Shown one piece after another: positions 1-64,000 of a stretch of 64,000 nt of DNA. Position 1 is the first letter of the stretch; every line of letters starts with the position of its first letter. The position numbers and the translations under genes are program-made. The notes below the pieces were generated by a model, which saw only the letters and a program-made list of their open reading frames with translations, had not been told where the DNA came from and did no database searches. This stretch comes from Owenweeksia sp. (GTDB lineage: Bacteria > Bacteroidota > Bacteroidia > Flavobacteriales > Schleiferiaceae): the NCBI GenBank assembly GCA_028285465.1, contig JANQPD010000025.1, positions 1 to 64,000 on the forward strand. Direction: 5' to 3'.

Positions 1-1068
1 AGCTACTTTGAATTGCTTCCGCAAACCAATGGCAAACGCGTGCGCCAGATGGCAATGGATAATGCGCTCTTCTACCCGCCCGACAGTGGTTTTTATATGA
101 CCCGCGCCATTAGCAATTTTGCTGTACGCTGCATTCGTGAGCACGATACTGCACAACCATTTTTTCTCTATGTGGCCTATACCGCTCCACATTGGCCGCT
201 ACATGCCTTGCAGGAAGACATTGCAAAGTATGAAAACGCTTTTGTAGCCGGCTGGGACAGCACACGGGTCAATCGCATAAAACACCTAAAGAAAAAGGGA
301 TATTTCCCGGAAAAAGCAACAGCAGCAAAAAAACCGGGCTCTGTTCCGGATTTTAAGGAGATTGAAAACAAAGAGGAATGGAGCAGGCGCATGGCGGTTT
401 ACGCGGCCATGGTTGATCGTATGGACCAGGGGATAGGCAGCATCTGGCGGGCCGTACAGCAGCTTCCCGAACCTGGAAATACTATTTTTATTTTTTTGTC
501 AGACAATGGCCCTTCGGCCGAAAACATAGAGCACCGCAGGCTGCACCAGGTGGACGTACCGGTAGGTCTAAAGGGTTCTTACAAAGCATACCAGGAGCCG
601 TGGGCTTACGTGAGCAATGCTCCTTTTCAAAACTATAAGCTTAGCCTGTACGAAGGCGGCATTAAAACCCCTTGTATTTTTTACTGGCCGGCCAAGGTCA
701 GGCCAAATATTGTTCATTACAGGGGTCACCTCATGGATATTGTACCTACTCTTCTGGCTGCAACAGAAACCAGAACGGATAGTCTAAGTATGGACGGGAT
801 AAACTTGCTGCCGGTGATAAAAGGTAAAGAGAAAGAATATGTGGCACGTCCGTTGTTCTGGGAGTATAATGGCCATCGGGCTATGCTTGAAAAAAACTAT
901 AAACTGGTAAGGGAAAAAGAGGATAGCCTTTGGCAGCTTTACGACTTAAGGCAGGATCCGGCTGAAACAGCTAACCAGGCAAAGACAAGGCCCGAAAAAG
1001 TGCTGGAAATGCGTACAAAATATGAAGCCTGGGAAAAAGAGATGCTTTCTCTAAAAGATGATGGGTAA
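1..1068 (+). CDS. Sulfatase, C-terminal part (cut by window edge)
   Basis: C-terminal 355 or so residues of a type I sulfatase of the alkaline-phosphatase superfamily, which hydrolyses sulfate esters, here presumably on a polysaccharide. The reading frame is open from base 1, so the N-terminus with the formylglycine CxPxR motif lies outside the window. Visible family features are the metal-binding SDNG motif in FIFLSDNGPS, the downstream Lys in VGLKGSYKAY, the YEGGIKTP segment that precedes the last substrate-site residues, and a typical end with DLRQDPAETANQA. It lies just upstream of a GH28 gene on the same strand, so it probably takes part in breaking down a sulfated, uronate-containing glycan. 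Its substrate cannot be read from this fragment. Confidence 0.9.
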   Translation, partial: SYFELLPQTNGKRVRQMAMDNALFYPPDSGFYMTRAISNFAVRCIREHDTAQPFFLYVAYTAPHWPLHALQEDIAKYENAFVAGWDSTRVNRIKHLKKKGYFPEKATAAKKPGSVPDFKEIENKEEWSRRMAVYAAMVDRMDQGIGSIWRAVQQLPEPGNTIFIFLSDNGPSAENIEHRRLHQVDVPVGLKGSYKAYQEPWAYVSNAPFQNYKLSLYEGGIKTPCIFYWPAKVRPNIVHYRGHLMDIVPTLLAATETRTDSLSMDGINLLPVIKGKEKEYVARPLFWEYNGHRAMLEKNYKLVREKEDSLWQLYDLRQDPAETANQAKTRPEKVLEMRTKYEAWEKEMLSLKDDG

Positions 1069-1165
1069 CTAGACGTAATTTTTAAGTTAAGGTGTACAGC
1101 GCCTATGAACGGAAACAGAAAGAATAAAGGATCCGCTTTGAGAACGTGAAAGGAGTCAAAACACT

Positions 1166-2587
1166 ATGAAAGGCATTGGACGGATTTTAATTGTGCTGAG
1201 CATCTGGTCATCCTGCAAAAGCAGGCAGGCAAGCCCGGACGGGGAGGTTATGCGGGCCTATGCCGATAGCGCCTGGGCATACGTGCCGCAGATAGAGGCG
1301 CGGATAGTAGCACCTCTAATTAAGAAAGATACGGCCCGTTTGATCCTGCCCTATCTACAGGAAGTGGAAGACTACCGTCCTTATGCCCAGCATCTTGTTG
1401 ACAGCTTGTCTGCTGAAGGGGGTGGTGTGGTTTTCGTGCCAGCAGGCCGCTATACCTTCTTAGGCCCCTTGCACCTGAAAAGCGGAGTACAGCTACACCT
1501 GGCAGATTCTGCAAAAATAATATTCAGCGACAACCCGGCCCATTATTTACCACTGGTGAAAGTGCGTTGGGAAGGTACGGTTTGTTACAATTATTCCCCG
1601 CTCATTTATGCCTACCGGCAGAAAAACATTGCCATTACCGGCAAAGGCGTAGTTGAAGGGAATGGGGCGCAATGGTCAAAAGAATGGCGCAAAAAGCAAA
1701 AGCCGGATAAGGCAAAGCTCCGGCAAATGGGCAACGATACGATCCCGGAAGGGCAACGTGTATTCGGCCAGGGTTTCCTGGACCTGGATAAAGACGGGCA
1801 GGACGATGGCTTCGGGGATGGACAGGCGCATTTTTTACGGCCGAGCCTGATTGAGTTTTACGCGTGTGAAAACATATGGTTAGAAGACTTCACCGCTCAA
1901 AACAGCCCCTTCTGGACCATACACCCCGTGTTTTGCAAAAACATAAGCATCCGTGGCCTGCGCATCAGGGGAAGTACCCTGAATGATGACGGCATCGACC
2001 CGGATAGCTGTGAAGATGTGTTGATCGAGAACTGTGACATAGCTACGCATGACGATGCCATCTCCATAAAAGCCGGGCGGGACCAGGATGCCTGGAGCAG
2101 GCCCGGCAGTAAGCACATTATAGTGCGCAACAACCACCTGCGGAGCGGGGTTAACGCCCTATGTATTGGCAGCGAAATGAGTGGAGGCGTAGAAAGCGTA
2201 TTTATGACGGGAAACAATATAGGCCGGGGCAAGCATGCGTTTAACTTCAAGTGTAACCTGGACAGGGGCGGGGTAGTTAAAGATGTGTTTATACGCGGCA
2301 ATAAAATAGATAGCTGCAGCCACGAAATGCTGATCTTCAGGATGGATTACCACGGGTATCGCGGAAATTATTTCCCCACTACCTTTAAACGGTTTTTTGT
2401 TGAAGACCTGAGCGCGCAAAAAGTAGGTAGCCCCTTTAAAATAACAGGTGTTGAGGCCGCACCCATACGGGAGTTGTATTTCCACAATATTTCCATAAGA
2501 TCGTCTGATACAGCTTCCCGGTTTGATTTCATGGAAAAAACGGTTTTTAATAAGGTAGAAGTAGAAGGGCGTCCTGAGGCTTTTTAA
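1166..2587 (+). CDS. Glycoside hydrolase family 28 (polygalacturonase-like), probable lipoprotein
   Basis: 473-residue right-handed beta-helix enzyme of the GH28 type. The N-terminus is hydrophobic and ends in WSSCKS, so Cys17 may be a lipid anchor, though Trp at -3 is unusual. Residues 85-105 (GGGVVFVPAGRYTFLGPLHL) are the usual N-terminal cap strand. The active-site region has NDDGIDPDS at 273-281 and HDDAISIK from 295, which supplies the Asp triad of GH28. The later GSEMSGG (335-341) stands where many members have a GHG loop. An AAAGGAG-like stretch sits about 12 bases before the ATG. It follows the sulfatase by 97 bases on the same strand and meets the glycerate kinase gene end-on. It probably hydrolyses a uronate-containing backbone. 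The exact linkage is unknown. Confidence 0.85.
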   Translation: MKGIGRILIVLSIWSSCKSRQASPDGEVMRAYADSAWAYVPQIEARIVAPLIKKDTARLILPYLQEVEDYRPYAQHLVDSLSAEGGGVVFVPAGRYTFLGPLHLKSGVQLHLADSAKIIFSDNPAHYLPLVKVRWEGTVCYNYSPLIYAYRQKNIAITGKGVVEGNGAQWSKEWRKKQKPDKAKLRQMGNDTIPEGQRVFGQGFLDLDKDGQDDGFGDGQAHFLRPSLIEFYACENIWLEDFTAQNSPFWTIHPVFCKNISIRGLRIRGSTLNDDGIDPDSCEDVLIENCDIATHDDAISIKAGRDQDAWSRPGSKHIIVRNNHLRSGVNALCIGSEMSGGVESVFMTGNNIGRGKHAFNFKCNLDRGGVVKDVFIRGNKIDSCSHEMLIFRMDYHGYRGNYFPTTFKRFFVEDLSAQKVGSPFKITGVEAAPIRELYFHNISIRSSDTASRFDFMEKTVFNKVEVEGRPEAF

Positions 2588-2588
2588 C

Positions 2589-3731
2589 TTAAAGCCCGTT
2601 TGGGTACTGCGTATGTAGCCACCTGGCAATGTTACGACCCGTTTGCTTTAATTCCTTTTGTACTTGTTCATTATCAAACGGACCGGAAACAGGATGTTCG
2701 TGTAGGGCAAAGATCCGGTCTATGCCTGTAGCATCTGTCGGACCAAGCCGGGAAAAGCCGCAAACAATAACGAGCTTTTGATGAGGCTTTTTCAGCCGGA
2801 TGAGTTCGCCAACTACCTTGCCTTGTAAAGAGGTATGGTCCAGGCACCCCTCTCCGCTTATAATAACAGAACAATTCCCAAGGGCCTCATATAAGCCTGA
2901 AGCTTCCGCTAGCAGGTGAAAACCTTTACACAGCTTACCATTTAAAAACAAGCAAGCTCCGGCCCCAAGGCCTCCTGCTGCTCCGGCTCCTTCGAGCTTT
3001 TGTAGGTCAACATTAAACTTTTTAACCACCAAATGGGCAAAGTGCTTCATACCTTCATCCAGGGCTCTTATAGCTGCCGGGTCAGCGCCTTTTTGCGCGG
3101 CATACGTAAAGGCAGCCCCTTCCGGTCCGTAAAGCGGATTCTGTACATCACAAGCTACTTGTACATCAACCCCCTCTAGTTTTGTACGCACTGGATTCAG
3201 GTCAATTGCATCGATCTTTCCCAGGTTTTGCCCGGAAGGGCAAAGTAACTTGCCTTTTGCATCTTTAAAGCTAGCCCCTAATGCGGCAGCCATTCCTGTA
3301 CCCGCATCGTGCGTAGCGCTGCCCCCAATGCCCAATAGTAGCTTACGGGCACCCATACCTAAGGCATGCTCGATCAGCTGGCCCGTACCGTATGTAGAAG
3401 TAAATAATGGGTTTTGTTCCCTAGGAGCCAGTAACGCCAGGCCGGAAGCGGCCGCCATTTCAACAATGGCGGTTCTGGTCGCTTTGGCATAAAAGTAGGA
3501 GGCGTTGATGTTCCTTCCCAGTGGGTCCTGTACCTGTAGCGTTACTTCTTTTGCGTTGAGCCGCTGCGCCAAAAGAGCCGCTGTACCTTCCCCTCCGTCT
3601 GCCAGGGGCAGACCTATAATGTTACATGGGAGAGAGGCTTCTTTAAGCCCGGAGATAAGCGCATTACATACTTGGGGAGCTGTTGCGGAACCCTTGAATT
3701 TGTCCGGAGCTATTAGGAGATCTAAACCCAT
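2589..3731 (-). CDS. Glycerate kinase (GarK/GlxK family)
   Basis: 380-residue ATP-dependent glycerate kinase that makes 2-phosphoglycerate for lower glycolysis. The N-terminus LLIAPDKFKGSATAPQV and the PLADGGEGTAALLA segment are family signatures, and the GIGGSATHDAGTGMA glycine-rich stretch and late SGEGCLDHTSLQGK motif are also present. Length is normal for the family. Its start overlaps the end of the GntP permease by 10 bases, so the two are almost certainly cotranscribed. This pairing suggests import and phosphorylation of glycerate, possibly arising from aldarate or tartronate-semialdehyde metabolism beside the uronate genes. Confidence 0.92.
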   Translation of the reverse strand: MGLDLLIAPDKFKGSATAPQVCNALISGLKEASLPCNIIGLPLADGGEGTAALLAQRLNAKEVTLQVQDPLGRNINASYFYAKATRTAIVEMAAASGLALLAPREQNPLFTSTYGTGQLIEHALGMGARKLLLGIGGSATHDAGTGMAAALGASFKDAKGKLLCPSGQNLGKIDAIDLNPVRTKLEGVDVQVACDVQNPLYGPEGAAFTYAAQKGADPAAIRALDEGMKHFAHLVVKKFNVDLQKLEGAGAAGGLGAGACLFLNGKLCKGFHLLAEASGLYEALGNCSVIISGEGCLDHTSLQGKVVGELIRLKKPHQKLVIVCGFSRLGPTDATGIDRIFALHEHPVSGPFDNEQVQKELKQTGRNIARWLHTQYPNGL

Positions 3732-5017
3732 AAAGCGGTAAACACGGTGATTAGGAGCATAATACTGAAAGAAATGCCTAAACCCAGCAATGACCAGCTT
3801 TTAAACATTTTGGGCAAAGGAATTCTTCCCATTCGGCTCACTACCCAAAAGTACGAATCATTGGTATGGGAAACTGCCAATGCACCTGCACCGATGCTTA
3901 AGGCCAGTAAACTCAGCGGCACTTGCGAAAGGCCTTCCGAAGGCATTATCCCCAACAGCAGGGAAGCAGTAACGATCATGGCGGAGGTGCTGCTCCCCTG
4001 GGCACTTTTTAGGAGGAGGGCAATGAAGTAGGCGGCCCAGCATAAGGCCCAAAAAGAATCCTGTATCGGAACCATTTCCGAGAGCTCAGCCCCTAAGCCG
4101 CTGGCCGCGATTACTGATCCAAAAGCTCCGCCCATGGCAGTAATAATAAGGATAGGACCGGCTTGTGCTACGCTTTTGCTGACCCAGGCAGTTTTTTTAG
4201 GTTGAGGAAGCCATAGCCGGGCCAGCAATACCCCGCTGGCGATCGCTAGTACCGGGCTTCCCAGTACCAGCCATGGACTTTCTCCAAAGGCAAAACGAAC
4301 GATACTGCTCAGAGCAATGAGCAGGATAGGGAATAAGAGGGGAAGCAGGGCTCTCCAAAGAGGGATTTGCGGCAATACTTGCTGCTCTACCGGCTCTTTT
4401 TCTACTGGAGAAGAGTTGTATAGGCGAGAAAGTAAAAAAAGGCAAAGCAGCAGAACAGGAAACACGAATAACAAGGCTAACCCAAAAAAAGTGTCGAAAG
4501 CGGTAATGCCCAATGTACCGGCTATGGCCAGTGGGCCCGGAGTAGGGATAAGGAACGTATGACTCAGGTATAGACCGAAAGCGAGGCTTAACTGCAATAG
4601 AACAGGATCTTTACCACTTTGCCGGGCCAGTGCGGGGTTTAGGCGATGCAATACCACAAAAGCGGCATCGCAGAATACCGGAATGCCTACGAGTATCCCG
4701 GCCAGGGCTATTCCCCATTGCGGGTTTTTCTTCCCTCCTAAAGCAATAAGCTTCTGCGCTAAAACCTGTATTGCTCCGCTTTGCGCCAATTGCTGGCCAA
4801 GCATACATCCCAAAAGTACAAGCAAACCTACCGAAGCCATTAACTGGCCAAAACCCTTTTGCAGGGCAGCCAGGGCTTCCGCAAAGGAGATGCTGCTGCC
4901 CAAACCATACAGCAAAGAGGCTAAAAACAAAGCAAGGGCGGGATGCCACTTAAGGCGAACACTGCTCCACATTATAAACAAGATGGAAAGGAGTAAGGTA
5001 AACAGTGTTATGAACAT
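3722..5017 (-). CDS. GntP-family sugar-acid permease
   Basis: 431-residue polytopic inner-membrane protein with about 12 hydrophobic segments, of the gluconate:H+ symporter (GntP/ArsB-NhaD superfamily) type. Signature stretches are GIPVFCDAAFVVL, FLIPTPGPLAIAGTLG and SAQGSSTSAMIVTASLL, all diagnostic of GntP proteins. Family members carry gluconate, fructuronate, idonate or glycerate. Linkage to a glycerate kinase with a 10-base overlap argues for glycerate as the substrate here. It is divergent from the uxaB gene, with only 45 bases between the start codons and a perfect palindrome in that gap. Confidence 0.92.
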   Translation of the reverse strand: MFITLFTLLLSILFIMWSSVRLKWHPALALFLASLLYGLGSSISFAEALAALQKGFGQLMASVGLLVLLGCMLGQQLAQSGAIQVLAQKLIALGGKKNPQWGIALAGILVGIPVFCDAAFVVLHRLNPALARQSGKDPVLLQLSLAFGLYLSHTFLIPTPGPLAIAGTLGITAFDTFFGLALLFVFPVLLLCLFLLSRLYNSSPVEKEPVEQQVLPQIPLWRALLPLLFPILLIALSSIVRFAFGESPWLVLGSPVLAIASGVLLARLWLPQPKKTAWVSKSVAQAGPILIITAMGGAFGSVIAASGLGAELSEMVPIQDSFWALCWAAYFIALLLKSAQGSSTSAMIVTASLLLGIMPSEGLSQVPLSLLALSIGAGALAVSHTNDSYFWVVSRMGRIPLPKMFKSWSLLGLGISFSIMLLITVFTALWV

Positions 5018-5038
5018 CGGGGAATTGTAGAGAAAAGC

Positions 5039-5056
5039 CGTCTTTTAAAAAAGACG
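5039..5056. promoter_or_regulatory. Perfect palindrome between gntP-type permease and uxaB
   Basis: CGTCTTTT-AA-AAAAGACG is an 8+8 perfect inverted repeat with a 2-base centre. It sits in the 45-base gap between two divergently oriented genes, 6 bases before the uxaB start. A dyad at this position may be an operator controlling both genes, or an RNA hairpin that affects uxaB translation. No protein can be assigned to it. Confidence 0.5.
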
Positions 5057-5062
5057 AATCGC

Positions 5063-6418
5063 GTGCATCAACCCCTTACCGGACTGACGTCCATTCACCA
5101 CAAGTTTTTGGCCAGAGAGCTCCCTCAAAAAGTTGCCATGATTGGAACCGGTAATTTTTTACGCGCTTTTGTAGGAAGCTTTGTAGAGGAAATGAATGCA
5201 TCACAAGGCTTTAATGGGGGGATCTGTATGATACAGCCTACACCTAAGGGAAAAGTAGAGGCACTGGCCCGGCAAGGTTTTCTTTATACCGTATTAAGCC
5301 GGGGTGCCCGGGGCGATGAGCACATGCAAGTGGTCCGTTCAGTGGTGGGAGGTATTGACCCTTATCGCAATTATGCTTCTTTCCTGGCTTTGGGGGAATT
5401 GGAAGAATTGGAATACATCATAAGCAATACTACTGAAGCTGGTTTAAGCCTCGATGAAAAGGATACGGATATGGAGCAGGTGCCGCGTTCTTTTCCGGCC
5501 AAGCTCTGCGCTCTGTTGTACAGGCGGTATTGCACACAGGGACAGCGTTCTGCCCATTTAAAGATACTGCCCTGTGAGTTATTGCCCGATAATGGAAAAC
5601 TGCTGGAAAAGCTCGTAGTACAAGCTGCAGAAAACTATGGCTTAGGTGATGCGTTTACCAGCTGGTTACAGGAGCATGTGCAATTCTACAATACGTTGGT
5701 AGATCGCATTGTTCCGGGTTTTCCGGGAGATGAATACGAGGAATTACATAAGAAAATGGGCTATGCAGATAATTTTTTGGTGGCTGCCGAGGCGTTCAGT
5801 TTTTGGGCCATCGAAAGCAAGGAGGCTCTTTTTCCTCCTGTGAAAACGGGCCAGCTGGTATATACAGACGACCTATCGTATTACCGCCAACGCAAGGTAC
5901 AGTTGCTTAACGCAGCACATACGGCCATGGTACCCCTGGCTTTACTGAATGGGTTGGCTACCGTCCAGGCTTTTGTCACACATCCTTCCTGGGGAGAATT
6001 TTTCAGGAAACTTGTTTACCAGGAATTATCGGTTGGTTTAAGACCCGAAGATGAAGACCTTTTATGGTATACCCGTTCCGTGATCAAGCGGTTTGAGAAT
6101 CCCTACGTGCAGCACTATTTTAAGGATATTGCGCTGAATACGACATCGAAGATCCAGGCCAGGCTGGTGCCTGTACTCCTTTCTTTTTATGCGGAATATG
6201 GAGAATGGCCCCCGCAACTCTGCCAAAGCCTGGCTGCTTACATGAAACTCTTTCGCGAGTCTGCCCTTATCGAGGTTCCCGCAACTGCTAAAGCGGCTCT
6301 GCAAGGAAAAGAAGGACATGCCCTGGTAGAAACGGCCCTGGCGCAAAAAGAGATCTTTGGGAAAGAACTGACGGATCAACCTGGCCTGGCTGCTGCTATT
6401 GCTCCTTACATTCGATAA
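5063..6418 (+). CDS. uxaB: Tagaturonate reductase (altronate oxidoreductase)
   Basis: 451-residue NAD-dependent dehydrogenase of the mannitol-dehydrogenase family. It interconverts tagaturonate and altronate, the second step of galacturonate catabolism. The nucleotide-binding N-terminus reads MIGTGNFLRAFVGSF, the position of IIQFGEGNFLRAF in UxaB. EYIISNTTEAGL and the later NTLVDRIVPGFP and KVQLLNAAHTAMVP stretches are strong UxaB/MtlD family signatures. The start chosen is GTG at 5063. No ATG lies upstream in frame, and the next one (5141) would remove the first beta strand. The gene stands alone on the plus strand, facing uxaA, whose product takes the next step. Confidence 0.9.
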   Translation: MHQPLTGLTSIHHKFLARELPQKVAMIGTGNFLRAFVGSFVEEMNASQGFNGGICMIQPTPKGKVEALARQGFLYTVLSRGARGDEHMQVVRSVVGGIDPYRNYASFLALGELEELEYIISNTTEAGLSLDEKDTDMEQVPRSFPAKLCALLYRRYCTQGQRSAHLKILPCELLPDNGKLLEKLVVQAAENYGLGDAFTSWLQEHVQFYNTLVDRIVPGFPGDEYEELHKKMGYADNFLVAAEAFSFWAIESKEALFPPVKTGQLVYTDDLSYYRQRKVQLLNAAHTAMVPLALLNGLATVQAFVTHPSWGEFFRKLVYQELSVGLRPEDEDLLWYTRSVIKRFENPYVQHYFKDIALNTTSKIQARLVPVLLSFYAEYGEWPPQLCQSLAAYMKLFRESALIEVPATAKAALQGKEGHALVETALAQKEIFGKELTDQPGLAAAIAPYIR

Positions 6419-6452
6419 AAGTACGTAGCGTGTTGTGCTTCTTTTGCTATTT

Positions 6453-6494
6453 ATGTTTAGTGCGGCAAACATATTTTATATAAAACGTTTATCA
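6453..6494. promoter_or_regulatory. Inverted repeat and AACGTT motif between convergent uxaB and uxaA
   Basis: ATGTTT (6453-6458) and AAACAT (6467-6472) form a 6-bp inverted repeat. Just after it lies AAAACGTTTA, which has the AACGTT core found in the operator near the lacI-type gene at 24 kb. It lies between the 3' ends of two converging genes, so a terminator role or chance is as likely as regulation. The rest of the 193-base gap shows nothing recognisable. Confidence 0.25.
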
Positions 6495-6611
6495 ACATAA
6501 ACAAAATGCAAGAACTGACAGAGTGGAGTTGCAAACGGTTTTTATGCGCTGGACGACATTGAATATGGCAGCGGAAACACCATTCCCCTTTTGGCTTTTC
6601 GGTTTCCTGTA

Positions 6612-8231
6612 TTAAAGCGAGATATCCCGCTTCCAGGGAATGAAATCGTCTTGCCCCAATTGCTCGGCTTTAGTGAGGCTTTCGCCTGAGGCCACCTTAA
6701 GCATAAGGCGTAACAATTGCTCCCCTACTTCCATAGGGGTGTGTTCACCGCGAATGACCCCTCCGGCATCTATATCGATAATATCAGGCATGTTGTGTGC
6801 CAGGGCGGTATTGCTGCTCATTTTAAGTACCGGGCTAAGCGGGTTTCCGGTGGGGGTGCCCAGGCCTGTGGTAAAAACGATAAGGTTGGCACCGGAGGCG
6901 GCCAGTGCAGTGGTGCTTTCCACATCATTGCCCGGGGTGCATAATAAGTTCAGCCCGCTTTTTTGTCTTTTTTCAGTATAGTCCAGCACGTCCACAATAG
7001 GAGCAGTACCTCCCTTTTTGGCTGCTCCGGCCGATTTCATAGCATCGGTAAGCAGTCCATCCTTAATATTCCCGGGCGAAGGGTTGGCGGCAAAACTGCT
7101 TCCTGCTGCCAAAGCTCGTTTTTCATATGCCTGCATAAGCTGGCTAAAACGCTCGGCTGTTTCAATGTTTGTACAACGGTCGATCAATTCCTGTTCGACT
7201 CCATTCAGTTCGGGAAACTCCGCCAACAGGCTGCTTCCGCCAAGCGCCACCAGCAGGTCGGAGGCCTCCCCTAAAGCCGGGTTGGCACTGATGCCACTAA
7301 AACCATCGCTCCCTCCACATTCCAGCCCCAGGGTAAGTTTACGGATACTGGCTTTTTGCCTCCGCTGCTTGTTGGCTTGCGCCATACCTGCAAAGCTTTC
7401 TTTTATCAGGTAATCCATAAACCTTTCCTGGCTGCCAAAAGCTTGTTGCTCTGCCCATACTACCGGCCTGCTGTAGCCTGGTGAAAGGCGCCTGAGCTCT
7501 TGCTGCAAAAGCTGCATCTGTGCATTCTGGCAGCCGAGGCTTAAAACGGTAGCCCCTGCCGTATTGGGGTGTACGAGGTAGGCAGCCAGTAGCTTTATGA
7601 GCATTTCTGCGTCCTGGCGGGTGCCTCCGCATCCACTATGATGGGTGAGGTATTTGATGCCTTCAACATTTTTAAAAAACCGTTGAGGCTTGCCGGGGCG
7701 CTCCCTGAAAAGAGCCTCTGAAGAATTGTTCAGGTACGCTTGTTTCAGGGCACTAAGGTCATACTGCAGCAGGCTATGCCCATAGCCCAGTTGTTCATCA
7801 AATATTTTACGTAAGGCTTCTACATTTCGGTTTTCACAGAAAACCAGCGGTATCACCAGCCAATGGTTGCGGGTGCCAAAATTCCCATCTTCCCGCAAAT
7901 ACCCCTTCCAGGTAGCTTCGGAAAAAGGAGATACATCCGGAGCGTACCAGCGGTAAAGAGAAGGACGCACAACGGCCTTTTCCGTGGCGTGTTGTATATG
8001 CCGGGAGGCAAGTAAACTTCCGGCCTTTAGCGGAAGGGATAAAGTACCTACTTTTAGGCCGTACATCATTACGGGAGCCCCTTGGGCAAGGTCGTAGAGC
8101 GTGAACTTATGTTTTTGCGGAACTCTATCCTGCAAATGCAAATCAAATGCGGGTATACCCATGCCCTGTGGAAGATCCTGAAGGGCCACCGCAACATTGT
8201 CATCCGGGTGTATCCGTAAGCTATTTTTCAA
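6612..8231 (-). CDS. uxaA: Altronate dehydratase
   Basis: 539-residue enzyme that removes water from altronate to give 2-keto-3-deoxygluconate (KDG). Residues 1-90 form the SAF-like N-terminal domain (LRIHPDDNVAVALQDLP). The catalytic UxaA/galactarate-dehydratase domain follows, with GYLREDGNFGTRNHW, THHSGCGGTRQD and the LGLECGGSDGFSGISANPALG signature, and LVVFTTGLGTPTGNP-type sequence near the end. The start is TTG at 8231: there is no in-frame ATG between it and the upstream stop, and the N-terminus matches the family. It lies 4 bases after the Tat-exported protein gene and is the last gene of the long minus-strand uronate run. Confidence 0.93.
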   Translation of the reverse strand: MKNSLRIHPDDNVAVALQDLPQGMGIPAFDLHLQDRVPQKHKFTLYDLAQGAPVMMYGLKVGTLSLPLKAGSLLASRHIQHATEKAVVRPSLYRWYAPDVSPFSEATWKGYLREDGNFGTRNHWLVIPLVFCENRNVEALRKIFDEQLGYGHSLLQYDLSALKQAYLNNSSEALFRERPGKPQRFFKNVEGIKYLTHHSGCGGTRQDAEMLIKLLAAYLVHPNTAGATVLSLGCQNAQMQLLQQELRRLSPGYSRPVVWAEQQAFGSQERFMDYLIKESFAGMAQANKQRRQKASIRKLTLGLECGGSDGFSGISANPALGEASDLLVALGGSSLLAEFPELNGVEQELIDRCTNIETAERFSQLMQAYEKRALAAGSSFAANPSPGNIKDGLLTDAMKSAGAAKKGGTAPIVDVLDYTEKRQKSGLNLLCTPGNDVESTTALAASGANLIVFTTGLGTPTGNPLSPVLKMSSNTALAHNMPDIIDIDAGGVIRGEHTPMEVGEQLLRLMLKVASGESLTKAEQLGQDDFIPWKRDISL

Positions 8232-8235
8232 AACA

Positions 8236-9312
8236 TCAGGCTTTGAAGTAAGCAGCTAGATGCCGGGCGATGATGGCCATGTTTTCTTCGGGCCGGGCGA
8301 GGTTGCGGGGATAGTAATAGTAAATAAGGTGCTCGGGAGCTTTGGCCATTACCTGTGGCAGGCGTTGGTTCATCAATGCATTGTCGCTTACATTCATGTT
8401 GTGGTTTTCGATGAGCCAAAGTCCTTTTTTTCCCGCTTCACGGGCTGCTTGTAAAAAGCGTTCACCATTGTGCAGGAGTACTTTCCCGCCTTGCTCAGCT
8501 TCACCTGTGTCTTCCGGCCCCCACGGGCGACCGTCGCAGCCAAAATAATCCAGGCCTTTGATCTTGCTGGCAATTTCGATAACCTGCTGTTCCAGGTGCG
8601 CATAGCAAAACATATGCGTGCTTACTTTGGGAAAGCTATCCTTAATGTAGGTATTCAAACTACTCCAAAAATCTGCAAAAGCCTGCTGTTGTTCCCTGCG
8701 GTCATCCGGGTTTTTTAGTTTGGCCCGGGCCAGGTCGGAATAATCCATCACATCAAAGAGCTTGGGCTCATCCCAAATGACGCCCTTAAAGGCGAAGCGC
8801 TTTAACATTTTTGAGGTTTGTGCTTTGAAAAAGGTCAGCGTTTCGGGAGCGTGAATGCTGCAAATGACCCCGTTGGCCCGGTTGTACTGGACTTCCCCGT
8901 TTCTCTTCTTCACCCAGTTTTGATGGTGGCGCACAGAAAAATGGCTGGGGACCTTAGGTGAGCCTGCTACAATACCCGCCCAGCGTGAGGGCACGGCATA
9001 CGTATCCATTCCGAGTTCAGCGGCCGTTCGGATCACAAAATCAATGTTTTCTTCCGCAGCCCAAAAATCTTGTTCCAATACGGCAATGCTAACCGCTTGT
9101 GTTCCCTGGCTTGCCATCCACTCCAGGTCTTGCCGTACCTGTTCAGGCACCAGCGTATACATATGCGCCCTGAAGTAATAGGCGTTCAGTAGTTTTCCCT
9201 TAATGCGAGTAGGAGGGCCGGATTTAGGACGGGAAGGGCCCGACATCCAAGAGCTAAACCCCAAAGAGGCCGCTCCAAGCCCTAAACGTGTAATGAACTT
9301 TCTTCGCTGCAT
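8236..9312 (-). CDS. Tat-exported putative TIM-barrel protein of unknown function
   Basis: 358 residues with a twin-arginine signal (MQRRKFITRLGLGAASLG) and no family I can name with certainty. The body reads like a glycoside-hydrolase-type (beta/alpha)8 barrel: it has a repeated strand-helix pattern, an acidic strand end GVIWDEPKLF near residue 180, and the strand-end motifs DYFGCDGRPWG and GLWLIENHNMN. Export by Tat means it folds before crossing the inner membrane and may bind a cofactor or metal. It lies between the secreted beta-helix gene and uxaA (4-base gap), so it probably acts on an oligouronide in the periplasm. Enzymatic function is inference only. Confidence 0.7.
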   Translation of the reverse strand: MQRRKFITRLGLGAASLGFSSWMSGPSRPKSGPPTRIKGKLLNAYYFRAHMYTLVPEQVRQDLEWMASQGTQAVSIAVLEQDFWAAEENIDFVIRTAAELGMDTYAVPSRWAGIVAGSPKVPSHFSVRHHQNWVKKRNGEVQYNRANGVICSIHAPETLTFFKAQTSKMLKRFAFKGVIWDEPKLFDVMDYSDLARAKLKNPDDRREQQQAFADFWSSLNTYIKDSFPKVSTHMFCYAHLEQQVIEIASKIKGLDYFGCDGRPWGPEDTGEAEQGGKVLLHNGERFLQAAREAGKKGLWLIENHNMNVSDNALMNQRLPQVMAKAPEHLIYYYYPRNLARPEENMAIIARHLAAYFKA

Positions 9313-9355
9313 ATTTTTTAAAAGGTATGGTTATACACATCACATCCCCTTACAT

Positions 9356-9394
9356 ATAAGGCCGATGGTTGCACGTGCACACCATCGGCCTTAT
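9356..9394 (-). terminator. Perfect 14-bp hairpin between two operon genes
   Basis: ATAAGGCCGATGGT (9356-9369) and ACCATCGGCCTTAT (9381-9394) are perfect reverse complements around an 11-base loop. It lies in the 100-base gap after the T9SS beta-helix gene. There is no T-run on the minus-strand downstream side, so it may be a partial terminator or an mRNA 3' stabiliser rather than a full intrinsic terminator. Confidence 0.6.
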
Positions 9395-9412
9395 GCATTA
9401 AAAACCCAATCC

Positions 9413-10891
9413 TTAATGTTTCAAAAAACTCTGGGTAGCCGCAACTTCATTTTCTGCCTGGACCTTTACAAGATAAAGGCCAGCGGGAAGCCCATTTATT
9501 TCAATTTCGTTTAAAACGCCTTGGGCGGCTTTTTGCTCAAATACTACCTGCCCGGTTGGATTAACAATGCTGATCTTCTCCAGGATCACTTCTCCATAAC
9601 GGGTGTTCTCTATCCGTAAAACAGAGGTAGCCGGGTTGGGATATAGCTCCAGGCCGAGGCTTAAAAAGCTTTCCGGCAAACCAATGGTACTTACAATACC
9701 CCCTACCGGCTGGCCACTATCTCCACCTGTGTAGGAGACCGGGCCGCCTGAAGCACTGTAATCATAATTATAGGGCCAGCCCGAACGGTCCCAGGCCGCC
9801 CAATTATTGGTACCGTTTATTTCATCGTTATAGGCATCTGTAGGCACCGGGGCGGCTTTTACATACGCAATATCTTCACTAAAGTTGGTGTTTTCCAATC
9901 CATTGGCAACGGTATTGGCCATGCCGATGCTGTCCAGGAACTGAACCAGTTCCTTATCGGCCGCAGCGTTATAGGCAGCCTCCACATCGGGCGTCCAGTA
10001 TACATTGTTGTGGCTGATGATCATATCGGCCGGAACACCTGCATATTCCTCAATTTCAATAATTGCTTCCGTATCTCCCGTGTCTCTTCCATACAACTGG
10101 CTATTTTTTAATATGTTGTTGGTGAACACAAGCCTGTTCTTTACTTCACCGATCTGAAAACCGGCCTGGGCACAATTCGCGAACGTATTCTGGTTGATGT
10201 GCAATACGTTTACGTCAAATTCACCTCTGATCCAGCGGGAGGTAATGTTGTATACCTGGTTGTTTTCCAACCAGATGGTGTCCTGGTCATTTCTACGGGT
10301 ATCAATAAAACGGCCATTGTCAGGATCGTTGGGCAGTCCAATGTTTGAAATGTAGCTGTTCGTAACGAACAAACGCACATTTTCCCCGTCTGTTCTGAAG
10401 GCACTTTGGCCTGCTTCATCAATTACACAGTCATCGATCATTACCTTCGTATTATCCGGATAGATCCGGAAGATCTGGTCTTCAAAACCACCTACATCAA
10501 TGGCGTTGGTTACGTGTACCCCTTCCAGGGTTAAATTGCCTCTTACCCGGAAGGCACGGTCTGTACTGCCTCCCGTGCCGGGAGTAGGCTGTAAAAAAGC
10601 ACGATCTGTATAGCCCGCCTCTGTGCGGATGTGTAAGGGATAGCCTCCGCTGGAGATCTCATTTTCTATGGAGCGGGTGAGTTTATAGATGCCCCCGCTT
10701 TCCAATTCATAAATGGTGTTCAGGTCTACCCGGTCACCGGTAGCGGTAGTATCGCCTTCAATGGCGTCATTCAAAGTGCCCACACCTTGTGCTACCGTCA
10801 CAATGCGTTGTGCCAAAACGGCTGAGCTGCTGCCAAATACCAAGATCAGGGCGATAAACCACTTACTTGCGTTATTGTACTTGTTTTTCAT
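9413..10891 (-). CDS. Secreted right-handed beta-helix protein with T9SS sorting domain
   Basis: 492 residues. A signal peptide (MKNKYNNASKWFIALILVFGSSSAVLAQ) is followed by a parallel beta-helix of pectate-lyase-like folds, with repeated short strands such as LTLEGVHVTNAID, VMIDDCVIDEAG, LFVTNSYISNIG, IWLENNQVYNIT and LVFTNNILKNSQ. The last 75 or so residues are a type A T9SS domain (LELYPNPATSVLRIEN to GLPAGLYLVKVQ), so the protein should be exported through the type IX system and anchored or released at the cell surface. It lies 18 bases after the TonB receptor gene. The likely role is binding or cleaving (as a lyase or chondroitinase-B-like enzyme) a uronate polysaccharide, but no catalytic residues can be named. 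Confidence 0.85.
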   Translation of the reverse strand: MKNKYNNASKWFIALILVFGSSSAVLAQRIVTVAQGVGTLNDAIEGDTTATGDRVDLNTIYELESGGIYKLTRSIENEISSGGYPLHIRTEAGYTDRAFLQPTPGTGGSTDRAFRVRGNLTLEGVHVTNAIDVGGFEDQIFRIYPDNTKVMIDDCVIDEAGQSAFRTDGENVRLFVTNSYISNIGLPNDPDNGRFIDTRRNDQDTIWLENNQVYNITSRWIRGEFDVNVLHINQNTFANCAQAGFQIGEVKNRLVFTNNILKNSQLYGRDTGDTEAIIEIEEYAGVPADMIISHNNVYWTPDVEAAYNAAADKELVQFLDSIGMANTVANGLENTNFSEDIAYVKAAPVPTDAYNDEINGTNNWAAWDRSGWPYNYDYSASGGPVSYTGGDSGQPVGGIVSTIGLPESFLSLGLELYPNPATSVLRIENTRYGEVILEKISIVNPTGQVVFEQKAAQGVLNEIEINGLPAGLYLVKVQAENEVAATQSFLKH

Positions 10892-10909
10892 AATTACACT
10901 TGCTTTAAA

Positions 10910-13765
10910 TTAAATCTTTATTCTTACGCCCGCATCGGCTGTAAAGCCAAAGAGCTCCCGGTTGGTTTGAAATCGTTGGTCGCCAAAAAAGGCGGTTTCC
11001 GCCTGGTTGGTAATGTTATTGAGGTTGAAAAACACGGAGAACCGGTTGTTGATCTTTTGCTTAAGCGATAGGTCCCAACGGGTGGTAGCCCCGGTAAACT
11101 GGTCACCTTCGGCCCGGGAGCCAACCGAAAACAGCGACTGCCCCTGGTGGGTGACGCTTATGCGGCCGCTGAAGCCTTTGATCTCATACCCCAATGAGAC
11201 ATTGGCTAAAAAATCCGGTTGGCGGGGAAACCTGCCTTTTCTTTCTCCTTCCACAAATATGGGATCAAAGGGAGGGTCGGGGCTGTTGCCCCTGCGCTCA
11301 AAAAAGGGATAAAAAGTTACGGAATTGATCCAGGTAGCATTAGCCCCGAAGGTGATGCCGTTAAGTGGTTTTGGTAGTTTACGCAGGTTTCCCTGTATCT
11401 CAACTTCCAGGCCGTTTACAAAACTTGTTCCGTCAGCATTCCGTGGTTCAATGATATCGTACCCCTGGTACTGGCCAAAAGCACCACTATCCGTAGGTAA
11501 AATGCGCCCCCTGAAATTGTACACCACGTTGCTTACTTCTTTATAGAAATAGCCAAGGGTAAGCAGGCCCAGGTCGTTATAGAACGAAAGAAAAATATCG
11601 TAGTTGTCGGACAGGCTATAGTTTAGGGTAGGGTTGGAGCGCTCGATGATCTGCTGCTCAAAATCTATGCGTACCCAGGGGGCCAGGTCGCTGTAGTTAG
11701 GTCGGTTTATGGTTTTGGTATAAGCAAAGCGAATATCCATCCACTTCAAGGGCTGCACTTTTAAGTGAAACATGGGAAACCATTCAGCATACTGACGGTC
11801 GGCTATGGTATCTCGGGCATTTTCCAGTGTCCACTCTTCTTCTGTTTTAGTCAGGTCGCCTGTACGGGCCGTGTACCGGGTAGTAGTACTTTCGTAGCGC
11901 ACGCCTGCTAAGGCATTGATATATTGGGTAAGCTCCAATTCGGCCATTCCGTACCCGGCATAAATGTCTTCTCCCGCCGTATAGCTTTCTATGTCCTGGC
12001 GTTGGTCTTTTTTATAAAGGGAAGCGTATTCATTGTAAAAATCCAGGATGCGCTGCTCGTTCAAGGTAGGTAGGTTGCCGTTATTCGCGGCAATTCCCAG
12101 GTCAAATTCACCATCCAGGAAAGGCTGGGGTGTATAACCGCCTTCTGTAAAGTTCAACACGCTGATCAATTGGTTATCGGTAAGTATAAAGCGGTCGGGA
12201 TCGCTCTCGGCCAGGTCTTCGGCATCATTCGGGATCAGGCGCAACCTTTCGATCTGGTTGCTCCGGCTGTTGAGCCTGGCTTTGGCCCCGGTTTTAAAGG
12301 TAAGCAGAATGTTTTTGGCCAATTTTACATCCTGTGTGAGGTCAAACCCGGCGTTGTAGTTTACTTCATCCACATTGCGATCATCCAGGTTAGAGTCGTG
12401 TAGCTGGGTACGGCCCAGGGTATTTTTAAAGCTATCAGGCACAGCCATCAGGTTATCTGCCGGGGGGTTGCCGTTGGCAGCGGCCAGTTCCCTGAAACGC
12501 ATGTTGAGATCCAATTCGTTGCGTTGGAAGCTCTGCCCACTGTTGAGGCTCCAGTCCAGCATGGTGTTTTTGGCAAGTTTGTGGTTTCCGGACAAGGTAT
12601 TGGCGAATAAACGGGTGAAGCGTTTTCTTTGGCGCAGATCGTATTCCTGGTAGTTGCCGTCAATACGGTAACGTCTGCGGTAGCGCAGCTCATCACGGTA
12701 TAGCTCATTAAAACTGCTGGTAAACGTAATGTCCCCGTTTATCAGTTGATAATCCAGAGCGAGGCTTGCCCCATAGCGATCACGGGTTTCCCGCCTGTCG
12801 GATAAGTTGAGGTTGTTTAAGAATACATTGCCTTCTCCCTGGCTATTTTCCCCGGCTACCTCGTAATCTGCGGTAAGCGCATCGCTGCTGCGGTCGGCTC
12901 TTTGGAAGTTGGCGGAGAGCACCATGCCGATGCGATCGCGGTAAAAGCGGTTCTCCAGGCTACCGCTGCCCTTAAAAAGGCCAAACCGCTGCTCGTGATC
13001 GTTGTATCCCGTTTGTAGCTTCACGTTGCCTTTCCAGTCTTTGGCGGCCTTTTTTAACTTAAAGTTCACTGCTCCCCCGATGGCATCGGCATCCATATCG
13101 GGCCGCAGGGCCTTAAACAGTTCAATACCGCCCAATACATCGGGCGAAATCATGCTCAGGTCTACACTGCGGTCGTCTGCATCAGTACCGGGGAGGCGCT
13201 GGCCGTTGACCGTTATGGCGCTAAAGCCAGGAGGCAAACCCCGGATCACTACTTTCTGGCCTTCCCCGTTCTCACGCTGTACGCTTACCCCGGAAAGGCG
13301 GCCTACGGTTTCGGCTGCATTCTGATCGGGCAGGCTTTCAATTTTGTCTTTGCTTACCACGTTTACAATGGTGTTGCTCCTGATCTGTTGATTGATGGCG
13401 GCTTGCTGACCCATCGCCTGCCCGGTTACTTCCACTTCACCCAATACTTCACTGCCCGAGCCCAGGCGAAAGGTTCTTTCCAGTACTGCTCCCCCATTGA
13501 TGGTAATCTCCTCTTTAAGTGTTTCAAACCCAATGAAACTTATTTCTATTTGGTAAGTGCCCGCAGGGATCTGTGCAATAGTGAATTGACCCACCTGGTC
13601 CGTAACCGCACCAAAGGTGGTACTTTTTAACACTACAGCGGCCCCGGGCAAACTCTCACCCGAAGATCCCTCCACAACAGTGCCCCTGATGGTACCTGAC
13701 TGGGCCAACAACGAGGGATCGAATAAGACAAAACAACTGAGCATGAAAAACCAAAAAGATTTCAT
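10910..13765 (-). CDS. TonB-dependent outer-membrane receptor
   Basis: 951-residue receptor that should import oligosaccharides with energy from TonB. Order: signal peptide (MKSFWFFMLSCFVLFDPSLLAQ), a CarboxypepD_reg-like domain (GTIRGTVVEGSSGESLPGAA), then a plug with LPDQNAAETVGRLSGVSVQR and VVIRGLPPGFSAITVNGQRL, and a 22-strand barrel ending in AGVRIKI. The plug matches the Caulobacter/Xanthomonas-type TonB receptor family rather than SusC, and no SusD gene is adjacent. I prefer the ATG at 13765, which gives a clean signal peptide, over a GTG at 13792. It lies 57 bases after the GH28 gene inside the uronate run. Confidence 0.93.
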   Translation of the reverse strand: MKSFWFFMLSCFVLFDPSLLAQSGTIRGTVVEGSSGESLPGAAVVLKSTTFGAVTDQVGQFTIAQIPAGTYQIEISFIGFETLKEEITINGGAVLERTFRLGSGSEVLGEVEVTGQAMGQQAAINQQIRSNTIVNVVSKDKIESLPDQNAAETVGRLSGVSVQRENGEGQKVVIRGLPPGFSAITVNGQRLPGTDADDRSVDLSMISPDVLGGIELFKALRPDMDADAIGGAVNFKLKKAAKDWKGNVKLQTGYNDHEQRFGLFKGSGSLENRFYRDRIGMVLSANFQRADRSSDALTADYEVAGENSQGEGNVFLNNLNLSDRRETRDRYGASLALDYQLINGDITFTSSFNELYRDELRYRRRYRIDGNYQEYDLRQRKRFTRLFANTLSGNHKLAKNTMLDWSLNSGQSFQRNELDLNMRFRELAAANGNPPADNLMAVPDSFKNTLGRTQLHDSNLDDRNVDEVNYNAGFDLTQDVKLAKNILLTFKTGAKARLNSRSNQIERLRLIPNDAEDLAESDPDRFILTDNQLISVLNFTEGGYTPQPFLDGEFDLGIAANNGNLPTLNEQRILDFYNEYASLYKKDQRQDIESYTAGEDIYAGYGMAELELTQYINALAGVRYESTTTRYTARTGDLTKTEEEWTLENARDTIADRQYAEWFPMFHLKVQPLKWMDIRFAYTKTINRPNYSDLAPWVRIDFEQQIIERSNPTLNYSLSDNYDIFLSFYNDLGLLTLGYFYKEVSNVVYNFRGRILPTDSGAFGQYQGYDIIEPRNADGTSFVNGLEVEIQGNLRKLPKPLNGITFGANATWINSVTFYPFFERRGNSPDPPFDPIFVEGERKGRFPRQPDFLANVSLGYEIKGFSGRISVTHQGQSLFSVGSRAEGDQFTGATTRWDLSLKQKINNRFSVFFNLNNITNQAETAFFGDQRFQTNRELFGFTADAGVRIKI

Positions 13766-13822
13766 ATGATTAAAAGACGCCTGTTGTTTCACTAACCCTT
13801 AGTTAATCTTCTGTTAAAGGCT

Positions 13823-15097
13823 TTATAGTTCAGTTACTTTCTCTAAATAAACCGATTGTGCTCTTCCCTTTTCCGAGGAGATCACTTCCACATCTTTAAA
13901 CAACAACTGTTTAACATAACCGATGGTAATGCTGCTGGAATGCGGACTGAGGTCTATGTCGGCTACCCGGTCGGTATAGCTTTTATTGCCGCGGGGTTTG
14001 CTGGCTTTGGAGAAGTCGACAGGGGAGGGGTTAAAAAAAACTATGTTCTGCATGTGTATACGCCCGATGTACTGCTCGGCCTGGCCGCCTATTAAGATCT
14101 TGCCATTGCTGTGGATCTCCATATTGCGGAGGCTGATGTTGTCGATATTGCCCATAGGGTATTCAGGGCTTTTCTGGTCGATGTCGATAAATATGGGGTA
14201 GCTGTGCTTATGGCGGGTCTTTCCGCTGATGCTGATGTGGCTAAACTGGCAATCGCGGTAGGTGCCCCCTTCCAACATGAATAGGGCAATGCCGTAACGG
14301 GTATCTACGATGTTGATGCCCTCGAACCGGCAGTGGCGCACCATGGTTTCCGAGCCCGTACCGAACTTCAGCGCAGCATCATCGCTCTTTAATATACAAT
14401 CGCTTACCACTACGTTTTCGATGGTGTCCTTATTGGCTTTCAGGCAAATGGCATCATCTCCGGTTTCTATAAGGCATTGACTTATGAAGACATTCCGTGA
14501 ATCCCTGATGTCAATGCCATCGGTATTTGGGCTGCGGGGGTGGTTTTTTATCGTGATGTGGCGCACGAAGACATTCTCACAAAAATCGAGGGAAAGCACA
14601 TGGGCCGGAGCGTCTATAAAAGACAACCCTTCGATCTTGAGGTTCTTTCCTTCCCCGAATACCAACCAGGGCTCCGGGCGTTCTTCGGGAGTGAAGTCCT
14701 CATCAAAGAAATGCCTGCCCTGCCCGTTGATGGTTCCCATGCCGCTCAACTTTACGTTTTCGCAGGGATGGCAATACAACAAATGTGGATGCTGACGGTC
14801 GTAATCTTCGATCCGGCGACTTCCCAGGAGCGTGCTGCCAGGGCCTAGTTCCAGGTGTACATGGCTCTTAAGGAACAAGGTACCACTTAAGTAAGTACCT
14901 GCCGGAAGATGAAGCGTGCCACCGCCCTGTTTGTGCAGGCGGTCAATTTCATTTTGCAGAAGCTTTGTACAAAGGGTTTTCCCATCGCTTTTTTGCATTA
15001 GGGCAGAAACGAAATTTTCATTTTGCTGTGCTGCCAAAGGATTTGAAAGTACCCATAGGATACCTGAAAGAGCCGGGAAAAAGTGTTTGTGGAACAT
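13823..15097 (-). CDS. Glycoside hydrolase family 28, polygalacturonase
   Basis: 424-residue secreted pectinase-like enzyme. The signal peptide is MFHKHFFPALSGILWVLSNPLAAQ. The canonical GH28 motif SPNTDGIDIRDS is present with N191, D193 and D196, followed by TGDDAICLK with D214 and D215, which together provide the catalytic Asp residues. The N-terminal GGGTLHLPAGTYLSGTL is the family's cap strand. An in-frame extension upstream to 15283 overlaps the TRAP gene and has no signal peptide, so the ATG at 15097 is chosen, 11 bases after dctM. It probably acts in the periplasm, releasing galacturonate or unsaturated ends from oligogalacturonides for the enzymes encoded upstream. Confidence 0.93.
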   Translation of the reverse strand: MFHKHFFPALSGILWVLSNPLAAQQNENFVSALMQKSDGKTLCTKLLQNEIDRLHKQGGGTLHLPAGTYLSGTLFLKSHVHLELGPGSTLLGSRRIEDYDRQHPHLLYCHPCENVKLSGMGTINGQGRHFFDEDFTPEERPEPWLVFGEGKNLKIEGLSFIDAPAHVLSLDFCENVFVRHITIKNHPRSPNTDGIDIRDSRNVFISQCLIETGDDAICLKANKDTIENVVVSDCILKSDDAALKFGTGSETMVRHCRFEGINIVDTRYGIALFMLEGGTYRDCQFSHISISGKTRHKHSYPIFIDIDQKSPEYPMGNIDNISLRNMEIHSNGKILIGGQAEQYIGRIHMQNIVFFNPSPVDFSKASKPRGNKSYTDRVADIDLSPHSSSITIGYVKQLLFKDVEVISSEKGRAQSVYLEKVTEL

Positions 15098-15108
15098 AAT
15101 CTTAGTAT

Positions 15109-16404
15109 TTAAAACCCAAAAAAGCCGGGAAGCCACAAGCTTATGCCCGGTAAGAAAGTTACCAGAAGCAAGACCGCGATCATGGCTATGAACAAGGGAA
15201 TGAGGGGGCGAATGACTTTTTCTATGCCGATGCCCGCTACTCCGCAGCCTACAAAGAGCACGGAGCCTACCGGGGGGGTACACAAACCTATACAGAGATT
15301 CATTACCATAATGATCCCAAAGTGAATGGGATCAATACCCAACTCGGTAACCACCGGCAGGAAAATAGGAGTAAAGATGAGCACGGCAGGAGTCATGTCC
15401 ATAAAAATGCCTACCAGTAGCAAGATCAGGTTTATGATCAGCAGTATAACCAAAGGGCTATTGTTCAAAGACAGCAATGAGCGACTTACTTCTTGCGGAA
15501 TGTTCTCGAAGCTCATAGTCCAGCTCAGCGCCATTGAAGTGGAAATGAGTAGTGCTACTATAGCCGTGGTATTGGCGCTTCGTAAAAAAATGTTGTACAG
15601 GTCTTTTCCTTTTATCTCACGGTAGGCGAAGGACAGCAAGAGGGTGTACAAGACTGCAATGCCCGAGGCTTCGGTAGCGGTAAAAATACCGGCCACAATC
15701 CCCCCGATCACCAAAACCAATAAAAAGAGACTGGGTAAGGCGTTTAAAAAGCTGAGAAAACCTGCCTTTAAGGTAAGTCCACCTGTGGCGGTATACCCTT
15801 TTCGCCAGGCGAGGTAGCCTCCTACGATCATGAGCGCCAGCCCCATAAGTAAGCCGGGCAGGTAGCCCGCCAGAAAAAGCGCCCCAATGCTTACACCTCC
15901 GCTGGCAAGGGAGTAGACGATCAGGATGTTGCTGGGCGGTATAACCAGGCCTGTAGTAGAAGCGGTAACGTTCACGGCTGCGCTATAGCCAGGATCGTAA
16001 CCTTCTTTTTTCATACGGGGAGCCATAAACCCGCCTATAGCCGAGGCTGCTGCTACAGCGGAACCGGAGATCGCACCGAAAAGCATAGCGGCTATGATGT
16101 TGATAAAGGCCAGCCCGCCCGGGAAAAAACCCGTAAACACGCGCGCAAAATCGATGAGGCGCCTGGCAATACCGCCTTTATTCATGATGTTTCCCGCAAG
16201 GATAAAAAAGGGAATGGCCAGTAAGGAAAAGCTATCCAGGGCAGTGGCCATACGCTGTGCCGAGGTAGCCGAGGCAGTGGTGAAATCCATATTGGCGATC
16301 AGCACCAGAAAGGCGCTGATGCCTACACTATAGGCCACGGGAACACCAATAAGCAAGAGGGTGACGAAGCTGATGAGCAGCAAAAGAATATCGGCACTGT
16401 CCAT
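15109..16404 (-). CDS. TRAP transporter large permease (DctM)
   Basis: 431-residue membrane protein of the TRAP-T large subunit family (about 12 hydrophobic segments), the sodium-coupled channel part of a tripartite ATP-independent transporter. Signatures include IPFFILAGNIMNKGGIARRL, FINIIAAMLFGAISGSAVAAA, the conserved IPPSNILIVYS stretch, and NLCIGLCTPPVGSVLFVGCGVA near the end. It follows the DctQ gene by 4 bases. Its setting between uronate catabolic genes indicates a hexuronate or oligouronide substrate. Confidence 0.95.
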   Translation of the reverse strand: MDSADILLLLISFVTLLLIGVPVAYSVGISAFLVLIANMDFTTASATSAQRMATALDSFSLLAIPFFILAGNIMNKGGIARRLIDFARVFTGFFPGGLAFINIIAAMLFGAISGSAVAAASAIGGFMAPRMKKEGYDPGYSAAVNVTASTTGLVIPPSNILIVYSLASGGVSIGALFLAGYLPGLLMGLALMIVGGYLAWRKGYTATGGLTLKAGFLSFLNALPSLFLLVLVIGGIVAGIFTATEASGIAVLYTLLLSFAYREIKGKDLYNIFLRSANTTAIVALLISTSMALSWTMSFENIPQEVSRSLLSLNNSPLVILLIINLILLLVGIFMDMTPAVLIFTPIFLPVVTELGIDPIHFGIIMVMNLCIGLCTPPVGSVLFVGCGVAGIGIEKVIRPLIPLFIAMIAVLLLVTFLPGISLWLPGFFGF

Positions 16405-16408
16405 GTAG

Positions 16409-16936
16409 TCAGCGGTTTATATGATCTTTTTCAATGAGGTTGATGCGCGGATTGAGCATATTGAGCAGGCTGTACACACAGATGAGTAAACCGCTGAGGG
16501 GAATAGCCACATACACATATCCGAGGGGTATGCGCAGTGCTGCGGAGGTTTGGCCCAGCCCCAGCGTAAGGCTCACTAATGCGTATCCTCCGTATACCAT
16601 CACACTTCCGGCAAAAGCCGTAACCAAAAGGTGGATAATGCGTTTGAAAACGACCTGGTTTTTTCGTTGTTGCCGGGTGACCAGGAGGTCTATGGCCAGG
16701 TGCAACCGCTGCCCGGTAACGTAAGCGGCTCCCATTAAGCCAAGCCAGATCAATAAAAAGCGCGAAAGCTCATCAGTAAAAGAGCTCGGCGTACCAATGA
16801 GGTAGCGGGAAGCAATCTGCCAGAGTACTACCGCAACGAGGGCAGCCAATAGGGCCACTACCAATGTACTCAGGATCTTGTCCAGAAGATGACGCAAAAT
16901 GAAACGTTTATGCCCTCCTCCTACCTCAGTTGTCAT
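16409..16936 (-). CDS. TRAP transporter small permease (DctQ)
   Basis: 175-residue protein with four hydrophobic segments, matching the small membrane subunit of TRAP transporters. It has the usual WQIASRYLIGTPSSFTDELSRFLLIWLG stretch split across helices 1 and 2. The first possible start at 16945 is TTG. ATG at 16936 is preferred and still overlaps the end of dctP by 11 bases, implying translational coupling. Confidence 0.9.
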   Translation of the reverse strand: MTTEVGGGHKRFILRHLLDKILSTLVVALLAALVAVVLWQIASRYLIGTPSSFTDELSRFLLIWLGLMGAAYVTGQRLHLAIDLLVTRQQRKNQVVFKRIIHLLVTAFAGSVMVYGGYALVSLTLGLGQTSAALRIPLGYVYVAIPLSGLLICVYSLLNMLNPRINLIEKDHINR

Positions 16937-17921
16937 ACGCTTCAATTTGTTTTAAGTAATAGTGCATAAGAGAGTCTTTCCGGTACGCTTCAAAGAGGGG
17001 TTTCATAACCTCCTTAAAAGGCTGTTTGTCGGGTTCTGAAACCGTTACCCCGGCTTTTTTTACCGCTGCCAAAGCTTCTTCTTCGCTTTCCTGCCAGAGT
17101 TTGCGCTGCACACCTATGCTAGACCTAACGGCCTGTGTAAGCCATTTTTTTTCTTGCGCATTGAGCCTTTCCCATGTCTTAAGGCTTATCAGCAAGACAT
17201 CGGGAACCAGGGTGTGCTCGTCTAAAGCGTAAAAGCGGCAAACTTCGTAATGGCGCGAAAGGTAAAAGCTGGGCGGGTTGTTCTCAGCACCATCTACCAC
17301 CCCTTGCTGCAAAGCAGTGTATAACTCTCCCCAACTGATGGGGGTGGGGGAACCACCCATGTTGCGGACCATGTTTATGGCGCTTACACTCTCCTGCACG
17401 CGTATCTTCAAGCCTTTCAGGTCTTCAGGTGTCTGGATAGGCCGGTCTTTGGTATAAAAACTTCGGCTTCCGGCATCGTAAAAACAAAGCCCCTTGAAGC
17501 GTTGAGGTACCGTGGAGCGAAGTAATTCCTGTCCTAATGAGCTGTCATAAACCTGGTGGGCGTGTGTTTTCCCGCTAAAGGCATACGGGATGCTGAACAC
17601 GGCCATATCCGGCACAAAATTTTCGAGTACAGCAGCGGAGACCTTGGTAATGTCTACGCTTCCCAATTGCAATAGCTCCAGGCATTCGCGCTCCGAGCCC
17701 AATTGCTGAGCAGGGTAGATCTTAAGCGTAAAGTTTCCTTCGGAAAGTTGAGCCAACTGCTGGCCCATATGTTCCATCGCCTTGTGTACCGGGTGGGTTA
17801 TATCCAGTCCATGGGCCAGCTTCAGCTGTTTTTTTTGATTGTGCTGTCCGCACCCGCTTACCATGAATAAGAAGAGCAAAGCCCCGCCCAGCAGTTGATA
17901 TTTGCGGGTGGCTACACGCAT
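16926..17921 (-). CDS. TRAP transporter solute-binding lipoprotein (DctP)
   Basis: 331-residue periplasmic binding protein. The lipobox VSGC puts a lipid-modified Cys near residue 24, so the binder is tethered rather than free. The DctP fold is marked by LKLAHGLDITHPVHKAMEHM, ELLQLGSVDITKVS, the LKIRVQESVSAI segment whose Arg binds the substrate carboxylate in this family, and ELYTALQQGVVDGAENNP. Bacterial DctP proteins linked to uxa/uxu/kdg genes commonly bind glucuronate or galacturonate. That is the likely ligand here, by context. Start and eda stop overlap by 1 base. Confidence 0.93.
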   Translation of the reverse strand: MRVATRKYQLLGGALLFLFMVSGCGQHNQKKQLKLAHGLDITHPVHKAMEHMGQQLAQLSEGNFTLKIYPAQQLGSERECLELLQLGSVDITKVSAAVLENFVPDMAVFSIPYAFSGKTHAHQVYDSSLGQELLRSTVPQRFKGLCFYDAGSRSFYTKDRPIQTPEDLKGLKIRVQESVSAINMVRNMGGSPTPISWGELYTALQQGVVDGAENNPPSFYLSRHYEVCRFYALDEHTLVPDVLLISLKTWERLNAQEKKWLTQAVRSSIGVQRKLWQESEEEALAAVKKAGVTVSEPDKQPFKEVMKPLFEAYRKDSLMHYYLKQIEAYDN

Positions 17922-18595
17922 TATAAGGAGCGGATATCTTGGATCAGTTGATAGGCTTTTTTAATGTCTGCTTGTATTCTGCTAAAGTCCCTTTCTTCAA
18001 TCAATTGCTTATTAATTAGTTTGCTACCCATCCCTACGCACGCTACACCCGCATCAAACCAGGCCTGCAGGTTCTCTTTTTCGGGAGAAACCCCACCGGT
18101 AGGCATAATTTCTGTCCAGGGCATGGGGCCTTTTATGGCTTTTACAAAGCCCGGCCCGCCCACCTGGGTGCCCGGGAAAATTTTCACAATTTCAGCGCCA
18201 AGCCTATGAGCCCGGTCAATTTCGCTGGGCGTTCCGCACCCGGGCGACCACAGGACTTTGCGTTGGTTGCATACTTCAGCTGTGGCTGCATCTAATATAG
18301 GGGATACAATAAAATCAGCACCAAGCTGCATATAAAGGGCCGCTGTAGGTGCATCTATAACAGAGCCCACACCCATAGCCATTCCAGGTAGTTCTTTCCG
18401 CGCAAAATCGATCAGGTCGGAAAAGACATGATGCGCTTTATCTCCCCGATTGGTAAATTCAAAAACATGCACACCGGCCTGGTAAGCCGCCTGAAGCACT
18501 TTTCGGGTTACGTCAACTTCTGCATGGTAAAACACCGGGACCAGGCCGGTATTCTTTAGTTTTTGAACCGTTTCTATGCGGGTAAATTTTGCCAT
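17921..18595 (-). CDS. eda: KDPG (2-keto-3-deoxy-6-phosphogluconate) aldolase
   Basis: 224-residue class I aldolase that cleaves KDPG to pyruvate and glyceraldehyde 3-phosphate. Family landmarks are VFEFTNRG (Glu and Arg of the active site), the Schiff-base lysine in EIVKIFPGTQVGG, and IMPTGGVSPE for phosphate binding. ATG at 18595 is chosen over 18625, which would run into the kdgK coding region and add a non-conserved leader. This leaves a 4-base gap to kdgK. It closes the uronate pathway encoded by the operon. Confidence 0.95.
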   Translation of the reverse strand: MAKFTRIETVQKLKNTGLVPVFYHAEVDVTRKVLQAAYQAGVHVFEFTNRGDKAHHVFSDLIDFARKELPGMAMGVGSVIDAPTAALYMQLGADFIVSPILDAATAEVCNQRKVLWSPGCGTPSEIDRAHRLGAEIVKIFPGTQVGGPGFVKAIKGPMPWTEIMPTGGVSPEKENLQAWFDAGVACVGMGSKLINKQLIEERDFSRIQADIKKAYQLIQDIRSL

Positions 18596-18599
18596 AGCG

Positions 18600-19655
18600 T
18601 TAACGTGCCACCCGGCCACTGGCATCTCCGGTCATTAATTTCTCTACTTCTTCTACGGTAACCATATTGAAATCTCCCCGAACGGTGTGCTTCAGGCAGC
18701 TGGCTGCTACGGCAAACTGTAAAGCTTTTTCATCGCTGTCGGGATACGCGTACAGGCCGTAAATAAGTCCCCCCATAAAGCTATCGCCACCTCCTACACG
18801 GTCAACAATATGGGTTATTTGATAGGTAGGGGCTTCAAAAAGCTGCGTGCCGTTATACAGTACGCCACTCCAGCTGTTGTGATTAGCCGAAACAGAGCCC
18901 CTTAAGGTAATGACTACCCTTTTAGCGCGTGGAAAGCGTTGCATCAATTGCTGGCACACGCTTTCATAGGCTTTGGCATCCATGGTATCGCCCCGGGTTA
19001 CGTCTATTCCTTCGGGGTGCATATCGAACACTTTTTCAGCATCTTCCTCGTTTCCGAGGATCAGGTCACAACCGGCGACCAATTCAGGCATAACTTCTTG
19101 CGGGCTTTTGCCCCACTTCCATAGTTTTTTGCGGTAATTGAGATCGGTGGAAACCGGTATACTCCTGGCATTGGCGGCTTTGATGGCTTCCGCACAAACT
19201 TCAGCGGCTCCCTGTGAGATGGCAGGTGTGATCCCTGTCCAGTGGAACCATCCGGCACCCTCAAAAACCTCGTCCCAGTCTACCATTCCTGCTTTGATCT
19301 CGCTTAGAGCAGAATGGGCACGGTCGTATACGACTTTACTTCCGCGCGCCACAGCTCCTGTTTCCAGGAAGTAAATGCCTACCCGGTCTCCCCCGCGTAT
19401 AATACCTGAAGTATCTACCTTCCACTTACGTAAGGTGGCCAGGGCGGCTTCCCCGATGTCGTTTTGCGGCAGCCTGGTTATAAATTTGGCGTGCATCCCG
19501 TAATTGGCAAGAGATACCGCTACATTAGCCTCTCCACCACCATACAATGCTTCGTAATGATCGGTTTGTGCAAAGCGAAGGTAGCCCGGTGTGGCCAGGC
19601 GTAGCATGATCTCTCCGAAGGTTACCACCGTTTTATGCGCCGTATTTTCTTTCAT
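18600..19655 (-). CDS. kdgK: 2-keto-3-deoxygluconate (KDG) kinase
   Basis: 351-residue PfkB-family sugar kinase that makes KDPG from KDG. N-terminal VVTFGEIMLRLATPGYLRF and YGGGEANVAVSLA are typical of KdgK, and the C-terminal anion hole and catalytic base appear as IVDRVGGGDSFMGGLIYGL. It lies 2 bases after uxaC and 4 before eda. Both branches of the encoded uronate pathway meet at its substrate. Confidence 0.95.
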   Translation of the reverse strand: MKENTAHKTVVTFGEIMLRLATPGYLRFAQTDHYEALYGGGEANVAVSLANYGMHAKFITRLPQNDIGEAALATLRKWKVDTSGIIRGGDRVGIYFLETGAVARGSKVVYDRAHSALSEIKAGMVDWDEVFEGAGWFHWTGITPAISQGAAEVCAEAIKAANARSIPVSTDLNYRKKLWKWGKSPQEVMPELVAGCDLILGNEEDAEKVFDMHPEGIDVTRGDTMDAKAYESVCQQLMQRFPRAKRVVITLRGSVSANHNSWSGVLYNGTQLFEAPTYQITHIVDRVGGGDSFMGGLIYGLYAYPDSDEKALQFAVAASCLKHTVRGDFNMVTVEEVEKLMTGDASGRVAR

Positions 19656-19657
19656 AG

Positions 19658-21094
19658 TTATGTAGTGGGTTGCTTTGATTTTTTGATAGTGGTTTCCTCA
19701 AAAGCGAAGTAGCTCTTAGCGTTGTGATAGCAGATGTCGCTGACCAGCTTACCCAGCCACTTTTCATCTTTGGGAAGCAGGCCTTTTTCTACATCATTTC
19801 CCAGGAGGTTGCACAAGATCCTACGAAAATATTCATGCCTGGGGTAGCTCAAGAAGCTGCGGCTATCCGTTAACATACCTATAAAGGTGGCGAGTAGCCC
19901 CATATTGCTGAGCGTGTTGAGTTGTTTCTCCATGCCGTCTTTCTGGTCTAAAAACCACCAGGCACTGCCCCATTGTATTTTTCCTTTTACCCCGGCCTCC
20001 TGGAAGTTGCCGGCCATGGTGGCAAAAACCTCATTATCGGCTGGGTTGAGGTTGTATATGATGGTTTTGGCCAATTGGTCTGTGGCTTGCAAACGGTTAA
20101 AGAACCTGGCCATTTTACGGGCCTGCGGAAAATCTCCGATGCTGTCATAGCCGGTATCCGGGCCGTTTTGTTCCAGCTTCAGCTGATTGGTATTGCGCAG
20201 GGCGCCTAAGTGGAATTGTTGTGTCCACCCGCGTGCATGGTACATCCGCGAAAGCTTGATCAGCACGGCATAGCGAAACACTTCCTTTTCGGTGGGCGTA
20301 GGTTTTTTACCCTGCCGCATTTTAATAAAAAGGTTGTTGATCTCTATGTTGCTACACAGCTTGAAGTGCAGATGGGTAAGGCCATGATCAGCAAGCCGAC
20401 AACCTATTTCATGGAAATAGGTGATGCGGCTTTCGAGGGCGTCCATGAGGCGGTAAAAGCTGCTTATTTCTATGTTGCTTACTTCGGATAGTGCATCCAG
20501 GTAAGCATTCCAGGCTTCCAGGTCGTCAACGGCATATGCTTTATCGGGCCTGAAAGTGGGCAGCACCCTTACGTCTTCCTGCCCTGCTTGTTTTTGATGG
20601 TGTTGTAAATCATCAAGAGGATCATCTGTGGTGCAAACAAGCTCTACCCGCATTTTTTTAAGAATGCCCCTGGTAGTGAAATCCGGCTGCTGCAAAAGTG
20701 ATTCCGTTTCGCTGTAAATGCCTGTTGCGCTTTGTTCATCCAATATTCTGCGAATGCCAAAAGGCCGTTTGAGTTCCATGTGCGTCCAATGGTAAAGGGG
20801 GTTGCGCATGGTAAAAGGTACGGTTTTGGCCCAGGCGCCAAACTTTTCCCGGTCACTGGCCTGGCCGGTGATGTAGTGTTCATCAATGCCCAAAGCGCGC
20901 ATGGCTCTCCACTTGTAGTGGTCGCCAGCCAGCCACGCCTGGGTAATGTTCTCAAAAGCACGGTCTTCGGTAATTTCTTTTGGCGATAAATGGCAATGGT
21001 AATCTATAATGGGTAGCTTAGTTGCATACTCCTGGTAAAGATGTATGGCCGTATCTGATTCCAATAAAAACGTCTCCTCCAAAAAAGCTTTCAT
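19658..21094 (-). CDS. uxaC: Uronate isomerase
   Basis: 478-residue amidohydrolase-superfamily isomerase converting galacturonate to tagaturonate and glucuronate to fructuronate. IIDYHCHLSPKEI carries the metal-binding His pair, and the TTDDPLDDLQHH stretch, CNIEINN region and GMLTDSRSFLSYPRHEYFRRILCN block are typical. Length matches the family. Its start overlaps the end of uxuA by 4 bases (ATGA), so they are translated together. It is the common entry step for both branches. Confidence 0.96.
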   Translation of the reverse strand: MKAFLEETFLLESDTAIHLYQEYATKLPIIDYHCHLSPKEITEDRAFENITQAWLAGDHYKWRAMRALGIDEHYITGQASDREKFGAWAKTVPFTMRNPLYHWTHMELKRPFGIRRILDEQSATGIYSETESLLQQPDFTTRGILKKMRVELVCTTDDPLDDLQHHQKQAGQEDVRVLPTFRPDKAYAVDDLEAWNAYLDALSEVSNIEISSFYRLMDALESRITYFHEIGCRLADHGLTHLHFKLCSNIEINNLFIKMRQGKKPTPTEKEVFRYAVLIKLSRMYHARGWTQQFHLGALRNTNQLKLEQNGPDTGYDSIGDFPQARKMARFFNRLQATDQLAKTIIYNLNPADNEVFATMAGNFQEAGVKGKIQWGSAWWFLDQKDGMEKQLNTLSNMGLLATFIGMLTDSRSFLSYPRHEYFRRILCNLLGNDVEKGLLPKDEKWLGKLVSDICYHNAKSYFAFEETTIKKSKQPTT

Positions 21095-22263
21095 ACTTCA
21101 CTACTTAGTCCATATTCAAGACCCCTTAGCTCGGCTAAACCCTTAAGTCGGCCGATCGCGGAATAGCCCGGATTTGTTTTTTTCTGTAGGTCATCTAGCA
21201 TCTGGTGGCCGTGATCGGGCCGCATAGGCAGTGCGATTTGACGCTTTTGCATAAGGCCTATCAGGGCTTTCACCAGTTGAGCCATAGAGCTGGACCCCTC
21301 CAGGTGGTTGGCTTCATAAAAACTACCGTCTGTTTCCAAATGCACAGAGCGCAGGTGTACAAAATGGATGCGGCTTCCGAAGGCTTCCAGGATTTCCGGC
21401 AAATGATTGTCTGCACGGGCACCTAAAGAGCCACTGCAAAAGCACATGCCGTTTGCCTTTGAAGGTACTTCTTCAAACAAGTAGCGGTAGTCTGTGAGGC
21501 TACTTACAACGCGCGGCAGACCAAAGAGGGAGAAGGGAGGGTCATCGGGGTGCAGGCACAATACACTGCCACAGGCTTCTGCCACAGGCGTTACTTCTTC
21601 TAAAAAGGCCACCAGGTTTTGGCGCAGTTTTTCAGCTGGGGTGTTTTCATAAGCTTTGAGTTGAACGCGAAAGTCGGCTAGTTCCCATTTTTCTTCGCTG
21701 CCGGGCAGGCCGGCCAGAATATTTTGCGTAAGCCGTTCTTTTTCTTCGGGACTTAAACGGTAAAAGTATTTGCAGGCGTCCAGGCGCTCCTGTTCGGTTA
21801 TGCTCCGGTCCTCCATGCCCAGGAGAAATAAAAGAAAAGCGTGGTACGCTTTTTTATCAAACCGTAACGCCTTTGCTCCACTGGGGAGAGAAAAAGCCAG
21901 GTCTGTACGCGTCCAATCCAGTACCGGCATAAAATTGTATGTAATGGTATGGATGCCGGCTTCTGCCAGGTTTCTTATGGAAGTTTTGTAATGCTCTATG
22001 TACTCTTTGAACCGGCCTTGACGCAATTTCACATCTTCATGCACGGGCAACGATTCTACTACACTCCAACGAAGGCCGCCTTCCGCAATTAGCTTCTGCC
22101 GTGCTTTGATCTCATCCAGTGGCCAGATGCTTCCGTTAGGGATGTAGTGCAGCGCGTGTACCAGTTCGCTGGCCCCCGCTTGCTTTACCTCGCCCAGACT
22201 TACGGGATCATCAGGACCATACCAACGCCAGGCTTGTTTAAATCTATACATGTATGCCCACAT
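21091..22263 (-). CDS. uxuA: Mannonate dehydratase
   Basis: 390-residue TIM-barrel enzyme turning mannonate into KDG, the last branch-specific step of glucuronate catabolism. It has the UxuA N-terminus FKQAWRWYGPDDPVSL, the LCLHPDDPP loop, the metal-site GMCFCSGSLGARADN with its conserved Cys, and RIHFVHLRSVH. The ATG at 22263 overlaps the SDR gene's TAA by 1 base. A second ATG four codons in would also be workable. Confidence 0.96.
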   Translation of the reverse strand: MWAYMYRFKQAWRWYGPDDPVSLGEVKQAGASELVHALHYIPNGSIWPLDEIKARQKLIAEGGLRWSVVESLPVHEDVKLRQGRFKEYIEHYKTSIRNLAEAGIHTITYNFMPVLDWTRTDLAFSLPSGAKALRFDKKAYHAFLLFLLGMEDRSITEQERLDACKYFYRLSPEEKERLTQNILAGLPGSEEKWELADFRVQLKAYENTPAEKLRQNLVAFLEEVTPVAEACGSVLCLHPDDPPFSLFGLPRVVSSLTDYRYLFEEVPSKANGMCFCSGSLGARADNHLPEILEAFGSRIHFVHLRSVHLETDGSFYEANHLEGSSSMAQLVKALIGLMQKRQIALPMRPDHGHQMLDDLQKKTNPGYSAIGRLKGLAELRGLEYGLSSEV

Positions 22264-23069
22264 TAAAAACCTCCATAAGCACTAAATCCACCATCTACGG
22301 GGACGATGGCCCCGTTCACAAAGGAGGCAGCATCGGAACACAACCAATGCAATGCTCCCAGGAGCTCGTCCGGTTTTCCAAGGCGGGCCATAGGCGTATG
22401 ATTGATGATGGCCTGCGCTCTTGGGGTAAAACTACCGTCTTCTTTGGTTAGCAGGCTGCGGTTTTGCTCTGTAAGGAAAAAGCCTGGGGCAATGGCATTT
22501 ACACGTATTCCCGCTCCGAACTTGGCCGCCATTTCACAAGCTAAAAATTTGGTGAAATGATCCAGTCCTGCCTTGGCATTTCCATACCCTAACACCCGGC
22601 TTATGGGGCGGGTAGCGGTCATAGAAGAAATATTTACAATAGAACCCTTTTTCTTTTGCAGCATAAGGGGCGCCAGGTAGCGGGTGGTTTTCACGGCAGC
22701 GGTTAAGTTGAGTTCCAGCACTTTTTGATAGGCAGTCATATCGAGGTCAAAAAAACTCTCCGTAGGACCAATGGTAGCGCCAGGCATATTTCCGCCGGCC
22801 GCATTTACCAGTATATCCAGGGAACCATGTCTTTTCTTTATCTCGGAAGCCAGGCTTTGTAAAGCCTTTTCATGGGTAACGTCACAGGCCACAACCGCAA
22901 TGTGTTTCTCAACAGCCAGGCTTTCGGGGATTTTTCCACTCCGGTTTACACAAATGACTTCAGCCCCGTTCTCGGCCAGGCTAAGGGCCATAGCACTGCC
23001 CAATACACCTGTTCCTCCGGTGATCAGCGCTACTTTGTTTTTTACGCTGTACAGCGCTTCAATAGTCAT
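22263..23069 (-). CDS. SDR-type mannonate oxidoreductase (fructuronate reductase)
   Basis: 268-residue classical short-chain dehydrogenase. The NAD(P) motif TGGTGVLG follows residue 15, the NAAGGN segment and the catalytic set NISS...YGNAK are intact. In Bacteroidota and many Firmicutes an SDR next to uxuA reduces fructuronate to mannonate, in place of the long-chain UxuB of E. coli. The position here supports the same role: no UxuB-type paralogue of the neighbouring uxaB gene is present. The C-terminus GAIVPVDGGFSAYGGF is typical of the family. Confidence 0.88.
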   Translation of the reverse strand: MTIEALYSVKNKVALITGGTGVLGSAMALSLAENGAEVICVNRSGKIPESLAVEKHIAVVACDVTHEKALQSLASEIKKRHGSLDILVNAAGGNMPGATIGPTESFFDLDMTAYQKVLELNLTAAVKTTRYLAPLMLQKKKGSIVNISSMTATRPISRVLGYGNAKAGLDHFTKFLACEMAAKFGAGIRVNAIAPGFFLTEQNRSLLTKEDGSFTPRAQAIINHTPMARLGKPDELLGALHWLCSDAASFVNGAIVPVDGGFSAYGGF

Positions 23070-23277
23070 TCAGGCATGTTTTTAAAGTGTCAAAGGCCTT
23101 GGTAGCATCAAACATCCCGGCAGCCTCTTTACGTTGGGGTGTAGCTAGGCACGCACGCATCTCTCGTAACTGTATAACAGATAGCCCCTCCGCGCTAAGT
23201 GCCCCGGAAAGCTCTTCCAGGCGAGGGGGAGTGGTTTTTTCCGATATAAATTCGTCTATGAGCGCAGCAGTTTTCAT
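23059..23277 (-). CDS. Small protein of unknown function heading the uronate operon
   Basis: 72 residues, soluble, rich in Glu, Ala and Leu, with no signal peptide and no family I recognise. It overlaps the SDR start by 11 bases and starts at ATG 23277, just after the last base of an upstream CGTTCCC sequence. A helical fold seems likely (FISEKTTPPRLEELSGALSA, AGMFDATKAFDTLKTCL). It may be a real small gene or a leader with regulatory effect. Coding potential is moderate. Confidence 0.5.
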   Translation of the reverse strand: MKTAALIDEFISEKTTPPRLEELSGALSAEGLSVIQLREMRACLATPQRKEAAGMFDATKAFDTLKTCLNDY

Positions 23278-23321
23278 ACGTTCCCTTTCAGGGTAAAGAC
23301 ATGACAGCAATAACTTACCCT
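23278..23321 (-). promoter_or_regulatory. Candidate control region of the uronate operon
   Basis: The 73-base gap between the ECF sigma gene end and the small ORF holds ACGTTCCC (23278-23285), half of the GGGAACGTTCCC palindrome found upstream of the lacI-type gene. It also holds an inverted repeat AGGGTAA (23290-23296) / TTACCCT (23315-23321). This is where the operon's promoter should lie, but I see no convincing TAnnTTTG box. Confidence 0.35.
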
Positions 23322-23350
23322 TAAGCGAGAGGCAGAAAAAAGAAAAGAAT

Positions 23351-23893
23351 TCAGAAAGCAGCAGCTACCAGGCGGAGCTCTTTTAAGGCCTTCGTCATTT
23401 GCGTTTCTACCGTTTTTATAGAAATACTCAGCTTTTCGGCAATTTCCTGGTATTTAAGGCCTTCTTCGCGGCTTAACTTGAAGATCAGCTGGCATTTGGG
23501 GGGCAGGCTTGAGATGCGTTCTTTTACCTTGGTAAGTTTTATTCTGAGTTGGTAGGTTTGTTCTATATCCGCTCCCTTATCGGCCAGTGCATAGCCTTCT
23601 TGCACCTCTGCATTGCTTTGATAACGTTTATTCTTCTTTAGTTGGTCAATGCAGCGGTTACGTGTAATGGCAAAGAGGTAATACTTTACAGAAGAAGTGA
23701 TGTTGATTCCCTGACGCTTATTCCACACCTTAAAAAAAACATGAGCAACCGTGTCTTCCGCATCGTCCTTATTGCCTATGATCTTATACGCATAGGCACA
23801 AAGTGGTGCATAATACCGGTGAAAGAGCTCCTGGAAAGCGGCATGATCGGAATGGGTGGAAACTTCCAGGAACAACTGTTCATCTTGCTTCAT
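23351..23893 (-). CDS. RNA polymerase ECF sigma factor
   Basis: 180-residue sigma-70 family regulator with region 2 at the N-terminus (FQELFHRYYAPLCAYAYKIIGNKDDAEDTVAHVFFKVW) and region 4 at the C-terminus (LPPKCQLIFKLSREEGLKYQEIAEKL...SIKTVETQMTKALKELR). It is of the Bacteroidota FecI-like group, whose members often control outer-membrane transport genes. No FecR-type anti-sigma gene is adjacent. The gene precedes the uronate operon on the same strand, 73 bases from the small ORF, and is divergent from the lacI-type regulator. The tandem operator lies in its upstream region, so the LacI protein may control it. Confidence 0.94.
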   Translation of the reverse strand: MKQDEQLFLEVSTHSDHAAFQELFHRYYAPLCAYAYKIIGNKDDAEDTVAHVFFKVWNKRQGINITSSVKYYLFAITRNRCIDQLKKNKRYQSNAEVQEGYALADKGADIEQTYQLRIKLTKVKERISSLPPKCQLIFKLSREEGLKYQEIAEKLSISIKTVETQMTKALKELRLVAAAF

Positions 23894-23974
23894 AGAGAGG
23901 AGATTTTTGGCTTTATTCCGGTTGAAATTAAAGCACTACCCCCTCATTTTTAAGCTTTTGTTAAGAAAAATCAA

Positions 23975-24004
23975 CGGGAACGTTCCCGGGAACGTTCCCG
24001 GGAA
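23975..24004. promoter_or_regulatory. Tandem palindromic operator (two GGGAACGTTCCC sites)
   Basis: Two head-to-tail copies of the 12-bp perfect palindrome GGGAACGTTCCC (23976-23987 and 23988-23999) abut directly and are followed by GGGAA. The CG-centred AACGTT core is typical of LacI-family operators. The site lies in the 222-base gap between the divergent ECF sigma gene and lacI-type gene, where bound protein would repress both. This is the strongest operator-like sequence in the window. Confidence 0.8.
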
Positions 24005-24115
24005 TTTTGTTTCTTTGCCTTCTTTCCGTCAACCGGAAAAAATGATCTTTTTTCAACGGCTTAAGTATGCTGTTTTAAAGAAAGACTACTTCGGATATAA
24101 CCGCCTTTAACTGAA

Positions 24116-25120
24116 ATGAAGCACACTACCATAAAGGATATTGCCCGTGAAATGGGCATCTCTAAATCAACGGTATCGAGGGCCTTGCGCGACCACTACG
24201 ACATTAACCCCGAAACCCGCGAGGCTGTGCTGGCTATGGCCAAAAAGATGAACTATAGTACCAGTGCCCAGGCGATCGCCTTTCAGCACAAGCAAACCAA
24301 TATGATTGCAGTGGTGGTCCCAGAGATAGATAATCCTTTCTTTTCCAATTGCATCAACGGGGTAGACCATGCTTCTGCCGGCACGGATTACCACATCATC
24401 ATTAATCAAACCAGGAACGATGCCCGGGTAGAGGCAAAGATCATTGACCGCCTCATCTCTATGCGGGTAGACGGGATCATCATTTCGCTGGCCCTGGATA
24501 CCCAACGCCTGGATCACTTGAAAAAGATACAGGCCCTGGAAATGCCTTTGGTGCTTTTTGACCGGATCAGTGATCGCCTGGACTGCTATAAGATCTATAA
24601 CGATGATTTTGACGGGGCTTACCGAGCCACCCGGCATTTGATCGACAAAGGCTACAAGAACATTGTACATCTGGCCGGTGCACAGAACCTCTTCATTTCA
24701 CGTGAGCGGCTTGCCGGGTATGAAAAAGCTCTTTTGGATGCCGGGCGGAGGCCCCTAAAGGAGAATGTGATAGAAACCAACTTCAAAAAAGAGGAGGCGG
24801 AGGCATTGACAAGCGCGTTGTTGCAACATGCGAACAGGCCCGATGCGCTCTTTGCGGTTAGTGACCATGTAGCTTTAGGCGCCATTATGGCCGCCCGCAA
24901 ACTAAACCTGCGGGTTCCGGAAGATATTGCTATTGTGGGCTTCAGTGACCTGCCTTATGCAGAAATGCTGAACCCGGCCCTGACTACGGTAAAGCAACCC
25001 TCTTTTGATATGGGTAAACTCGCCTTTGATATGATTATGGAGCAAATACAACGGGGCACACAGGGAGAAACCCGTTCGGAATGCCTTAAAACAGAACTGA
25101 TAGAGCGGGGCACTGCCTAA
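24116..25120 (+). CDS. LacI-family transcriptional regulator
   Basis: 334-residue repressor. The N-terminal helix-turn-helix and hinge read TIKDIAREMGISKSTVSRAL at residues 5-24, followed by the PETREAVLAMAKKMNY hinge-proximal helix. The rest is a type 1 periplasmic-binding-protein-like effector domain (IAVVVPEIDNPFFS, VDGIIISLA, PDALFAVSDHVALGAI, IVGFSDLPYAEMLNPALTTVKQP). Ligand residues cannot be assigned, but placement next to the uronate operon points to a uronate or pathway intermediate. The tandem palindrome upstream is likely its own operator. Confidence 0.95.
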   Translation: MKHTTIKDIAREMGISKSTVSRALRDHYDINPETREAVLAMAKKMNYSTSAQAIAFQHKQTNMIAVVVPEIDNPFFSNCINGVDHASAGTDYHIIINQTRNDARVEAKIIDRLISMRVDGIIISLALDTQRLDHLKKIQALEMPLVLFDRISDRLDCYKIYNDDFDGAYRATRHLIDKGYKNIVHLAGAQNLFISRERLAGYEKALLDAGRRPLKENVIETNFKKEEAEALTSALLQHANRPDALFAVSDHVALGAIMAARKLNLRVPEDIAIVGFSDLPYAEMLNPALTTVKQPSFDMGKLAFDMIMEQIQRGTQGETRSECLKTELIERGTA

Positions 25121-25160
25121 TATTAATTAAATTCGCGCCAATTATAAATTTAACATAATA

Positions 25161-27464
25161 ATGAAGAAGCTCTTTTCATTTGCACTGGCTTTTTGCTTAG
25201 TGCTTCCCACTTTTGCCAACGAAGGCATGTGGTTGCCTCTTTTGCTAAACCGCAATTATGCGGATATGCAGAAGTACGGCTTGCAACTTACTCCCGAACA
25301 GCTTTATTCTGTGAATAACTCTAGCTTAAAAGACGCCATTGTTTCTTTTGGCGGTTTTTGTACCGGTGAGGTGATATCTTCCAATGGCCTGATCCTTACA
25401 AACCACCATTGTGGCTATGGCGCTATTCAAAGCCACTCCACGGTAGAAGACAATATTTTGGAAAAGGGCTTTTTTGCAAAAAGCTATGCCGAAGAAAAGC
25501 CCAACCCTGATCTTTTTGTACGCTTTTTGGTGCGTATGGAAGACGTTACAGGCAAAGTACTTGCCAGCCTTAGCGATACCATGAGCGAAACTGAGCGTCA
25601 ACGCCAGGTATCGGTTATAGGCAAGCAAATCGCAGATGAGGCTACCAAAGACACGGAGTACGATGCCAATGTACGTAGCTTTTACCATGGCAACGAGTTT
25701 TACCTCTTTGTGTATGAGACGTACCGCGATGTGCGCCTGGTGGGTGCTCCACCCGAAAGTGTAGGCAAATTTGGCGGAGATACAGACAACTGGATGTGGC
25801 CCCGTCATACCGGTGATTTCTCCATGTTCCGCGTATATACTTCTCCCGATGGAAAACCAGCGGCCTATGCCGAGGAAAACATCCCGATGAAACCCAAGCA
25901 TCATCTGCCCGTATCCTTAAACGGAGTGCAGGAAGGCGATTTTACCATGGTATGGGGCTATCCCGGAAGCACAGATCGTTACCTGAGCAGTTTTGGTGTA
26001 AAACAGGCCATTAACCTGTATAACCCAACGGTGGTGGAGATCCGCGACCTTAAACTTAAGGTAATGAAAACCTATATGGATAAAGACCCGGCTACGCGCA
26101 TTGCCTATGCCTCCAAGTACGCACAGGTAGCGAACTACTGGAAGTATTACATCGGGCAAACCGAGCAACTGAAGAACAACAATGTATATGCGAAAAAGCT
26201 GGTAATCGAGGAAGATTTCCGGGACTGGGTAAACCGCGAACCGGCCCGTAAAAAGAAATACAGCAGTGCACTTACTATGCTGGAAGAAGCCTATAAAGCC
26301 AATGACCCCTATGTGAAGGGAAAAGTATACGTGTTGGAAGCAGGTCTTTTGGGTTCCGACATCGCGCTTTTTGGCTATCGTTTTAACCGCGGTGTAGAAA
26401 GTTACAAAGCCACCGAAGCGGCTATGAAGAAAGCCGTAAAAGAAGCCGCTAAGGAAGAAAAGGAGTCTGTAAAAGGGGAGTATGAAGCCAAGCTGGCCAA
26501 AATTAAAGCCGGCCTGGAGGCAAGCATACAGGAGCATTTCAAAGATTACAATGCCGACCTCGACCGGGATATGCTGGCCAACACCCTGCAGCTGTATTAC
26601 AACAACATTCCCGCAGCGCAGCACCCGGAGTTCTTTGAAGAGGTAGAGGATGATTTTGACGGTGACTTCTACCGCTTTGCAGCCGAAGTATTTGAAGAAT
26701 CTGAATTTTCAAACCAGGAAGACGCTATGGAGGCGCTCGAAGACATGAAGCTTAAGAAGGTAAGAAAAGACTGGGCGGTGCGCATGGGCAATGAACTCAT
26801 TGCCGTTTATCGCTCAGGTGGCACTACCGATGAAGCTGCGCTGGCTGTCCTGGATGCGGCAGAAGATAAGCAGGAGAAAGGGTATCGCCTCTTCACGGCA
26901 GGCTTGCGTGAAATGAACCCGGACAAAAACTATGCGCCCGATGCCAACAGTACCATGCGCATGACCTACGGTACGGTAGGGAGCTACTACCCCCGTGATG
27001 CGGTTTTTTATGCCCATTCTACCACGGCAAAGGGAATAGAGGAGAAGGCCGATCCCAATGACTTTGAATTCAATGCCCCGGATAAATTACTGAAGCTTAT
27101 TGCCAATAAGAATTTCGGGCAATATGCCAATGCCGAGGGCGAACTGCCGGTTTGCTTCATCCACAATACCGATATTACGGGAGGCAATTCCGGTAGCCCG
27201 GTAATCAATGGAAAAGGTGAGTTGATCGGTTGTGCTTTTGATGGAAACTGGGAGGCCATGAGCGGGGATATTTTCTTTGAAAAAGATTTGCAGCGTACCA
27301 TATCCGTTGATGTGCGCTATATCCTTTTCATTGTAGACAAATACGCGGGCGCCAAAAACATCATCAACGAGCTTACCCTCGTTAAGGGCGGAGATCAAGA
27401 CAATAGGAAGGCCATGGACCCCGTTAAAGCTGTAGAACCAAGTGTAGAAGCACTAAATAACTAA
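25161..27464 (+). CDS. S46 family dipeptidyl peptidase (DPP7-like)
   Basis: 767-residue secreted serine peptidase that removes dipeptides from the N-terminus of oligopeptides in the periplasm. Signal peptide MKKLFSFALAFCLVLPTFA leaves the mature end NEGMWL, and N-terminal amine recognition needs this type of start. The catalytic set is visible: His in TNHHCGYG (82-83), Asp within GGDTDNWMWPRHTGDF (207-219) and Ser677 in GGNSGSP. Residue 695 (Ser + 18) is Gly, as in hydrophobic-specific DPP7. DPP11 has Arg there and prefers acidic P1. An intrinsic terminator follows at 27483. Confidence 0.95.
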   Translation: MKKLFSFALAFCLVLPTFANEGMWLPLLLNRNYADMQKYGLQLTPEQLYSVNNSSLKDAIVSFGGFCTGEVISSNGLILTNHHCGYGAIQSHSTVEDNILEKGFFAKSYAEEKPNPDLFVRFLVRMEDVTGKVLASLSDTMSETERQRQVSVIGKQIADEATKDTEYDANVRSFYHGNEFYLFVYETYRDVRLVGAPPESVGKFGGDTDNWMWPRHTGDFSMFRVYTSPDGKPAAYAEENIPMKPKHHLPVSLNGVQEGDFTMVWGYPGSTDRYLSSFGVKQAINLYNPTVVEIRDLKLKVMKTYMDKDPATRIAYASKYAQVANYWKYYIGQTEQLKNNNVYAKKLVIEEDFRDWVNREPARKKKYSSALTMLEEAYKANDPYVKGKVYVLEAGLLGSDIALFGYRFNRGVESYKATEAAMKKAVKEAAKEEKESVKGEYEAKLAKIKAGLEASIQEHFKDYNADLDRDMLANTLQLYYNNIPAAQHPEFFEEVEDDFDGDFYRFAAEVFEESEFSNQEDAMEALEDMKLKKVRKDWAVRMGNELIAVYRSGGTTDEAALAVLDAAEDKQEKGYRLFTAGLREMNPDKNYAPDANSTMRMTYGTVGSYYPRDAVFYAHSTTAKGIEEKADPNDFEFNAPDKLLKLIANKNFGQYANAEGELPVCFIHNTDITGGNSGSPVINGKGELIGCAFDGNWEAMSGDIFFEKDLQRTISVDVRYILFIVDKYAGAKNIINELTLVKGGDQDNRKAMDPVKAVEPSVEALNN

Positions 27465-27482
27465 AATCAGTTTCGATATTGA

Positions 27483-27528
27483 AAAAGCTGCTTGGGTCAT
27501 GTGACGCGGGCAGCTTTTGTCTTTTTTC
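27483..27528 (+). terminator. Intrinsic terminator after the S46 peptidase gene
   Basis: AAAAGCTGC (27483-27491) pairs with GCAGCTTTT (27510-27518), followed by GTCTTTTTT. The stem plus T-run is a standard Rho-independent terminator 20 bases after the stop codon. Confidence 0.8.
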
Positions 27529-27539
27529 AGCTTTTGTAG

Positions 27540-28148
27540 ATGCCCGGGACCCTGTTTTATCACATTTTCATTTTCTCCTTTGCGGGTATTATGGCCAAAG
27601 CACCAGCCGGCACATTGCCCGTACCGGGTATGCACAATACATACCTGGATAAGACGGAAGTAACAAACGCACAATGGCGTGCATACAGAGCCTATGTAAA
27701 GGAGCATCCCGAAGAGTTTGAGGAGGGCGCCTATCGTAAAACCCTTCCTGACCTGGAGCTCTGGCATCAGGCCTACCCCGCAGATTTTGAGCGCCCAAGC
27801 CGTTACGACACTTACCCGGTTGTGGGGATAAGCTATCCCCAGGTAGTAAATTTTTGCGCCTGGCGCAGCACTTATATTTCCGCAAAGAGAAAAAAACAGA
27901 TCGTATATACATTGCCCACCGTATTGGAGTTTGGCCGGGCAGCGAAAAATGCCCCGGTTATGGCCTCAGGCCTTTACGCTACAAGTGTGGATATGCCTTC
28001 TTTTATAGGGCTTTGCGACAATGCCACGGAAATGACGAGCCTGGAAGGCCTGGCTATGGCCGGCTATAAAGGAACATGCATGGATACAGTGTATTTTTTT
28101 AAAGCACAGGCCGACCTGGGGTTCAGGTGTAAAGCGTATTTTAGGTAA
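27540..28148 (+). CDS. Short formylglycine-generating-enzyme-like (SUMF1-fold) protein
   Basis: 202-residue protein whose body matches the FGE/SUMF1 C-type-lectin-like fold: DKTEVTNAQWRAYRAYV, YDTYPVVGISYPQVVNFCAWRS, YTLPTVLEFGRAAK and a final LGFRCKAYFR where the family has GFRxxR. It is shorter than usual (about 260-300) and the central loop is brief, so it more likely resembles the non-catalytic GldJ/GldK-type relatives than a true sulfatase activator. The N-terminus is hydrophobic (LFYHIFIFSFAGIM) and may be a signal anchor. Its stop overlaps the start of the PdeM-like gene by 1 base. Confidence 0.75.
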   Translation: MPGTLFYHIFIFSFAGIMAKAPAGTLPVPGMHNTYLDKTEVTNAQWRAYRAYVKEHPEEFEEGAYRKTLPDLELWHQAYPADFERPSRYDTYPVVGISYPQVVNFCAWRSTYISAKRKKQIVYTLPTVLEFGRAAKNAPVMASGLYATSVDMPSFIGLCDNATEMTSLEGLAMAGYKGTCMDTVYFFKAQADLGFRCKAYFR

Positions 28149-28801
28149 TGCGGGGAGCTTTAGAGGTTTCCCGGCAGGGAGAAAGGTTGATGTTGCTCCC
28201 TGAAAAAGCCTTGTTCTGGCCCGGGAAAAAAGCTTTGCTTATCGCGGATACGCACTTTGGGAAGATCACCCATTTTCGGAAGGCCGGAATTGCGGTACCG
28301 GGTACGGCAGCTTTTGAAAATCTACGCAGGTTCAGGGGATTGCTCGAAAGCTATATGCCGGAAAAGGTGTACTTTCTGGGTGACCTTTTTCATTCGGAGT
28401 TAAACACCGAATGGTTTGGGCTAAAAAGCATACTGAATGCTTTTCCCCGAACCGCTTTTTATTTGATACAGGGCAACCACGACATTCTCCATCCGCATAG
28501 CTACGAGAACCTGAACTTCATTTTGCATACAGAACCGCTTAAGGAAGGGCCACTGTTGTTTTCGCACGAGCCGTTACCAGATACCCCTTCCGGGGAATTG
28601 AATGTTTGTGGACATATTCATCCGGGGGTGCGCCTCTTCGGGGCTGCAAAGCAAAGCATGCGTCTTCCTTGTTTCTTTTTCAAGCAAAATCAACTCATTA
28701 TGCCTGCCTTTGGAGAGTTTACCGGGTTATACCTGATGAAACCGGTACCTGGGGAGGAGGTATATGTGTGCACCGGTCAGGAAGTGTGGAAGGCAGGTTA
28801 G
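28148..28801 (+). CDS. pdeM: Ligase-associated DNA damage response endonuclease PdeM-like
   Basis: 217-residue metallophosphoesterase. Metal-binding motifs in order: LIADTHFGK, FLGDLFHS, QGNHD, SHEPLPD and CGHIHPGV. The short size, the N-terminal lead LLPEKALFWPGKKALLIADTHFG and the KAGIAVPGTA stretch match the PdeM group. That group is usually found with a DNA ligase and an Lhr-like helicase in a repair cluster, but neither is adjacent here. It is translationally coupled to the SUMF1-like gene and converges on the fructosamine-kinase-type gene with a 4-base overlap. Confidence 0.85.
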   Translation: MRGALEVSRQGERLMLLPEKALFWPGKKALLIADTHFGKITHFRKAGIAVPGTAAFENLRRFRGLLESYMPEKVYFLGDLFHSELNTEWFGLKSILNAFPRTAFYLIQGNHDILHPHSYENLNFILHTEPLKEGPLLFSHEPLPDTPSGELNVCGHIHPGVRLFGAAKQSMRLPCFFFKQNQLIMPAFGEFTGLYLMKPVPGEEVYVCTGQEVWKAG

Positions 28802-29676
28802 GTATGCTTGTGCAAGACGGCTTCTATTTGCCCCAGGTAGGCCTTGCCGAATAAACAGAGATGTACCAAAAGAGGGTAGAGGTTGTGCAAGGCCACCCGC
28901 TCTGAAAAACCATTCTCCAGGGGGAAAAAACGGTGGTATTGGCGGAAAACTTCGGTTTTGAATCCGCCAAAAAGCTGCATCATACTCAAATCCATTTCAC
29001 GATGGCCATAATATACTGCTGGGTCATAAAGGGCCGGTCCGTTATGTGTTTGCAGGGTGTTTCCCTTCCATAGATCCCCGTGAAGCAATGCCGGGGGTTC
29101 CGGCGGTATCAAGTTGTCCCACTTGCCTAAAATGCGCTCCATAGTTTTTGCCGTTTTCAGGGGAAGCAGGCCTTTGTCTACCCCTGACCGGCAGAGCGGG
29201 AGTAAACGCTGCTCGGCAAAAAAAGCCGCCCAGTTTTCATGGGGCGTATTGCTTTGGGGCAAAGAACCTATGTAGTTGTCGTGGTCCAGTCCGAAGCTTT
29301 TTTGCGATTGCCGGTGTAAGCCCGCCAGTTTTTCCGCAAAGACACCTGGGTCTATTTGTCCTTCCGGCTTAAGGTAGGTGAGCAGCAGGTACTGCCCGGA
29401 GTTTGTCTCCACCTGCTCCAGTGGCTCCGGTACTACAAACCCACTCCCGCTGCGTAACAGGGAGAGGCCTTGCTTTTCCGTTCTGAAGAGACCCGGAAGC
29501 CCCTCTTCATTAGATTTCAGGAAGAAAGTACCCTTCGGGCTTTCCAGTAAAAAGCTTTCGTTTATGTCGCCCCCCTGCAGGGGCGTAAGCCTTAACGAAT
29601 GTACCGCTACGCCTTCGAAGAATGTACTCTGCTTAAGAAGAGATGTCAAATACTCTGGAACGCTCATCGTTTTCAT
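28798..29676 (-). CDS. Fructosamine-3-kinase family protein
   Basis: 292-residue kinase-fold protein of the FN3K/APH superfamily, members of which phosphorylate ketoamines on glycated proteins and lead to their repair. Signatures include LTPLQGGDINESFLL at the N-lobe, the catalytic loop ALLHGDLWKGNTLQ, and the metal-binding DPAVYYGHREMDLSMMQLFGG. Length is typical. The start is ATG at 29676 (another at 29667); it overlaps the end of the histidine kinase gene by 44 bases, unusual but consistent with the same strand and the conserved N-lobe sequence. Confidence 0.9.
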   Translation of the reverse strand: MKTMSVPEYLTSLLKQSTFFEGVAVHSLRLTPLQGGDINESFLLESPKGTFFLKSNEEGLPGLFRTEKQGLSLLRSGSGFVVPEPLEQVETNSGQYLLLTYLKPEGQIDPGVFAEKLAGLHRQSQKSFGLDHDNYIGSLPQSNTPHENWAAFFAEQRLLPLCRSGVDKGLLPLKTAKTMERILGKWDNLIPPEPPALLHGDLWKGNTLQTHNGPALYDPAVYYGHREMDLSMMQLFGGFKTEVFRQYHRFFPLENGFSERVALHNLYPLLVHLCLFGKAYLGQIEAVLHKHT

Positions 29677-32038
29677 CAAGGTATTTGCGTAAGCCTTGCC
29701 ATTTTACAATGCCCTGCTTCAGCACATCTGCTTTTATCGGTTTGCTTATGAAGTCGTTCATGCCCGTTTCAAAGCACTTTTTCCGGTCTGCACTGCTGGC
29801 ATTGGCGGTTACTGCTATGATGATCGGCCTGGTCCTTACATCTTCAATGATCCTTCGCGTGGCTTCAAAGCCATCCATTTCAGGCATTTGAAGGTCCATT
29901 AAAATAATGTTATAGTTCTTTTCCAGGGCTTTGTGCCAGGCCACTTTCCCATTTTCAGCTACGTCTATATCCAGGCCAAAGGTCTTCATCATCATCACCA
30001 GCAGCTTCTGGTTTACCGGGTTGTCCTCTGCGTACAGGACTTTAAGATCCTTGTCTATTTCCTGGCTAACGGCAGGCACAAACGACTCATCCCGTAAGGT
30101 AACTTTGGGCAGTTCAAGCTGTAAAAGCACCCTGGCCTTTGTACCTTTCCCTTTTTCACTTTCAATTTCAAGAGAGCCATTCATATGCTTAACGAGGTCT
30201 TTCACAACCGAAAGCCCGAGTCCTGTACCTCCGTACTTACGGGTATTGCCGGTTTGTTCCTGTGAGAAGGCCTTGGTAAGGCTTTTCAACTTCGAAGGGG
30301 CGATGCCAATGCCCGTATCGGTAACGGTAAAGTGCAGTTCTATGTGCTCTTCGGTGGCATTGTGCAGTTGGCCATTTATAGTCACCTTCCCCTTCTCTGT
30401 AAACTTGAAAGCGTTGCCCACCAGGTTCATAAAGATCTGCTTGATGCGTGTGGCATCACCAATGAGCCTGTCGGGAATCTCGGGGTCAATGTTTATTTCC
30501 ATATCGATGGGCTTGTTCTGACGCTCTTTTAACGCCAGGTTTACAGCCCCTCGGAGACACTCTTCCACACTAAGCGGCTTCTTTTCCAGTCTTACTTTGC
30601 CCGCCTCGATCTCAGAGATGCTCAGGATGTCGAGAATAATGGCGAGCAGCGATTCCCCGTTTTTTTGGATCGTGCTTACCTTTTCTTTTTGTGTGGCTGA
30701 AAGCTCCGTTTTAGACAAAAACTCAGACATCCCCAGAATGGCATTCATGGGGGTGCGCAGTTCGTGGCTCATGGTATTCAGGAACTCTGCCCGCGATTTT
30801 GAAGCTACAGCCGCTGCAGAATTGCTCTCCCGTAAGTTTCGCCCGAAACGGATGATCAAGGCGATGGCCTGGGTAAAGATGAATACGATGTATCCGATAA
30901 AGTGTATCCAGATATACTCCTGCATCAATTTCAGATGCACCCCAATTTTCATAAGTGCAACAATGGCCAGAACTATAGCACCGCTTAAGGTAAACCAGCT
31001 CATCTTATGCGTGAAGTTCATACTGAGCAAAGCCATAATGGAAACGTATACCACGGCGGCAATTAGGAAGATCAGATAATAGTCTATGAATGCCGAAAAA
31101 GTAGTAGTGGGCAGGAACAAACTCAAAACGGCCAGGGTACTGATGGCGGCATTGATATGAAAAAAAACCGTGGGAATTTTAGTGGTGATCAGGTTCCGGA
31201 TAAAATAACCATAGAACAAAACACTGAGATACAAACTGGCGTATTCCAGCCGCAGGGCAGTGTTCCAGGAAAGCGAAGTGATAGCCGAGTGAATAACGTA
31301 TTCATCCGTACCCAAAGCCCGGTACGCATAACTCATGCAAAACAAAAAGAAAAACAATCCACTGTAGTCTGTGCGGTTAAACCAGAAAAGGCCAAAGGCC
31401 AGTGCTCCGGCTATGAGCAGGCAGCCCGCCAGGAAAAAGCTGGCCCCGATCCCAAAATTCCTGCGTAGGTTTACCTGACCGGACTCACCCAGCAAAAGTG
31501 GTTTATATGCGCCTCCTTTGTGGTGATGGAAATTGCTTACCAGAACAATGAGCTCGTTTTCCCCCGGTTTCAACTCAAGTACCCGTGAAGTAGGGCGCCA
31601 TCCGGGCACAGAAGTTTCCTTGATTTCACCTACATTTCCATTGCTTTCTACTCCCATGCCATTTACGTACAGCTCGTAGTTAGAATAGAACAAGGGGATG
31701 TAAAGGGCGAGTTGAGGTGTGTTCTCATCTATCTTGAGCACAAGCCTGTACGTGGCAAAGCCCGTCTGAGGGTCGAGCCAGGAAGCTGGCTTCTCAAACG
31801 CAGACCAGCCGTCCAGGAATTTGGTGTAAACAGGTTTTTCCGAAACCCGTCCAAGTTTAAAATCCTCCGGGAAGTAAAGCTTTTTCCAATAAAACTCCCA
31901 CTCTCCTTCCATTTGAATGATCCCATGAGAGAAGTCATAGCTGCGCACATCTATCTCTCCCCTGAACACTTTGGGTTGGGCCTGCAGTAGAAAACCTGCA
32001 ATGAAAAAGAGAGTAGTATGTAAGAAGCGCAGTTTCAT
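29633..32038 (-). CDS. 7TM hybrid sensor histidine kinase/response regulator
   Basis: 801-residue membrane sensor. Order: signal peptide, extracytoplasmic jelly-roll domain (7TMR-DISMED2-like, about 25-200), seven hydrophobic segments (about 200-400, 7TMR-DISM_7TM), HisKA with phospho-accepting His425 in MSHELRTPMNAILG, HATPase_c with TGIGIAP and GTGLGLSVVKDLV, then a receiver domain starting KVLYAEDNPVN with Asp715 in IILMDLQMPEMDG. The carbohydrate-binding-like sensor suggests it detects a small ligand outside the cell. There is no separate response-regulator gene nearby, and no output domain follows the receiver. Confidence 0.93.
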   Translation of the reverse strand: MKLRFLHTTLFFIAGFLLQAQPKVFRGEIDVRSYDFSHGIIQMEGEWEFYWKKLYFPEDFKLGRVSEKPVYTKFLDGWSAFEKPASWLDPQTGFATYRLVLKIDENTPQLALYIPLFYSNYELYVNGMGVESNGNVGEIKETSVPGWRPTSRVLELKPGENELIVLVSNFHHHKGGAYKPLLLGESGQVNLRRNFGIGASFFLAGCLLIAGALAFGLFWFNRTDYSGLFFFLFCMSYAYRALGTDEYVIHSAITSLSWNTALRLEYASLYLSVLFYGYFIRNLITTKIPTVFFHINAAISTLAVLSLFLPTTTFSAFIDYYLIFLIAAVVYVSIMALLSMNFTHKMSWFTLSGAIVLAIVALMKIGVHLKLMQEYIWIHFIGYIVFIFTQAIALIIRFGRNLRESNSAAAVASKSRAEFLNTMSHELRTPMNAILGMSEFLSKTELSATQKEKVSTIQKNGESLLAIILDILSISEIEAGKVRLEKKPLSVEECLRGAVNLALKERQNKPIDMEINIDPEIPDRLIGDATRIKQIFMNLVGNAFKFTEKGKVTINGQLHNATEEHIELHFTVTDTGIGIAPSKLKSLTKAFSQEQTGNTRKYGGTGLGLSVVKDLVKHMNGSLEIESEKGKGTKARVLLQLELPKVTLRDESFVPAVSQEIDKDLKVLYAEDNPVNQKLLVMMMKTFGLDIDVAENGKVAWHKALEKNYNIILMDLQMPEMDGFEATRRIIEDVRTRPIIIAVTANASSADRKKCFETGMNDFISKPIKADVLKQGIVKWQGLRKYLDENDERSRVFDISS

Positions 32039-32233
32039 GGACGGTAACTCGAATTAGTCGCAATTTTCAATCCAAAAAGGGTATGTGTCTGAAAAATAGG
32101 CTGCTAATTAATACTATTTAATAATCGCTTTCCCAAATGTGGAAAAAAAAATTGGCTTAAGGGAATGATTTGTCTACGAAAAGCCCCTTTCAAGTGGCAT
32201 TAAGGGCAGATTTTTAACAACTCTTTAACGAGC

Positions 32234-32288
32234 CTTTGCCAATATGCAAAGCAATTTTGCGTAAACAATATGGCAAGTTTTACCTTGC
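32234..32288. promoter_or_regulatory. Inverted repeats upstream of the Bat operon
   Basis: Within the 291-base divergent gap lie CTTTGC (32234-32239) / GCAAAG (32246-32251) and GCAAG (32273-32277) / CTTGC (32284-32288). They lie 40-100 bases before the moxR ATG, where a promoter and operator would be expected. No perfect TAnnTTTG box is seen. Confidence 0.3.
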
Positions 32289-32329
32289 TGGTTTATTGCT
32301 ACAACCAAGAATAAAACCGCAACCTTGTT

Positions 32330-33334
32330 ATGGAAGTTACAAGTACAGGCTCCGATATACGGGCTCTAAATGAAAAGGTAGAAAAAGAAAGTGCATTTAT
32401 TGATTTGCTGATGATGGAGATCAACAAATCAATAGTAGGTCAGAAAAAAATGCTGGAACGCCTGCTCATAGGGCTTTTGGGAAATGGACATATCTTATTG
32501 GAAGGCGTGCCCGGTTTGGCTAAGACATTGGCTATAAACTCCCTGGCTAAAGCTATTGACGCAGATTTCAGCCGCATCCAGTTTACTCCTGACCTGCTGC
32601 CTTCGGATGTGGTAGGTACACAGATATACAACATTCAAAAAAACGAATACGCCATAAAGCGCGGCCCGATCTTCTCCAATTTTGTGTTGGCTGATGAGAT
32701 CAACCGGGCCCCGGCAAAAGTGCAGAGTGCCCTGCTGGAAGCCATGCAGGAGCGGCAAGTAACCATAGGAGGGGAAACCTTTGCTTTGCCGCGCCCCTTT
32801 TTGGTAATGGCTACGCAGAACCCGGTGGAACAGGAAGGTACCTACCCCTTAGCTGAAGCACAAAGTGACCGCTTCATGCTGAAAACGGTGATCACTTACC
32901 CGAAAATGGAGGAAGAGCGGTTGATCATGCAGCAGAACCTGGCGGGGGAGAAAAATGAAATTCGTCCCGTGGTAACCCCAGACACCGTTTTAAAGGCGCG
33001 CGGAGTGGTACAGGAGGTATACATGGACGAGAAAATTGAAAAATACATCCTGGATATCATTTTTGCCACGCGTAAACCGGAAGATTACAGGATGCCTTCC
33101 CTAAAGCCTTTGGTAAGTTTTGGCGCCTCTCCAAGAGGCAGCATCAACCTTGCCGGAGCGGCAAAGGTGCACGCCTTTATTAAGCGCAGGGGGTATGTAG
33201 TGCCCGAAGATGTACGCGCTGTGGCGGAGGATGTATTGCGTCACCGTATAGGAATTACCTACGAGGCTGAGGCTGAGAACGTAAGCAGCGAAGACATTGT
33301 AGCCCAGATCTTAGATCATGTAGAAGTACCATAA
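32330..33334 (+). CDS. MoxR-type AAA+ ATPase
   Basis: 334-residue AAA+ ATPase of the MoxR family, chaperone-like proteins that work with von Willebrand A-domain partners. Walker A is the family-specific GVPGLAKT, Walker B is VLADEINRAP, and sensor regions MATQNPVEQEGTYPLAEAQSDRF and FGASPRGSINL match exactly. It is the first gene of the eight-gene Bat operon, 65 bases before the DUF58 gene. Confidence 0.96.
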   Translation: MEVTSTGSDIRALNEKVEKESAFIDLLMMEINKSIVGQKKMLERLLIGLLGNGHILLEGVPGLAKTLAINSLAKAIDADFSRIQFTPDLLPSDVVGTQIYNIQKNEYAIKRGPIFSNFVLADEINRAPAKVQSALLEAMQERQVTIGGETFALPRPFLVMATQNPVEQEGTYPLAEAQSDRFMLKTVITYPKMEEERLIMQQNLAGEKNEIRPVVTPDTVLKARGVVQEVYMDEKIEKYILDIIFATRKPEDYRMPSLKPLVSFGASPRGSINLAGAAKVHAFIKRRGYVVPEDVRAVAEDVLRHRIGITYEAEAENVSSEDIVAQILDHVEVP

Positions 33335-33399
33335 TCAATGTGCCGCCTTAGAACGAGCCGATTTTGTAACCCGCAAACGCTGGCTTTGCCCGTTGAATT

Positions 33400-34272
33400 A
33401 TGAATACCCAGGAACTTCTCAAAAAAGTACGCAGGATTGAAATAAAAACCCGCAGGTTGAGCAACCACCTGTTTAGCGGGGAGTACCACAGTTCTTTTAA
33501 AGGGCGTGGTATGGCTTTTAGCGAAGTACGTAAGTACGCTTATGGCGATGATATCCGCGCTATAGATTGGAACGTGACGGCACGCCTCAACGAACCGTAT
33601 GTAAAGGTGTTTGAAGAGGAACGCGAGCTTACCCTCATGCTTTTGGTAGACGTAAGCGGCTCGGGCGCCTTTGGGAGCCGGGTGCAGCAAAAGCGGGAAA
33701 TGATCACCGAGATTTGCGCGACCCTGGCTTTTTCCGCTATACAGAATAATGATAAAGTAGGCATGATCATGTTTTCGGACGAGGTGGAGCTTTTCATCCC
33801 CCCGAAAAAAGGAAAAACGCACACCTTGCGCATTATCCGCGAATTGATCGAATTTGAGCCAAAAAGCAGCAAAACAGACTTGAGCAAGGCCATGCGCTAC
33901 TTTGCCAGCATTCAAAAAAAGCGGGCCATCGCCTTTGTGTTAAGCGATTTCATGGATCACGATTATAAAGACACGCTCAAGATCATGGCACAGCGGCATG
34001 ATGTAACCGGTATTCGCATCTTTGACCCGCGTGAAAGGGAACTGCCCAATTTGGGGCTCTTGCCTATGTTCGACCTGGAAAGCAAACGCCTACGCTGGGT
34101 AAATACCTCTTCTAAGGCATTGCGGGAGGAACAAAAAAGGCATTTCAGCAAAGCAGAGAGTTACTTCAACAACAGCTTTTTACGAAGTGGAGCAGGACAG
34201 CTTTCCATCCGTATCGATGAATCTTACCCCAGGAAACTATTGGGGTATTTCAAACAAAAATCTGCCCGATGA
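33400..34272 (+). CDS. DUF58 domain protein of the Bat operon
   Basis: 290-residue protein with the DUF58 signature SGEYHSSFKGRGMAFSEVRKY and DIRAIDWNVTARL, followed by a VWA-like part containing LLVDVSGSG, a DxSxS metal site. DUF58 proteins travel with MoxR ATPases and probably act as their partner. It overlaps the next gene by 4 bases. Confidence 0.95.
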   Translation: MNTQELLKKVRRIEIKTRRLSNHLFSGEYHSSFKGRGMAFSEVRKYAYGDDIRAIDWNVTARLNEPYVKVFEEERELTLMLLVDVSGSGAFGSRVQQKREMITEICATLAFSAIQNNDKVGMIMFSDEVELFIPPKKGKTHTLRIIRELIEFEPKSSKTDLSKAMRYFASIQKKRAIAFVLSDFMDHDYKDTLKIMAQRHDVTGIRIFDPRERELPNLGLLPMFDLESKRLRWVNTSSKALREEQKRHFSKAESYFNNSFLRSGAGQLSIRIDESYPRKLLGYFKQKSAR

Positions 34273-35162
34273 AAGCACTCCTCTCCATATGGGCGGCCCT
34301 TTGCTTTTTTGCCGGACAGGCCCAGCTAAACTTAACGGCTACTGCCGATACCAATAAGATCCTGATCGGTGAACAATTTGATGTACGCCTGACCGCAACA
34401 GTTCCCGAAGGGACTTCTTTTACCTGGCCCTTGCCCGATAGCCTGGTGGGCCTGGAAGTGATCCGTGCCACTAAAGTAGACACAGCTTTAAAGGGCGATC
34501 TTTGGGAACTTACGCAAACCCTTACCCTTTCCGCTTTTGATAGTGGGTATTTTGCGTTTCCACCCCAGCCGCTGTCGGTAGGTGAAAAAGTCTATTATTC
34601 CGAGGCCATACCGGTAGCCGTATTCCTGCCGGAGCTGAGTGAAGACCAGGAATTCTTTGATATAAAAGACCCTTTGGGCGTTCCCTGGAACTGGTGGTTT
34701 ATTGCACTTTTGGTGGCCGGTCTCCTGGTACTTATTGCCGGAGGCATTTGGGGCTACCGTTATTTTCAAAAACACAAAAACCCGGTATATACTCCTCCTG
34801 AAAAGGCCATACCCCCTTATGAGTGGGCCATCGGGGAATTAAAGAAGATCGAGAACAAGCAGCTTTGGCAAAAGGGAAAATTAAAAGCGTACTATTCTGC
34901 TGTAACCGATGTGCTGCGGCAGTATATGGAACGTGCCCTGGCATTGAATGCCATGGAAAGTACAGCCCATGAGATTGGCCTTAAACTCGAACACCTGGTG
35001 TTGAGCAATGCACTGCAACAAAAGGTAAAAGAAGCCTTGCATACCAGTGAGATGGTGAAATTTGCCAAGGAGCATCCTGTACCTGCGGTGCATGAACAAA
35101 CACTGGAAACGGCGTACGCCTTTCTGGAGGCTACAAAACCAAAGGAGGAGGTACCGGCATGA
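34269..35162 (+). CDS. Bat-operon membrane protein (BatD/DUF4381-like)
   Basis: 297 residues: signal peptide (MKALLSIWAALCFFAGQAQ), an Ig-like extracytoplasmic domain (about 20-130), one transmembrane helix (WWFIALLVAGLLVLIAGGIW, about 140-160), and a cytoplasmic helical tail rich in Tyr and Leu (AYYSAVTDVLRQYMERAL). The architecture is that of a short BatD relative. This position is usual in Bacteroidota Bat operons. It starts 4 bases before the DUF58 stop and overlaps batA by 4. Confidence 0.85.
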   Translation: MKALLSIWAALCFFAGQAQLNLTATADTNKILIGEQFDVRLTATVPEGTSFTWPLPDSLVGLEVIRATKVDTALKGDLWELTQTLTLSAFDSGYFAFPPQPLSVGEKVYYSEAIPVAVFLPELSEDQEFFDIKDPLGVPWNWWFIALLVAGLLVLIAGGIWGYRYFQKHKNPVYTPPEKAIPPYEWAIGELKKIENKQLWQKGKLKAYYSAVTDVLRQYMERALALNAMESTAHEIGLKLEHLVLSNALQQKVKEALHTSEMVKFAKEHPVPAVHEQTLETAYAFLEATKPKEEVPA

Positions 35163-36157
35163 CCTATACTTTCGAACATCCGGAGTGGTTTTGGGCCTTG
35201 TTGCTCATACCCGTGTTGGTTGGCTGGCTATGGTACAAACACGGGCAATTGCGCCCCGAATTGTATTTTCCAGGAGCGGAACGCCTGGCCGGAAGCAGCA
35301 ATAATTGGCTGGCCCGTCTGACATGGCTGCCTGCCCTTTTACGGATTTCTACTTTTGTATTGTTAATAGTGGCGCTAGCCCGCCCGCGTACCAGTGAAGA
35401 GTCTACCCGCACTAAAGCCACCGAAGGGATCGACATTATGATGGCCGTAGATGTATCTACCAGTATGCTTGCCCGCGATCTCCGGCCCAATCGCCTGGCA
35501 GCAACCAAAGAAGTAGCCGCCGAATTTGTACAGAAGCAACCCAACGACCGTATCGGGCTGGTGGTATATGCCGGGGAAAGCTACACCCAAACCCCGCTTA
35601 CCAGCGACCATAAAATATTACTCAATGCCCTTAAAGACCTTGATTTCGGCTTGATCAAAGACGGTACGGCCATTGGCATGGGCCTCGCTACCTCCGTAAA
35701 TCGTCTGAAAGACAGTAAGGCAAAAAGCAAAGTGATCATTCTGCTTACGGATGGAGAGAACAACAGCGGGGAAATAGACCCGGTGACGGCCGCCAACCTG
35801 GCCACCCAGTTCAACATTCGCTGTTATACCATTGGCGTAGGTACCAAGGGAAACGCCATGAGTCCCATTGGCTACGATTTTTCAGGGCGCTTGCGTTATG
35901 GTATGCAACCGGTTACCATAGATGAGGCCTTGCTCCAGGAAATCGCCCAAATTACGGGGGGCAAGTATTTCAGAGCTACGGATAACCAAAAACTGGAGCA
36001 GATCTATGAAGAGATCGGGCAATTGGAAACCACCAAATTGCAGGAGCTTAAGTTTTACACCTACGATGAAAAATTTACGGCCTTTGCCTTGTGGGCATTA
36101 GGTTTGTTTATGCTGGAACTTTTATTGCGTTTCACCCTCTTTAAAAGTTTTATCTGA
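35159..36157 (+). CDS. batA: BatA, von Willebrand A-domain membrane protein
   Basis: 332 residues with two N-terminal membrane helices, a VWA domain carrying the metal-ion-dependent adhesion site DVSTSM and LLTDGENNSG, and a C-terminal membrane helix. BatA sits in the inner membrane with its VWA domain in the periplasm. In Bacteroides the operon supports aerotolerance and stress survival. Stop and batB start overlap by 1 base. Confidence 0.95.
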   Translation: MTYTFEHPEWFWALLLIPVLVGWLWYKHGQLRPELYFPGAERLAGSSNNWLARLTWLPALLRISTFVLLIVALARPRTSEESTRTKATEGIDIMMAVDVSTSMLARDLRPNRLAATKEVAAEFVQKQPNDRIGLVVYAGESYTQTPLTSDHKILLNALKDLDFGLIKDGTAIGMGLATSVNRLKDSKAKSKVIILLTDGENNSGEIDPVTAANLATQFNIRCYTIGVGTKGNAMSPIGYDFSGRLRYGMQPVTIDEALLQEIAQITGGKYFRATDNQKLEQIYEEIGQLETTKLQELKFYTYDEKFTAFALWALGLFMLELLLRFTLFKSFI

Positions 36158-37203
36158 TGTACGAACTGGACCACCCCTATTATTTCTACCTGCTTCTGCT
36201 TATCCCGTTGGTGTTGTTGCTTTTTGCGGGGTATCGTCTATGGCAAAAACGCGTGCGCCGATACTTTGGAGAAGCGCCTTTGTTAGATAAAATGGCACCC
36301 GAACGCAGCAAAAGCAAACCCATACTTAAGCTGCTTTTGTGGGTGCTGATCATCTTTTTCCTGAGCGTAGGCCTGGTAAACCCAAGGGTAGGCAGCCGTC
36401 TTGAAAATGTAAAACGAGAAGGTATAGACCTCGTGTTTGCCCTTGATGTAAGCAAAAGCATGTTGGTAGAAGATGTACGGCCAAACCGCCTGGAAAAAGC
36501 CAAGCTCATTATGAGCCGTACATTGGATGAGTTGGTAGGCGACCGGGTGGGGATGATCATTTATGCAGGGCAGGCTTACCCTCAATTGCCCATCACTACC
36601 GATTACGGGGCCGCCCGGCTGTTTTTAAAAACGGTAGACACAGAGATCATCCCCTCACAGGGAACAGCCATCTCCGAAGCCATAGAATTGGCCACAAAGT
36701 ACTTTGATGATGAACAGCAAAAGAACCGCCTCCTGGTTATTCTTACCGATGGCGAAGACCATGAGCAGGGCTATGAAGAGGCGGCAAAAGAAGCCCTGGC
36801 CCAGGGCATTCAGATCATCACCATTGGCGTAGGCACGGAAAAAGGAGGGCCTGTGCCAGATGTGCGCCAGGGCAGGCGCATTGGCTATAAGCGGAACAGG
36901 GAAAACGAAGTGGTAGTAAGCCAGCTACAACCGGAGCTCTTATTGAAAGTGGCCCGCCTAACCAACGGAAAATACGTGCACGGCACCAGTGTAAGAGGTA
37001 CCGTAGAAGGTTTGATGAGTGAGATTGAGAAAATGGAAAAGCAAGAATTTGAAAGCCAGGTTTTTGCCGATTACGAAGACCAGTTCCAGTGGTTCCTGGG
37101 CATTGCCTTATTACTATTACTTGCAGACGTATTCATTTTAGAGCGTAAAACGCAATGGTTTAAGAAATTAGGTCTCTTTAAGGAAGAAGAAAATGAAAAG
37201 TAA
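36157..37203 (+). CDS. batB: BatB, von Willebrand A-domain membrane protein
   Basis: 348 residues, paralogue of BatA with the same layout: two N-terminal hydrophobic segments, MIDAS motif DVSKSM, LTDGEDHEQ, and a C-terminal helix (WFLGIALLLLLADVFIL). It overlaps batC by 11 bases. Confidence 0.95.
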   Translation: MYELDHPYYFYLLLLIPLVLLLFAGYRLWQKRVRRYFGEAPLLDKMAPERSKSKPILKLLLWVLIIFFLSVGLVNPRVGSRLENVKREGIDLVFALDVSKSMLVEDVRPNRLEKAKLIMSRTLDELVGDRVGMIIYAGQAYPQLPITTDYGAARLFLKTVDTEIIPSQGTAISEAIELATKYFDDEQQKNRLLVILTDGEDHEQGYEEAAKEALAQGIQIITIGVGTEKGGPVPDVRQGRRIGYKRNRENEVVVSQLQPELLLKVARLTNGKYVHGTSVRGTVEGLMSEIEKMEKQEFESQVFADYEDQFQWFLGIALLLLLADVFILERKTQWFKKLGLFKEEENEK

Positions 37204-37957
37204 ACTGCTTTATGGTTTGCTCCTGCTCCACCTAGGCCTTTGGGGGCAAAACTACAACAGCCATACCCGGAAGGGGAACGAGTTGTACCAGCAAGAAAAA
37301 TACGATGAGGCCGAGGTGGCCTACCGCATGGCTCTTCAACAAAACGAAGAAGGAGTAGAAGCGGTGTATAACCTGGGCAATGCCCTCTACAAGCAAGGCC
37401 GTGTAGACGAAGCCAGGGAAGCGTACGAAAAAGCGTTGCGCCTGGCAGAAGACGCCTCCATCAAAGCAAAGACCTACCACAACCTGGGTAATACCAGTTT
37501 GGAAAAAAAGGATTTTGGAAAGGCCGTGGAACAGTATAAAGAAGCCCTGAAAATAAACCCCAAGGACAACGAAACGCGGGTAAACCTGGCAAAGGCCATC
37601 CAGCGTCAGCAACAGCAGCAACAAAAAAAGCAGCAGGACGAGAACAAGGAGGATAAAGAAAAACAAGAGCAGCAAGACAAAAAAGAGCAGGAACAGGATA
37701 AGGGCGACCAGCAGAAAGAGCAACAAGAGCAGTCCGGGGATAAAGAGAAGGAAAACCAAAAACAGGATCAGCAGCAAAAAGAAAAAGAGGGGGAACCGAA
37801 AGAAGGAGAACAAAAACAACCCAAAAAGGGAGAAATGAGCAAGGAAGAGGCAAAGCGCTTGTTAGAAGCTTTGGCCAGGGCGGAGCAGGATGTGCAAAAG
37901 AAATTGAAAGAGAAAAAAGTGAAAGGAACACCCGTAAAAACTGAAAAAGACTGGTGA
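37193..37957 (+). CDS. batC: BatC, TPR protein with long charged tail
   Basis: 254 residues. A signal peptide (to about residue 20) is followed by three TPR units (NELYQQEKYDEAEVAYRMAL, VYNLGNALYKQGRVDEA, HNLGNTSLEKKDFGKAV). Residues 137-220 or so are almost only Gln, Lys, Glu and Asp, a likely disordered or single-helix segment. The tail ends MSKEEAKRLLEALARAEQDVQKKLKEKK. The Q/K/E tract is usual for BatC in length but unusually pure here. Confidence 0.92.
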   Translation: MKSKLLYGLLLLHLGLWGQNYNSHTRKGNELYQQEKYDEAEVAYRMALQQNEEGVEAVYNLGNALYKQGRVDEAREAYEKALRLAEDASIKAKTYHNLGNTSLEKKDFGKAVEQYKEALKINPKDNETRVNLAKAIQRQQQQQQKKQQDENKEDKEKQEQQDKKEQEQDKGDQQKEQQEQSGDKEKENQKQDQQQKEKEGEPKEGEQKQPKKGEMSKEEAKRLLEALARAEQDVQKKLKEKKVKGTPVKTEKDW

Positions 37958-39720
37958 TGAAAAAGCGCTGGAGCACTTTTGTTCTTCCTATTCTCTGGCT
38001 GCTCAGCTTTTCCCTGAGCGGACAGATAAGTTTTACGGCTAAAGCCAACAAATATGTAGTAGGGGAGAACGAAAGGTTTACGGTAGAATTTAAGCTGAAT
38101 GAGCGGGGGAGCAACTTTAACCCACCCGACTTTACGCACTTTGTGGTACTCAGTGGCCCTAACCCCAGCCAGGTATCGAGTTTTGACAGCCGCAGGGGCC
38201 GGAGTTTCTCCCTGGCGTATAGCTACTATCTAAGACCCCGGAAAAAAGGAACGTTTACCATAGGAAGCGCCAGCATAAAAGCCGGGGGCCGCACCTATAA
38301 AACCGAACCTTTAAAAATAGAGGTAGTGGAACAGGCCGCCCAGCCTGCAAATCCCAACGACCCACGCGCCCTTGCAGAAGCCAATGCCTTTTTTAAAGTA
38401 CAAACCAACAAAACAACGGTATACCGGGGAGAACCCCTGGTTGCCAATTACAAGATCTACTTCAACACACAAGTAGGCAATCCCCAGGTAATGGAAGAGC
38501 CTGATTTTACGGGCTTTTACAAAGAAACCGTGGAACTTAAGAATATAGAAACCCGTAATGAGCGCTTTGGCAACCGCCGTTACCAGGCGGGTGTAGTCCG
38601 CCAGATAATCCTTATTCCTCAAAAAACAGGTGCGCTTTCTCCGGGTGAAGTGAAAATGCGTATTCCTACCATAGTGGAAACAAACAGGCGCGACTTTTTT
38701 GGTTTTCGGAGCCGGCAGCAGGTAGACCAGGAACAGGTAGAACGCTTTCCGCGAATAACGGTAAAACCACTGCCCGAAACAGGCAGGCCCAGCAGCTTTG
38801 AAGGGGCCGTAGGCGATTACTCTTTTGACGTAAGCGTAAGCAGGACCGAGCTGAGCGCAGATGAAAGCCTGAGCCTCAAAGTAAGCGTTAAGGGAAGCGG
38901 CAACCTGAAGTTAGCTAATTTGCCTGAGCCCGAGTTGCCCTCTGCCTTTGAAGCTTTTGACCCAAAGTACAAAGAAAGCATCCGGGTAAACCAGGGAGGG
39001 ATGTCCGGGAGTAAAAGCAACGAGTACCTGCTCATTCCACGTTATGGTGGAACATACAAGATCCCGGCTATGGAGTTTTCCTTTTTTAACCCCGATACGG
39101 AACGCTACGAAACCCTGCGCAGCAAGAGCTTTGAAGTAACGGTAGAAGGAGGTGTGCCCTCACCGGGAACAGGTAGCGCGGTTGCAGCTGAAAAAGAGGG
39201 CGTCAGCTTTCTGGGGAAAGACATTTTAACCATCAAAAAAGACCTGGAGCTGTCACAGAGAAGTGCCCCTTTCTTCGGCTCCCGTTTGTTCTATACCTTG
39301 CTTATCGGCATGCTGGTTTTACTGGCTCTTTTAACAGGTTTGGGGATCTATTTGAAAAACCGCAAAGTAGACCTTACCCTGGAGAAACAAACCAAAGCCA
39401 GCAAAAAGGCACGTAAGCACCTGGCTAAGGCAAAAAAGGAGTTGGACGCACAGAACATAGAAGTCTTTTACGAGGCCCTGGCCCATGCACTGTGGGGGTA
39501 TTTCGGGGATAAACTCAACATTGCACCCAGCAAACTCAGCAAAGAAACCATCGCAGATAAGTTAAGCGCAAAAACCATTGACGAAGCTTTGATAAACCAG
39601 GCTACCGATATGCTGAACAGGGCGGAAATTGCCCGTTATACCGGAGTTACAGGCTTAAACAGCCGAAAGGATTATGAAGATACAGCCTTGATGATCACGC
39701 AAATGGACCGTCATTTATGA
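37957..39720 (+). CDS. batD: BatD, oxygen tolerance protein
   Basis: 587 residues: signal peptide (MKKRWSTFVLPILWLLSFSLSGQ), BatD-type periplasmic Ig-like domains (ISFTAKANKYVVGENERFTVEF, repeated PVE motifs and GYKETVELKN-like strands), a membrane helix near residue 445 (LLIGMLVLLALLTGLGIYL) and a cytoplasmic helical tail. ATG 37957 overlaps the batC stop by 1 base; the GTG at 37954 is a less likely start. Confidence 0.93.
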   Translation: MKKRWSTFVLPILWLLSFSLSGQISFTAKANKYVVGENERFTVEFKLNERGSNFNPPDFTHFVVLSGPNPSQVSSFDSRRGRSFSLAYSYYLRPRKKGTFTIGSASIKAGGRTYKTEPLKIEVVEQAAQPANPNDPRALAEANAFFKVQTNKTTVYRGEPLVANYKIYFNTQVGNPQVMEEPDFTGFYKETVELKNIETRNERFGNRRYQAGVVRQIILIPQKTGALSPGEVKMRIPTIVETNRRDFFGFRSRQQVDQEQVERFPRITVKPLPETGRPSSFEGAVGDYSFDVSVSRTELSADESLSLKVSVKGSGNLKLANLPEPELPSAFEAFDPKYKESIRVNQGGMSGSKSNEYLLIPRYGGTYKIPAMEFSFFNPDTERYETLRSKSFEVTVEGGVPSPGTGSAVAAEKEGVSFLGKDILTIKKDLELSQRSAPFFGSRLFYTLLIGMLVLLALLTGLGIYLKNRKVDLTLEKQTKASKKARKHLAKAKKELDAQNIEVFYEALAHALWGYFGDKLNIAPSKLSKETIADKLSAKTIDEALINQATDMLNRAEIARYTGVTGLNSRKDYEDTALMITQMDRHL

Positions 39721-40469
39721 GCAAACTGTTTTTTCTGATACCGCTTTTTTTGCTTGCAAAGCTTACGGCTTTCGCAAATCCCCAGGATACTCTGGCAGCT
39801 GCCAATGCCCTCTACGAAAAAGGAGAGTATACCAATGCTGTTGAAACATACGAGCGCCTTGTAGAAACAGGCTTTGAAAGCGAAGCCCTTTTTTATAACC
39901 TTGGAAATGCGTATTACAAAAGCGGGCAGGTAGGAAAAAGTATCCTGAACTACGAACGCGCCCGTTTGCTGGATCCTGATGACGAGGATATCCAGCAAAA
40001 CCTTGAAATAGCCGGGCTTAGTACAGTAGACCGTTTTGAAGTATTGCCTAAACCCCTCATCACAACCGCCTATCAGGGTTTCTTTTGCGCATTATCCCCA
40101 AGCAACTGGGCTATTGTAGCGCTTATGCTGCTGGCTATGAGTACCGTAAGCCTCTGGTTTTACTTTTTTGGAAGCAATAAGCGGCTTGCGTTTATCCTGA
40201 GCACATTGAGCTTTGGTTTATTTGCCGTTAGCCTGTTTATGGGGTACCAGCATTATGGATACCAACAAAACAACCAGGCTGCCATTGTTATGGAAGCAAG
40301 CAGTTATGCGAAAAGCGGACCTTCTGTAAAGGCAGAAGATGTTTTCATATTGCACGAAGGCACCAAGGTGAACGTGATTGAGCATTTTGGAGAATGGTAC
40401 AAAGTGCGTTTGCCCGATGGTAAAATTGGCTGGCTGGGGACACAAGACCTGGCTTTGGTACACTTGTAG
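39717..40469 (+). CDS. batE: BatE, TPR and SH3-like domain protein
   Basis: 250 residues with a signal peptide, two TPRs (ANALYEKGEYTNAVETYERLV, LFYNLGNAYYKSGQVGKSILNYERA), two membrane helices (about 125-175) and a C-terminal bacterial SH3 domain (LHEGTKVNVIEHFGEWYKVRLPDGKIGWL). It is the last gene of the Bat operon. Confidence 0.92.
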   Translation: MSKLFFLIPLFLLAKLTAFANPQDTLAAANALYEKGEYTNAVETYERLVETGFESEALFYNLGNAYYKSGQVGKSILNYERARLLDPDDEDIQQNLEIAGLSTVDRFEVLPKPLITTAYQGFFCALSPSNWAIVALMLLAMSTVSLWFYFFGSNKRLAFILSTLSFGLFAVSLFMGYQHYGYQQNNQAAIVMEASSYAKSGPSVKAEDVFILHEGTKVNVIEHFGEWYKVRLPDGKIGWLGTQDLALVHL

Positions 40470-40543
40470 ATCCGGAAAGTCACGCACCGGACGCTGTGAA
40501 CAAAAGCCAGAGCTTAGCTTTATCTCCCTAAACCATCTTACAC

Positions 40544-41911
40544 ATGACATTTGACGCGATCGTAATCGGTACCGGGCAGGCTGGCCCATCCCTGGCACAC
40601 CGCCTGGCGTCTGAAGGGAAAAGCGTGGCCATATTGGAAAAAGGGGCTTTTGGAGGGACCTGTGTAAATACCGGCTGCACCCCTACCAAAGCATATGTGG
40701 CCAGCGCCCGTAGGGCGTTTGTGGCGAAAAACAGTACCGACCATGGTATAACGGCAAGTGCGGTGCATATTGACCTGAACCAGATAAAATCCCGGAAAGA
40801 CAAATTGGTTGAAGCCTCAACCCGGGGAGTGGAGGACGGCTTGCGCCAGGCTGAAAACATACAGGTATTTACAGGACATGCCCGTTTTACGGATACCCAT
40901 ACGGTAGAAGTAAACGGGGAAGAACTTACCGCAGCGCATATTTTTATAAACGTAGGCGGCAGGCCCCGTGTTTTGGATGATTTTGAGCAGGTGCGTTACC
41001 TCACCAACCGCAGCATCCTGGAGCTTACGGAGGTGCCCAGGCACCTGGTTATAGTGGGAGGGGGGTATATCGGACTGGAGTTTGCCCAAATGTTCCGGCG
41101 CTTTGGCAGTAAAGTTACCATCGTGGAGATGGCCGAAAAGCTCCTGCACAAAGCAGACGATGACGTGGCAGCGCATATTGCCGAAATACTGAAAAGCGAA
41201 GGCATTCACCTCCGGCTAAAAGCAGAGTGTATAAGTGGTAAAACCAACGCGGACGGAAGTGTAACCATAGGCCTGGATTGCAGTGAACCCGAAAAAGAAG
41301 TAACCGGCAGCCACGTTTTATTTGCGGTGGGACGCATACCGAATACGGACGACCTTGGCCTGGAAAACACCGGGGTTTCCGTTGATGAACATGGTTTCAT
41401 AAAGGTAAACAAACACTTGCAAAGCAGTGTGCCGCACATTTACGCTTTAGGAGATTGCAATGGCCGGGGCGCATTTACCCATACCGCATACAACGACTTT
41501 CAGATCGTGGCCAGCCACCTATTTGATGGGGGAGCACGCACGCTCGAAAACAGGTTTACCGCCTATGCCGCTTATATAGATCCTCCCCTGGCGCAGGTAG
41601 GTCTTTCTGAAAAGGAAGTCAGGGAAAAAGGAATAGACGCCCTTATTGCCAAACGCCCTATGGAGCGCATAGCCCGGGCAAAAGAAATGGGGGAGACCCA
41701 GGGGTTTCTTAAAATGTTGGTAGACAAGGAAAGCAAACGTTTTTTGGGCGCTACCTTTCTTGGAACAGGAGCGGATGAATACATTCATGCCGTGCTTGGA
41801 CTTATGTATGCCAGGGCTGATTATACCACTATGCGTGACGCTGTGCACATCCACCCGACGGTGAGTGAGTTGTTGCCTACCATGCTGGAAGCACTAAGTC
41901 CCTTGGATTAA
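40544..41911 (+). CDS. MerA-like FAD-dependent pyridine nucleotide-disulfide oxidoreductase
   Basis: 455-residue flavoprotein. FAD motif GTGQAGPSLAHRL, redox pair Cys40/Cys45 in GTCVNTGCTPTKA, NAD motif VGGGYIGLEFAQMFRRFG, and the C-terminal HIHPTVSELLP interface with the His/Glu pair. It is like mercuric reductase but has no N-terminal heavy-metal domain and no C-terminal Cys pair needed for Hg(II), so the substrate is more likely an organic disulfide. It follows the Bat operon by 74 bases and may share its transcript. Confidence 0.9.
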   Translation: MTFDAIVIGTGQAGPSLAHRLASEGKSVAILEKGAFGGTCVNTGCTPTKAYVASARRAFVAKNSTDHGITASAVHIDLNQIKSRKDKLVEASTRGVEDGLRQAENIQVFTGHARFTDTHTVEVNGEELTAAHIFINVGGRPRVLDDFEQVRYLTNRSILELTEVPRHLVIVGGGYIGLEFAQMFRRFGSKVTIVEMAEKLLHKADDDVAAHIAEILKSEGIHLRLKAECISGKTNADGSVTIGLDCSEPEKEVTGSHVLFAVGRIPNTDDLGLENTGVSVDEHGFIKVNKHLQSSVPHIYALGDCNGRGAFTHTAYNDFQIVASHLFDGGARTLENRFTAYAAYIDPPLAQVGLSEKEVREKGIDALIAKRPMERIARAKEMGETQGFLKMLVDKESKRFLGATFLGTGADEYIHAVLGLMYARADYTTMRDAVHIHPTVSELLPTMLEALSPLD

Positions 41912-41950
41912 GAGCACCTCCGGCATCAAAAGTTTTGTACTTTTAGTCCG

Positions 41951-42970
41951 ATGCGGAATTGGCTACCTTTCATTTTCCTCCTTGCCTCATGCAGCAAGCC
42001 GGTTTCGGAGAATTGTGCGGGATCGGGCTTATATACAAAAGCTTCTTTTCCTATAGGCACGGCCTTCAACCTTTCCGATGCTGCGGAGCACCCGCTCCTC
42101 ACGCAAAAGTTCAGCACACATTTTAATGCGTTCACCCCTGAAAATGCACTTAAGTTTTCCACCATAAGCCCATGGCCGGGGGTCTACGATTTTTCAGAAG
42201 GAGATTCACTGGTTGCCCTATGGCAAGACCGGGCCCGCATCCATGGGCATACCCTCATCTGGCACCAGCAATTGCCTTCCTGGTTTGCGCAGTACAAAGG
42301 CGACTATAAAGAACTGCTTCAGGCACATGTGCGCACCGTGATCAGGCATTACGCCCGGAACATCAGGAGCTGGGATGTAGTAAACGAAGCGTTAACCGAG
42401 CAGGGAGAGTTACGAGCCTCCCCCTGGCTTGAACAGGTAGGGGAAGACTACATTTACCTGGCCTTCAAAGCAGCCCAGGAGGCAGATGCCAAGGCTACTC
42501 TTTTTTACAATGAGTACAACCTGGCGTTAAATCCCCGGAAGCTGGACGCTGCGCTCCGCCTTTGCGAGAACCTGCGCAGCAGGGGGATCAGGCTTTCCGG
42601 CATAGGCATGCAAATGCATATTGGGGTGAGCTATCCTTCGCGGGAAGAAATAGCCTTCGCGGTAGAAAAGATCTGGCGGGCGGGTTTTACGGTACATTTT
42701 TCAGAACTGGACATCAGCCTGAACCCTTTGGGCAATAAAAAAAACTTTTCCGAAGCCGATTTCCAGGCGCAGGCGGCCAAATACCGGGAGGTGGTGGAAG
42801 TGTATCAGCAAATTCCCCGCGACCATCAGTTTGGCATTACCCTTTGGGGGATCGGGGATGCAGATTCCTGGATACCAAACTATTTTAACCGCGTTGACGC
42901 CCCTTTGCTTTTTGATGCCCATTACAACCCCAAACCCGCCTTTTGTGCCTTCCAAAATGCATTAAAATGA
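41951..42970 (+). CDS. GH10 endo-beta-1,4-xylanase, lipoprotein
   Basis: 339-residue xylan hydrolase with lipobox LLASC (anchoring Cys14). Catalytic acid/base Glu146 lies in WDVVNEA, the nucleophile Glu252 in HFSELDIS, and the LIWHQQLPSWF and WGIGDADSWIP stretches are conserved in GH10. It has no carbohydrate-binding module and is short for the family. It overlaps the next gene by 4 bases. Confidence 0.95.
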   Translation: MRNWLPFIFLLASCSKPVSENCAGSGLYTKASFPIGTAFNLSDAAEHPLLTQKFSTHFNAFTPENALKFSTISPWPGVYDFSEGDSLVALWQDRARIHGHTLIWHQQLPSWFAQYKGDYKELLQAHVRTVIRHYARNIRSWDVVNEALTEQGELRASPWLEQVGEDYIYLAFKAAQEADAKATLFYNEYNLALNPRKLDAALRLCENLRSRGIRLSGIGMQMHIGVSYPSREEIAFAVEKIWRAGFTVHFSELDISLNPLGNKKNFSEADFQAQAAKYREVVEVYQQIPRDHQFGITLWGIGDADSWIPNYFNRVDAPLLFDAHYNPKPAFCAFQNALK

Positions 42971-43401
42971 GAAGACCAATACTTACCATACTATTGGCGC
43001 TTTGTTTAGGTTTCAAGGCGAAAAGCCAGGTAGTACTGGGCTACTTCCCGTTTAATTATGGAGAGGTACAGCTAACGAGCAGCCAGGAAAACCTGTTTTT
43101 TGCCGACCTGAGGGTGGAAACCAACAGTTTTATCAGCAACCTGAATACAGAACTTGGCGGAGCCATAAACCTGCAGCGAACGGAGCAGTATAACCTGTAT
43201 GTAGGTGCAGGCCTTCGGTTCAATCCTTTTTATGCGTATGCCTCTGTATCCGGTTATTACCTTCCGGTAGGTGTACGCTGGCGCCCCATAAGAGCGCTTT
43301 CAAAACTGGGCCTGGTGTTTGAGCTATCCCCCCTTTTTTACGAACGCCTTGGGGAGGGCCTGGTGTTGAGAAGCAAGCTCGGCTTGAGTTATGCGTTTTA
43401 G
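42967..43401 (+). CDS. Small predicted outer-membrane beta-barrel protein
   Basis: 144 residues with a signal peptide (MRRPILTILLALCLGFKAKSQ) and alternating amphipathic strands ending in SYAF, a typical terminal aromatic for outer-membrane insertion. No family recognised. ATG at 42967 overlaps the xylanase TGA (ATGA), so it is cotranslated and may help display or anchor it; that is a guess from position. Confidence 0.75.
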   Translation: MRRPILTILLALCLGFKAKSQVVLGYFPFNYGEVQLTSSQENLFFADLRVETNSFISNLNTELGGAINLQRTEQYNLYVGAGLRFNPFYAYASVSGYYLPVGVRWRPIRALSKLGLVFELSPLFYERLGEGLVLRSKLGLSYAF

Positions 43402-43518
43402 CCCCTGTATCATGCGGCCGGGCAGGTGATAGGTTTTTCCCAGTTCTTCCATTTTGGCATAAAGTGCTTTCCTTTAACATCCCTTCCAGGTTTCTCAGCG
43501 CTGTATCAGACCTGAGGC

Positions 43519-44076
43519 CTATTTTCGAAGCCTGACCTCCAGGCAAAGGTTAACCGATGCCATCTCTGCCTGGCCGGTGCCGAAGCGGGCCTGCACATAG
43601 GTAAGTTGGTAGCCAAAGCGTTTGCCGGGGTGGCTGTAGCGCAAACCCATTTCACCACCTCCGCTTATGGCTGGTTCAATGCCGTATGCATTTTTTGGGG
43701 ATACATTCCTGTATACGTCTATGAAAGCTAATGCATTTAAGAAAATGGAAAAGTGTTTTATCCGGACCAGGTCCATACCTGCGGTATAACCAACGGAAGT
43801 CATAGTATAATACGCTTCTCTGGCACCGTTTATTCCATATGGATAAAACTCTCCGTGCTGAATGCTCCAGCCCCATTTATACCGGTTGGTACGCGAATTT
43901 GTAAACCGGCTGAAGCTCAATAAAGGACCACCCCCTGTGTTTGCAGATACAGAGTTATAACCCGCACCTAAGGAAAACAAGTAAGAGGTTCTGCTAAATT
44001 CCGCTGATTCCTGTGCTTTTCCGAAAAGGCTAAACAAAAAGAATAGGAGTATGAGGCTACACTTAGGTTGAAACAT
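43519..44076 (-). CDS. Predicted outer-membrane beta-barrel protein
   Basis: 185 residues with a signal peptide (to QAQ-like end, residue 21) and repeated amphipathic strands ending in LCLEVRLRK. No family recognised. It converges with the preceding small barrel gene and may be alone in its transcript, with 85 bases from the next gene. Confidence 0.7.
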   Translation of the reverse strand: MFQPKCSLILLFFLFSLFGKAQESAEFSRTSYLFSLGAGYNSVSANTGGGPLLSFSRFTNSRTNRYKWGWSIQHGEFYPYGINGAREAYYTMTSVGYTAGMDLVRIKHFSIFLNALAFIDVYRNVSPKNAYGIEPAISGGGEMGLRYSHPGKRFGYQLTYVQARFGTGQAEMASVNLCLEVRLRK

Positions 44077-44161
44077 AATAAGGCTTTATTTCTATAACGG
44101 AAAATCAACCTTACCGGTTGGGCCGCGGTAAATGTTTAACCTTTATAGGCCACGTACTTTT

Positions 44162-45703
44162 TTACAACGGAATATTCCCGTGCTTTTTCCGGGGCAAGGT
44201 ATCGGCTTTGTTTTCCAGCATCTGAAAGGCCTTGAGCAGCTTTTGGCGGGTTTGCTCGGGGCGGATCACTTCATCAACGTAGCCCCGTGCGGCTGCCCGG
44301 TAGGGGTTGGCAAAAATATGTGCGTATTCCTCTTCTTTCTCCTTGAGCTTTTTTGCCGGGTCTTCCGCTTCCTTTATTTCTTTTTTAAAGATGATCTCGG
44401 CTGCCCCTTTGGCGCCCATCACGGCAATTTCAGCGCTGGGCCAGGCATAGTTCATATCGGCCCCGATGTGTTTGGAGTTCATCACATCATACGCGCCTCC
44501 GTAGGCTTTACGGGTAATTACGGTAATGCGCGGCACGGTCGCCTCACTGAAGGCATACAACAGCTTGGCGCCATTGGTAATGATGGCGTTCCACTCCTGG
44601 TCGGTCCCGGGTAAGAAGCCGGGCACATCTTCAAACACCAGCAGGGGAATGTTAAAACAATCACAGAAACGCACAAAACGTGCCCCTTTGGTAGAGGAGT
44701 TTATATCCAATACGCCTGCCAGGAAAGCCGGTTGATTGGCTACCACTCCTATGCTTCTCCCTCCGAGGCGTGCAAAGCCTACCACGATGTTCTCGGCAAA
44801 GTCTTTATGCACTTCCAGGAAGCTGTTTTCATCTACGGTATGGGCAATTACCTCCCTGATGTCGTAGGGTTGGTTGGGATTGTCTGGGATAATCCCGTTC
44901 AGGCCGGGACGAGCTTCGTTTGCCGGCTCATAAGCCAGGGCCGGTGCTTCTTCCTCGCAGTTTTGCGGCATATAGCTCAGCATTTGCTTTAAGCCATTAA
45001 TGCAGGCAATTTCATTGGCATATGTAAAATGGGTTACCCCGCTTTTTGTGGCATGGGCACTGGCACCTCCAAGGTCTTCCGCGCTCACCTCTTCATGCGT
45101 TACGGTTTTCACTACGTTGGGACCGGTAACAAACATATAACTGGTGTTTTCTACCATGGCTATGAAATCGGTAAGGGCGGGAGAGTATACGGCACCTCCC
45201 GCACAAGGGCCCATAATGGCCGAAATCTGGGGAACCACCCCGCTGGCCAGGGTATTGCGGTAAAAGATGTCTGCATAACCTCCCAGCGATACCACCCCTT
45301 CCTGTATCCGTGCTCCTCCCGAATCGTTTAACCCGATAAGGGGTGCCCCGTTTTTCATAGCCAGGTCCATAATGCGGCAGATCTTTTCGGCATGGGCTTC
45401 TGCCAGCGAACCGCCCAAAACCGTAAAATCCTGGGCGAAAACGTAGGTAAGCCTGCCGTTCACGGTACCATAACCGGTAACTACCCCGTCTCCCAATACT
45501 TTTTGCTTATCGAGGCCAAACTCCACGCTGCGGTGCGTAACCAGCATACCTATTTCTTCAAAACTGCCTTCGTCCATCAGGAAGTGGATGCGCTCACGGG
45601 CGGTAAGCTTGCCTTTGGCGTGTTGTGCTTCAATTCGTTTTTCTCCACCGCCCTTCAGGGCTTCACTTATTTTGCGGTCTAGTTTATCGAGTTTTTCCTG
45701 CAT
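44162..45703 (-). CDS. Acyl-CoA carboxylase beta subunit (propionyl-CoA carboxylase type)
   Basis: 513-residue carboxyltransferase. It moves CO2 from carboxybiotin to an acyl-CoA, most likely propionyl-CoA. Both crotonase-like halves are present: VFAQDFTVLGGSLAEAHAEKI, NDSGGARIQEGV and IMGPCAGGAVYSPAL in the first; GARFVRFCDCFNIPLLVFEDVPGFLPG in the second; and the family end KHGNIPL. A biotin carboxylase/carrier partner must be elsewhere. It could also be a methylmalonyl-CoA decarboxylase subunit. Confidence 0.94.
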   Translation of the reverse strand: MQEKLDKLDRKISEALKGGGEKRIEAQHAKGKLTARERIHFLMDEGSFEEIGMLVTHRSVEFGLDKQKVLGDGVVTGYGTVNGRLTYVFAQDFTVLGGSLAEAHAEKICRIMDLAMKNGAPLIGLNDSGGARIQEGVVSLGGYADIFYRNTLASGVVPQISAIMGPCAGGAVYSPALTDFIAMVENTSYMFVTGPNVVKTVTHEEVSAEDLGGASAHATKSGVTHFTYANEIACINGLKQMLSYMPQNCEEEAPALAYEPANEARPGLNGIIPDNPNQPYDIREVIAHTVDENSFLEVHKDFAENIVVGFARLGGRSIGVVANQPAFLAGVLDINSSTKGARFVRFCDCFNIPLLVFEDVPGFLPGTDQEWNAIITNGAKLLYAFSEATVPRITVITRKAYGGAYDVMNSKHIGADMNYAWPSAEIAVMGAKGAAEIIFKKEIKEAEDPAKKLKEKEEEYAHIFANPYRAAARGYVDEVIRPEQTRQKLLKAFQMLENKADTLPRKKHGNIPL

Positions 45704-45781
45704 TGCTTTTATCTATTTAGACTTTAAAGGCGCACCACAAAGTAAACACTAAAGCAGGTATTTTGAACAAGCGGGAATAGC

Positions 45782-45816
45782 AAAAGCCCACCTCTATGCA
45801 TAGAAGCAGGCTTTTT
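45782..45816 (-). terminator. Terminator after the Spy-like gene
   Basis: AAAGCC and GGCTTT arms enclose a second palindrome TCTATGCATAGA, and T-runs lie on both sides. It lies between the converging-side ends of the Spy-like gene and the carboxylase gene and fits a minus-strand terminator. Confidence 0.7.
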
Positions 45817-45836
45817 GCATAACCAACCAAAAAAAA

Positions 45837-46175
45837 TTATCGCTCCGCCCTGTGTGCTCTTCGCTTTTCCTTCATCTCTTCGCGCATAGCCTTAAGTTGC
45901 TTAAGCTGTTCTTCACTAAGTGTTTCTTTTAATGTGGCTTCAAACTTCTGGCGCGCGGCTTTACGCTCGTCTTTCAGTTCTTTATTGGCCTTTGCCAGTT
46001 CCAGGTGGGCCTCATAAACGGCGGTCTTTTGGCCCTCGCTCAGCTCCAGCTTTTTTGCCAGCTTTTCCGTCATTTTTTTGGCGTGCTCCTCGGGGTCACG
46101 CTCCTTTTTTTGTGCCATGCCTGCAAAGCTCAAACCCATTGCGAGCAATACGCTCATCCAAATTTTTTGTTTCAT
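45837..46175 (-). CDS. Spy/CpxP-like small periplasmic protein
   Basis: 112 residues. A signal peptide (MKQKIWMSVLLAMGLSFAGMAQ) is followed by a helical body with 'LTEKLAKKLELSEGQKTAVYE'-type repeats split as EKLAKKLELSEGQK and LKETLSEEQLKQLKAMREEM, the LTxxQ/SxEQ spacing of the Spy/CpxP fold. Likely a periplasmic chaperone or stress factor. An in-frame upstream start at 46214 has no signal peptide and is not used. Confidence 0.8.
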   Translation of the reverse strand: MKQKIWMSVLLAMGLSFAGMAQKKERDPEEHAKKMTEKLAKKLELSEGQKTAVYEAHLELAKANKELKDERKAARQKFEATLKETLSEEQLKQLKAMREEMKEKRRAHRAER

Positions 46176-46272
46176 TTTAACATTGTTTTGAATTAAGACG
46201 AAGAATTGAAGCAAGGGTTTAATCCAAAAGTAAAAAAGTTGTGCTTAGCGGGCTTACATAAAAGCAGGCTGT

Positions 46273-49200
46273 CTACAGTTTTTCTACTTTTTCGATAAAA
46301 ATAACGTCTCCGCAACGCACTTTAAGGGTATACATGCCCGCTGCAAAAGCGTTCAGCAAAAGCTCTTCCCGCAAATCCCGGTTTAGCATTACTTCACGGT
46401 ACAACACCCGTGCTCCGCTAAAAGCATAGAGTTCAAGTATGGCTTTTTCCGCACCCGGGTTTTCAAAGCTTACCGCCAGGGTGTGCGTGGCAGGGTTGGG
46501 ATAGGTGCTAAAGCGATACCTTTTTTTGAATTCCTCCAGGCTAAAGTTGTTGATGGTGATCGGGTCGGAATCGGCGGAGCAATTCGCGGTTCCCATCCGT
46601 ACGCGGTACACGCCATTTCCGGTAACGGTATATTGCTGTGCGTTATTGGTACCGGGAGCCGGTGTGCCATTGAGCAACCACAGGTAGGAGAACCCGGCCT
46701 GGTTACAGCTAAGGACGTTGCCGTTTTGGGTTATGGTGGGGGTTACTATATTATCCACGGTAACCCTGATCGAATCCATACCGGTACAGATGGGATCCCA
46801 TAAGTAGGCGTAGGCGTGTACAATGGTATGTGTACCCGGCCCTGCCAATGAGGGAATAAACCTGTTCCCTTGTACACCGGGCCCTATCCAGGGGCCTTGG
46901 ATGCCTTGACGGCCAAAGCTATTGTAGTTTGCCGTAAGCAGGAGCGTGTCTTCGGGACACAGGGCACCAACGGGTAGAGGCGTGGTAATGGAAACTACCG
47001 GAACGGGTACCACTTGCATCGTGAGCGGGCTTGAAAGCGCCGTAAGTGGTGCCGCACAACTGGAACTGGAAGTGAGTTCCACGGTTACTACATCATTGTG
47101 GTTTAGATTACTGCTGCTGTAAAAAGAACTGTTGAAGCCTACGTTGTTGCCGTTTACCTTCCATTGATAACTTGGGTTGGTTCCTCCGTTCGTAGGGGTG
47201 GCCGTAAAGGAAACAAACCCGCCCTGGCAGATCGAAGTATCTGTGGCGCTGATCGCCACGGAAGGTGCGGCCATAGGCGTAACGGTGATGCTCAGGCTAT
47301 TGCTTAGTGCGGTATTGGTACTCAGGCAGTTCGCATTCGAGCTAAGTTCCATATTTACCACGTCTCCATTTTGAAGGGAACTGGTAACAAAAGAGGGGTG
47401 ATTGGTCCCTGCGTTGATGCCATTTACTTTCCATTGGTAAGCGGGTGTGGTACCTCCGTGGTTTATGTTGGCTGTGAATACAATTACTTCTCCCTGGCAA
47501 ATGCTGGTGCTCGTAGCTGTGATGGCGGCAGCGGGCGTTACTGAGGAAGACACATTCATACTTATGCTATTGCTGCTTACCACTGCAGGTACCGCACAAT
47601 TCGCACTTGAAGTGAGCTCTACGCTTACCGCATCACTGTGCTGCAGGGTGTTTGAGGTATACGTAGTGCTGTTGCTTCCTACATTATTGCCGTTCACTTT
47701 CCATTGATAGGTGGGGTTGCTGCCTGCATTAACAGGGGTAGCGGTAAAGAGTACAGATTCACCCTGGCAAATATTGCTGTTGCTTGCCCCTATATTAACG
47801 GTTGGGGTTTGATTGGTGGCTACGGAAACAAAGGCAGTTTTTGTTTCGGTATCGTTACCGGAAGCATTGGTGCTGGTGAGGCTTATGTCATACGTGCCGG
47901 CGGCAGTGAATTGTATTTCCGGGTTCTGGCTTGTGGCAGAAGTACTGTTTACAAACAGGTAAGTTCCCGGACTTATGGCCCAGTTCCAGGAAGTAGGGTT
48001 GTTTGTGCTTAAGTCGGTAAAGATCACCTGAGCCCCCGCGCATATACTGCTGTCGCTGACACTAAAATCGGCTATCGGGGCGGCCCCGCTTGTGCCAAAA
48101 GCATTGCTGCTGAAAAGACCCCGCCCGTGTGTAGCTGCAATAACCTGTTTGTCGCTGTCGCGGATCTGAAGCATGTCCACACGTACATTGGCCAGGCCAC
48201 TGTTGCTGGCACTCCAGGCGGGCGAAGCGGCATTAAAACCGGAGGTACTCCAGACGCCCACCTCCGTAGCCAGGATCACCTCATTGCGGTCGTTAGGGTT
48301 AAAAAGTGCCCAGCGCACGGGCATATCGGGCAAATTTCCCTCTTTGCTAACCCAGGTAGTGCCGCCATTACTGGTATACCACACCGAGGTGACGCCATAG
48401 TTACTGAAGGTTACGAGTATCTCATTTTCATTAGCGCCCAGTTCTACACAAGAAATGTTGCCGTTTGGAAAAGAATTGCTTCCGATGTTTGTGCTACCCG
48501 GGCTATTGCTTTCTGCGTTGGTTACTTTGTAAAGATCGCCTCCGTCTGTTCCTACAAAAAGTGTGGAAGAGGAGGTGGTATAGGGCGATACACGCAGGTG
48601 CGAGGCCATACTGTTCATGCCGCTTACGCTGAAATTGTCAATGCTGTAGGCTCCGGTAAAGTTGCTTATGCGGTTGAGGGTAGTGGAGGTGCGGGCGGAA
48701 TAAAGTACGTTTTGCTGGTCGTCATAATCTGCCGGGTTGATAAACTTGCCGGTGGTCTGGTCATTTTGAATGAACGACCCCCAGAAAGCTCCTCCGCTGG
48801 TACTGCGCCAGTAGCTGTTATACACATAAGAAGTAGCCTGGTAAGTCGGGTCGGTCTGGTCTATGAAGCAATAAGCTCCATCTCCGCCTGTAGCTCTTAC
48901 CGTGCTGTTCATCCCTGCGCTGTTGTACTGTTGGGTGCCATTGTCTTGCGAACCGGCGAGGTAATAATCTGTGTTTGCGGTCGGGTGCATGGCGCAGGCA
49001 TAATATTGTGTTACATTATAGCCGTTGTTTCGCGCATTTATAACGCTTGAGGTAGCAGCGTTAGCCAGGGAACTGGTGTGGTATACGCCACCGTCTGTAC
49101 CAAAAATAGTTGTAGAAGAACTCCCGGGCTTAAACAGGATGGCGTGCTGGTCGGCATGTACCAGGGCACAACTAAGCCCGGCCAGGTTATTATTGTTGCT

Positions 49201-50493
49201 CCATTTGGAGATCTGCGCCCAATTGTTCCCTCCATCTGTGCTGCGGAAAAGGTCTATCCCACCGGCTAGTACTATATTGGCATTGTTTGGATCAACCGCC
49301 AGGATGAGGTCGTACCAGGCCTGGCCCCTGGTAAAATCTGTATTGGGGATGCCGTTATCGGCATCGACCGGCTCTGAAACGGCTGTCCAACTGCTGCCTT
49401 TGTTTGTCGTTCTGGCTATTTCTCCCGCCTGGTTGTTGATCTCCGTAAGTGCGTATACGTAGTTTGCATCCCCGGGGGCACAGGCCAGTTCTACGCGTTC
49501 GCCCCCGCTTACGCTATGTGAGATGGTCCATGAGGTCCCGTTGTCGCTGTACAGTACCCGTCCACCCCCTCTATCGCTGGCGCCATAAGAAGAGGTAGTG
49601 GTGCCCACCCAAAGGCGATTGTCGGCAGCCACTTCAATATCGGCGGCAGCGAAGCTAATGCTCTCTCCTGGTACATTGGGCAATACCTGTGTCCAGGAAT
49701 TCCCTCCATCGGTGCTGCGCTGCAAGCCGTTTGTTGGGCTTCCGTGCCACTGGCCCCGGTAAAAGTTCCCCCTGCAGGCGGCATATACAACGCCTGTTCC
49801 CCCTTCATTGCGTACCACCAGGTCGTTTATGTAATAGAAAGCGGTAGTAGCACTTAGCTGGGTCCAGGTCTGTCCGGCATCGGTCGACTTCCAAATGCCT
49901 TCTCCCCTTGCGGCTCCGGCTCCCCAGCCTTCGCCCGTGGCTGCATAAAAGGTATTTGTGTTCGTTGGATCGTAGGCAATGGCCGTAATTGAAATGTTGT
50001 CCCAAAAGTCATTTACCGCTATCCACTGCGTACTGCTGCTGCTTATGTCGTTGTTGTACCAAAGCCCCCCGGTTACTCCTCCTGCCCATACTTTATTGCC
50101 ACTGGCCGCATTCGGGTCCCACATCAAGGCACGGGTGCGCCCTCCTACGTTGTCAGGGCCCCTTTCTACCCATGGTGAGGTGGAGGAGCCGGGAGCAAGT
50201 CCGGCCATGGATTGGCGTTGGGCTGCTACCTGCTGATAAACGGGCAGGAGACGCTCCGGTGCCGGCCTGCCGAGGGCCGGGTCCAGGGTGGAAAGGTAGT
50301 TTTGCTCCCAGGCCAGGTCCGGACGGTCTTGTTTTGCCATTTCCTTGATGTCTTCGGGGCTAAGCCTTTCCCTCTGGCTGTAGGGATGGTTTTCTAAAAA
50401 GGATTTATATACCTCACGGGCCTCGTATGGTTGGTTGTGAAACTGGCTGGCTCCCGTGCATAAGAGAAGCAAAAGGGATAGGCGTTTGATCAT
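46273..50493 (-). CDS. Giant secreted beta-propeller protein with PKD, Ig-like repeats and T9SS domain
   Basis: 1406 residues. A signal peptide is followed by a prodomain (to about 100), then BNR/VPS10-like beta-propeller repeats (about 110-800; repeated WKSTDAGQTWTQL, RSTDGGNSW and Asp-box stretches), one PKD domain (about 805-890), three tandem 90-residue Ig-like modules (about 895-1165), a further region, and a type A T9SS domain (FSTYPNPATHTLAVSF to GMYTLKV). It should be exported by the type IX system. The propeller is the sort found in secreted peptidases, sialidases and adhesins, but no active-site residues can be named. Lies 15 bases after a small lipoprotein gene. Confidence 0.9.
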   Translation of the reverse strand: MIKRLSLLLLLCTGASQFHNQPYEAREVYKSFLENHPYSQRERLSPEDIKEMAKQDRPDLAWEQNYLSTLDPALGRPAPERLLPVYQQVAAQRQSMAGLAPGSSTSPWVERGPDNVGGRTRALMWDPNAASGNKVWAGGVTGGLWYNNDISSSSTQWIAVNDFWDNISITAIAYDPTNTNTFYAATGEGWGAGAARGEGIWKSTDAGQTWTQLSATTAFYYINDLVVRNEGGTGVVYAACRGNFYRGQWHGSPTNGLQRSTDGGNSWTQVLPNVPGESISFAAADIEVAADNRLWVGTTTSSYGASDRGGGRVLYSDNGTSWTISHSVSGGERVELACAPGDANYVYALTEINNQAGEIARTTNKGSSWTAVSEPVDADNGIPNTDFTRGQAWYDLILAVDPNNANIVLAGGIDLFRSTDGGNNWAQISKWSNNNNLAGLSCALVHADQHAILFKPGSSSTTIFGTDGGVYHTSSLANAATSSVINARNNGYNVTQYYACAMHPTANTDYYLAGSQDNGTQQYNSAGMNSTVRATGGDGAYCFIDQTDPTYQATSYVYNSYWRSTSGGAFWGSFIQNDQTTGKFINPADYDDQQNVLYSARTSTTLNRISNFTGAYSIDNFSVSGMNSMASHLRVSPYTTSSSTLFVGTDGGDLYKVTNAESNSPGSTNIGSNSFPNGNISCVELGANENEILVTFSNYGVTSVWYTSNGGTTWVSKEGNLPDMPVRWALFNPNDRNEVILATEVGVWSTSGFNAASPAWSASNSGLANVRVDMLQIRDSDKQVIAATHGRGLFSSNAFGTSGAAPIADFSVSDSSICAGAQVIFTDLSTNNPTSWNWAISPGTYLFVNSTSATSQNPEIQFTAAGTYDISLTSTNASGNDTETKTAFVSVATNQTPTVNIGASNSNICQGESVLFTATPVNAGSNPTYQWKVNGNNVGSNSTTYTSNTLQHSDAVSVELTSSANCAVPAVVSSNSISMNVSSSVTPAAAITATSTSICQGEVIVFTANINHGGTTPAYQWKVNGINAGTNHPSFVTSSLQNGDVVNMELSSNANCLSTNTALSNSLSITVTPMAAPSVAISATDTSICQGGFVSFTATPTNGGTNPSYQWKVNGNNVGFNSSFYSSSNLNHNDVVTVELTSSSSCAAPLTALSSPLTMQVVPVPVVSITTPLPVGALCPEDTLLLTANYNSFGRQGIQGPWIGPGVQGNRFIPSLAGPGTHTIVHAYAYLWDPICTGMDSIRVTVDNIVTPTITQNGNVLSCNQAGFSYLWLLNGTPAPGTNNAQQYTVTGNGVYRVRMGTANCSADSDPITINNFSLEEFKKRYRFSTYPNPATHTLAVSFENPGAEKAILELYAFSGARVLYREVMLNRDLREELLLNAFAAGMYTLKVRCGDVIFIEKVEKL
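47010..47815 (-). repeat. Three tandem 270-bp Ig-like modules
   Basis: Within the giant protein, three consecutive modules begin PTVNIGASNSNICQGESV, AAAITATSTSICQGEVIV and PSVAISATDTSICQGGFV, each followed by PTYQWKVNGNNVG-like, TYQWKVNGINAG-like and SYQWKVNGNNVGFN sequence and a C-terminal ELTSSANCA element. The DNA repeats are recent enough to be visible and are a likely site of copy-number change. Confidence 0.85.
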
Positions 50494-50508
50494 GGGAGGA
50501 AATGTTGA

Positions 50509-50934
50509 TTATTCTGCAAGATACTGGGTTTTACGCTCCTTGAGGGTGTCAAAAGTTACAATTTGATCTCCAAACAGGACACGGGCGGTAAAGGGGCCTT
50601 TCCCGATCAGTTGATCAAAAAGTACATTTTCTGGTGTTTTACGAAAAGATGTCTCTTCCTGCTTGTTTCCGGGGCTTTCCGTAAGCCTGATCTCTATGGA
50701 GTGTTTGTCTGGTGCAAACCGGTAAGGCACCGGGTGCTCATTTATGTATACCCCGGTAATTTGGCCGGCCGGAAGGCTATCGTTGAAGTGCAGTGAAAAA
50801 AGCAGGGCCCTTGAACGGCTGGCGGGGATCACTTGAGTTTCAAAAAAAGAGGCTTGAGGTTGTGCCTTGGGAAGTTTTGTGGCGCAGGCGGAGGTCAGCA
50901 ACAAAAAACAAAGCACGTGGAGGAAATATTTCAT
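50509..50934 (-). CDS. Small lipoprotein of unknown function
   Basis: 141 residues with signal peptide and lipobox TSAC (anchoring Cys17). The mature part is a small beta-rich domain (AGQITGVYINEHPVPYRFAPDKHSIEIRLT). No family recognised. It precedes the giant T9SS gene by 15 bases, so they are probably cotranscribed and it may assist its export or folding; this is by position only. Confidence 0.75.
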   Translation of the reverse strand: MKYFLHVLCFLLLTSACATKLPKAQPQASFFETQVIPASRSRALLFSLHFNDSLPAGQITGVYINEHPVPYRFAPDKHSIEIRLTESPGNKQEETSFRKTPENVLFDQLIGKGPFTARVLFGDQIVTFDTLKERKTQYLAE

Positions 50935-50997
50935 TTCTGGGGCTTAGACGATCAAATTTCGGCTTTTCTTTCTACAAAGCAACTCTTTCGGGTTTAA

Positions 50998-51032
50998 CAA
51001 AAAAGGCTGCCGGAGATCTTCGGCAGCCTTTT
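50998..51032. terminator. Bidirectional intrinsic terminator
   Basis: AAAAGGCTGCCG (51001-51012) and CGGCAGCCTTTT (51021-51032) form a perfect 12-bp stem with an 8-base loop and T-runs on both strands. It follows the second giant gene's stop on the minus strand, and separates its transcript from the small lipoprotein gene. Confidence 0.9.
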
Positions 51033-51054
51033 TTGTTGGTAACACAGGAAGGGT

Positions 51055-54000
51055 TTATTCGATGGTAAGCTTACGGCTCAGTTGCCGCCCATCTCCTTCC
51101 AGGTTTAAAATGTACATGCCTCTGGCCAACCCTTCCAGGTTTAACCGGTGGTCTATTTCACGGGTACGGCTAAATCTTTCTTTCCTTAAAAGGGCGCCAC
51201 TCATGCTGGTGAGGCTTAGTGTCAATTCCCTGTGTGCCTTGAGACGCAACTTGACATATACCTGCTCCCTGGCGGGGTTAGGGAATAACTCAAACTGCTC
51301 TATCCACTCCTGTTCGGGTATGCCTATGTTGTAAGCAAAGGTGTCTGAAGTAGCTTCGCAGCCATTCGCATCGGTAATGCGCACAAAATAGGTGAAGCTT
51401 ACGGTGGGTTTGTACCCCTGTCCAACAGAGCCGGGGATAATGCTGCTGGTACTGTACCATTGGTAAGCGGTAGCATGGGGAGCAACACAGATCAGACTGT
51501 CGTTACGCAAAATAATAAGGGGCCTGGCAGGTTCCGGGTATACGGTATAGGAAACGGTTTCGGAAACAGGGGCGCAGCCAGGGCTGGCGTAGGTATACGT
51601 GATCTGATGGGTACCGACCCCTACGGAGTCGGGGTGTAAAAACCCGTTGCGTACCCCTGTACCGCTGTAAGAGCCACCTACCGGTTGCGCCATGTTTAGC
51701 ATCAGGCTTCCTTCACCAATGCACAGATCGGGCATGGGAAAGGCAATGGTTGGTGGAGCATTTACGGTAATAACCGCTACTAATCCTTCAAACGTACACC
51801 CATTGGCATCGGTGTATGTGTATGTTATTGGAAACAGACCCGCTCCTGCAAGAGAAGGGTCAAATGTATTGCCGTTTACCCCATTGCCGCTAAATGTGCC
51901 TCCGGCTGGCGTGGCGGAAAGCGTGAAAGGGGCATCGCTATTGCAGCTTAGGGTGCTGGAAGTAAAGATGGGGGTAACGGGAGGGTGGAAGTTTGCAGTC
52001 AGGGTATCAGAATAGGCGTTTAACGGAAAGGCGCAGGCTTCTGAACTTTGCAATTCGGCGTGAATAAGGTCGCCATCTATTAAACCGGTAAAGGTATACT
52101 GGGGAGTGGTGGTGGAAGCCACCAGGTTTCCGTTAACATACCAATCAAAGGTTGGCGTAAGCCCGGTTTGGGTAGCATTGGCGGTTACAAGCAGGGAATC
52201 CCCCGGGCACAATTTTGTACTCAGGTTAGCTGATAAAGTGATGTTTACATTTGCCGCAGGATCAACCGTAATATAAGAGAGCCTTTCCAGGCTGTCTGCT
52301 CCGAATGTATTGGATACTTTGAGTTTTACCGGGTAAGTTCCCGCGGAGGAGTATACTACACTTGGATTACGCAATGTGGATGTGGCCGGTGTGCCTCCCG
52401 GGAATGTCCACGTATAGCTGCTTGGCGATCCAAAGCTCTGGTCGGTCATCTGCAGGGAGCGTTGGGCACAGGTGTTTTGCGGTGCGCTGAAAGCGGCTAT
52501 GGGTGCGCTGTTTGCTTTTCCGAACAGGTTTATGTTATCCACAAAAATACTGTTGCCTCCCCCGTCTACCGCGACAAACTTCAGGCGAATGGATTCCATA
52601 TTGGCGTAGGCGGAAAGGTCTAAAAGCTTACAATCGGCAAAACCGGCTGTACCGCACCAGTGGTTCGCTATGGTGGGTGTAAAGGCTGCCGCCTGGGGAG
52701 AGCGGGTAACAAAATTGTTGCTGCCGTCTTCGCCATAGGTGGCCAGCAGGGTCCATTTGTTGTTACAAGGCCCGGCTATATACACTTTCAGGCTGTCGTC
52801 ATTGTTGGCTTGAAAAGAAGTGTATGCATATTCGAAACTAAGCCACACCGAATCGTGTCCCGAGAAATTAAAAAGCGGAGAGATCAAAGCGACCTCATCT
52901 CCCTGATTATTGCTGTTTACAAAGCGTACTCCGGGCGCATACTGCCCTCCGTTGCCTGTGGCACCTATCTTGGTAAACCATTTGTTTGCGGCAGAAGCCG
53001 GGCTGCTCCATTCTTCATAGGCTTCATCCAGCTCGAAATCTTGTGTATAAGGCAAATACCTACCTCCGGCATGTACAGCACTTATTTGGATCGTACTATC
53101 TGCCCCGTAAGCATTGCTTACCCGCAGTGAGATATTGTACACTCCCGGCTGGGAAAATACGAGTTGCGGATTTTGGGTGCTGGCATCGGTCCCGTTTATA
53201 AAAGTGTACGTGGCCGGGCTGATGTGCCATTGCCAGGAATTCGGGTTATAGGAAGAAACATCCTTCAGGTGTACGGTATCGCCTGTACATGACGTAAGGG
53301 AAACCTCCAAAGCGGCTATAGGTGCGGCTTCATTGCCAAACAACGGACTCTCGTAAAGGCCTCTCCCATACGTGCCAGCCCTTATTCTTCTATTTATATA
53401 GTTGATCTCCAGTTCGTTCACAATTACATTGGGCAGACCGGCATTGAAAGAGACCCAATTGTTCATATTCTTGTCGCGGTAGTATATCCCTACATCTGTG
53501 CCCACATACAGCCCTCCGGAATTATCGTTCATATGAGTTACACAATTCGCCGGGATGTTAGGCAGGCTTCCGCTGATGTTTTGCCAGGAATTTCCCCCGT
53601 CAAACGACTGGTACACCTTTTGGGCATTGCTATACCCACTGCGGGTAATTACCACGTGCAGTGGATTTTTATAGGAAACGGAAATGTGCGATATAGAGGC
53701 ACTCCCGGGAATACGGGAAGATAAGTTCACCCAGGTTGCCCCGTAGTTTTCCGAACGCCAAAGCCGATCTCCCTCGGCAACGTACAACACATTTGTATGT
53801 CTTGGTGCAAGTGCCATATGGTCGATGTTGGCTCCGCCGGTTAAAGTGCTGGGACTAACAGCAGAAAAGGAACTTCCGCCATTGAAGGAACGCCACACCC
53901 GGCTAAACCCGGTGTAAATGGTATCGGGGTGTAAGGGGTCTAATACCAGGGGGGTTACCCAGTTTCCACCTCCTGCAGGTGGAAGATTAAAAGCAGCATT

Positions 54001-55596
54001 GAAGCTATTCCCCCCGTTAATGGATTTTCGGAAGTCCCCATAATACACAGAGGAATACATGACATTGGAGTTTTTTGAACTGATAGCGCAGTCCATGCCA
54101 TCGCCTCCCCGTACGCGGTCCCAATTCCTGCCTATGCGCATAAGGTGGGTACCGTTGTCCTGCGAACCTGCAATTACGCGGTTGGTGTCATTGGCCGCAG
54201 AACCGATCTTGTAATACTGTGTGATATTGAGGCCATCGTTGTGTTCATCCCAGTCGTTGATGGATTCATTTTCACTGTAAAAGCCTCCATCGGTGCCGGC
54301 CCAGAGCTGTCCGGAAGGGGAGTAATCCAGGTCGTGTATGTCAGCATGTACGTAAGGTGCGCCTCCGCCTCCAAACCAATGGGCAGCTAAACTCCAGGTG
54401 CTGCCTCCGTTGCCGGATGTCCAGATGTTTACCCCCCCGGTGTACACACGTTCTTTGTCGTTCGGGTCAACGGCTATTGCCAGGTCGTACCAGGCTTGCC
54501 CTCCTACATCACTCCCGGTGGTACTCCAGCCCATCAGGTTGGGCGAATTTGAGCGCTGTGTCCAGGTATTGCCTCCATCTATGGAGCGATACAGGCCATA
54601 GAAACCGTTGTTGGAAGCCCCGCACAACGCATAGATGTAGTCGGGATCTTCGGGTGTTACCCCTAGTTCTATCCTGCGTACACCACCGGTGGGCAGATTG
54701 GGGTCAGTAAGCACTAGCCAGCTCAGGCCATTGTCTAAGCTTCGGTATATCCTGGAACCTCCAGAGCTAATGGTAGAAGTGAAAAGGGTGTTTGGATTAT
54801 TGGGACGCTGCACGATTTCATTGAACGACCCTCCCTGCACAAAATTCCAGGTTTCTCCTGCATCGGTAGTTCTGTAGATGCCGGAGCGGGTAGAAGCAAG
54901 CAGGGTATCCGGGTGATCGGGGTGCATATAAAGGTCACTGATACGTATTCTTTGATTAACGCTGTGTACAAGGCCCGTAGGATTCCAGCTAAGTCCGCCA
55001 TCGGTAGATTTTAATACGCCAAAACTATAGGTATCTCCTCCGTCCCGGTCGCCTGTAGCCAGGTACATAATGTTGGGATTATGGGGGTTTATTACGAGGT
55101 CTGAGGAACCGATGTTGGGCAACAGGTCGGTATAGGTATCCCAGCTATTCCCACCATCGGTAGTTACCCAAACACCTCCCGAGGCGGTACAAGCGTAAAC
55201 AATTTGCGCGTTGGTCGGATGAAAAGTAAGCCGGTTTACGCGGCCGATGCCATTAATGGCGTTTCCGTTGAAAGGCCCCAGGGGTTTCCAGTCACCGGAC
55301 TGGGTTGGGAAAGTGGTGGAAGCTGCCAGTTTGGCCTGGTAGAGCACGGCAGGCGAAGGACGTTCACCAGTGGGATATATCCTGGGTTCCATAAAAGCTT
55401 CCCAGCGTTTAAACTGCTTGAAGCCTTTACCTTTTTCTACTGCGCGGTCTTGCCAGTAAGCTTCGAAATTTGCCTGTACATCGTAAAAATTATAGGCCGG
55501 GTCATTCATCATTTCCACCCAATCTGCCTGTGTTTGGGCTTTAGCCGTTAGCATAGCCGCTACTACAAAAAGCAACAGGGTAATCCTTTTCGTCAT
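51055..55596 (-). CDS. Giant secreted beta-propeller protein with two PKD domains and T9SS domain
   Basis: 1513 residues, the paralogue of the 1406-residue protein. Signal peptide (MTKRITLLLFVVAAMLTAKAQ), prodomain, two sets of BNR/Asp-box propeller repeats (GVWVTTDGGNSWDTY, GVLKSTDGGLSWNPT, GIYRTTDAGETWNF), a first PKD domain, a MAM/jelly-roll-like module (from YTQDFELDEAYEEWSSP to FVDNINLFG), a second PKD-like domain, Ig-like repeats and a type A T9SS domain (FELFPNPAREQVYVKL to ARGMYILNL). The N-terminal region shares the layout and likely pro-segment with its paralogue, suggesting duplication. Confidence 0.9.
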   Translation of the reverse strand: MTKRITLLLFVVAAMLTAKAQTQADWVEMMNDPAYNFYDVQANFEAYWQDRAVEKGKGFKQFKRWEAFMEPRIYPTGERPSPAVLYQAKLAASTTFPTQSGDWKPLGPFNGNAINGIGRVNRLTFHPTNAQIVYACTASGGVWVTTDGGNSWDTYTDLLPNIGSSDLVINPHNPNIMYLATGDRDGGDTYSFGVLKSTDGGLSWNPTGLVHSVNQRIRISDLYMHPDHPDTLLASTRSGIYRTTDAGETWNFVQGGSFNEIVQRPNNPNTLFTSTISSGGSRIYRSLDNGLSWLVLTDPNLPTGGVRRIELGVTPEDPDYIYALCGASNNGFYGLYRSIDGGNTWTQRSNSPNLMGWSTTGSDVGGQAWYDLAIAVDPNDKERVYTGGVNIWTSGNGGSTWSLAAHWFGGGGAPYVHADIHDLDYSPSGQLWAGTDGGFYSENESINDWDEHNDGLNITQYYKIGSAANDTNRVIAGSQDNGTHLMRIGRNWDRVRGGDGMDCAISSKNSNVMYSSVYYGDFRKSINGGNSFNAAFNLPPAGGGNWVTPLVLDPLHPDTIYTGFSRVWRSFNGGSSFSAVSPSTLTGGANIDHMALAPRHTNVLYVAEGDRLWRSENYGATWVNLSSRIPGSASISHISVSYKNPLHVVITRSGYSNAQKVYQSFDGGNSWQNISGSLPNIPANCVTHMNDNSGGLYVGTDVGIYYRDKNMNNWVSFNAGLPNVIVNELEINYINRRIRAGTYGRGLYESPLFGNEAAPIAALEVSLTSCTGDTVHLKDVSSYNPNSWQWHISPATYTFINGTDASTQNPQLVFSQPGVYNISLRVSNAYGADSTIQISAVHAGGRYLPYTQDFELDEAYEEWSSPASAANKWFTKIGATGNGGQYAPGVRFVNSNNQGDEVALISPLFNFSGHDSVWLSFEYAYTSFQANNDDSLKVYIAGPCNNKWTLLATYGEDGSNNFVTRSPQAAAFTPTIANHWCGTAGFADCKLLDLSAYANMESIRLKFVAVDGGGNSIFVDNINLFGKANSAPIAAFSAPQNTCAQRSLQMTDQSFGSPSSYTWTFPGGTPATSTLRNPSVVYSSAGTYPVKLKVSNTFGADSLERLSYITVDPAANVNITLSANLSTKLCPGDSLLVTANATQTGLTPTFDWYVNGNLVASTTTPQYTFTGLIDGDLIHAELQSSEACAFPLNAYSDTLTANFHPPVTPIFTSSTLSCNSDAPFTLSATPAGGTFSGNGVNGNTFDPSLAGAGLFPITYTYTDANGCTFEGLVAVITVNAPPTIAFPMPDLCIGEGSLMLNMAQPVGGSYSGTGVRNGFLHPDSVGVGTHQITYTYASPGCAPVSETVSYTVYPEPARPLIILRNDSLICVAPHATAYQWYSTSSIIPGSVGQGYKPTVSFTYFVRITDANGCEATSDTFAYNIGIPEQEWIEQFELFPNPAREQVYVKLRLKAHRELTLSLTSMSGALLRKERFSRTREIDHRLNLEGLARGMYILNLEGDGRQLSRKLTIE

Positions 55597-55729
55597 AATA
55601 GTAAAATGTAAATCGGTTACTCTAAGCCTCGTAAGTTCTTAACCAAAACTTTACGAAGGGGATAAATATACATAATACTGAATACGAAAAAGTGTCGTGT
55701 TTAGAACAATTTTAAATAGAAAGGCTTGC

Positions 55730-57505
55730 TTACTCGCTAAATTCCAGTAGCTTCCTGCGATACACCGAGAAGAGCTTTGACTTGGAAACAAAGCCGATGT
55801 AGTATTTGCCGTTGAGCACGGGAAGGTTCCAGGCGCCGGTGTCCTGGAATTTTTGAAGCACTGATTCCATGCCTTCTTCTTTTTGAAGCGTGGCCGGTGG
55901 GGGGCTCATCAGGTGTTTTACCAAGGTGTCTTCATAAAGGCTTTGGTCGAACATAATGCTACGGAAATCATCCAGGGTAAGTACACCTTCTAACTCTCCT
56001 TCTTCATTGAGGACGGGGAAAAGGTTTCGCTTGCTCTTGCTCACTACTTTTACCAGTGCCCCCAGGTTCATGTCCGGGTGGATCGACTTAAAATTGTTCT
56101 CTACCACAGATTCCAGTTTTAGCAAAGTAAGGATCACCTGGTCTTTGTTGTGGGTAAGCAGGTCTCCGCGCGCGGCCAGTTGCACTGTATATATGGAATG
56201 CGGCATTATGGTGCGTGTTACCACAAAGGAAATAGCGCTTACCATCATTAACGGAATAAAGAGGTGGTAGCCACCGGTAATCTCTGCGATCATAAAGATG
56301 GCGGTAAGAGGGGCATGCATTACTCCAGCCATAAGGCCGGCCATACCGGTTAGGATAAAAGGGCTGCTACTGCTCACTTCTATGCCCAGGGCCATGGCGA
56401 AGCGGGCAAATACATACCCTAAGGAGGCCCCGATAAACAGGCTGGGGGCAAAGATACCGCCCACGCCTCCGGCCCCCAGGGTAAGGGCAGTCGCAAACAC
56501 TTTAAAAAGTACCAGCCCTACCAGGAGGGCGAACACCAGCCAGGTACCATCTTCATAGTGATACAAAAAGCTTTCGCTGACAATCTTAGTGATGCGGCCA
56601 TCCAATAAGTCATTAATGGTAGTATAGCCTTCTCCGCACACCGGGGGGATCAAAAAAATGAGTACACCCAGGAGTGTTCCCCCAATGACCATGCGTAGAT
56701 ACCCGTTGCCAAAGCGCCCGAAAAAGCGTTCAACGGCAAAATATACTTTATTAAAATACACGGAAACCAGGGCGGTAAGTACGCCTAAAAAGAGGTACAG
56801 CAATATTTCATCTACCTGGAATTCGGCAGCGGTCTTATAGGAAATGAGGTAGTTGTTGCTTTGCAGAAAGATACTGGTCACGGCCCCGCTCACAGAGGCC
56901 AGCAGGAGGGGAATGAGGGAACTGAAAGTAAGGTCGAGGCTGAAGATCTCAATGGTGAAGATGATGGCGGCAATGGGGGCGTTAAAAATACTGCTGATGG
57001 CGGCTGCGGAAGCACAGCTCATCAGCAATACCCGCGATTTAAAATTGAGGTGCAGCATCCTGCCAATGTTGCTGCCAATGGCCGAGCCGGTACCTACGGA
57101 AGGGCCCTCCAGCCCCACCGAACCCCCAAAACCTACGGTGAAAATACTGGTGATTACCGAGGCGTACATGCGGTAGGGCGCTAAAAAGCCGTTGCGCCTG
57201 CTGAAGGCAAACAGGGTGGAGGGGATGCCTTCGCCCACTTTACCTTTGATGAAGCTTTTTACAAGCACGGTAATGCCTATGCCAATGATCGGGAAAACAA
57301 AGTAGTAGGGGTTAAAATAATCCGTGAAAAAACCGGATTGAACAATATGCTGAATGTAATGGGCGGCATTCTTCAGAAAGGTGGCCACCAGGCCAGAGAT
57401 CAACCCGACTAAAATGCTAAGCATGAGAATAAACTGGCGCTTGGGAATATGCCGTGCCCGCCATACCAAAAACCTGCCCAATAGGCTGTCGGGTTGCTTA
57501 GGCAT
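55730..57505 (-). CDS. CLC-family chloride channel/antiporter with CBS domains
   Basis: 591 residues: a CLC membrane domain (about 1-435) with the gating GLEGPSVG (Glu133), GIFAPSLFIGAS, and C-terminal CBS pair (from about 450 to the end). Two features are unusual. The anion site reads GEGIP, with Glu92 in place of Ser of GSGIP, and the proton glutamate of exchangers (next to E186) is Ile187. The second change is seen in CLC channels. It lies 1 base after the aspS stop on the same strand, so they are probably cotranscribed. Function as anion channel or exchanger cannot be decided from sequence. Confidence 0.92.
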   Translation of the reverse strand: MPKQPDSLLGRFLVWRARHIPKRQFILMLSILVGLISGLVATFLKNAAHYIQHIVQSGFFTDYFNPYYFVFPIIGIGITVLVKSFIKGKVGEGIPSTLFAFSRRNGFLAPYRMYASVITSIFTVGFGGSVGLEGPSVGTGSAIGSNIGRMLHLNFKSRVLLMSCASAAAISSIFNAPIAAIIFTIEIFSLDLTFSSLIPLLLASVSGAVTSIFLQSNNYLISYKTAAEFQVDEILLYLFLGVLTALVSVYFNKVYFAVERFFGRFGNGYLRMVIGGTLLGVLIFLIPPVCGEGYTTINDLLDGRITKIVSESFLYHYEDGTWLVFALLVGLVLFKVFATALTLGAGGVGGIFAPSLFIGASLGYVFARFAMALGIEVSSSSPFILTGMAGLMAGVMHAPLTAIFMIAEITGGYHLFIPLMMVSAISFVVTRTIMPHSIYTVQLAARGDLLTHNKDQVILTLLKLESVVENNFKSIHPDMNLGALVKVVSKSKRNLFPVLNEEGELEGVLTLDDFRSIMFDQSLYEDTLVKHLMSPPPATLQKEEGMESVLQKFQDTGAWNLPVLNGKYYIGFVSKSKLFSVYRRKLLEFSE

Positions 57506-57506
57506 A

Positions 57507-59252
57507 TCAGGCTTTGAGGGACAGCATCAGTTCATCCAGTTGCTCCTGGCGCACAGCCGAAGGTGCATCGATCATCAGATCGCGCCCCGCATTGTTTTTA
57601 GGAAAAGCAATAAAGTCGCGGATGCTTTCTTTACCTCCTATCAAGGCTACCAAGCGGTCGAAACCAAACGCAATACCTCCGTGTGGAGGTGCTCCATACT
57701 CAAAGGCATCCATCAAAAAGCCAAATTGTTCCTTGGCTTCTTCTGTACTAAAACCCAGGATGGCAAACATTTTTTGCTGCAGGCTTTTGTCGTGGATACG
57801 AATGGAGCCTCCGCCAATTTCACTGCCATTGAGCACGAGGTCATAGGCATTGGCGCGTACTTCACCGGGCGCGCTATCCAACAGGGGGATGTCTTCGGGA
57901 TAAGGGGAGGTAAAGGGGTGGTGCATAGCGTAATAACGCTGTGTTTCTTCGTCCCACTCCAACAGGGGGAAATCAAGTACCCAAAGAGGTGCAAAAACAT
58001 CGGGTTGGCGAAGATTGAGTACATCACCCAGGTGCAGGCGCAGTTCGCCAAGTGCTTTACGGGTCTTGTCTTTTGGCCCTGCCATGATGAGCAGGAGGTC
58101 GCCCGGCACTGCCTGAGCCGCTTCCAGCCAGGCTTTGCGATCGGCCTCATCATAAAATTTGTCAACAGAAGATTTGGTGCTGCCGTCTTCGTTGTATTTG
58201 CACCATACAAGCCCGGTAGCGCCTACCTGCGGGCGCTTTACAAAGTCGATCAACGCATCGATCTGTTTGCGCGTGTAGCCGGCCAAACCATTGGCGTTAA
58301 TGCCCACTACCAGTTCGGCTTCGTTAAACACCTTAAAATCTTTGTGCTGTGTTTTTTGGTTTAGCTCTACGAAGGGCATGCCAAACCGGATGTCCGGTTT
58401 GTCGGACCCATAGAGGCGCGTGGCTTCTTCGTAACTTATGCGCGGTATTGGCGGTATGCTTACCCCGGCTATTTCCTTTAAAAGATGCCTCAGCAAGCCT
58501 TCAAAGGTTTGTAAGATGTCTTCCCTTTCCACGAAGCTCATTTCACAATCGATCTGGGTGAACTCAGGTTGCCGGTCGGCCCTCAGGTCTTCATCGCGGA
58601 AACACTTTACTATTTGGTAGTACTTGTCTATCCCGCCCACCATAAGCAACTGCTTAAAGGTTTGCGGGCTCTGCGGCAAAGCGTAAAACTGTCCTTCATT
58701 CATGCGGGAGGGGACTACAAAATCGCGTGCGCCTTCCGGGGTTGATTTTATGAGGAAAGGGGTTTCAACATCTACAAAACCAATGGCGTTCAAGTATTGG
58801 CGCACGGCTAAATTTACTTTATTGCGCAGCAGGAGCTTGTCTAATACGGGCTGACGCCTGATGTCCAAATAGCGGTATTTCATGCGCAACTCTTCACCTC
58901 CATCGGTTTCCTCTTCTATGGTAAAAGGGGGTGTTTTGGCTGCATTGAGCAGGCGGAGTGCAGTTACTTTCAACTCTATTTCACCCGTGGGGATCTTGTT
59001 GTTTTTACTGCTGCGTTCCAGCACCTCTCCTGTAACCTGTATTACATACTCACGCCCCAAGCGGGATGCCTCTTCGAGTAGCGATTTGTCCCACCCCTCG
59101 TTAAAGGCCAATTGGGTAAGGCCGTAGCGGTCGCGCAGGTCTATAAAGATCATGCCCCCAAACGCGCGGCTGCGCTGTACCCAACCCGCCAGGGTAACGG
59201 ATTGCCCAACGTGGTTTATGTTTAGCTCACCACAGGTATGTGTACGATACAT
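57507..59252 (-). CDS. aspS: Aspartyl-tRNA synthetase
   Basis: 581-residue class II synthetase of the bacterial type. An OB-fold anticodon-binding domain leads ([23 protein letters not shown]), with motif 2 ([23 protein letters not shown]), the inserted GAD domain in the middle, and motif 3 ([15 protein letters not shown]) near the end. Length is normal for bacterial AspRS. Its promoter region overlaps that of the divergent tadA gene. Confidence 0.97.
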
Positions 59253-59271
59253 GTCACTAAATTTTGGGCTG

Positions 59272-59279
59272 CAAAACTA
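59272..59279 (-). promoter_or_regulatory. Candidate -7 box for aspS
   Basis: TAGTTTTG on the minus strand fits the Bacteroidota -7 consensus TAnnTTTG, 20 bases before the aspS ATG. A TTG element lies only 14 bases upstream, tighter than the usual spacing, so the promoter call is tentative. Confidence 0.4.
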
Positions 59280-59299
59280 CAAACATTAGAGGGCAATCC

Positions 59300-59307
59300 T
59301 ATCTTTG
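59300..59307 (+). promoter_or_regulatory. -7 promoter box for tadA
   Basis: TATCTTTG matches TAnnTTTG exactly. It sits 29 bases before the chosen tadA start and lies inside the longer open frame, which shows that the true start is downstream of it. No -33 TTG at normal spacing is seen. Confidence 0.6.
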
Positions 59308-59335
59308 TTTCCATACTAAAGCTGCCCTCTTGCCT

Positions 59336-59776
59336 TTGGAGATCTATACAGACGAATACTTTATGAAGCAGGCGTTTGCCGAAGCGGAATACGCTTTGGC
59401 GAAGGACGAGATCCCGGTAGGTGCTATTGTCGTGACCGGGCATAAGATCATTGGCAGGGGACATAACCTGACCGAGCAACTCACAGACGTAACGGCCCAT
59501 GCGGAAATGCAGGCCATAACCGCAGCCAGCGCTTATTTGGGGGGGAAATATTTGCGGGATTGTACGATCTATGTTACCCTTGAACCTTGCAGTATGTGTG
59601 CCGGTGCTCTTTACTGGAGCCAGGTGGGTAAAGTGGTCTTTGCCGCCCCGGATGAAAAACGAGGGTACCGCAGCATGGGAGGGCAATTACACCCCAAAAC
59701 GATTGTGGAGGAAGGGCTTATGGCCGCACGCAGCACGCAGATGTTGCGCGCTTTTTTCGCCACTAAAAGGGGATAA
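59336..59776 (+). CDS. tadA: tRNA-specific adenosine deaminase
   Basis: 146-residue zinc enzyme that converts A34 to inosine in tRNA(Arg). It shows HAEMQAI (zinc His and catalytic Glu) and PCSMCAGALYWSQ (two zinc Cys). I choose TTG at 59336 because residues EIYTDEYFMKQAFAEAEYAL match the family N-terminus and a promoter box lies just upstream; ATG at 59363 would drop the first conserved residues. An in-frame extension to 59264 runs through the promoter and is not credible. Confidence 0.93.
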   Translation: MEIYTDEYFMKQAFAEAEYALAKDEIPVGAIVVTGHKIIGRGHNLTEQLTDVTAHAEMQAITAASAYLGGKYLRDCTIYVTLEPCSMCAGALYWSQVGKVVFAAPDEKRGYRSMGGQLHPKTIVEEGLMAARSTQMLRAFFATKRG

Positions 59777-59828
59777 TGGCTTTTTTGCTAAAAAAAACCT
59801 GCAACTCACTAAACCATAGGGAATAAAA

Positions 59829-59859
59829 TTGCATTTGTGTAAGCAAAGTATTACTTTTG
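59829..59859 (+). promoter_or_regulatory. Bacteroidota-type promoter upstream of the small membrane protein gene
   Basis: TTG (59829-59831), 20 bases, then TACTTTTG (59852-59859) fits the TTG-N19-23-TAnnTTTG pattern. It places transcription start about 36 bases before the ATG at 59903. Confidence 0.7.
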
Positions 59860-59902
59860 GAGGACCCTAAAAAGATTACGGTTTTTTAAACGCTAACCCT
59901 AA

Positions 59903-60382
59903 ATGAAACTTACAAATCAAAAGATCAGAAAAATTCTCCGCCTGGTGATCCTGGGAATGATCCTAATTGCCCTGGGCGACTTGATCCTTTCTCAGTTTGA
60001 CGGCGCCCTGGACAAACTTTCTACCGGGTATTTATTTGTCGTTTTCCCAGTGCTTATTGCCTTGACTTATGCCATAGTGGGCTTGCCCTACTTTTTCTTT
60101 GATGCAGAGGCCGAAGTGCTTAACATTAAGAGCCACCTCGTTTTTAGCAGCCTCATTGGCAAAGAGGTATATATAAGGAAGGGCAATGTGCTCTCCATGC
60201 AGGTAGACCGCACCGGCATCCGGAAAAAATTACACATCCGTTATATAAAGAACGGCAACGAGCACAAAGAAACATTTAGTGTGAGCTTGCTGAGTAGCCA
60301 GCAACTGGTGAAACTCATGGAGTATGCCAATACCATTGAGAAAGTGGCGGAGAGATCCGAAGGCCCCGCTTTGTTTATTTAA
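59903..60382 (+). CDS. Small membrane protein of unknown function
   Basis: 159 residues with two membrane helices (about 13-35 and 44-66) and a C-terminal soluble domain of alternating beta strands (VLNIKSHLVFSSLIGKEVYIRKGNVLSM, LHIRYIKNGNEHKETFSVSLL) resembling a bacterial PH-like domain. No family named. A clear promoter precedes it and it appears monocistronic. Confidence 0.8.
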   Translation: MKLTNQKIRKILRLVILGMILIALGDLILSQFDGALDKLSTGYLFVVFPVLIALTYAIVGLPYFFFDAEAEVLNIKSHLVFSSLIGKEVYIRKGNVLSMQVDRTGIRKKLHIRYIKNGNEHKETFSVSLLSSQQLVKLMEYANTIEKVAERSEGPALFI

Positions 60383-60433
60383 GCGAGAGAGGCAAAGCAT
60401 AATAAGATGCGGCTATGTTTATATAGCTGCATT

Positions 60434-60467
60434 TTGTTTTAAGAGAAAACCAGGCCTTTTATCTTTG
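60434..60467 (+). promoter_or_regulatory. Promoter of the bacilliredoxin gene
   Basis: TTG (60434-60436), 23 bases, then TATCTTTG (60460-60467) matches the Bacteroidota consensus, ending 16 bases before the ATG at 60484. Confidence 0.7.
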
Positions 60468-60483
60468 TGAAAAATTAAAGAAC

Positions 60484-60897
60484 ATGTATCCAGAAGAGTT
60501 AATAGCCCCTATGCGCGCCGACCTTACGGCTGCCGGCATCACCGAAACGCGCTCCGCTTCGGAGGTAGAAGATTTTGTAAAGAGCAAAGCAGGTACTACG
60601 CTGGTGGTGATCAATTCGGTGTGTGGTTGTGCTGCAGCCAATGCGCGGCCCGCTGTAAAAATGGCTTTGCAGCACAGCAAATTGCCCGATCATAAGATCA
60701 CGGCATTCGCCGGAAATGATGTGGAAGCGGTGAACAAGGCCCGCAGTCTGATGGCTCCTTTTCCCCCTTCTTCTCCCTCTATTGCCTTATTTAAGGATGG
60801 AAATTTGGTGCATATGATCGAGCGCCACCACATTGAAGGCCGGGCAGCCGACATGATTGCGGATAACCTGACGCAGGCTTTTGACGAGCACTGCTAA
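60484..60897 (+). CDS. Bacilliredoxin (BrxA/BrxB family)
   Basis: 137-residue thioredoxin-fold protein of the YphP/YqiW family, which removes bacillithiol or a similar thiol from oxidised proteins. The hallmark is the CGC motif in INSVCGCAAANARPAV, and SIALFKDGNLVHMIERHHIEGR is typical of the family's C-terminal half. Length is normal. Confidence 0.93.
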   Translation: MYPEELIAPMRADLTAAGITETRSASEVEDFVKSKAGTTLVVINSVCGCAAANARPAVKMALQHSKLPDHKITAFAGNDVEAVNKARSLMAPFPPSSPSIALFKDGNLVHMIERHHIEGRAADMIADNLTQAFDEHC

Positions 60898-60918
60898 AGA
60901 GGGAATAGTAAATATTAA

Positions 60919-60958
60919 GACCCCGCCCGGATCATTTTTCTTGGCGGGGTTTCTTTTC
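60919..60958 (+). terminator. Intrinsic terminator after the bacilliredoxin gene
   Basis: ACCCCGCC (60920-60927) pairs with GGCGGGGT (60943-60950), followed by TTTCTTTT. Confidence 0.9.
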
Positions 60959-61087
60959 CTACTCTGTCTTTTGAGGAAGCTTCTCCTCATGGTTTTTTAT
61001 AGAAAGGCGTTTTGTTTTCAGGATTTGAACTATTTTTGCCGTCCCGTAATACGTACTGCCTTAAGGTGAACAAATTGCGTGTTAACA

Positions 61088-61161
61088 GGGCCTATAGCTC
61101 AGTTGGTTAGAGTAGAAGACTCATAATCTTTTGGTCGCAGGTTCGAGCCCTGCTGGGCCCA
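61088..61161 (+). tRNA. tRNA with CAT anticodon (Met, or lysidine-modified Ile2)
   Basis: A complete cloverleaf of 74 bases: acceptor GGGCCTA/TGGGCCC, D arm GCTC...GAGT, anticodon arm with loop CTCATAA (anticodon CAT) and T arm GCAGG-TTCGAGC-CCTGC. The 3' CCA is not encoded. The TCATAATC...TTGGTCGC anticodon and variable region resembles E. coli tRNA-Ile2 (CAT), which TilS modifies, more than elongator tRNA-Met, but the two cannot be told apart firmly here. Confidence 0.93.
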
Positions 61162-61286
61162 CATCTTTTATTAAGCCCTTTATTTTTTTAAATAAAGGGT
61201 TTTTTTTGTTTTCTGAAGGTTTGCTTTTCCCAGTCGGGCGAGAAGTTTATCCCGACCGCGATGGAGGGGAGCCCTGCTGGGCCCAC
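61145..61286 (+). repeat. 18-bp direct repeat of the tRNA 3' end (candidate attachment site)
   Basis: GAGCCCTGCTGGGCCCAC, the 3' end of the tRNA (61145-61162), recurs exactly at 61269-61286. The block between holds a terminator and a GTCGGG...CCCGAC hairpin (61233-61256). Both copies are followed by intrinsic terminators, so the tRNA end plus terminator looks duplicated. Such repeats mark integrase attachment sites at tRNA genes. Confidence 0.7.
61175..61207 (+). terminator. Terminator of the tRNA
   Basis: CCCTTTATTT (61176-61185) pairs with AAATAAAGGG (61190-61199), loop TTTT, followed by a T-run. Confidence 0.9.
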
Positions 61287-61290
61287 CCTA

Positions 61291-61321
61291 AAGCCCGAAA
61301 TTTTTTGTTTCGGGCTTTTTT
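61291..61321 (+). terminator. Second terminator after the duplicated tRNA end
   Basis: AAGCCCGAAA (61291-61300) pairs with TTTCGGGCTT (61308-61317), loop of 7, followed by T-run. It mirrors the terminator after the first copy but differs in sequence. Confidence 0.85.
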
Positions 61322-61544
61322 GTTTGACATTCAGCCAATTTAGGATTCGACTTTATTCATTCTCTAAAACTATAACACAATGGTTACAAGCTGATTAAGG
61401 GTTCGATTCCAATCAGCCTATTTTTCCTTAATAACGCTTATAAAGGAGTGGTTTTTCCATTCATTTCAATTTTTTAATGTAAGTGCTCCGTATGGTTAGA
61501 CAAATTACCCCCTATTTTGCCACATCTCCTTAGTGGGCATAAAT

Positions 61545-61727
61545 CTAAAAGTAGGATTTGCTTTCAGTGCATCTAACACCTAATCTGGTTTGTCGTAACC
61601 ATCTTAGTAAGCTAACATACTCATGAGTATCACCAACATATTCCCGCCATATGGATACTTTGGTACGCTTACTATTCAAGTACGCCTCGCATAGTTGTCG
61701 CTTAAATGATTCACTGTACCCCTATAA
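61545..61727 (-). pseudogene. Remnant of an IS3-type transposase OrfA
   Basis: Reading the minus strand from 61718 to 61545 gives 57 codons beginning YSESFKRQLCEAYLNSKRTK and continuing with VSIWREYVGDTH and YVSLLRWLRQ. This fits the N-terminal helix-turn-helix of IS3-family OrfA transposases (YSEEFKxxVLxEYL...LRKYG...ILNWLR). A stop in the same frame at 61722-61724 and stop codons further upstream show it is broken. No intact OrfB or clear terminal repeats are visible, so it is a relic of a past insertion. Confidence 0.55.
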
Positions 61728-61738
61728 TTCATATTTAC

Positions 61739-62017
61739 TTATTTTTTACACGCCTTGCGTAAACCTATTTTAAGACCAGATAAGTTCTCACAGTTCCAGT
61801 TTTTATCATCTACCGCACAAACAACTACTACAAATTGTAAGTAAATCAGGGAACTAAAAAGAGAAATCTGTACAATCTCTTTATTACTTTCTAATTTTTT
61901 TAGCCCGTAAAATAATATTAAAGCAAACCAGTAGGTTAATGATTTTGAATGACTATAGCATGGAAAAGATAATATGCTGAAAAGGCAACGAATATATATC
62001 TGAGTTCGGGTAGTCAT
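61739..62017 (-). CDS. Doubtful hydrophobic reading frame
   Basis: 92 codons with one or two hydrophobic segments (LTYWFALILFYGLKKLE, FSSLIYLQFVVVVCAV). It starts on the minus strand where the next gene starts on the plus strand, with no space for two promoters. No family recognised. It may be chance in AT-rich DNA. Confidence 0.2.
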   Translation of the reverse strand: MTTRTQIYIRCLFSILSFPCYSHSKSLTYWFALILFYGLKKLESNKEIVQISLFSSLIYLQFVVVVCAVDDKNWNCENLSGLKIGLRKACKK

Positions 62018-62619
62018 ATGAGTAACATCTTATATGAGAAAACAAGGTTAGTAACATACAAATCATATCCTAAACTTACTGTATATAATCACTCTTTAAA
62101 TCTAACTTTAAGAACAGTGGATCTAAGCGTTCCCAAAAGTAATTCACACTTTGATGACCTGTTTTATGTTTTTATACTTCCAGATCAACAGATTGAAGAA
62201 AAAAAGCAGAGCTCGATCAATATAAAGCTCAAAGCTTTGATTTAAGAGAAGACAGGTTTGGCTTTAGATACTGTGTTTTGCCAAAAAAGACTACAAAAAT
62301 GCGAGTTAAATGTTACAGTATTAGGCTCAAAAGCCTGAAACGAATTACTTACAAAGCGCTTAATGCTATTGCTTTTGATGGTACAACCGCAATTATTCCA
62401 ATTAGTCAATATTACGGGGAAGATTACAGTGGAAAGGATAGGGCACATTGGATAAGTGCCTGGATATTACAAAGAAGAACCTTACCGCAAAGCAAAAAAA
62501 AAGAGGCATGGTTTGATTCTAAGACGAAACAAATGCTATCTGAAATAAGCATTAAAAGGCATATACCTGCGAAAATAGGAGCTAAAAAAATTGACCCTGA
62601 TGAAACGCTTACTAGGTAG
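62018..62619 (+). CDS. Phage/island-type protein, probably read by -1 frameshift
   Basis: Two overlapping frames look like one gene. The first (62018-62245) encodes 75 residues to a stop; the second is open from 62197 and runs to 62619. At 62200-62206 the sequence A AAA AAG, in the zero frame of the first part, allows a -1 slip that joins PDQQIEEKK to AELDQYKAQSFDLREDRFGF and gives a protein of about 200 residues. The second part (ending IDPDETLTR) has composition and content typical of phage and island genes (YYGEDYSGKDRAHWISAW). A 7-A run error or mutation is the alternative. Without the slip, a start at ATG 62299 would make a shorter protein. No known family recognised. Confidence 0.5.
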
Positions 62620-63799
62620 CCAACAAACCGCTATAAGTAAGATGTCTAAGCTAAAAGTAGGCGCGCTTTTTATGGAGGCTGGTACTGGTAAAACCAGAGC
62701 AGCAAAGCAATTGGTAGAGAGCTTAACCGGAGATACGGATATCTTTTGGTTTACCCCATTTCAAACTAAAAAAAACCTGAAAGCTGAACTTGATAAATGG
62801 GGAAGTTTAAATTGTCAAATTATAGGTACCGAAAGCATAAGCCAAAGCGATAGGCTATATATGCAGCTTAGCGAACAAATAAGTGCCAGTGCTAAACCCA
62901 TTTTGGTGGTAGATGAATCACTTAAGATCAAAAACTTTAGTGCCATAAGAACCAGACGGCTTATTGAACTTAGCACAATGGCAGAATATAAGCTAATACT
63001 GAATGGCACTCCGCTAAGCAGGAACCTGCTTGATCTTTGGAGTCAGTTAGAATTTTTATCTCCTAAAATTCTGAATATGGGAGAAACAGAATTTAAAAAT
63101 ACCTTTTGCGAGTATGTAGAAATAACGTACAACAGCAAAGGCCTTGGTCGAAGCTTTACTAAAGAGTTTATTAAGAAATACCATAACCTGGATTACTTAT
63201 ATAGCCTAATAGAGCCATACATCTTCGAAAGTACGCTAAGTCTCCGTGTAGGTCAACAATATATTGATTTAAGCTATAGTATTTCAGAAGAAGAACAAAA
63301 TGAACATGATCGACTGAAAGGAAAATATTTGGATGACAAAATGCTATTAGCACGTAACAACAATATATTCCTGGAGCTAACCCAAAAAATGCAGCACAAC
63401 TATAGCGCTAGTGAGGAGAAGTTCACCATTGTAGAAAAACTGCTCGAAAAGCATGATCCTTCAAAGGTGCTGATTTATGCCAAGTATATAGACACGCAGC
63501 AATTGCTTAAGGATACCTTTCCGTATGTGCGTATCATGAGCCTGGGGAAACATGCTTATGGATTGAATTTACAACAGTATAACGTGGTTATTTTTTTTGA
63601 TAAAACCTGGGATTATGCCCAGAGAGAACAGGTTGAACACCGCGTTTATAGAGGATTACAACATTTTGATTGCATTTACTATGATTTGACAGCCAATGTT
63701 GGACTTGATCAACTCATAAATGCTTCTATACTTAAAAAAGAGCGTTTGCTGACAGCTTTTAAATCCAAGACTATAAATGAGTTGAGAGTTATACTATGA
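62600..63799 (+). CDS. SNF2-like DEAD/DEAH-box helicase
   Basis: 399-residue ATPase of the SNF2-like superfamily 2, typical of phage and mobile elements. Walker A is MEAGTGKTR, Walker B is VVDESL, motif III NGTPLSRN, and the C-terminal motif VI AQREQVEHRVYR with its arginine finger. No nuclease or DNA-binding extra domain is present. The chosen start is ATG 62600, avoiding TTG at 62591; it overlaps the previous gene by 20 bases and the next start by 4 (ATGA), so the three belong to one operon. Confidence 0.85.
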   Translation: MKRLLGSQQTAISKMSKLKVGALFMEAGTGKTRAAKQLVESLTGDTDIFWFTPFQTKKNLKAELDKWGSLNCQIIGTESISQSDRLYMQLSEQISASAKPILVVDESLKIKNFSAIRTRRLIELSTMAEYKLILNGTPLSRNLLDLWSQLEFLSPKILNMGETEFKNTFCEYVEITYNSKGLGRSFTKEFIKKYHNLDYLYSLIEPYIFESTLSLRVGQQYIDLSYSISEEEQNEHDRLKGKYLDDKMLLARNNNIFLELTQKMQHNYSASEEKFTIVEKLLEKHDPSKVLIYAKYIDTQQLLKDTFPYVRIMSLGKHAYGLNLQQYNVVIFFDKTWDYAQREQVEHRVYRGLQHFDCIYYDLTANVGLDQLINASILKKERLLTAFKSKTINELRVIL

Positions 63800-64000
63800 A
63801 GAAGTATTTACAAGCTGATGTATATCAGGCGGCAATTGAGCGACTGGAATTTGCTTTTGACGAAGCGAAAAAAGTGTATTGCAGCTTTAGCGGGGGTAAA
63901 GACAGTGGGGTTATGCTCAATCTGGCGCTTGAAGTAGCCAGAAAGAAAAATAAATTGCCTCTCGATGTTTTAGTGGTAGATCTGGAAGCACAATACAAAA
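63796..64000 (+). CDS. PAPS-reductase-family protein (IbrA/DUF3440-like), start of gene
   Basis: First 68 residues of a protein cut by the window edge. It carries the ATP-pyrophosphatase P-loop SFSGGKDSGVMLNL and the following VDLEAQYK stretch, the pattern of IbrA/DUF3440 proteins of the PAPS-reductase superfamily, which are common on phages and genomic islands and are often paired with a ParB-like nuclease (IbrB). Its ATG overlaps the helicase stop by 4 bases. Its substrate is unknown; a DndC-like sulfur-transfer role is possible but not supported here. Confidence 0.75.
   Translation, partial: MKKYLQADVYQAAIERLEFAFDEAKKVYCSFSGGKDSGVMLNLALEVARKKNKLPLDVLVVDLEAQYK

Follow-up and report, generated by a model that had tools for sequence, protein, structure and literature searches.

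A putative frame-broken phage gene remnant beside a self-starting phrog_5809 gene at an A-run in a bacterial contig

The question raised by this locus is whether a slippery A-run directs ribosomes from one reading frame into another, or whether it marks the place where a gene has lost its frame. In the window, i.e. the whole 64,000-nt stretch of DNA analysed, a 75-aa ORF on the plus strand (ORF1, 62018-62245, ATG at 62018) contains seven As (62199-62205) followed by G62206, and its zero-frame codons at 62198-62206 read GAA AAA AAG. The sequence-only reading had proposed a -1 slip at this site, giving one protein of about 200 residues. Indeed, the heptamer A_AAA_AAG is present in the zero frame of ORF1 (62200-62206), inside the overlap of two frames, and the -1 frame is open to 62619 as claimed, with 140 codons between TAG 62194-62196 and the stop codon 62617-62619, its first ATG at 62299 and its first TTG at 62278. 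Our preferred explanation, to which we assign a probability of about 0.8, is that a broken remnant of an upstream phage gene lies next to an intact phrog_5809 gene, which would be read from ATG 62299 with no frameshifting. The features are listed in Table 1.

Table 1 Features of the locus and of the adjoining part of the contig.
Feature	Position	Strand	Basis and remarks
tRNA gene, CAT anticodon	61088..61162	+	ARAGORN; Rfam RF00005, 70.1 bits; adjoins the phage-derived segment
Exact 18-bp copy of the tRNA 3' end (61145-61162)	61269..61286	+	Repeat search; 124 bp downstream
Putative remnant of upstream phage gene, first half, ORF1 frame	61997..62205	+	Similarity to the L008 protein by tblastn and by frameshift-aware alignment
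A7-G run with A_AAA_AAG (62200-62206)	62199..62206	+	Reading frame of the remnant shifts here
Same putative ancestral gene continued in the -1 frame (AELDQYKAQSFDLREDRF)	62206..62259	+	Aligned to KELQKRALDAGKLIEDGF of L008
Small intact phage gene of 106 aa, in the unknown-function family phrog_5809	62299..62619	+	Own ATG; A at -3 and -6
SNF2-type DNA helicase gene	62600..63799	+	phrog_62, E 2.4e-51; Pfam SNF2-rel_dom, Helicase_C; overlaps the phrog_5809 gene end
Phage PAPS-reductase / DUF3440 gene	63796..64000, beyond window end (L013:6642-7826)	+	phrog_2302, E 3e-98; DUF3440
ParB-like gene, after the PAPS-reductase gene	L013:7823-8434		phrog_2159, E 1.1e-60
IS4-type transposase fragment (DUF4372), behind the ParB gene	L013:8693-9256 (contig 65847-66410)		187 aa against a 332-position model

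The heptamer and its surroundings

The heptamer is common in this DNA. The window has 66 copies of AAAAAAG, and in the 43 main ORFs, which total about 19,000 codons, A_AAA_AAG stands in frame six times. A DNA scan of IMG/VR with the flank of the site returned 15 exact 18-mer matches. Short complementary arms of the hairpins proposed downstream do exist, but the predicted RNA fold of 62207-62290 was no better than that of shuffled sequence (z = 0.15), and inspection by eye of the 30 bases 5' of the heptamer gave no clear Shine-Dalgarno motif. Neither the stimulatory RNA structure (in 62207-62290) nor the upstream Shine-Dalgarno-like element looked for in a programmed -1 frameshift was therefore found. 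The dnaX signal relies on an internal element resembling a Shine-Dalgarno sequence and on a hairpin located 6 nt downstream (PMC11162774), and Bacteroidia ribosomes do not recognise Shine-Dalgarno sequences (PMC9976891). This counts against recoding here. The window site shares the heptamer and its frame with dnaX and IS-type -1 signals, but differs from them in having no visible Shine-Dalgarno-like stimulator, no significant structure, no conserved overlap and a downstream gene that starts by itself.

The phrog_5809 gene and its relatives

Residues 1-96 of the protein read from ATG 62299 matched positions 1-97 of the 107-position phrog_5809 profile (E 9.3e-31), and the protein shows 45-53% identity to relatives starting at the same Met. 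The bases 5' of this ATG are A-rich. In Flavobacterium johnsoniae, which belongs to a phylum without Shine-Dalgarno sequences, initiation is promoted by A-3 (PMC6847099). The host is probably a member of the Bacteroidetes, judging by relatives and gene content. The A-3 and A-6 of ATG 62299 fit Bacteroidetes starts, which supports initiation of phrog_5809 at its own ATG. Further analysis covered 65 distinct phrog_5809 relatives, collected by alignment-based scans of IMG/VR and genomes with duplicates removed. An in-frame stop lies upstream of the gene in all 65, at a median distance of 6 codons and a maximum of 49, and in 63 of them a start codon stands where expected. In these relatives phrog_5809 stands by itself, starts on its own and directly follows an unrelated gene, and ATG 62299 occupies the same alignment position. 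Fusion to the preceding gene was found in 0 of the 65. The family was not found in a plasmid search and is rare within the order.

The closest described arrangement is that of Flavobacterium phage FCL-2, in which the phrog_5809 member is gp06, a separate CDS with a 4-nt overlap with gp05 and followed by gp07. The window gene has in common with gp06 and its relatives the length, the start, the above level of identity to relatives and a helicase gene directly downstream. Unlike in FCL-2, it is part of a bacterial contig in which neither a terminase nor a portal gene was seen in its vicinity, and the PAPS-reductase gene precedes ParB, the reverse of the FCL-2 order.

These data indicate that the gene at 62299 is most likely a separate phage gene of about 106 aa with its own start, for which no ribosome slipping is needed. 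The premise of a single protein of about 200 residues is accordingly unsupported, since the frame that stays open to 62619 is for the most part an independently started phrog_5809 gene, fused in no relative; the search for single-frame homologues of this size, proposed as a check, instead yielded separate phrog_5809 genes and a 265-aa relative of the upstream part. A programmed -1 frameshift producing such an ORF1-phrog_5809 fusion might be suspected from the correctly framed heptamer, the seamlessly open -1 frame and the protein similarity that goes on in this frame beyond the site. Judged on the sequence comparisons, we nevertheless hold it to be highly improbable: besides the lack of fusions, of structure above chance and of a clear Shine-Dalgarno motif, a single-frame relative of ORF1 requires no shift, and in the two relatives with a rightly framed heptamer upstream (L020 and L025) a stop intervenes before the gene. 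The slippery site with overlapping frames was conserved in 0 of the 65 relatives, none having the phrog_5809 gene open into the upstream gene.

The upstream remnant

The 265-aa relative is encoded in a single frame immediately upstream of phrog_5809 in an IMG/VR phage (L008). ORF1 alone had no family match and no relatives in phage records, and its similarity to the L008 protein was weak (27-28% identity, about 22 bits). When ORF1 was joined to the -1 frame, comparison with the C-terminus of the L008 protein gave E 1e-7 as a BLASTP pair, and phmmer gave E 4.5e-7 for the L008 protein among the proteins upstream of phrog_5809; profile E-values of the window pieces from the upstream-protein search were left out as circular. 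The joined protein retrieved nothing from IMG/VR, and a two-sequence profile search recovered the same phage and nothing else. The similarity is weak, since a search of 88 genomes of the family with the L008 C-terminus, among them the genome carrying the window, gave no match at E 0.001. Contigs L006 and L007 are identical to L008, and because all matching contigs are mutually 100% identical, the similarity of ORF1 effectively rests on one phage. Two other candidates were rejected. The sole ORF1 match in a search of 395 genomes (in L011) runs antisense to an ORF of 699 aa and was taken as chance; that its 19.7 bits with the same query nearly equal the L008 score weighs against our explanation, although so many genomes were searched to obtain it. 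FCL-2 gp05, which holds the same gene position, showed no significant similarity to the remnant (E 0.025).

Frameshift-aware alignment to the L008 protein spans 61997 to 62259 and is ungapped across the A-run, where the change of frame appears with a frameshift penalty of up to 12. Under heavier penalties the alignment keeps the first frame through the ORF1 stop, with gaps; that the tail past this stop is also alignable in the original frame speaks against our explanation. Anchored extension past the A-run scored 19 in the -1 frame, 7 in frame 0 and 0 in the +1 frame, and 19 was reached by 0.1% of dinucleotide shuffles in the same frame and 0.3% in any frame. These comparisons give fair, not overwhelming, support for homology of the remnant and the L008 protein across the A-run. 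The similarity sets in 21 bases before ATG 62018 (YLSSGSHM/YLSVTSAI), at residue 176 of 265, suggesting that this ATG lay within the ancestral coding sequence if the L008 gene has the ancestral form. For L008 residues 1-175 no counterpart was found in 61101-61996. ORF1 and the stretch that follows it in the -1 frame look like a 5'-truncated, frame-broken remnant with the first two thirds of the gene missing, and this first gene is presumably dead. The convincing protein sequence noticed before the first ATG (ELDQYKAQSFDLREDRFGF) is probably real, but according to the L008 alignment it is part of the upstream gene and not of phrog_5809.

ORF1 could also be a separate intact small gene ending at 62245, with the ELDQYKAQ... 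stretch open by chance. It begins with ATG and ends at a stop codon, the -1 tail is modestly similar, and open extensions of at least 34 codons before the phrog_5809 ATG are no rarity, being present in 4 of the 65 distinct relatives (about 6%). This is quite unlikely in our view, given a similarity that begins 5' of the ATG and crosses into the other frame at a level seldom reached by shuffles, and the failure of ORF1 to match any family or phage record. A remnant with a lost frame remains our preferred reading. The similarity of a single-frame relative crosses the A-run, and in this sense the change of frame is real. Of the two explanations originally offered, recoding or an indel in the A-run, this favours the indel, whether of biological or of technical origin. 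An error of sequencing or assembly, leaving an upstream fragment that is truly single-frame and possibly in frame with phrog_5809, would be consistent with a homopolymer site in a draft assembly of 99 contigs and with the ungapped similarity. It is unlikely, however, as a run of 7 bases would be short for the usual errors of short reads, and the upstream gene would still be 5'-truncated and would run stop-free into phrog_5809, unlike in the relatives.

The same point bears on a mutation. A change in the A-run alone would run the upstream gene in frame into phrog_5809, an arrangement seen in no relative, and in L008 the gene terminates with an ATGA overlap, in a different frame from the stop-free -1 frame of the window. 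Since the -1 frame reaches phrog_5809 without meeting a stop, a change in the A-run is insufficient by itself, and either a further change or the loss of a stop has to be assumed. That a newly arisen -1 slip instead fuses the captured remnant to phrog_5809, making some fusion protein with an N-terminal domain of unknown nature, is very improbable.

The phage-derived segment and its setting

The phage-like segment extends for about 3.6 kb, from about 61997 to about contig position 65588, and is followed by the IS4-type transposase fragment. The phrog_5809, helicase, PAPS-reductase and ParB genes are all open, indicating that decay is not segment-wide. The helicase and PAPS-reductase proteins also match ZorD/DpdE and DndC models weakly. 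The transposase fragment is apparently broken and is the only such match in the genome; just past it lies a PLP-dependent aminotransferase gene on the minus strand (L013:9262-10449), whose best NCBIfam matches are far below the cut-offs.

On the other side, the 18-bp copy of the tRNA 3' end may be an attachment-site duplicate or a decayed tRNA end. At about 61390-61420, a stretch (GGGTTCGATTCC...) resembles by eye a decayed tRNA T-arm. Both places are possible old attachment sites. A relative of the terminase of the type found upstream of phrog_5809 in L002 was not detected in the genome, in a search run without a positive control. Together with the missing L008 residues 1-175 and the transposase fragment, this counts in favour of our preferred explanation.

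The identities of the genes, the start of phrog_5809 and the lack of the 5' part relative to L008 are observed; from them we infer the following order of events, in which the A-run was changed by mutation and not by faulty sequencing. A phage segment would have been left or captured beside the tRNA gene, with the upstream gene cut; the remnant would later have lost its frame at the homopolymer run, most likely by an ordinary indel and less likely by assembly error; and phrog_5809 would be translated from its own ATG 62299. A well-formed heptamer and an open -1 frame mimicked recoding at this locus, where comparison with relatives points to a self-starting gene beside a broken one. The bacterial chromosome here carries, without their usual structural neighbours, the helicase, PAPS-reductase and ParB genes of a phage module.
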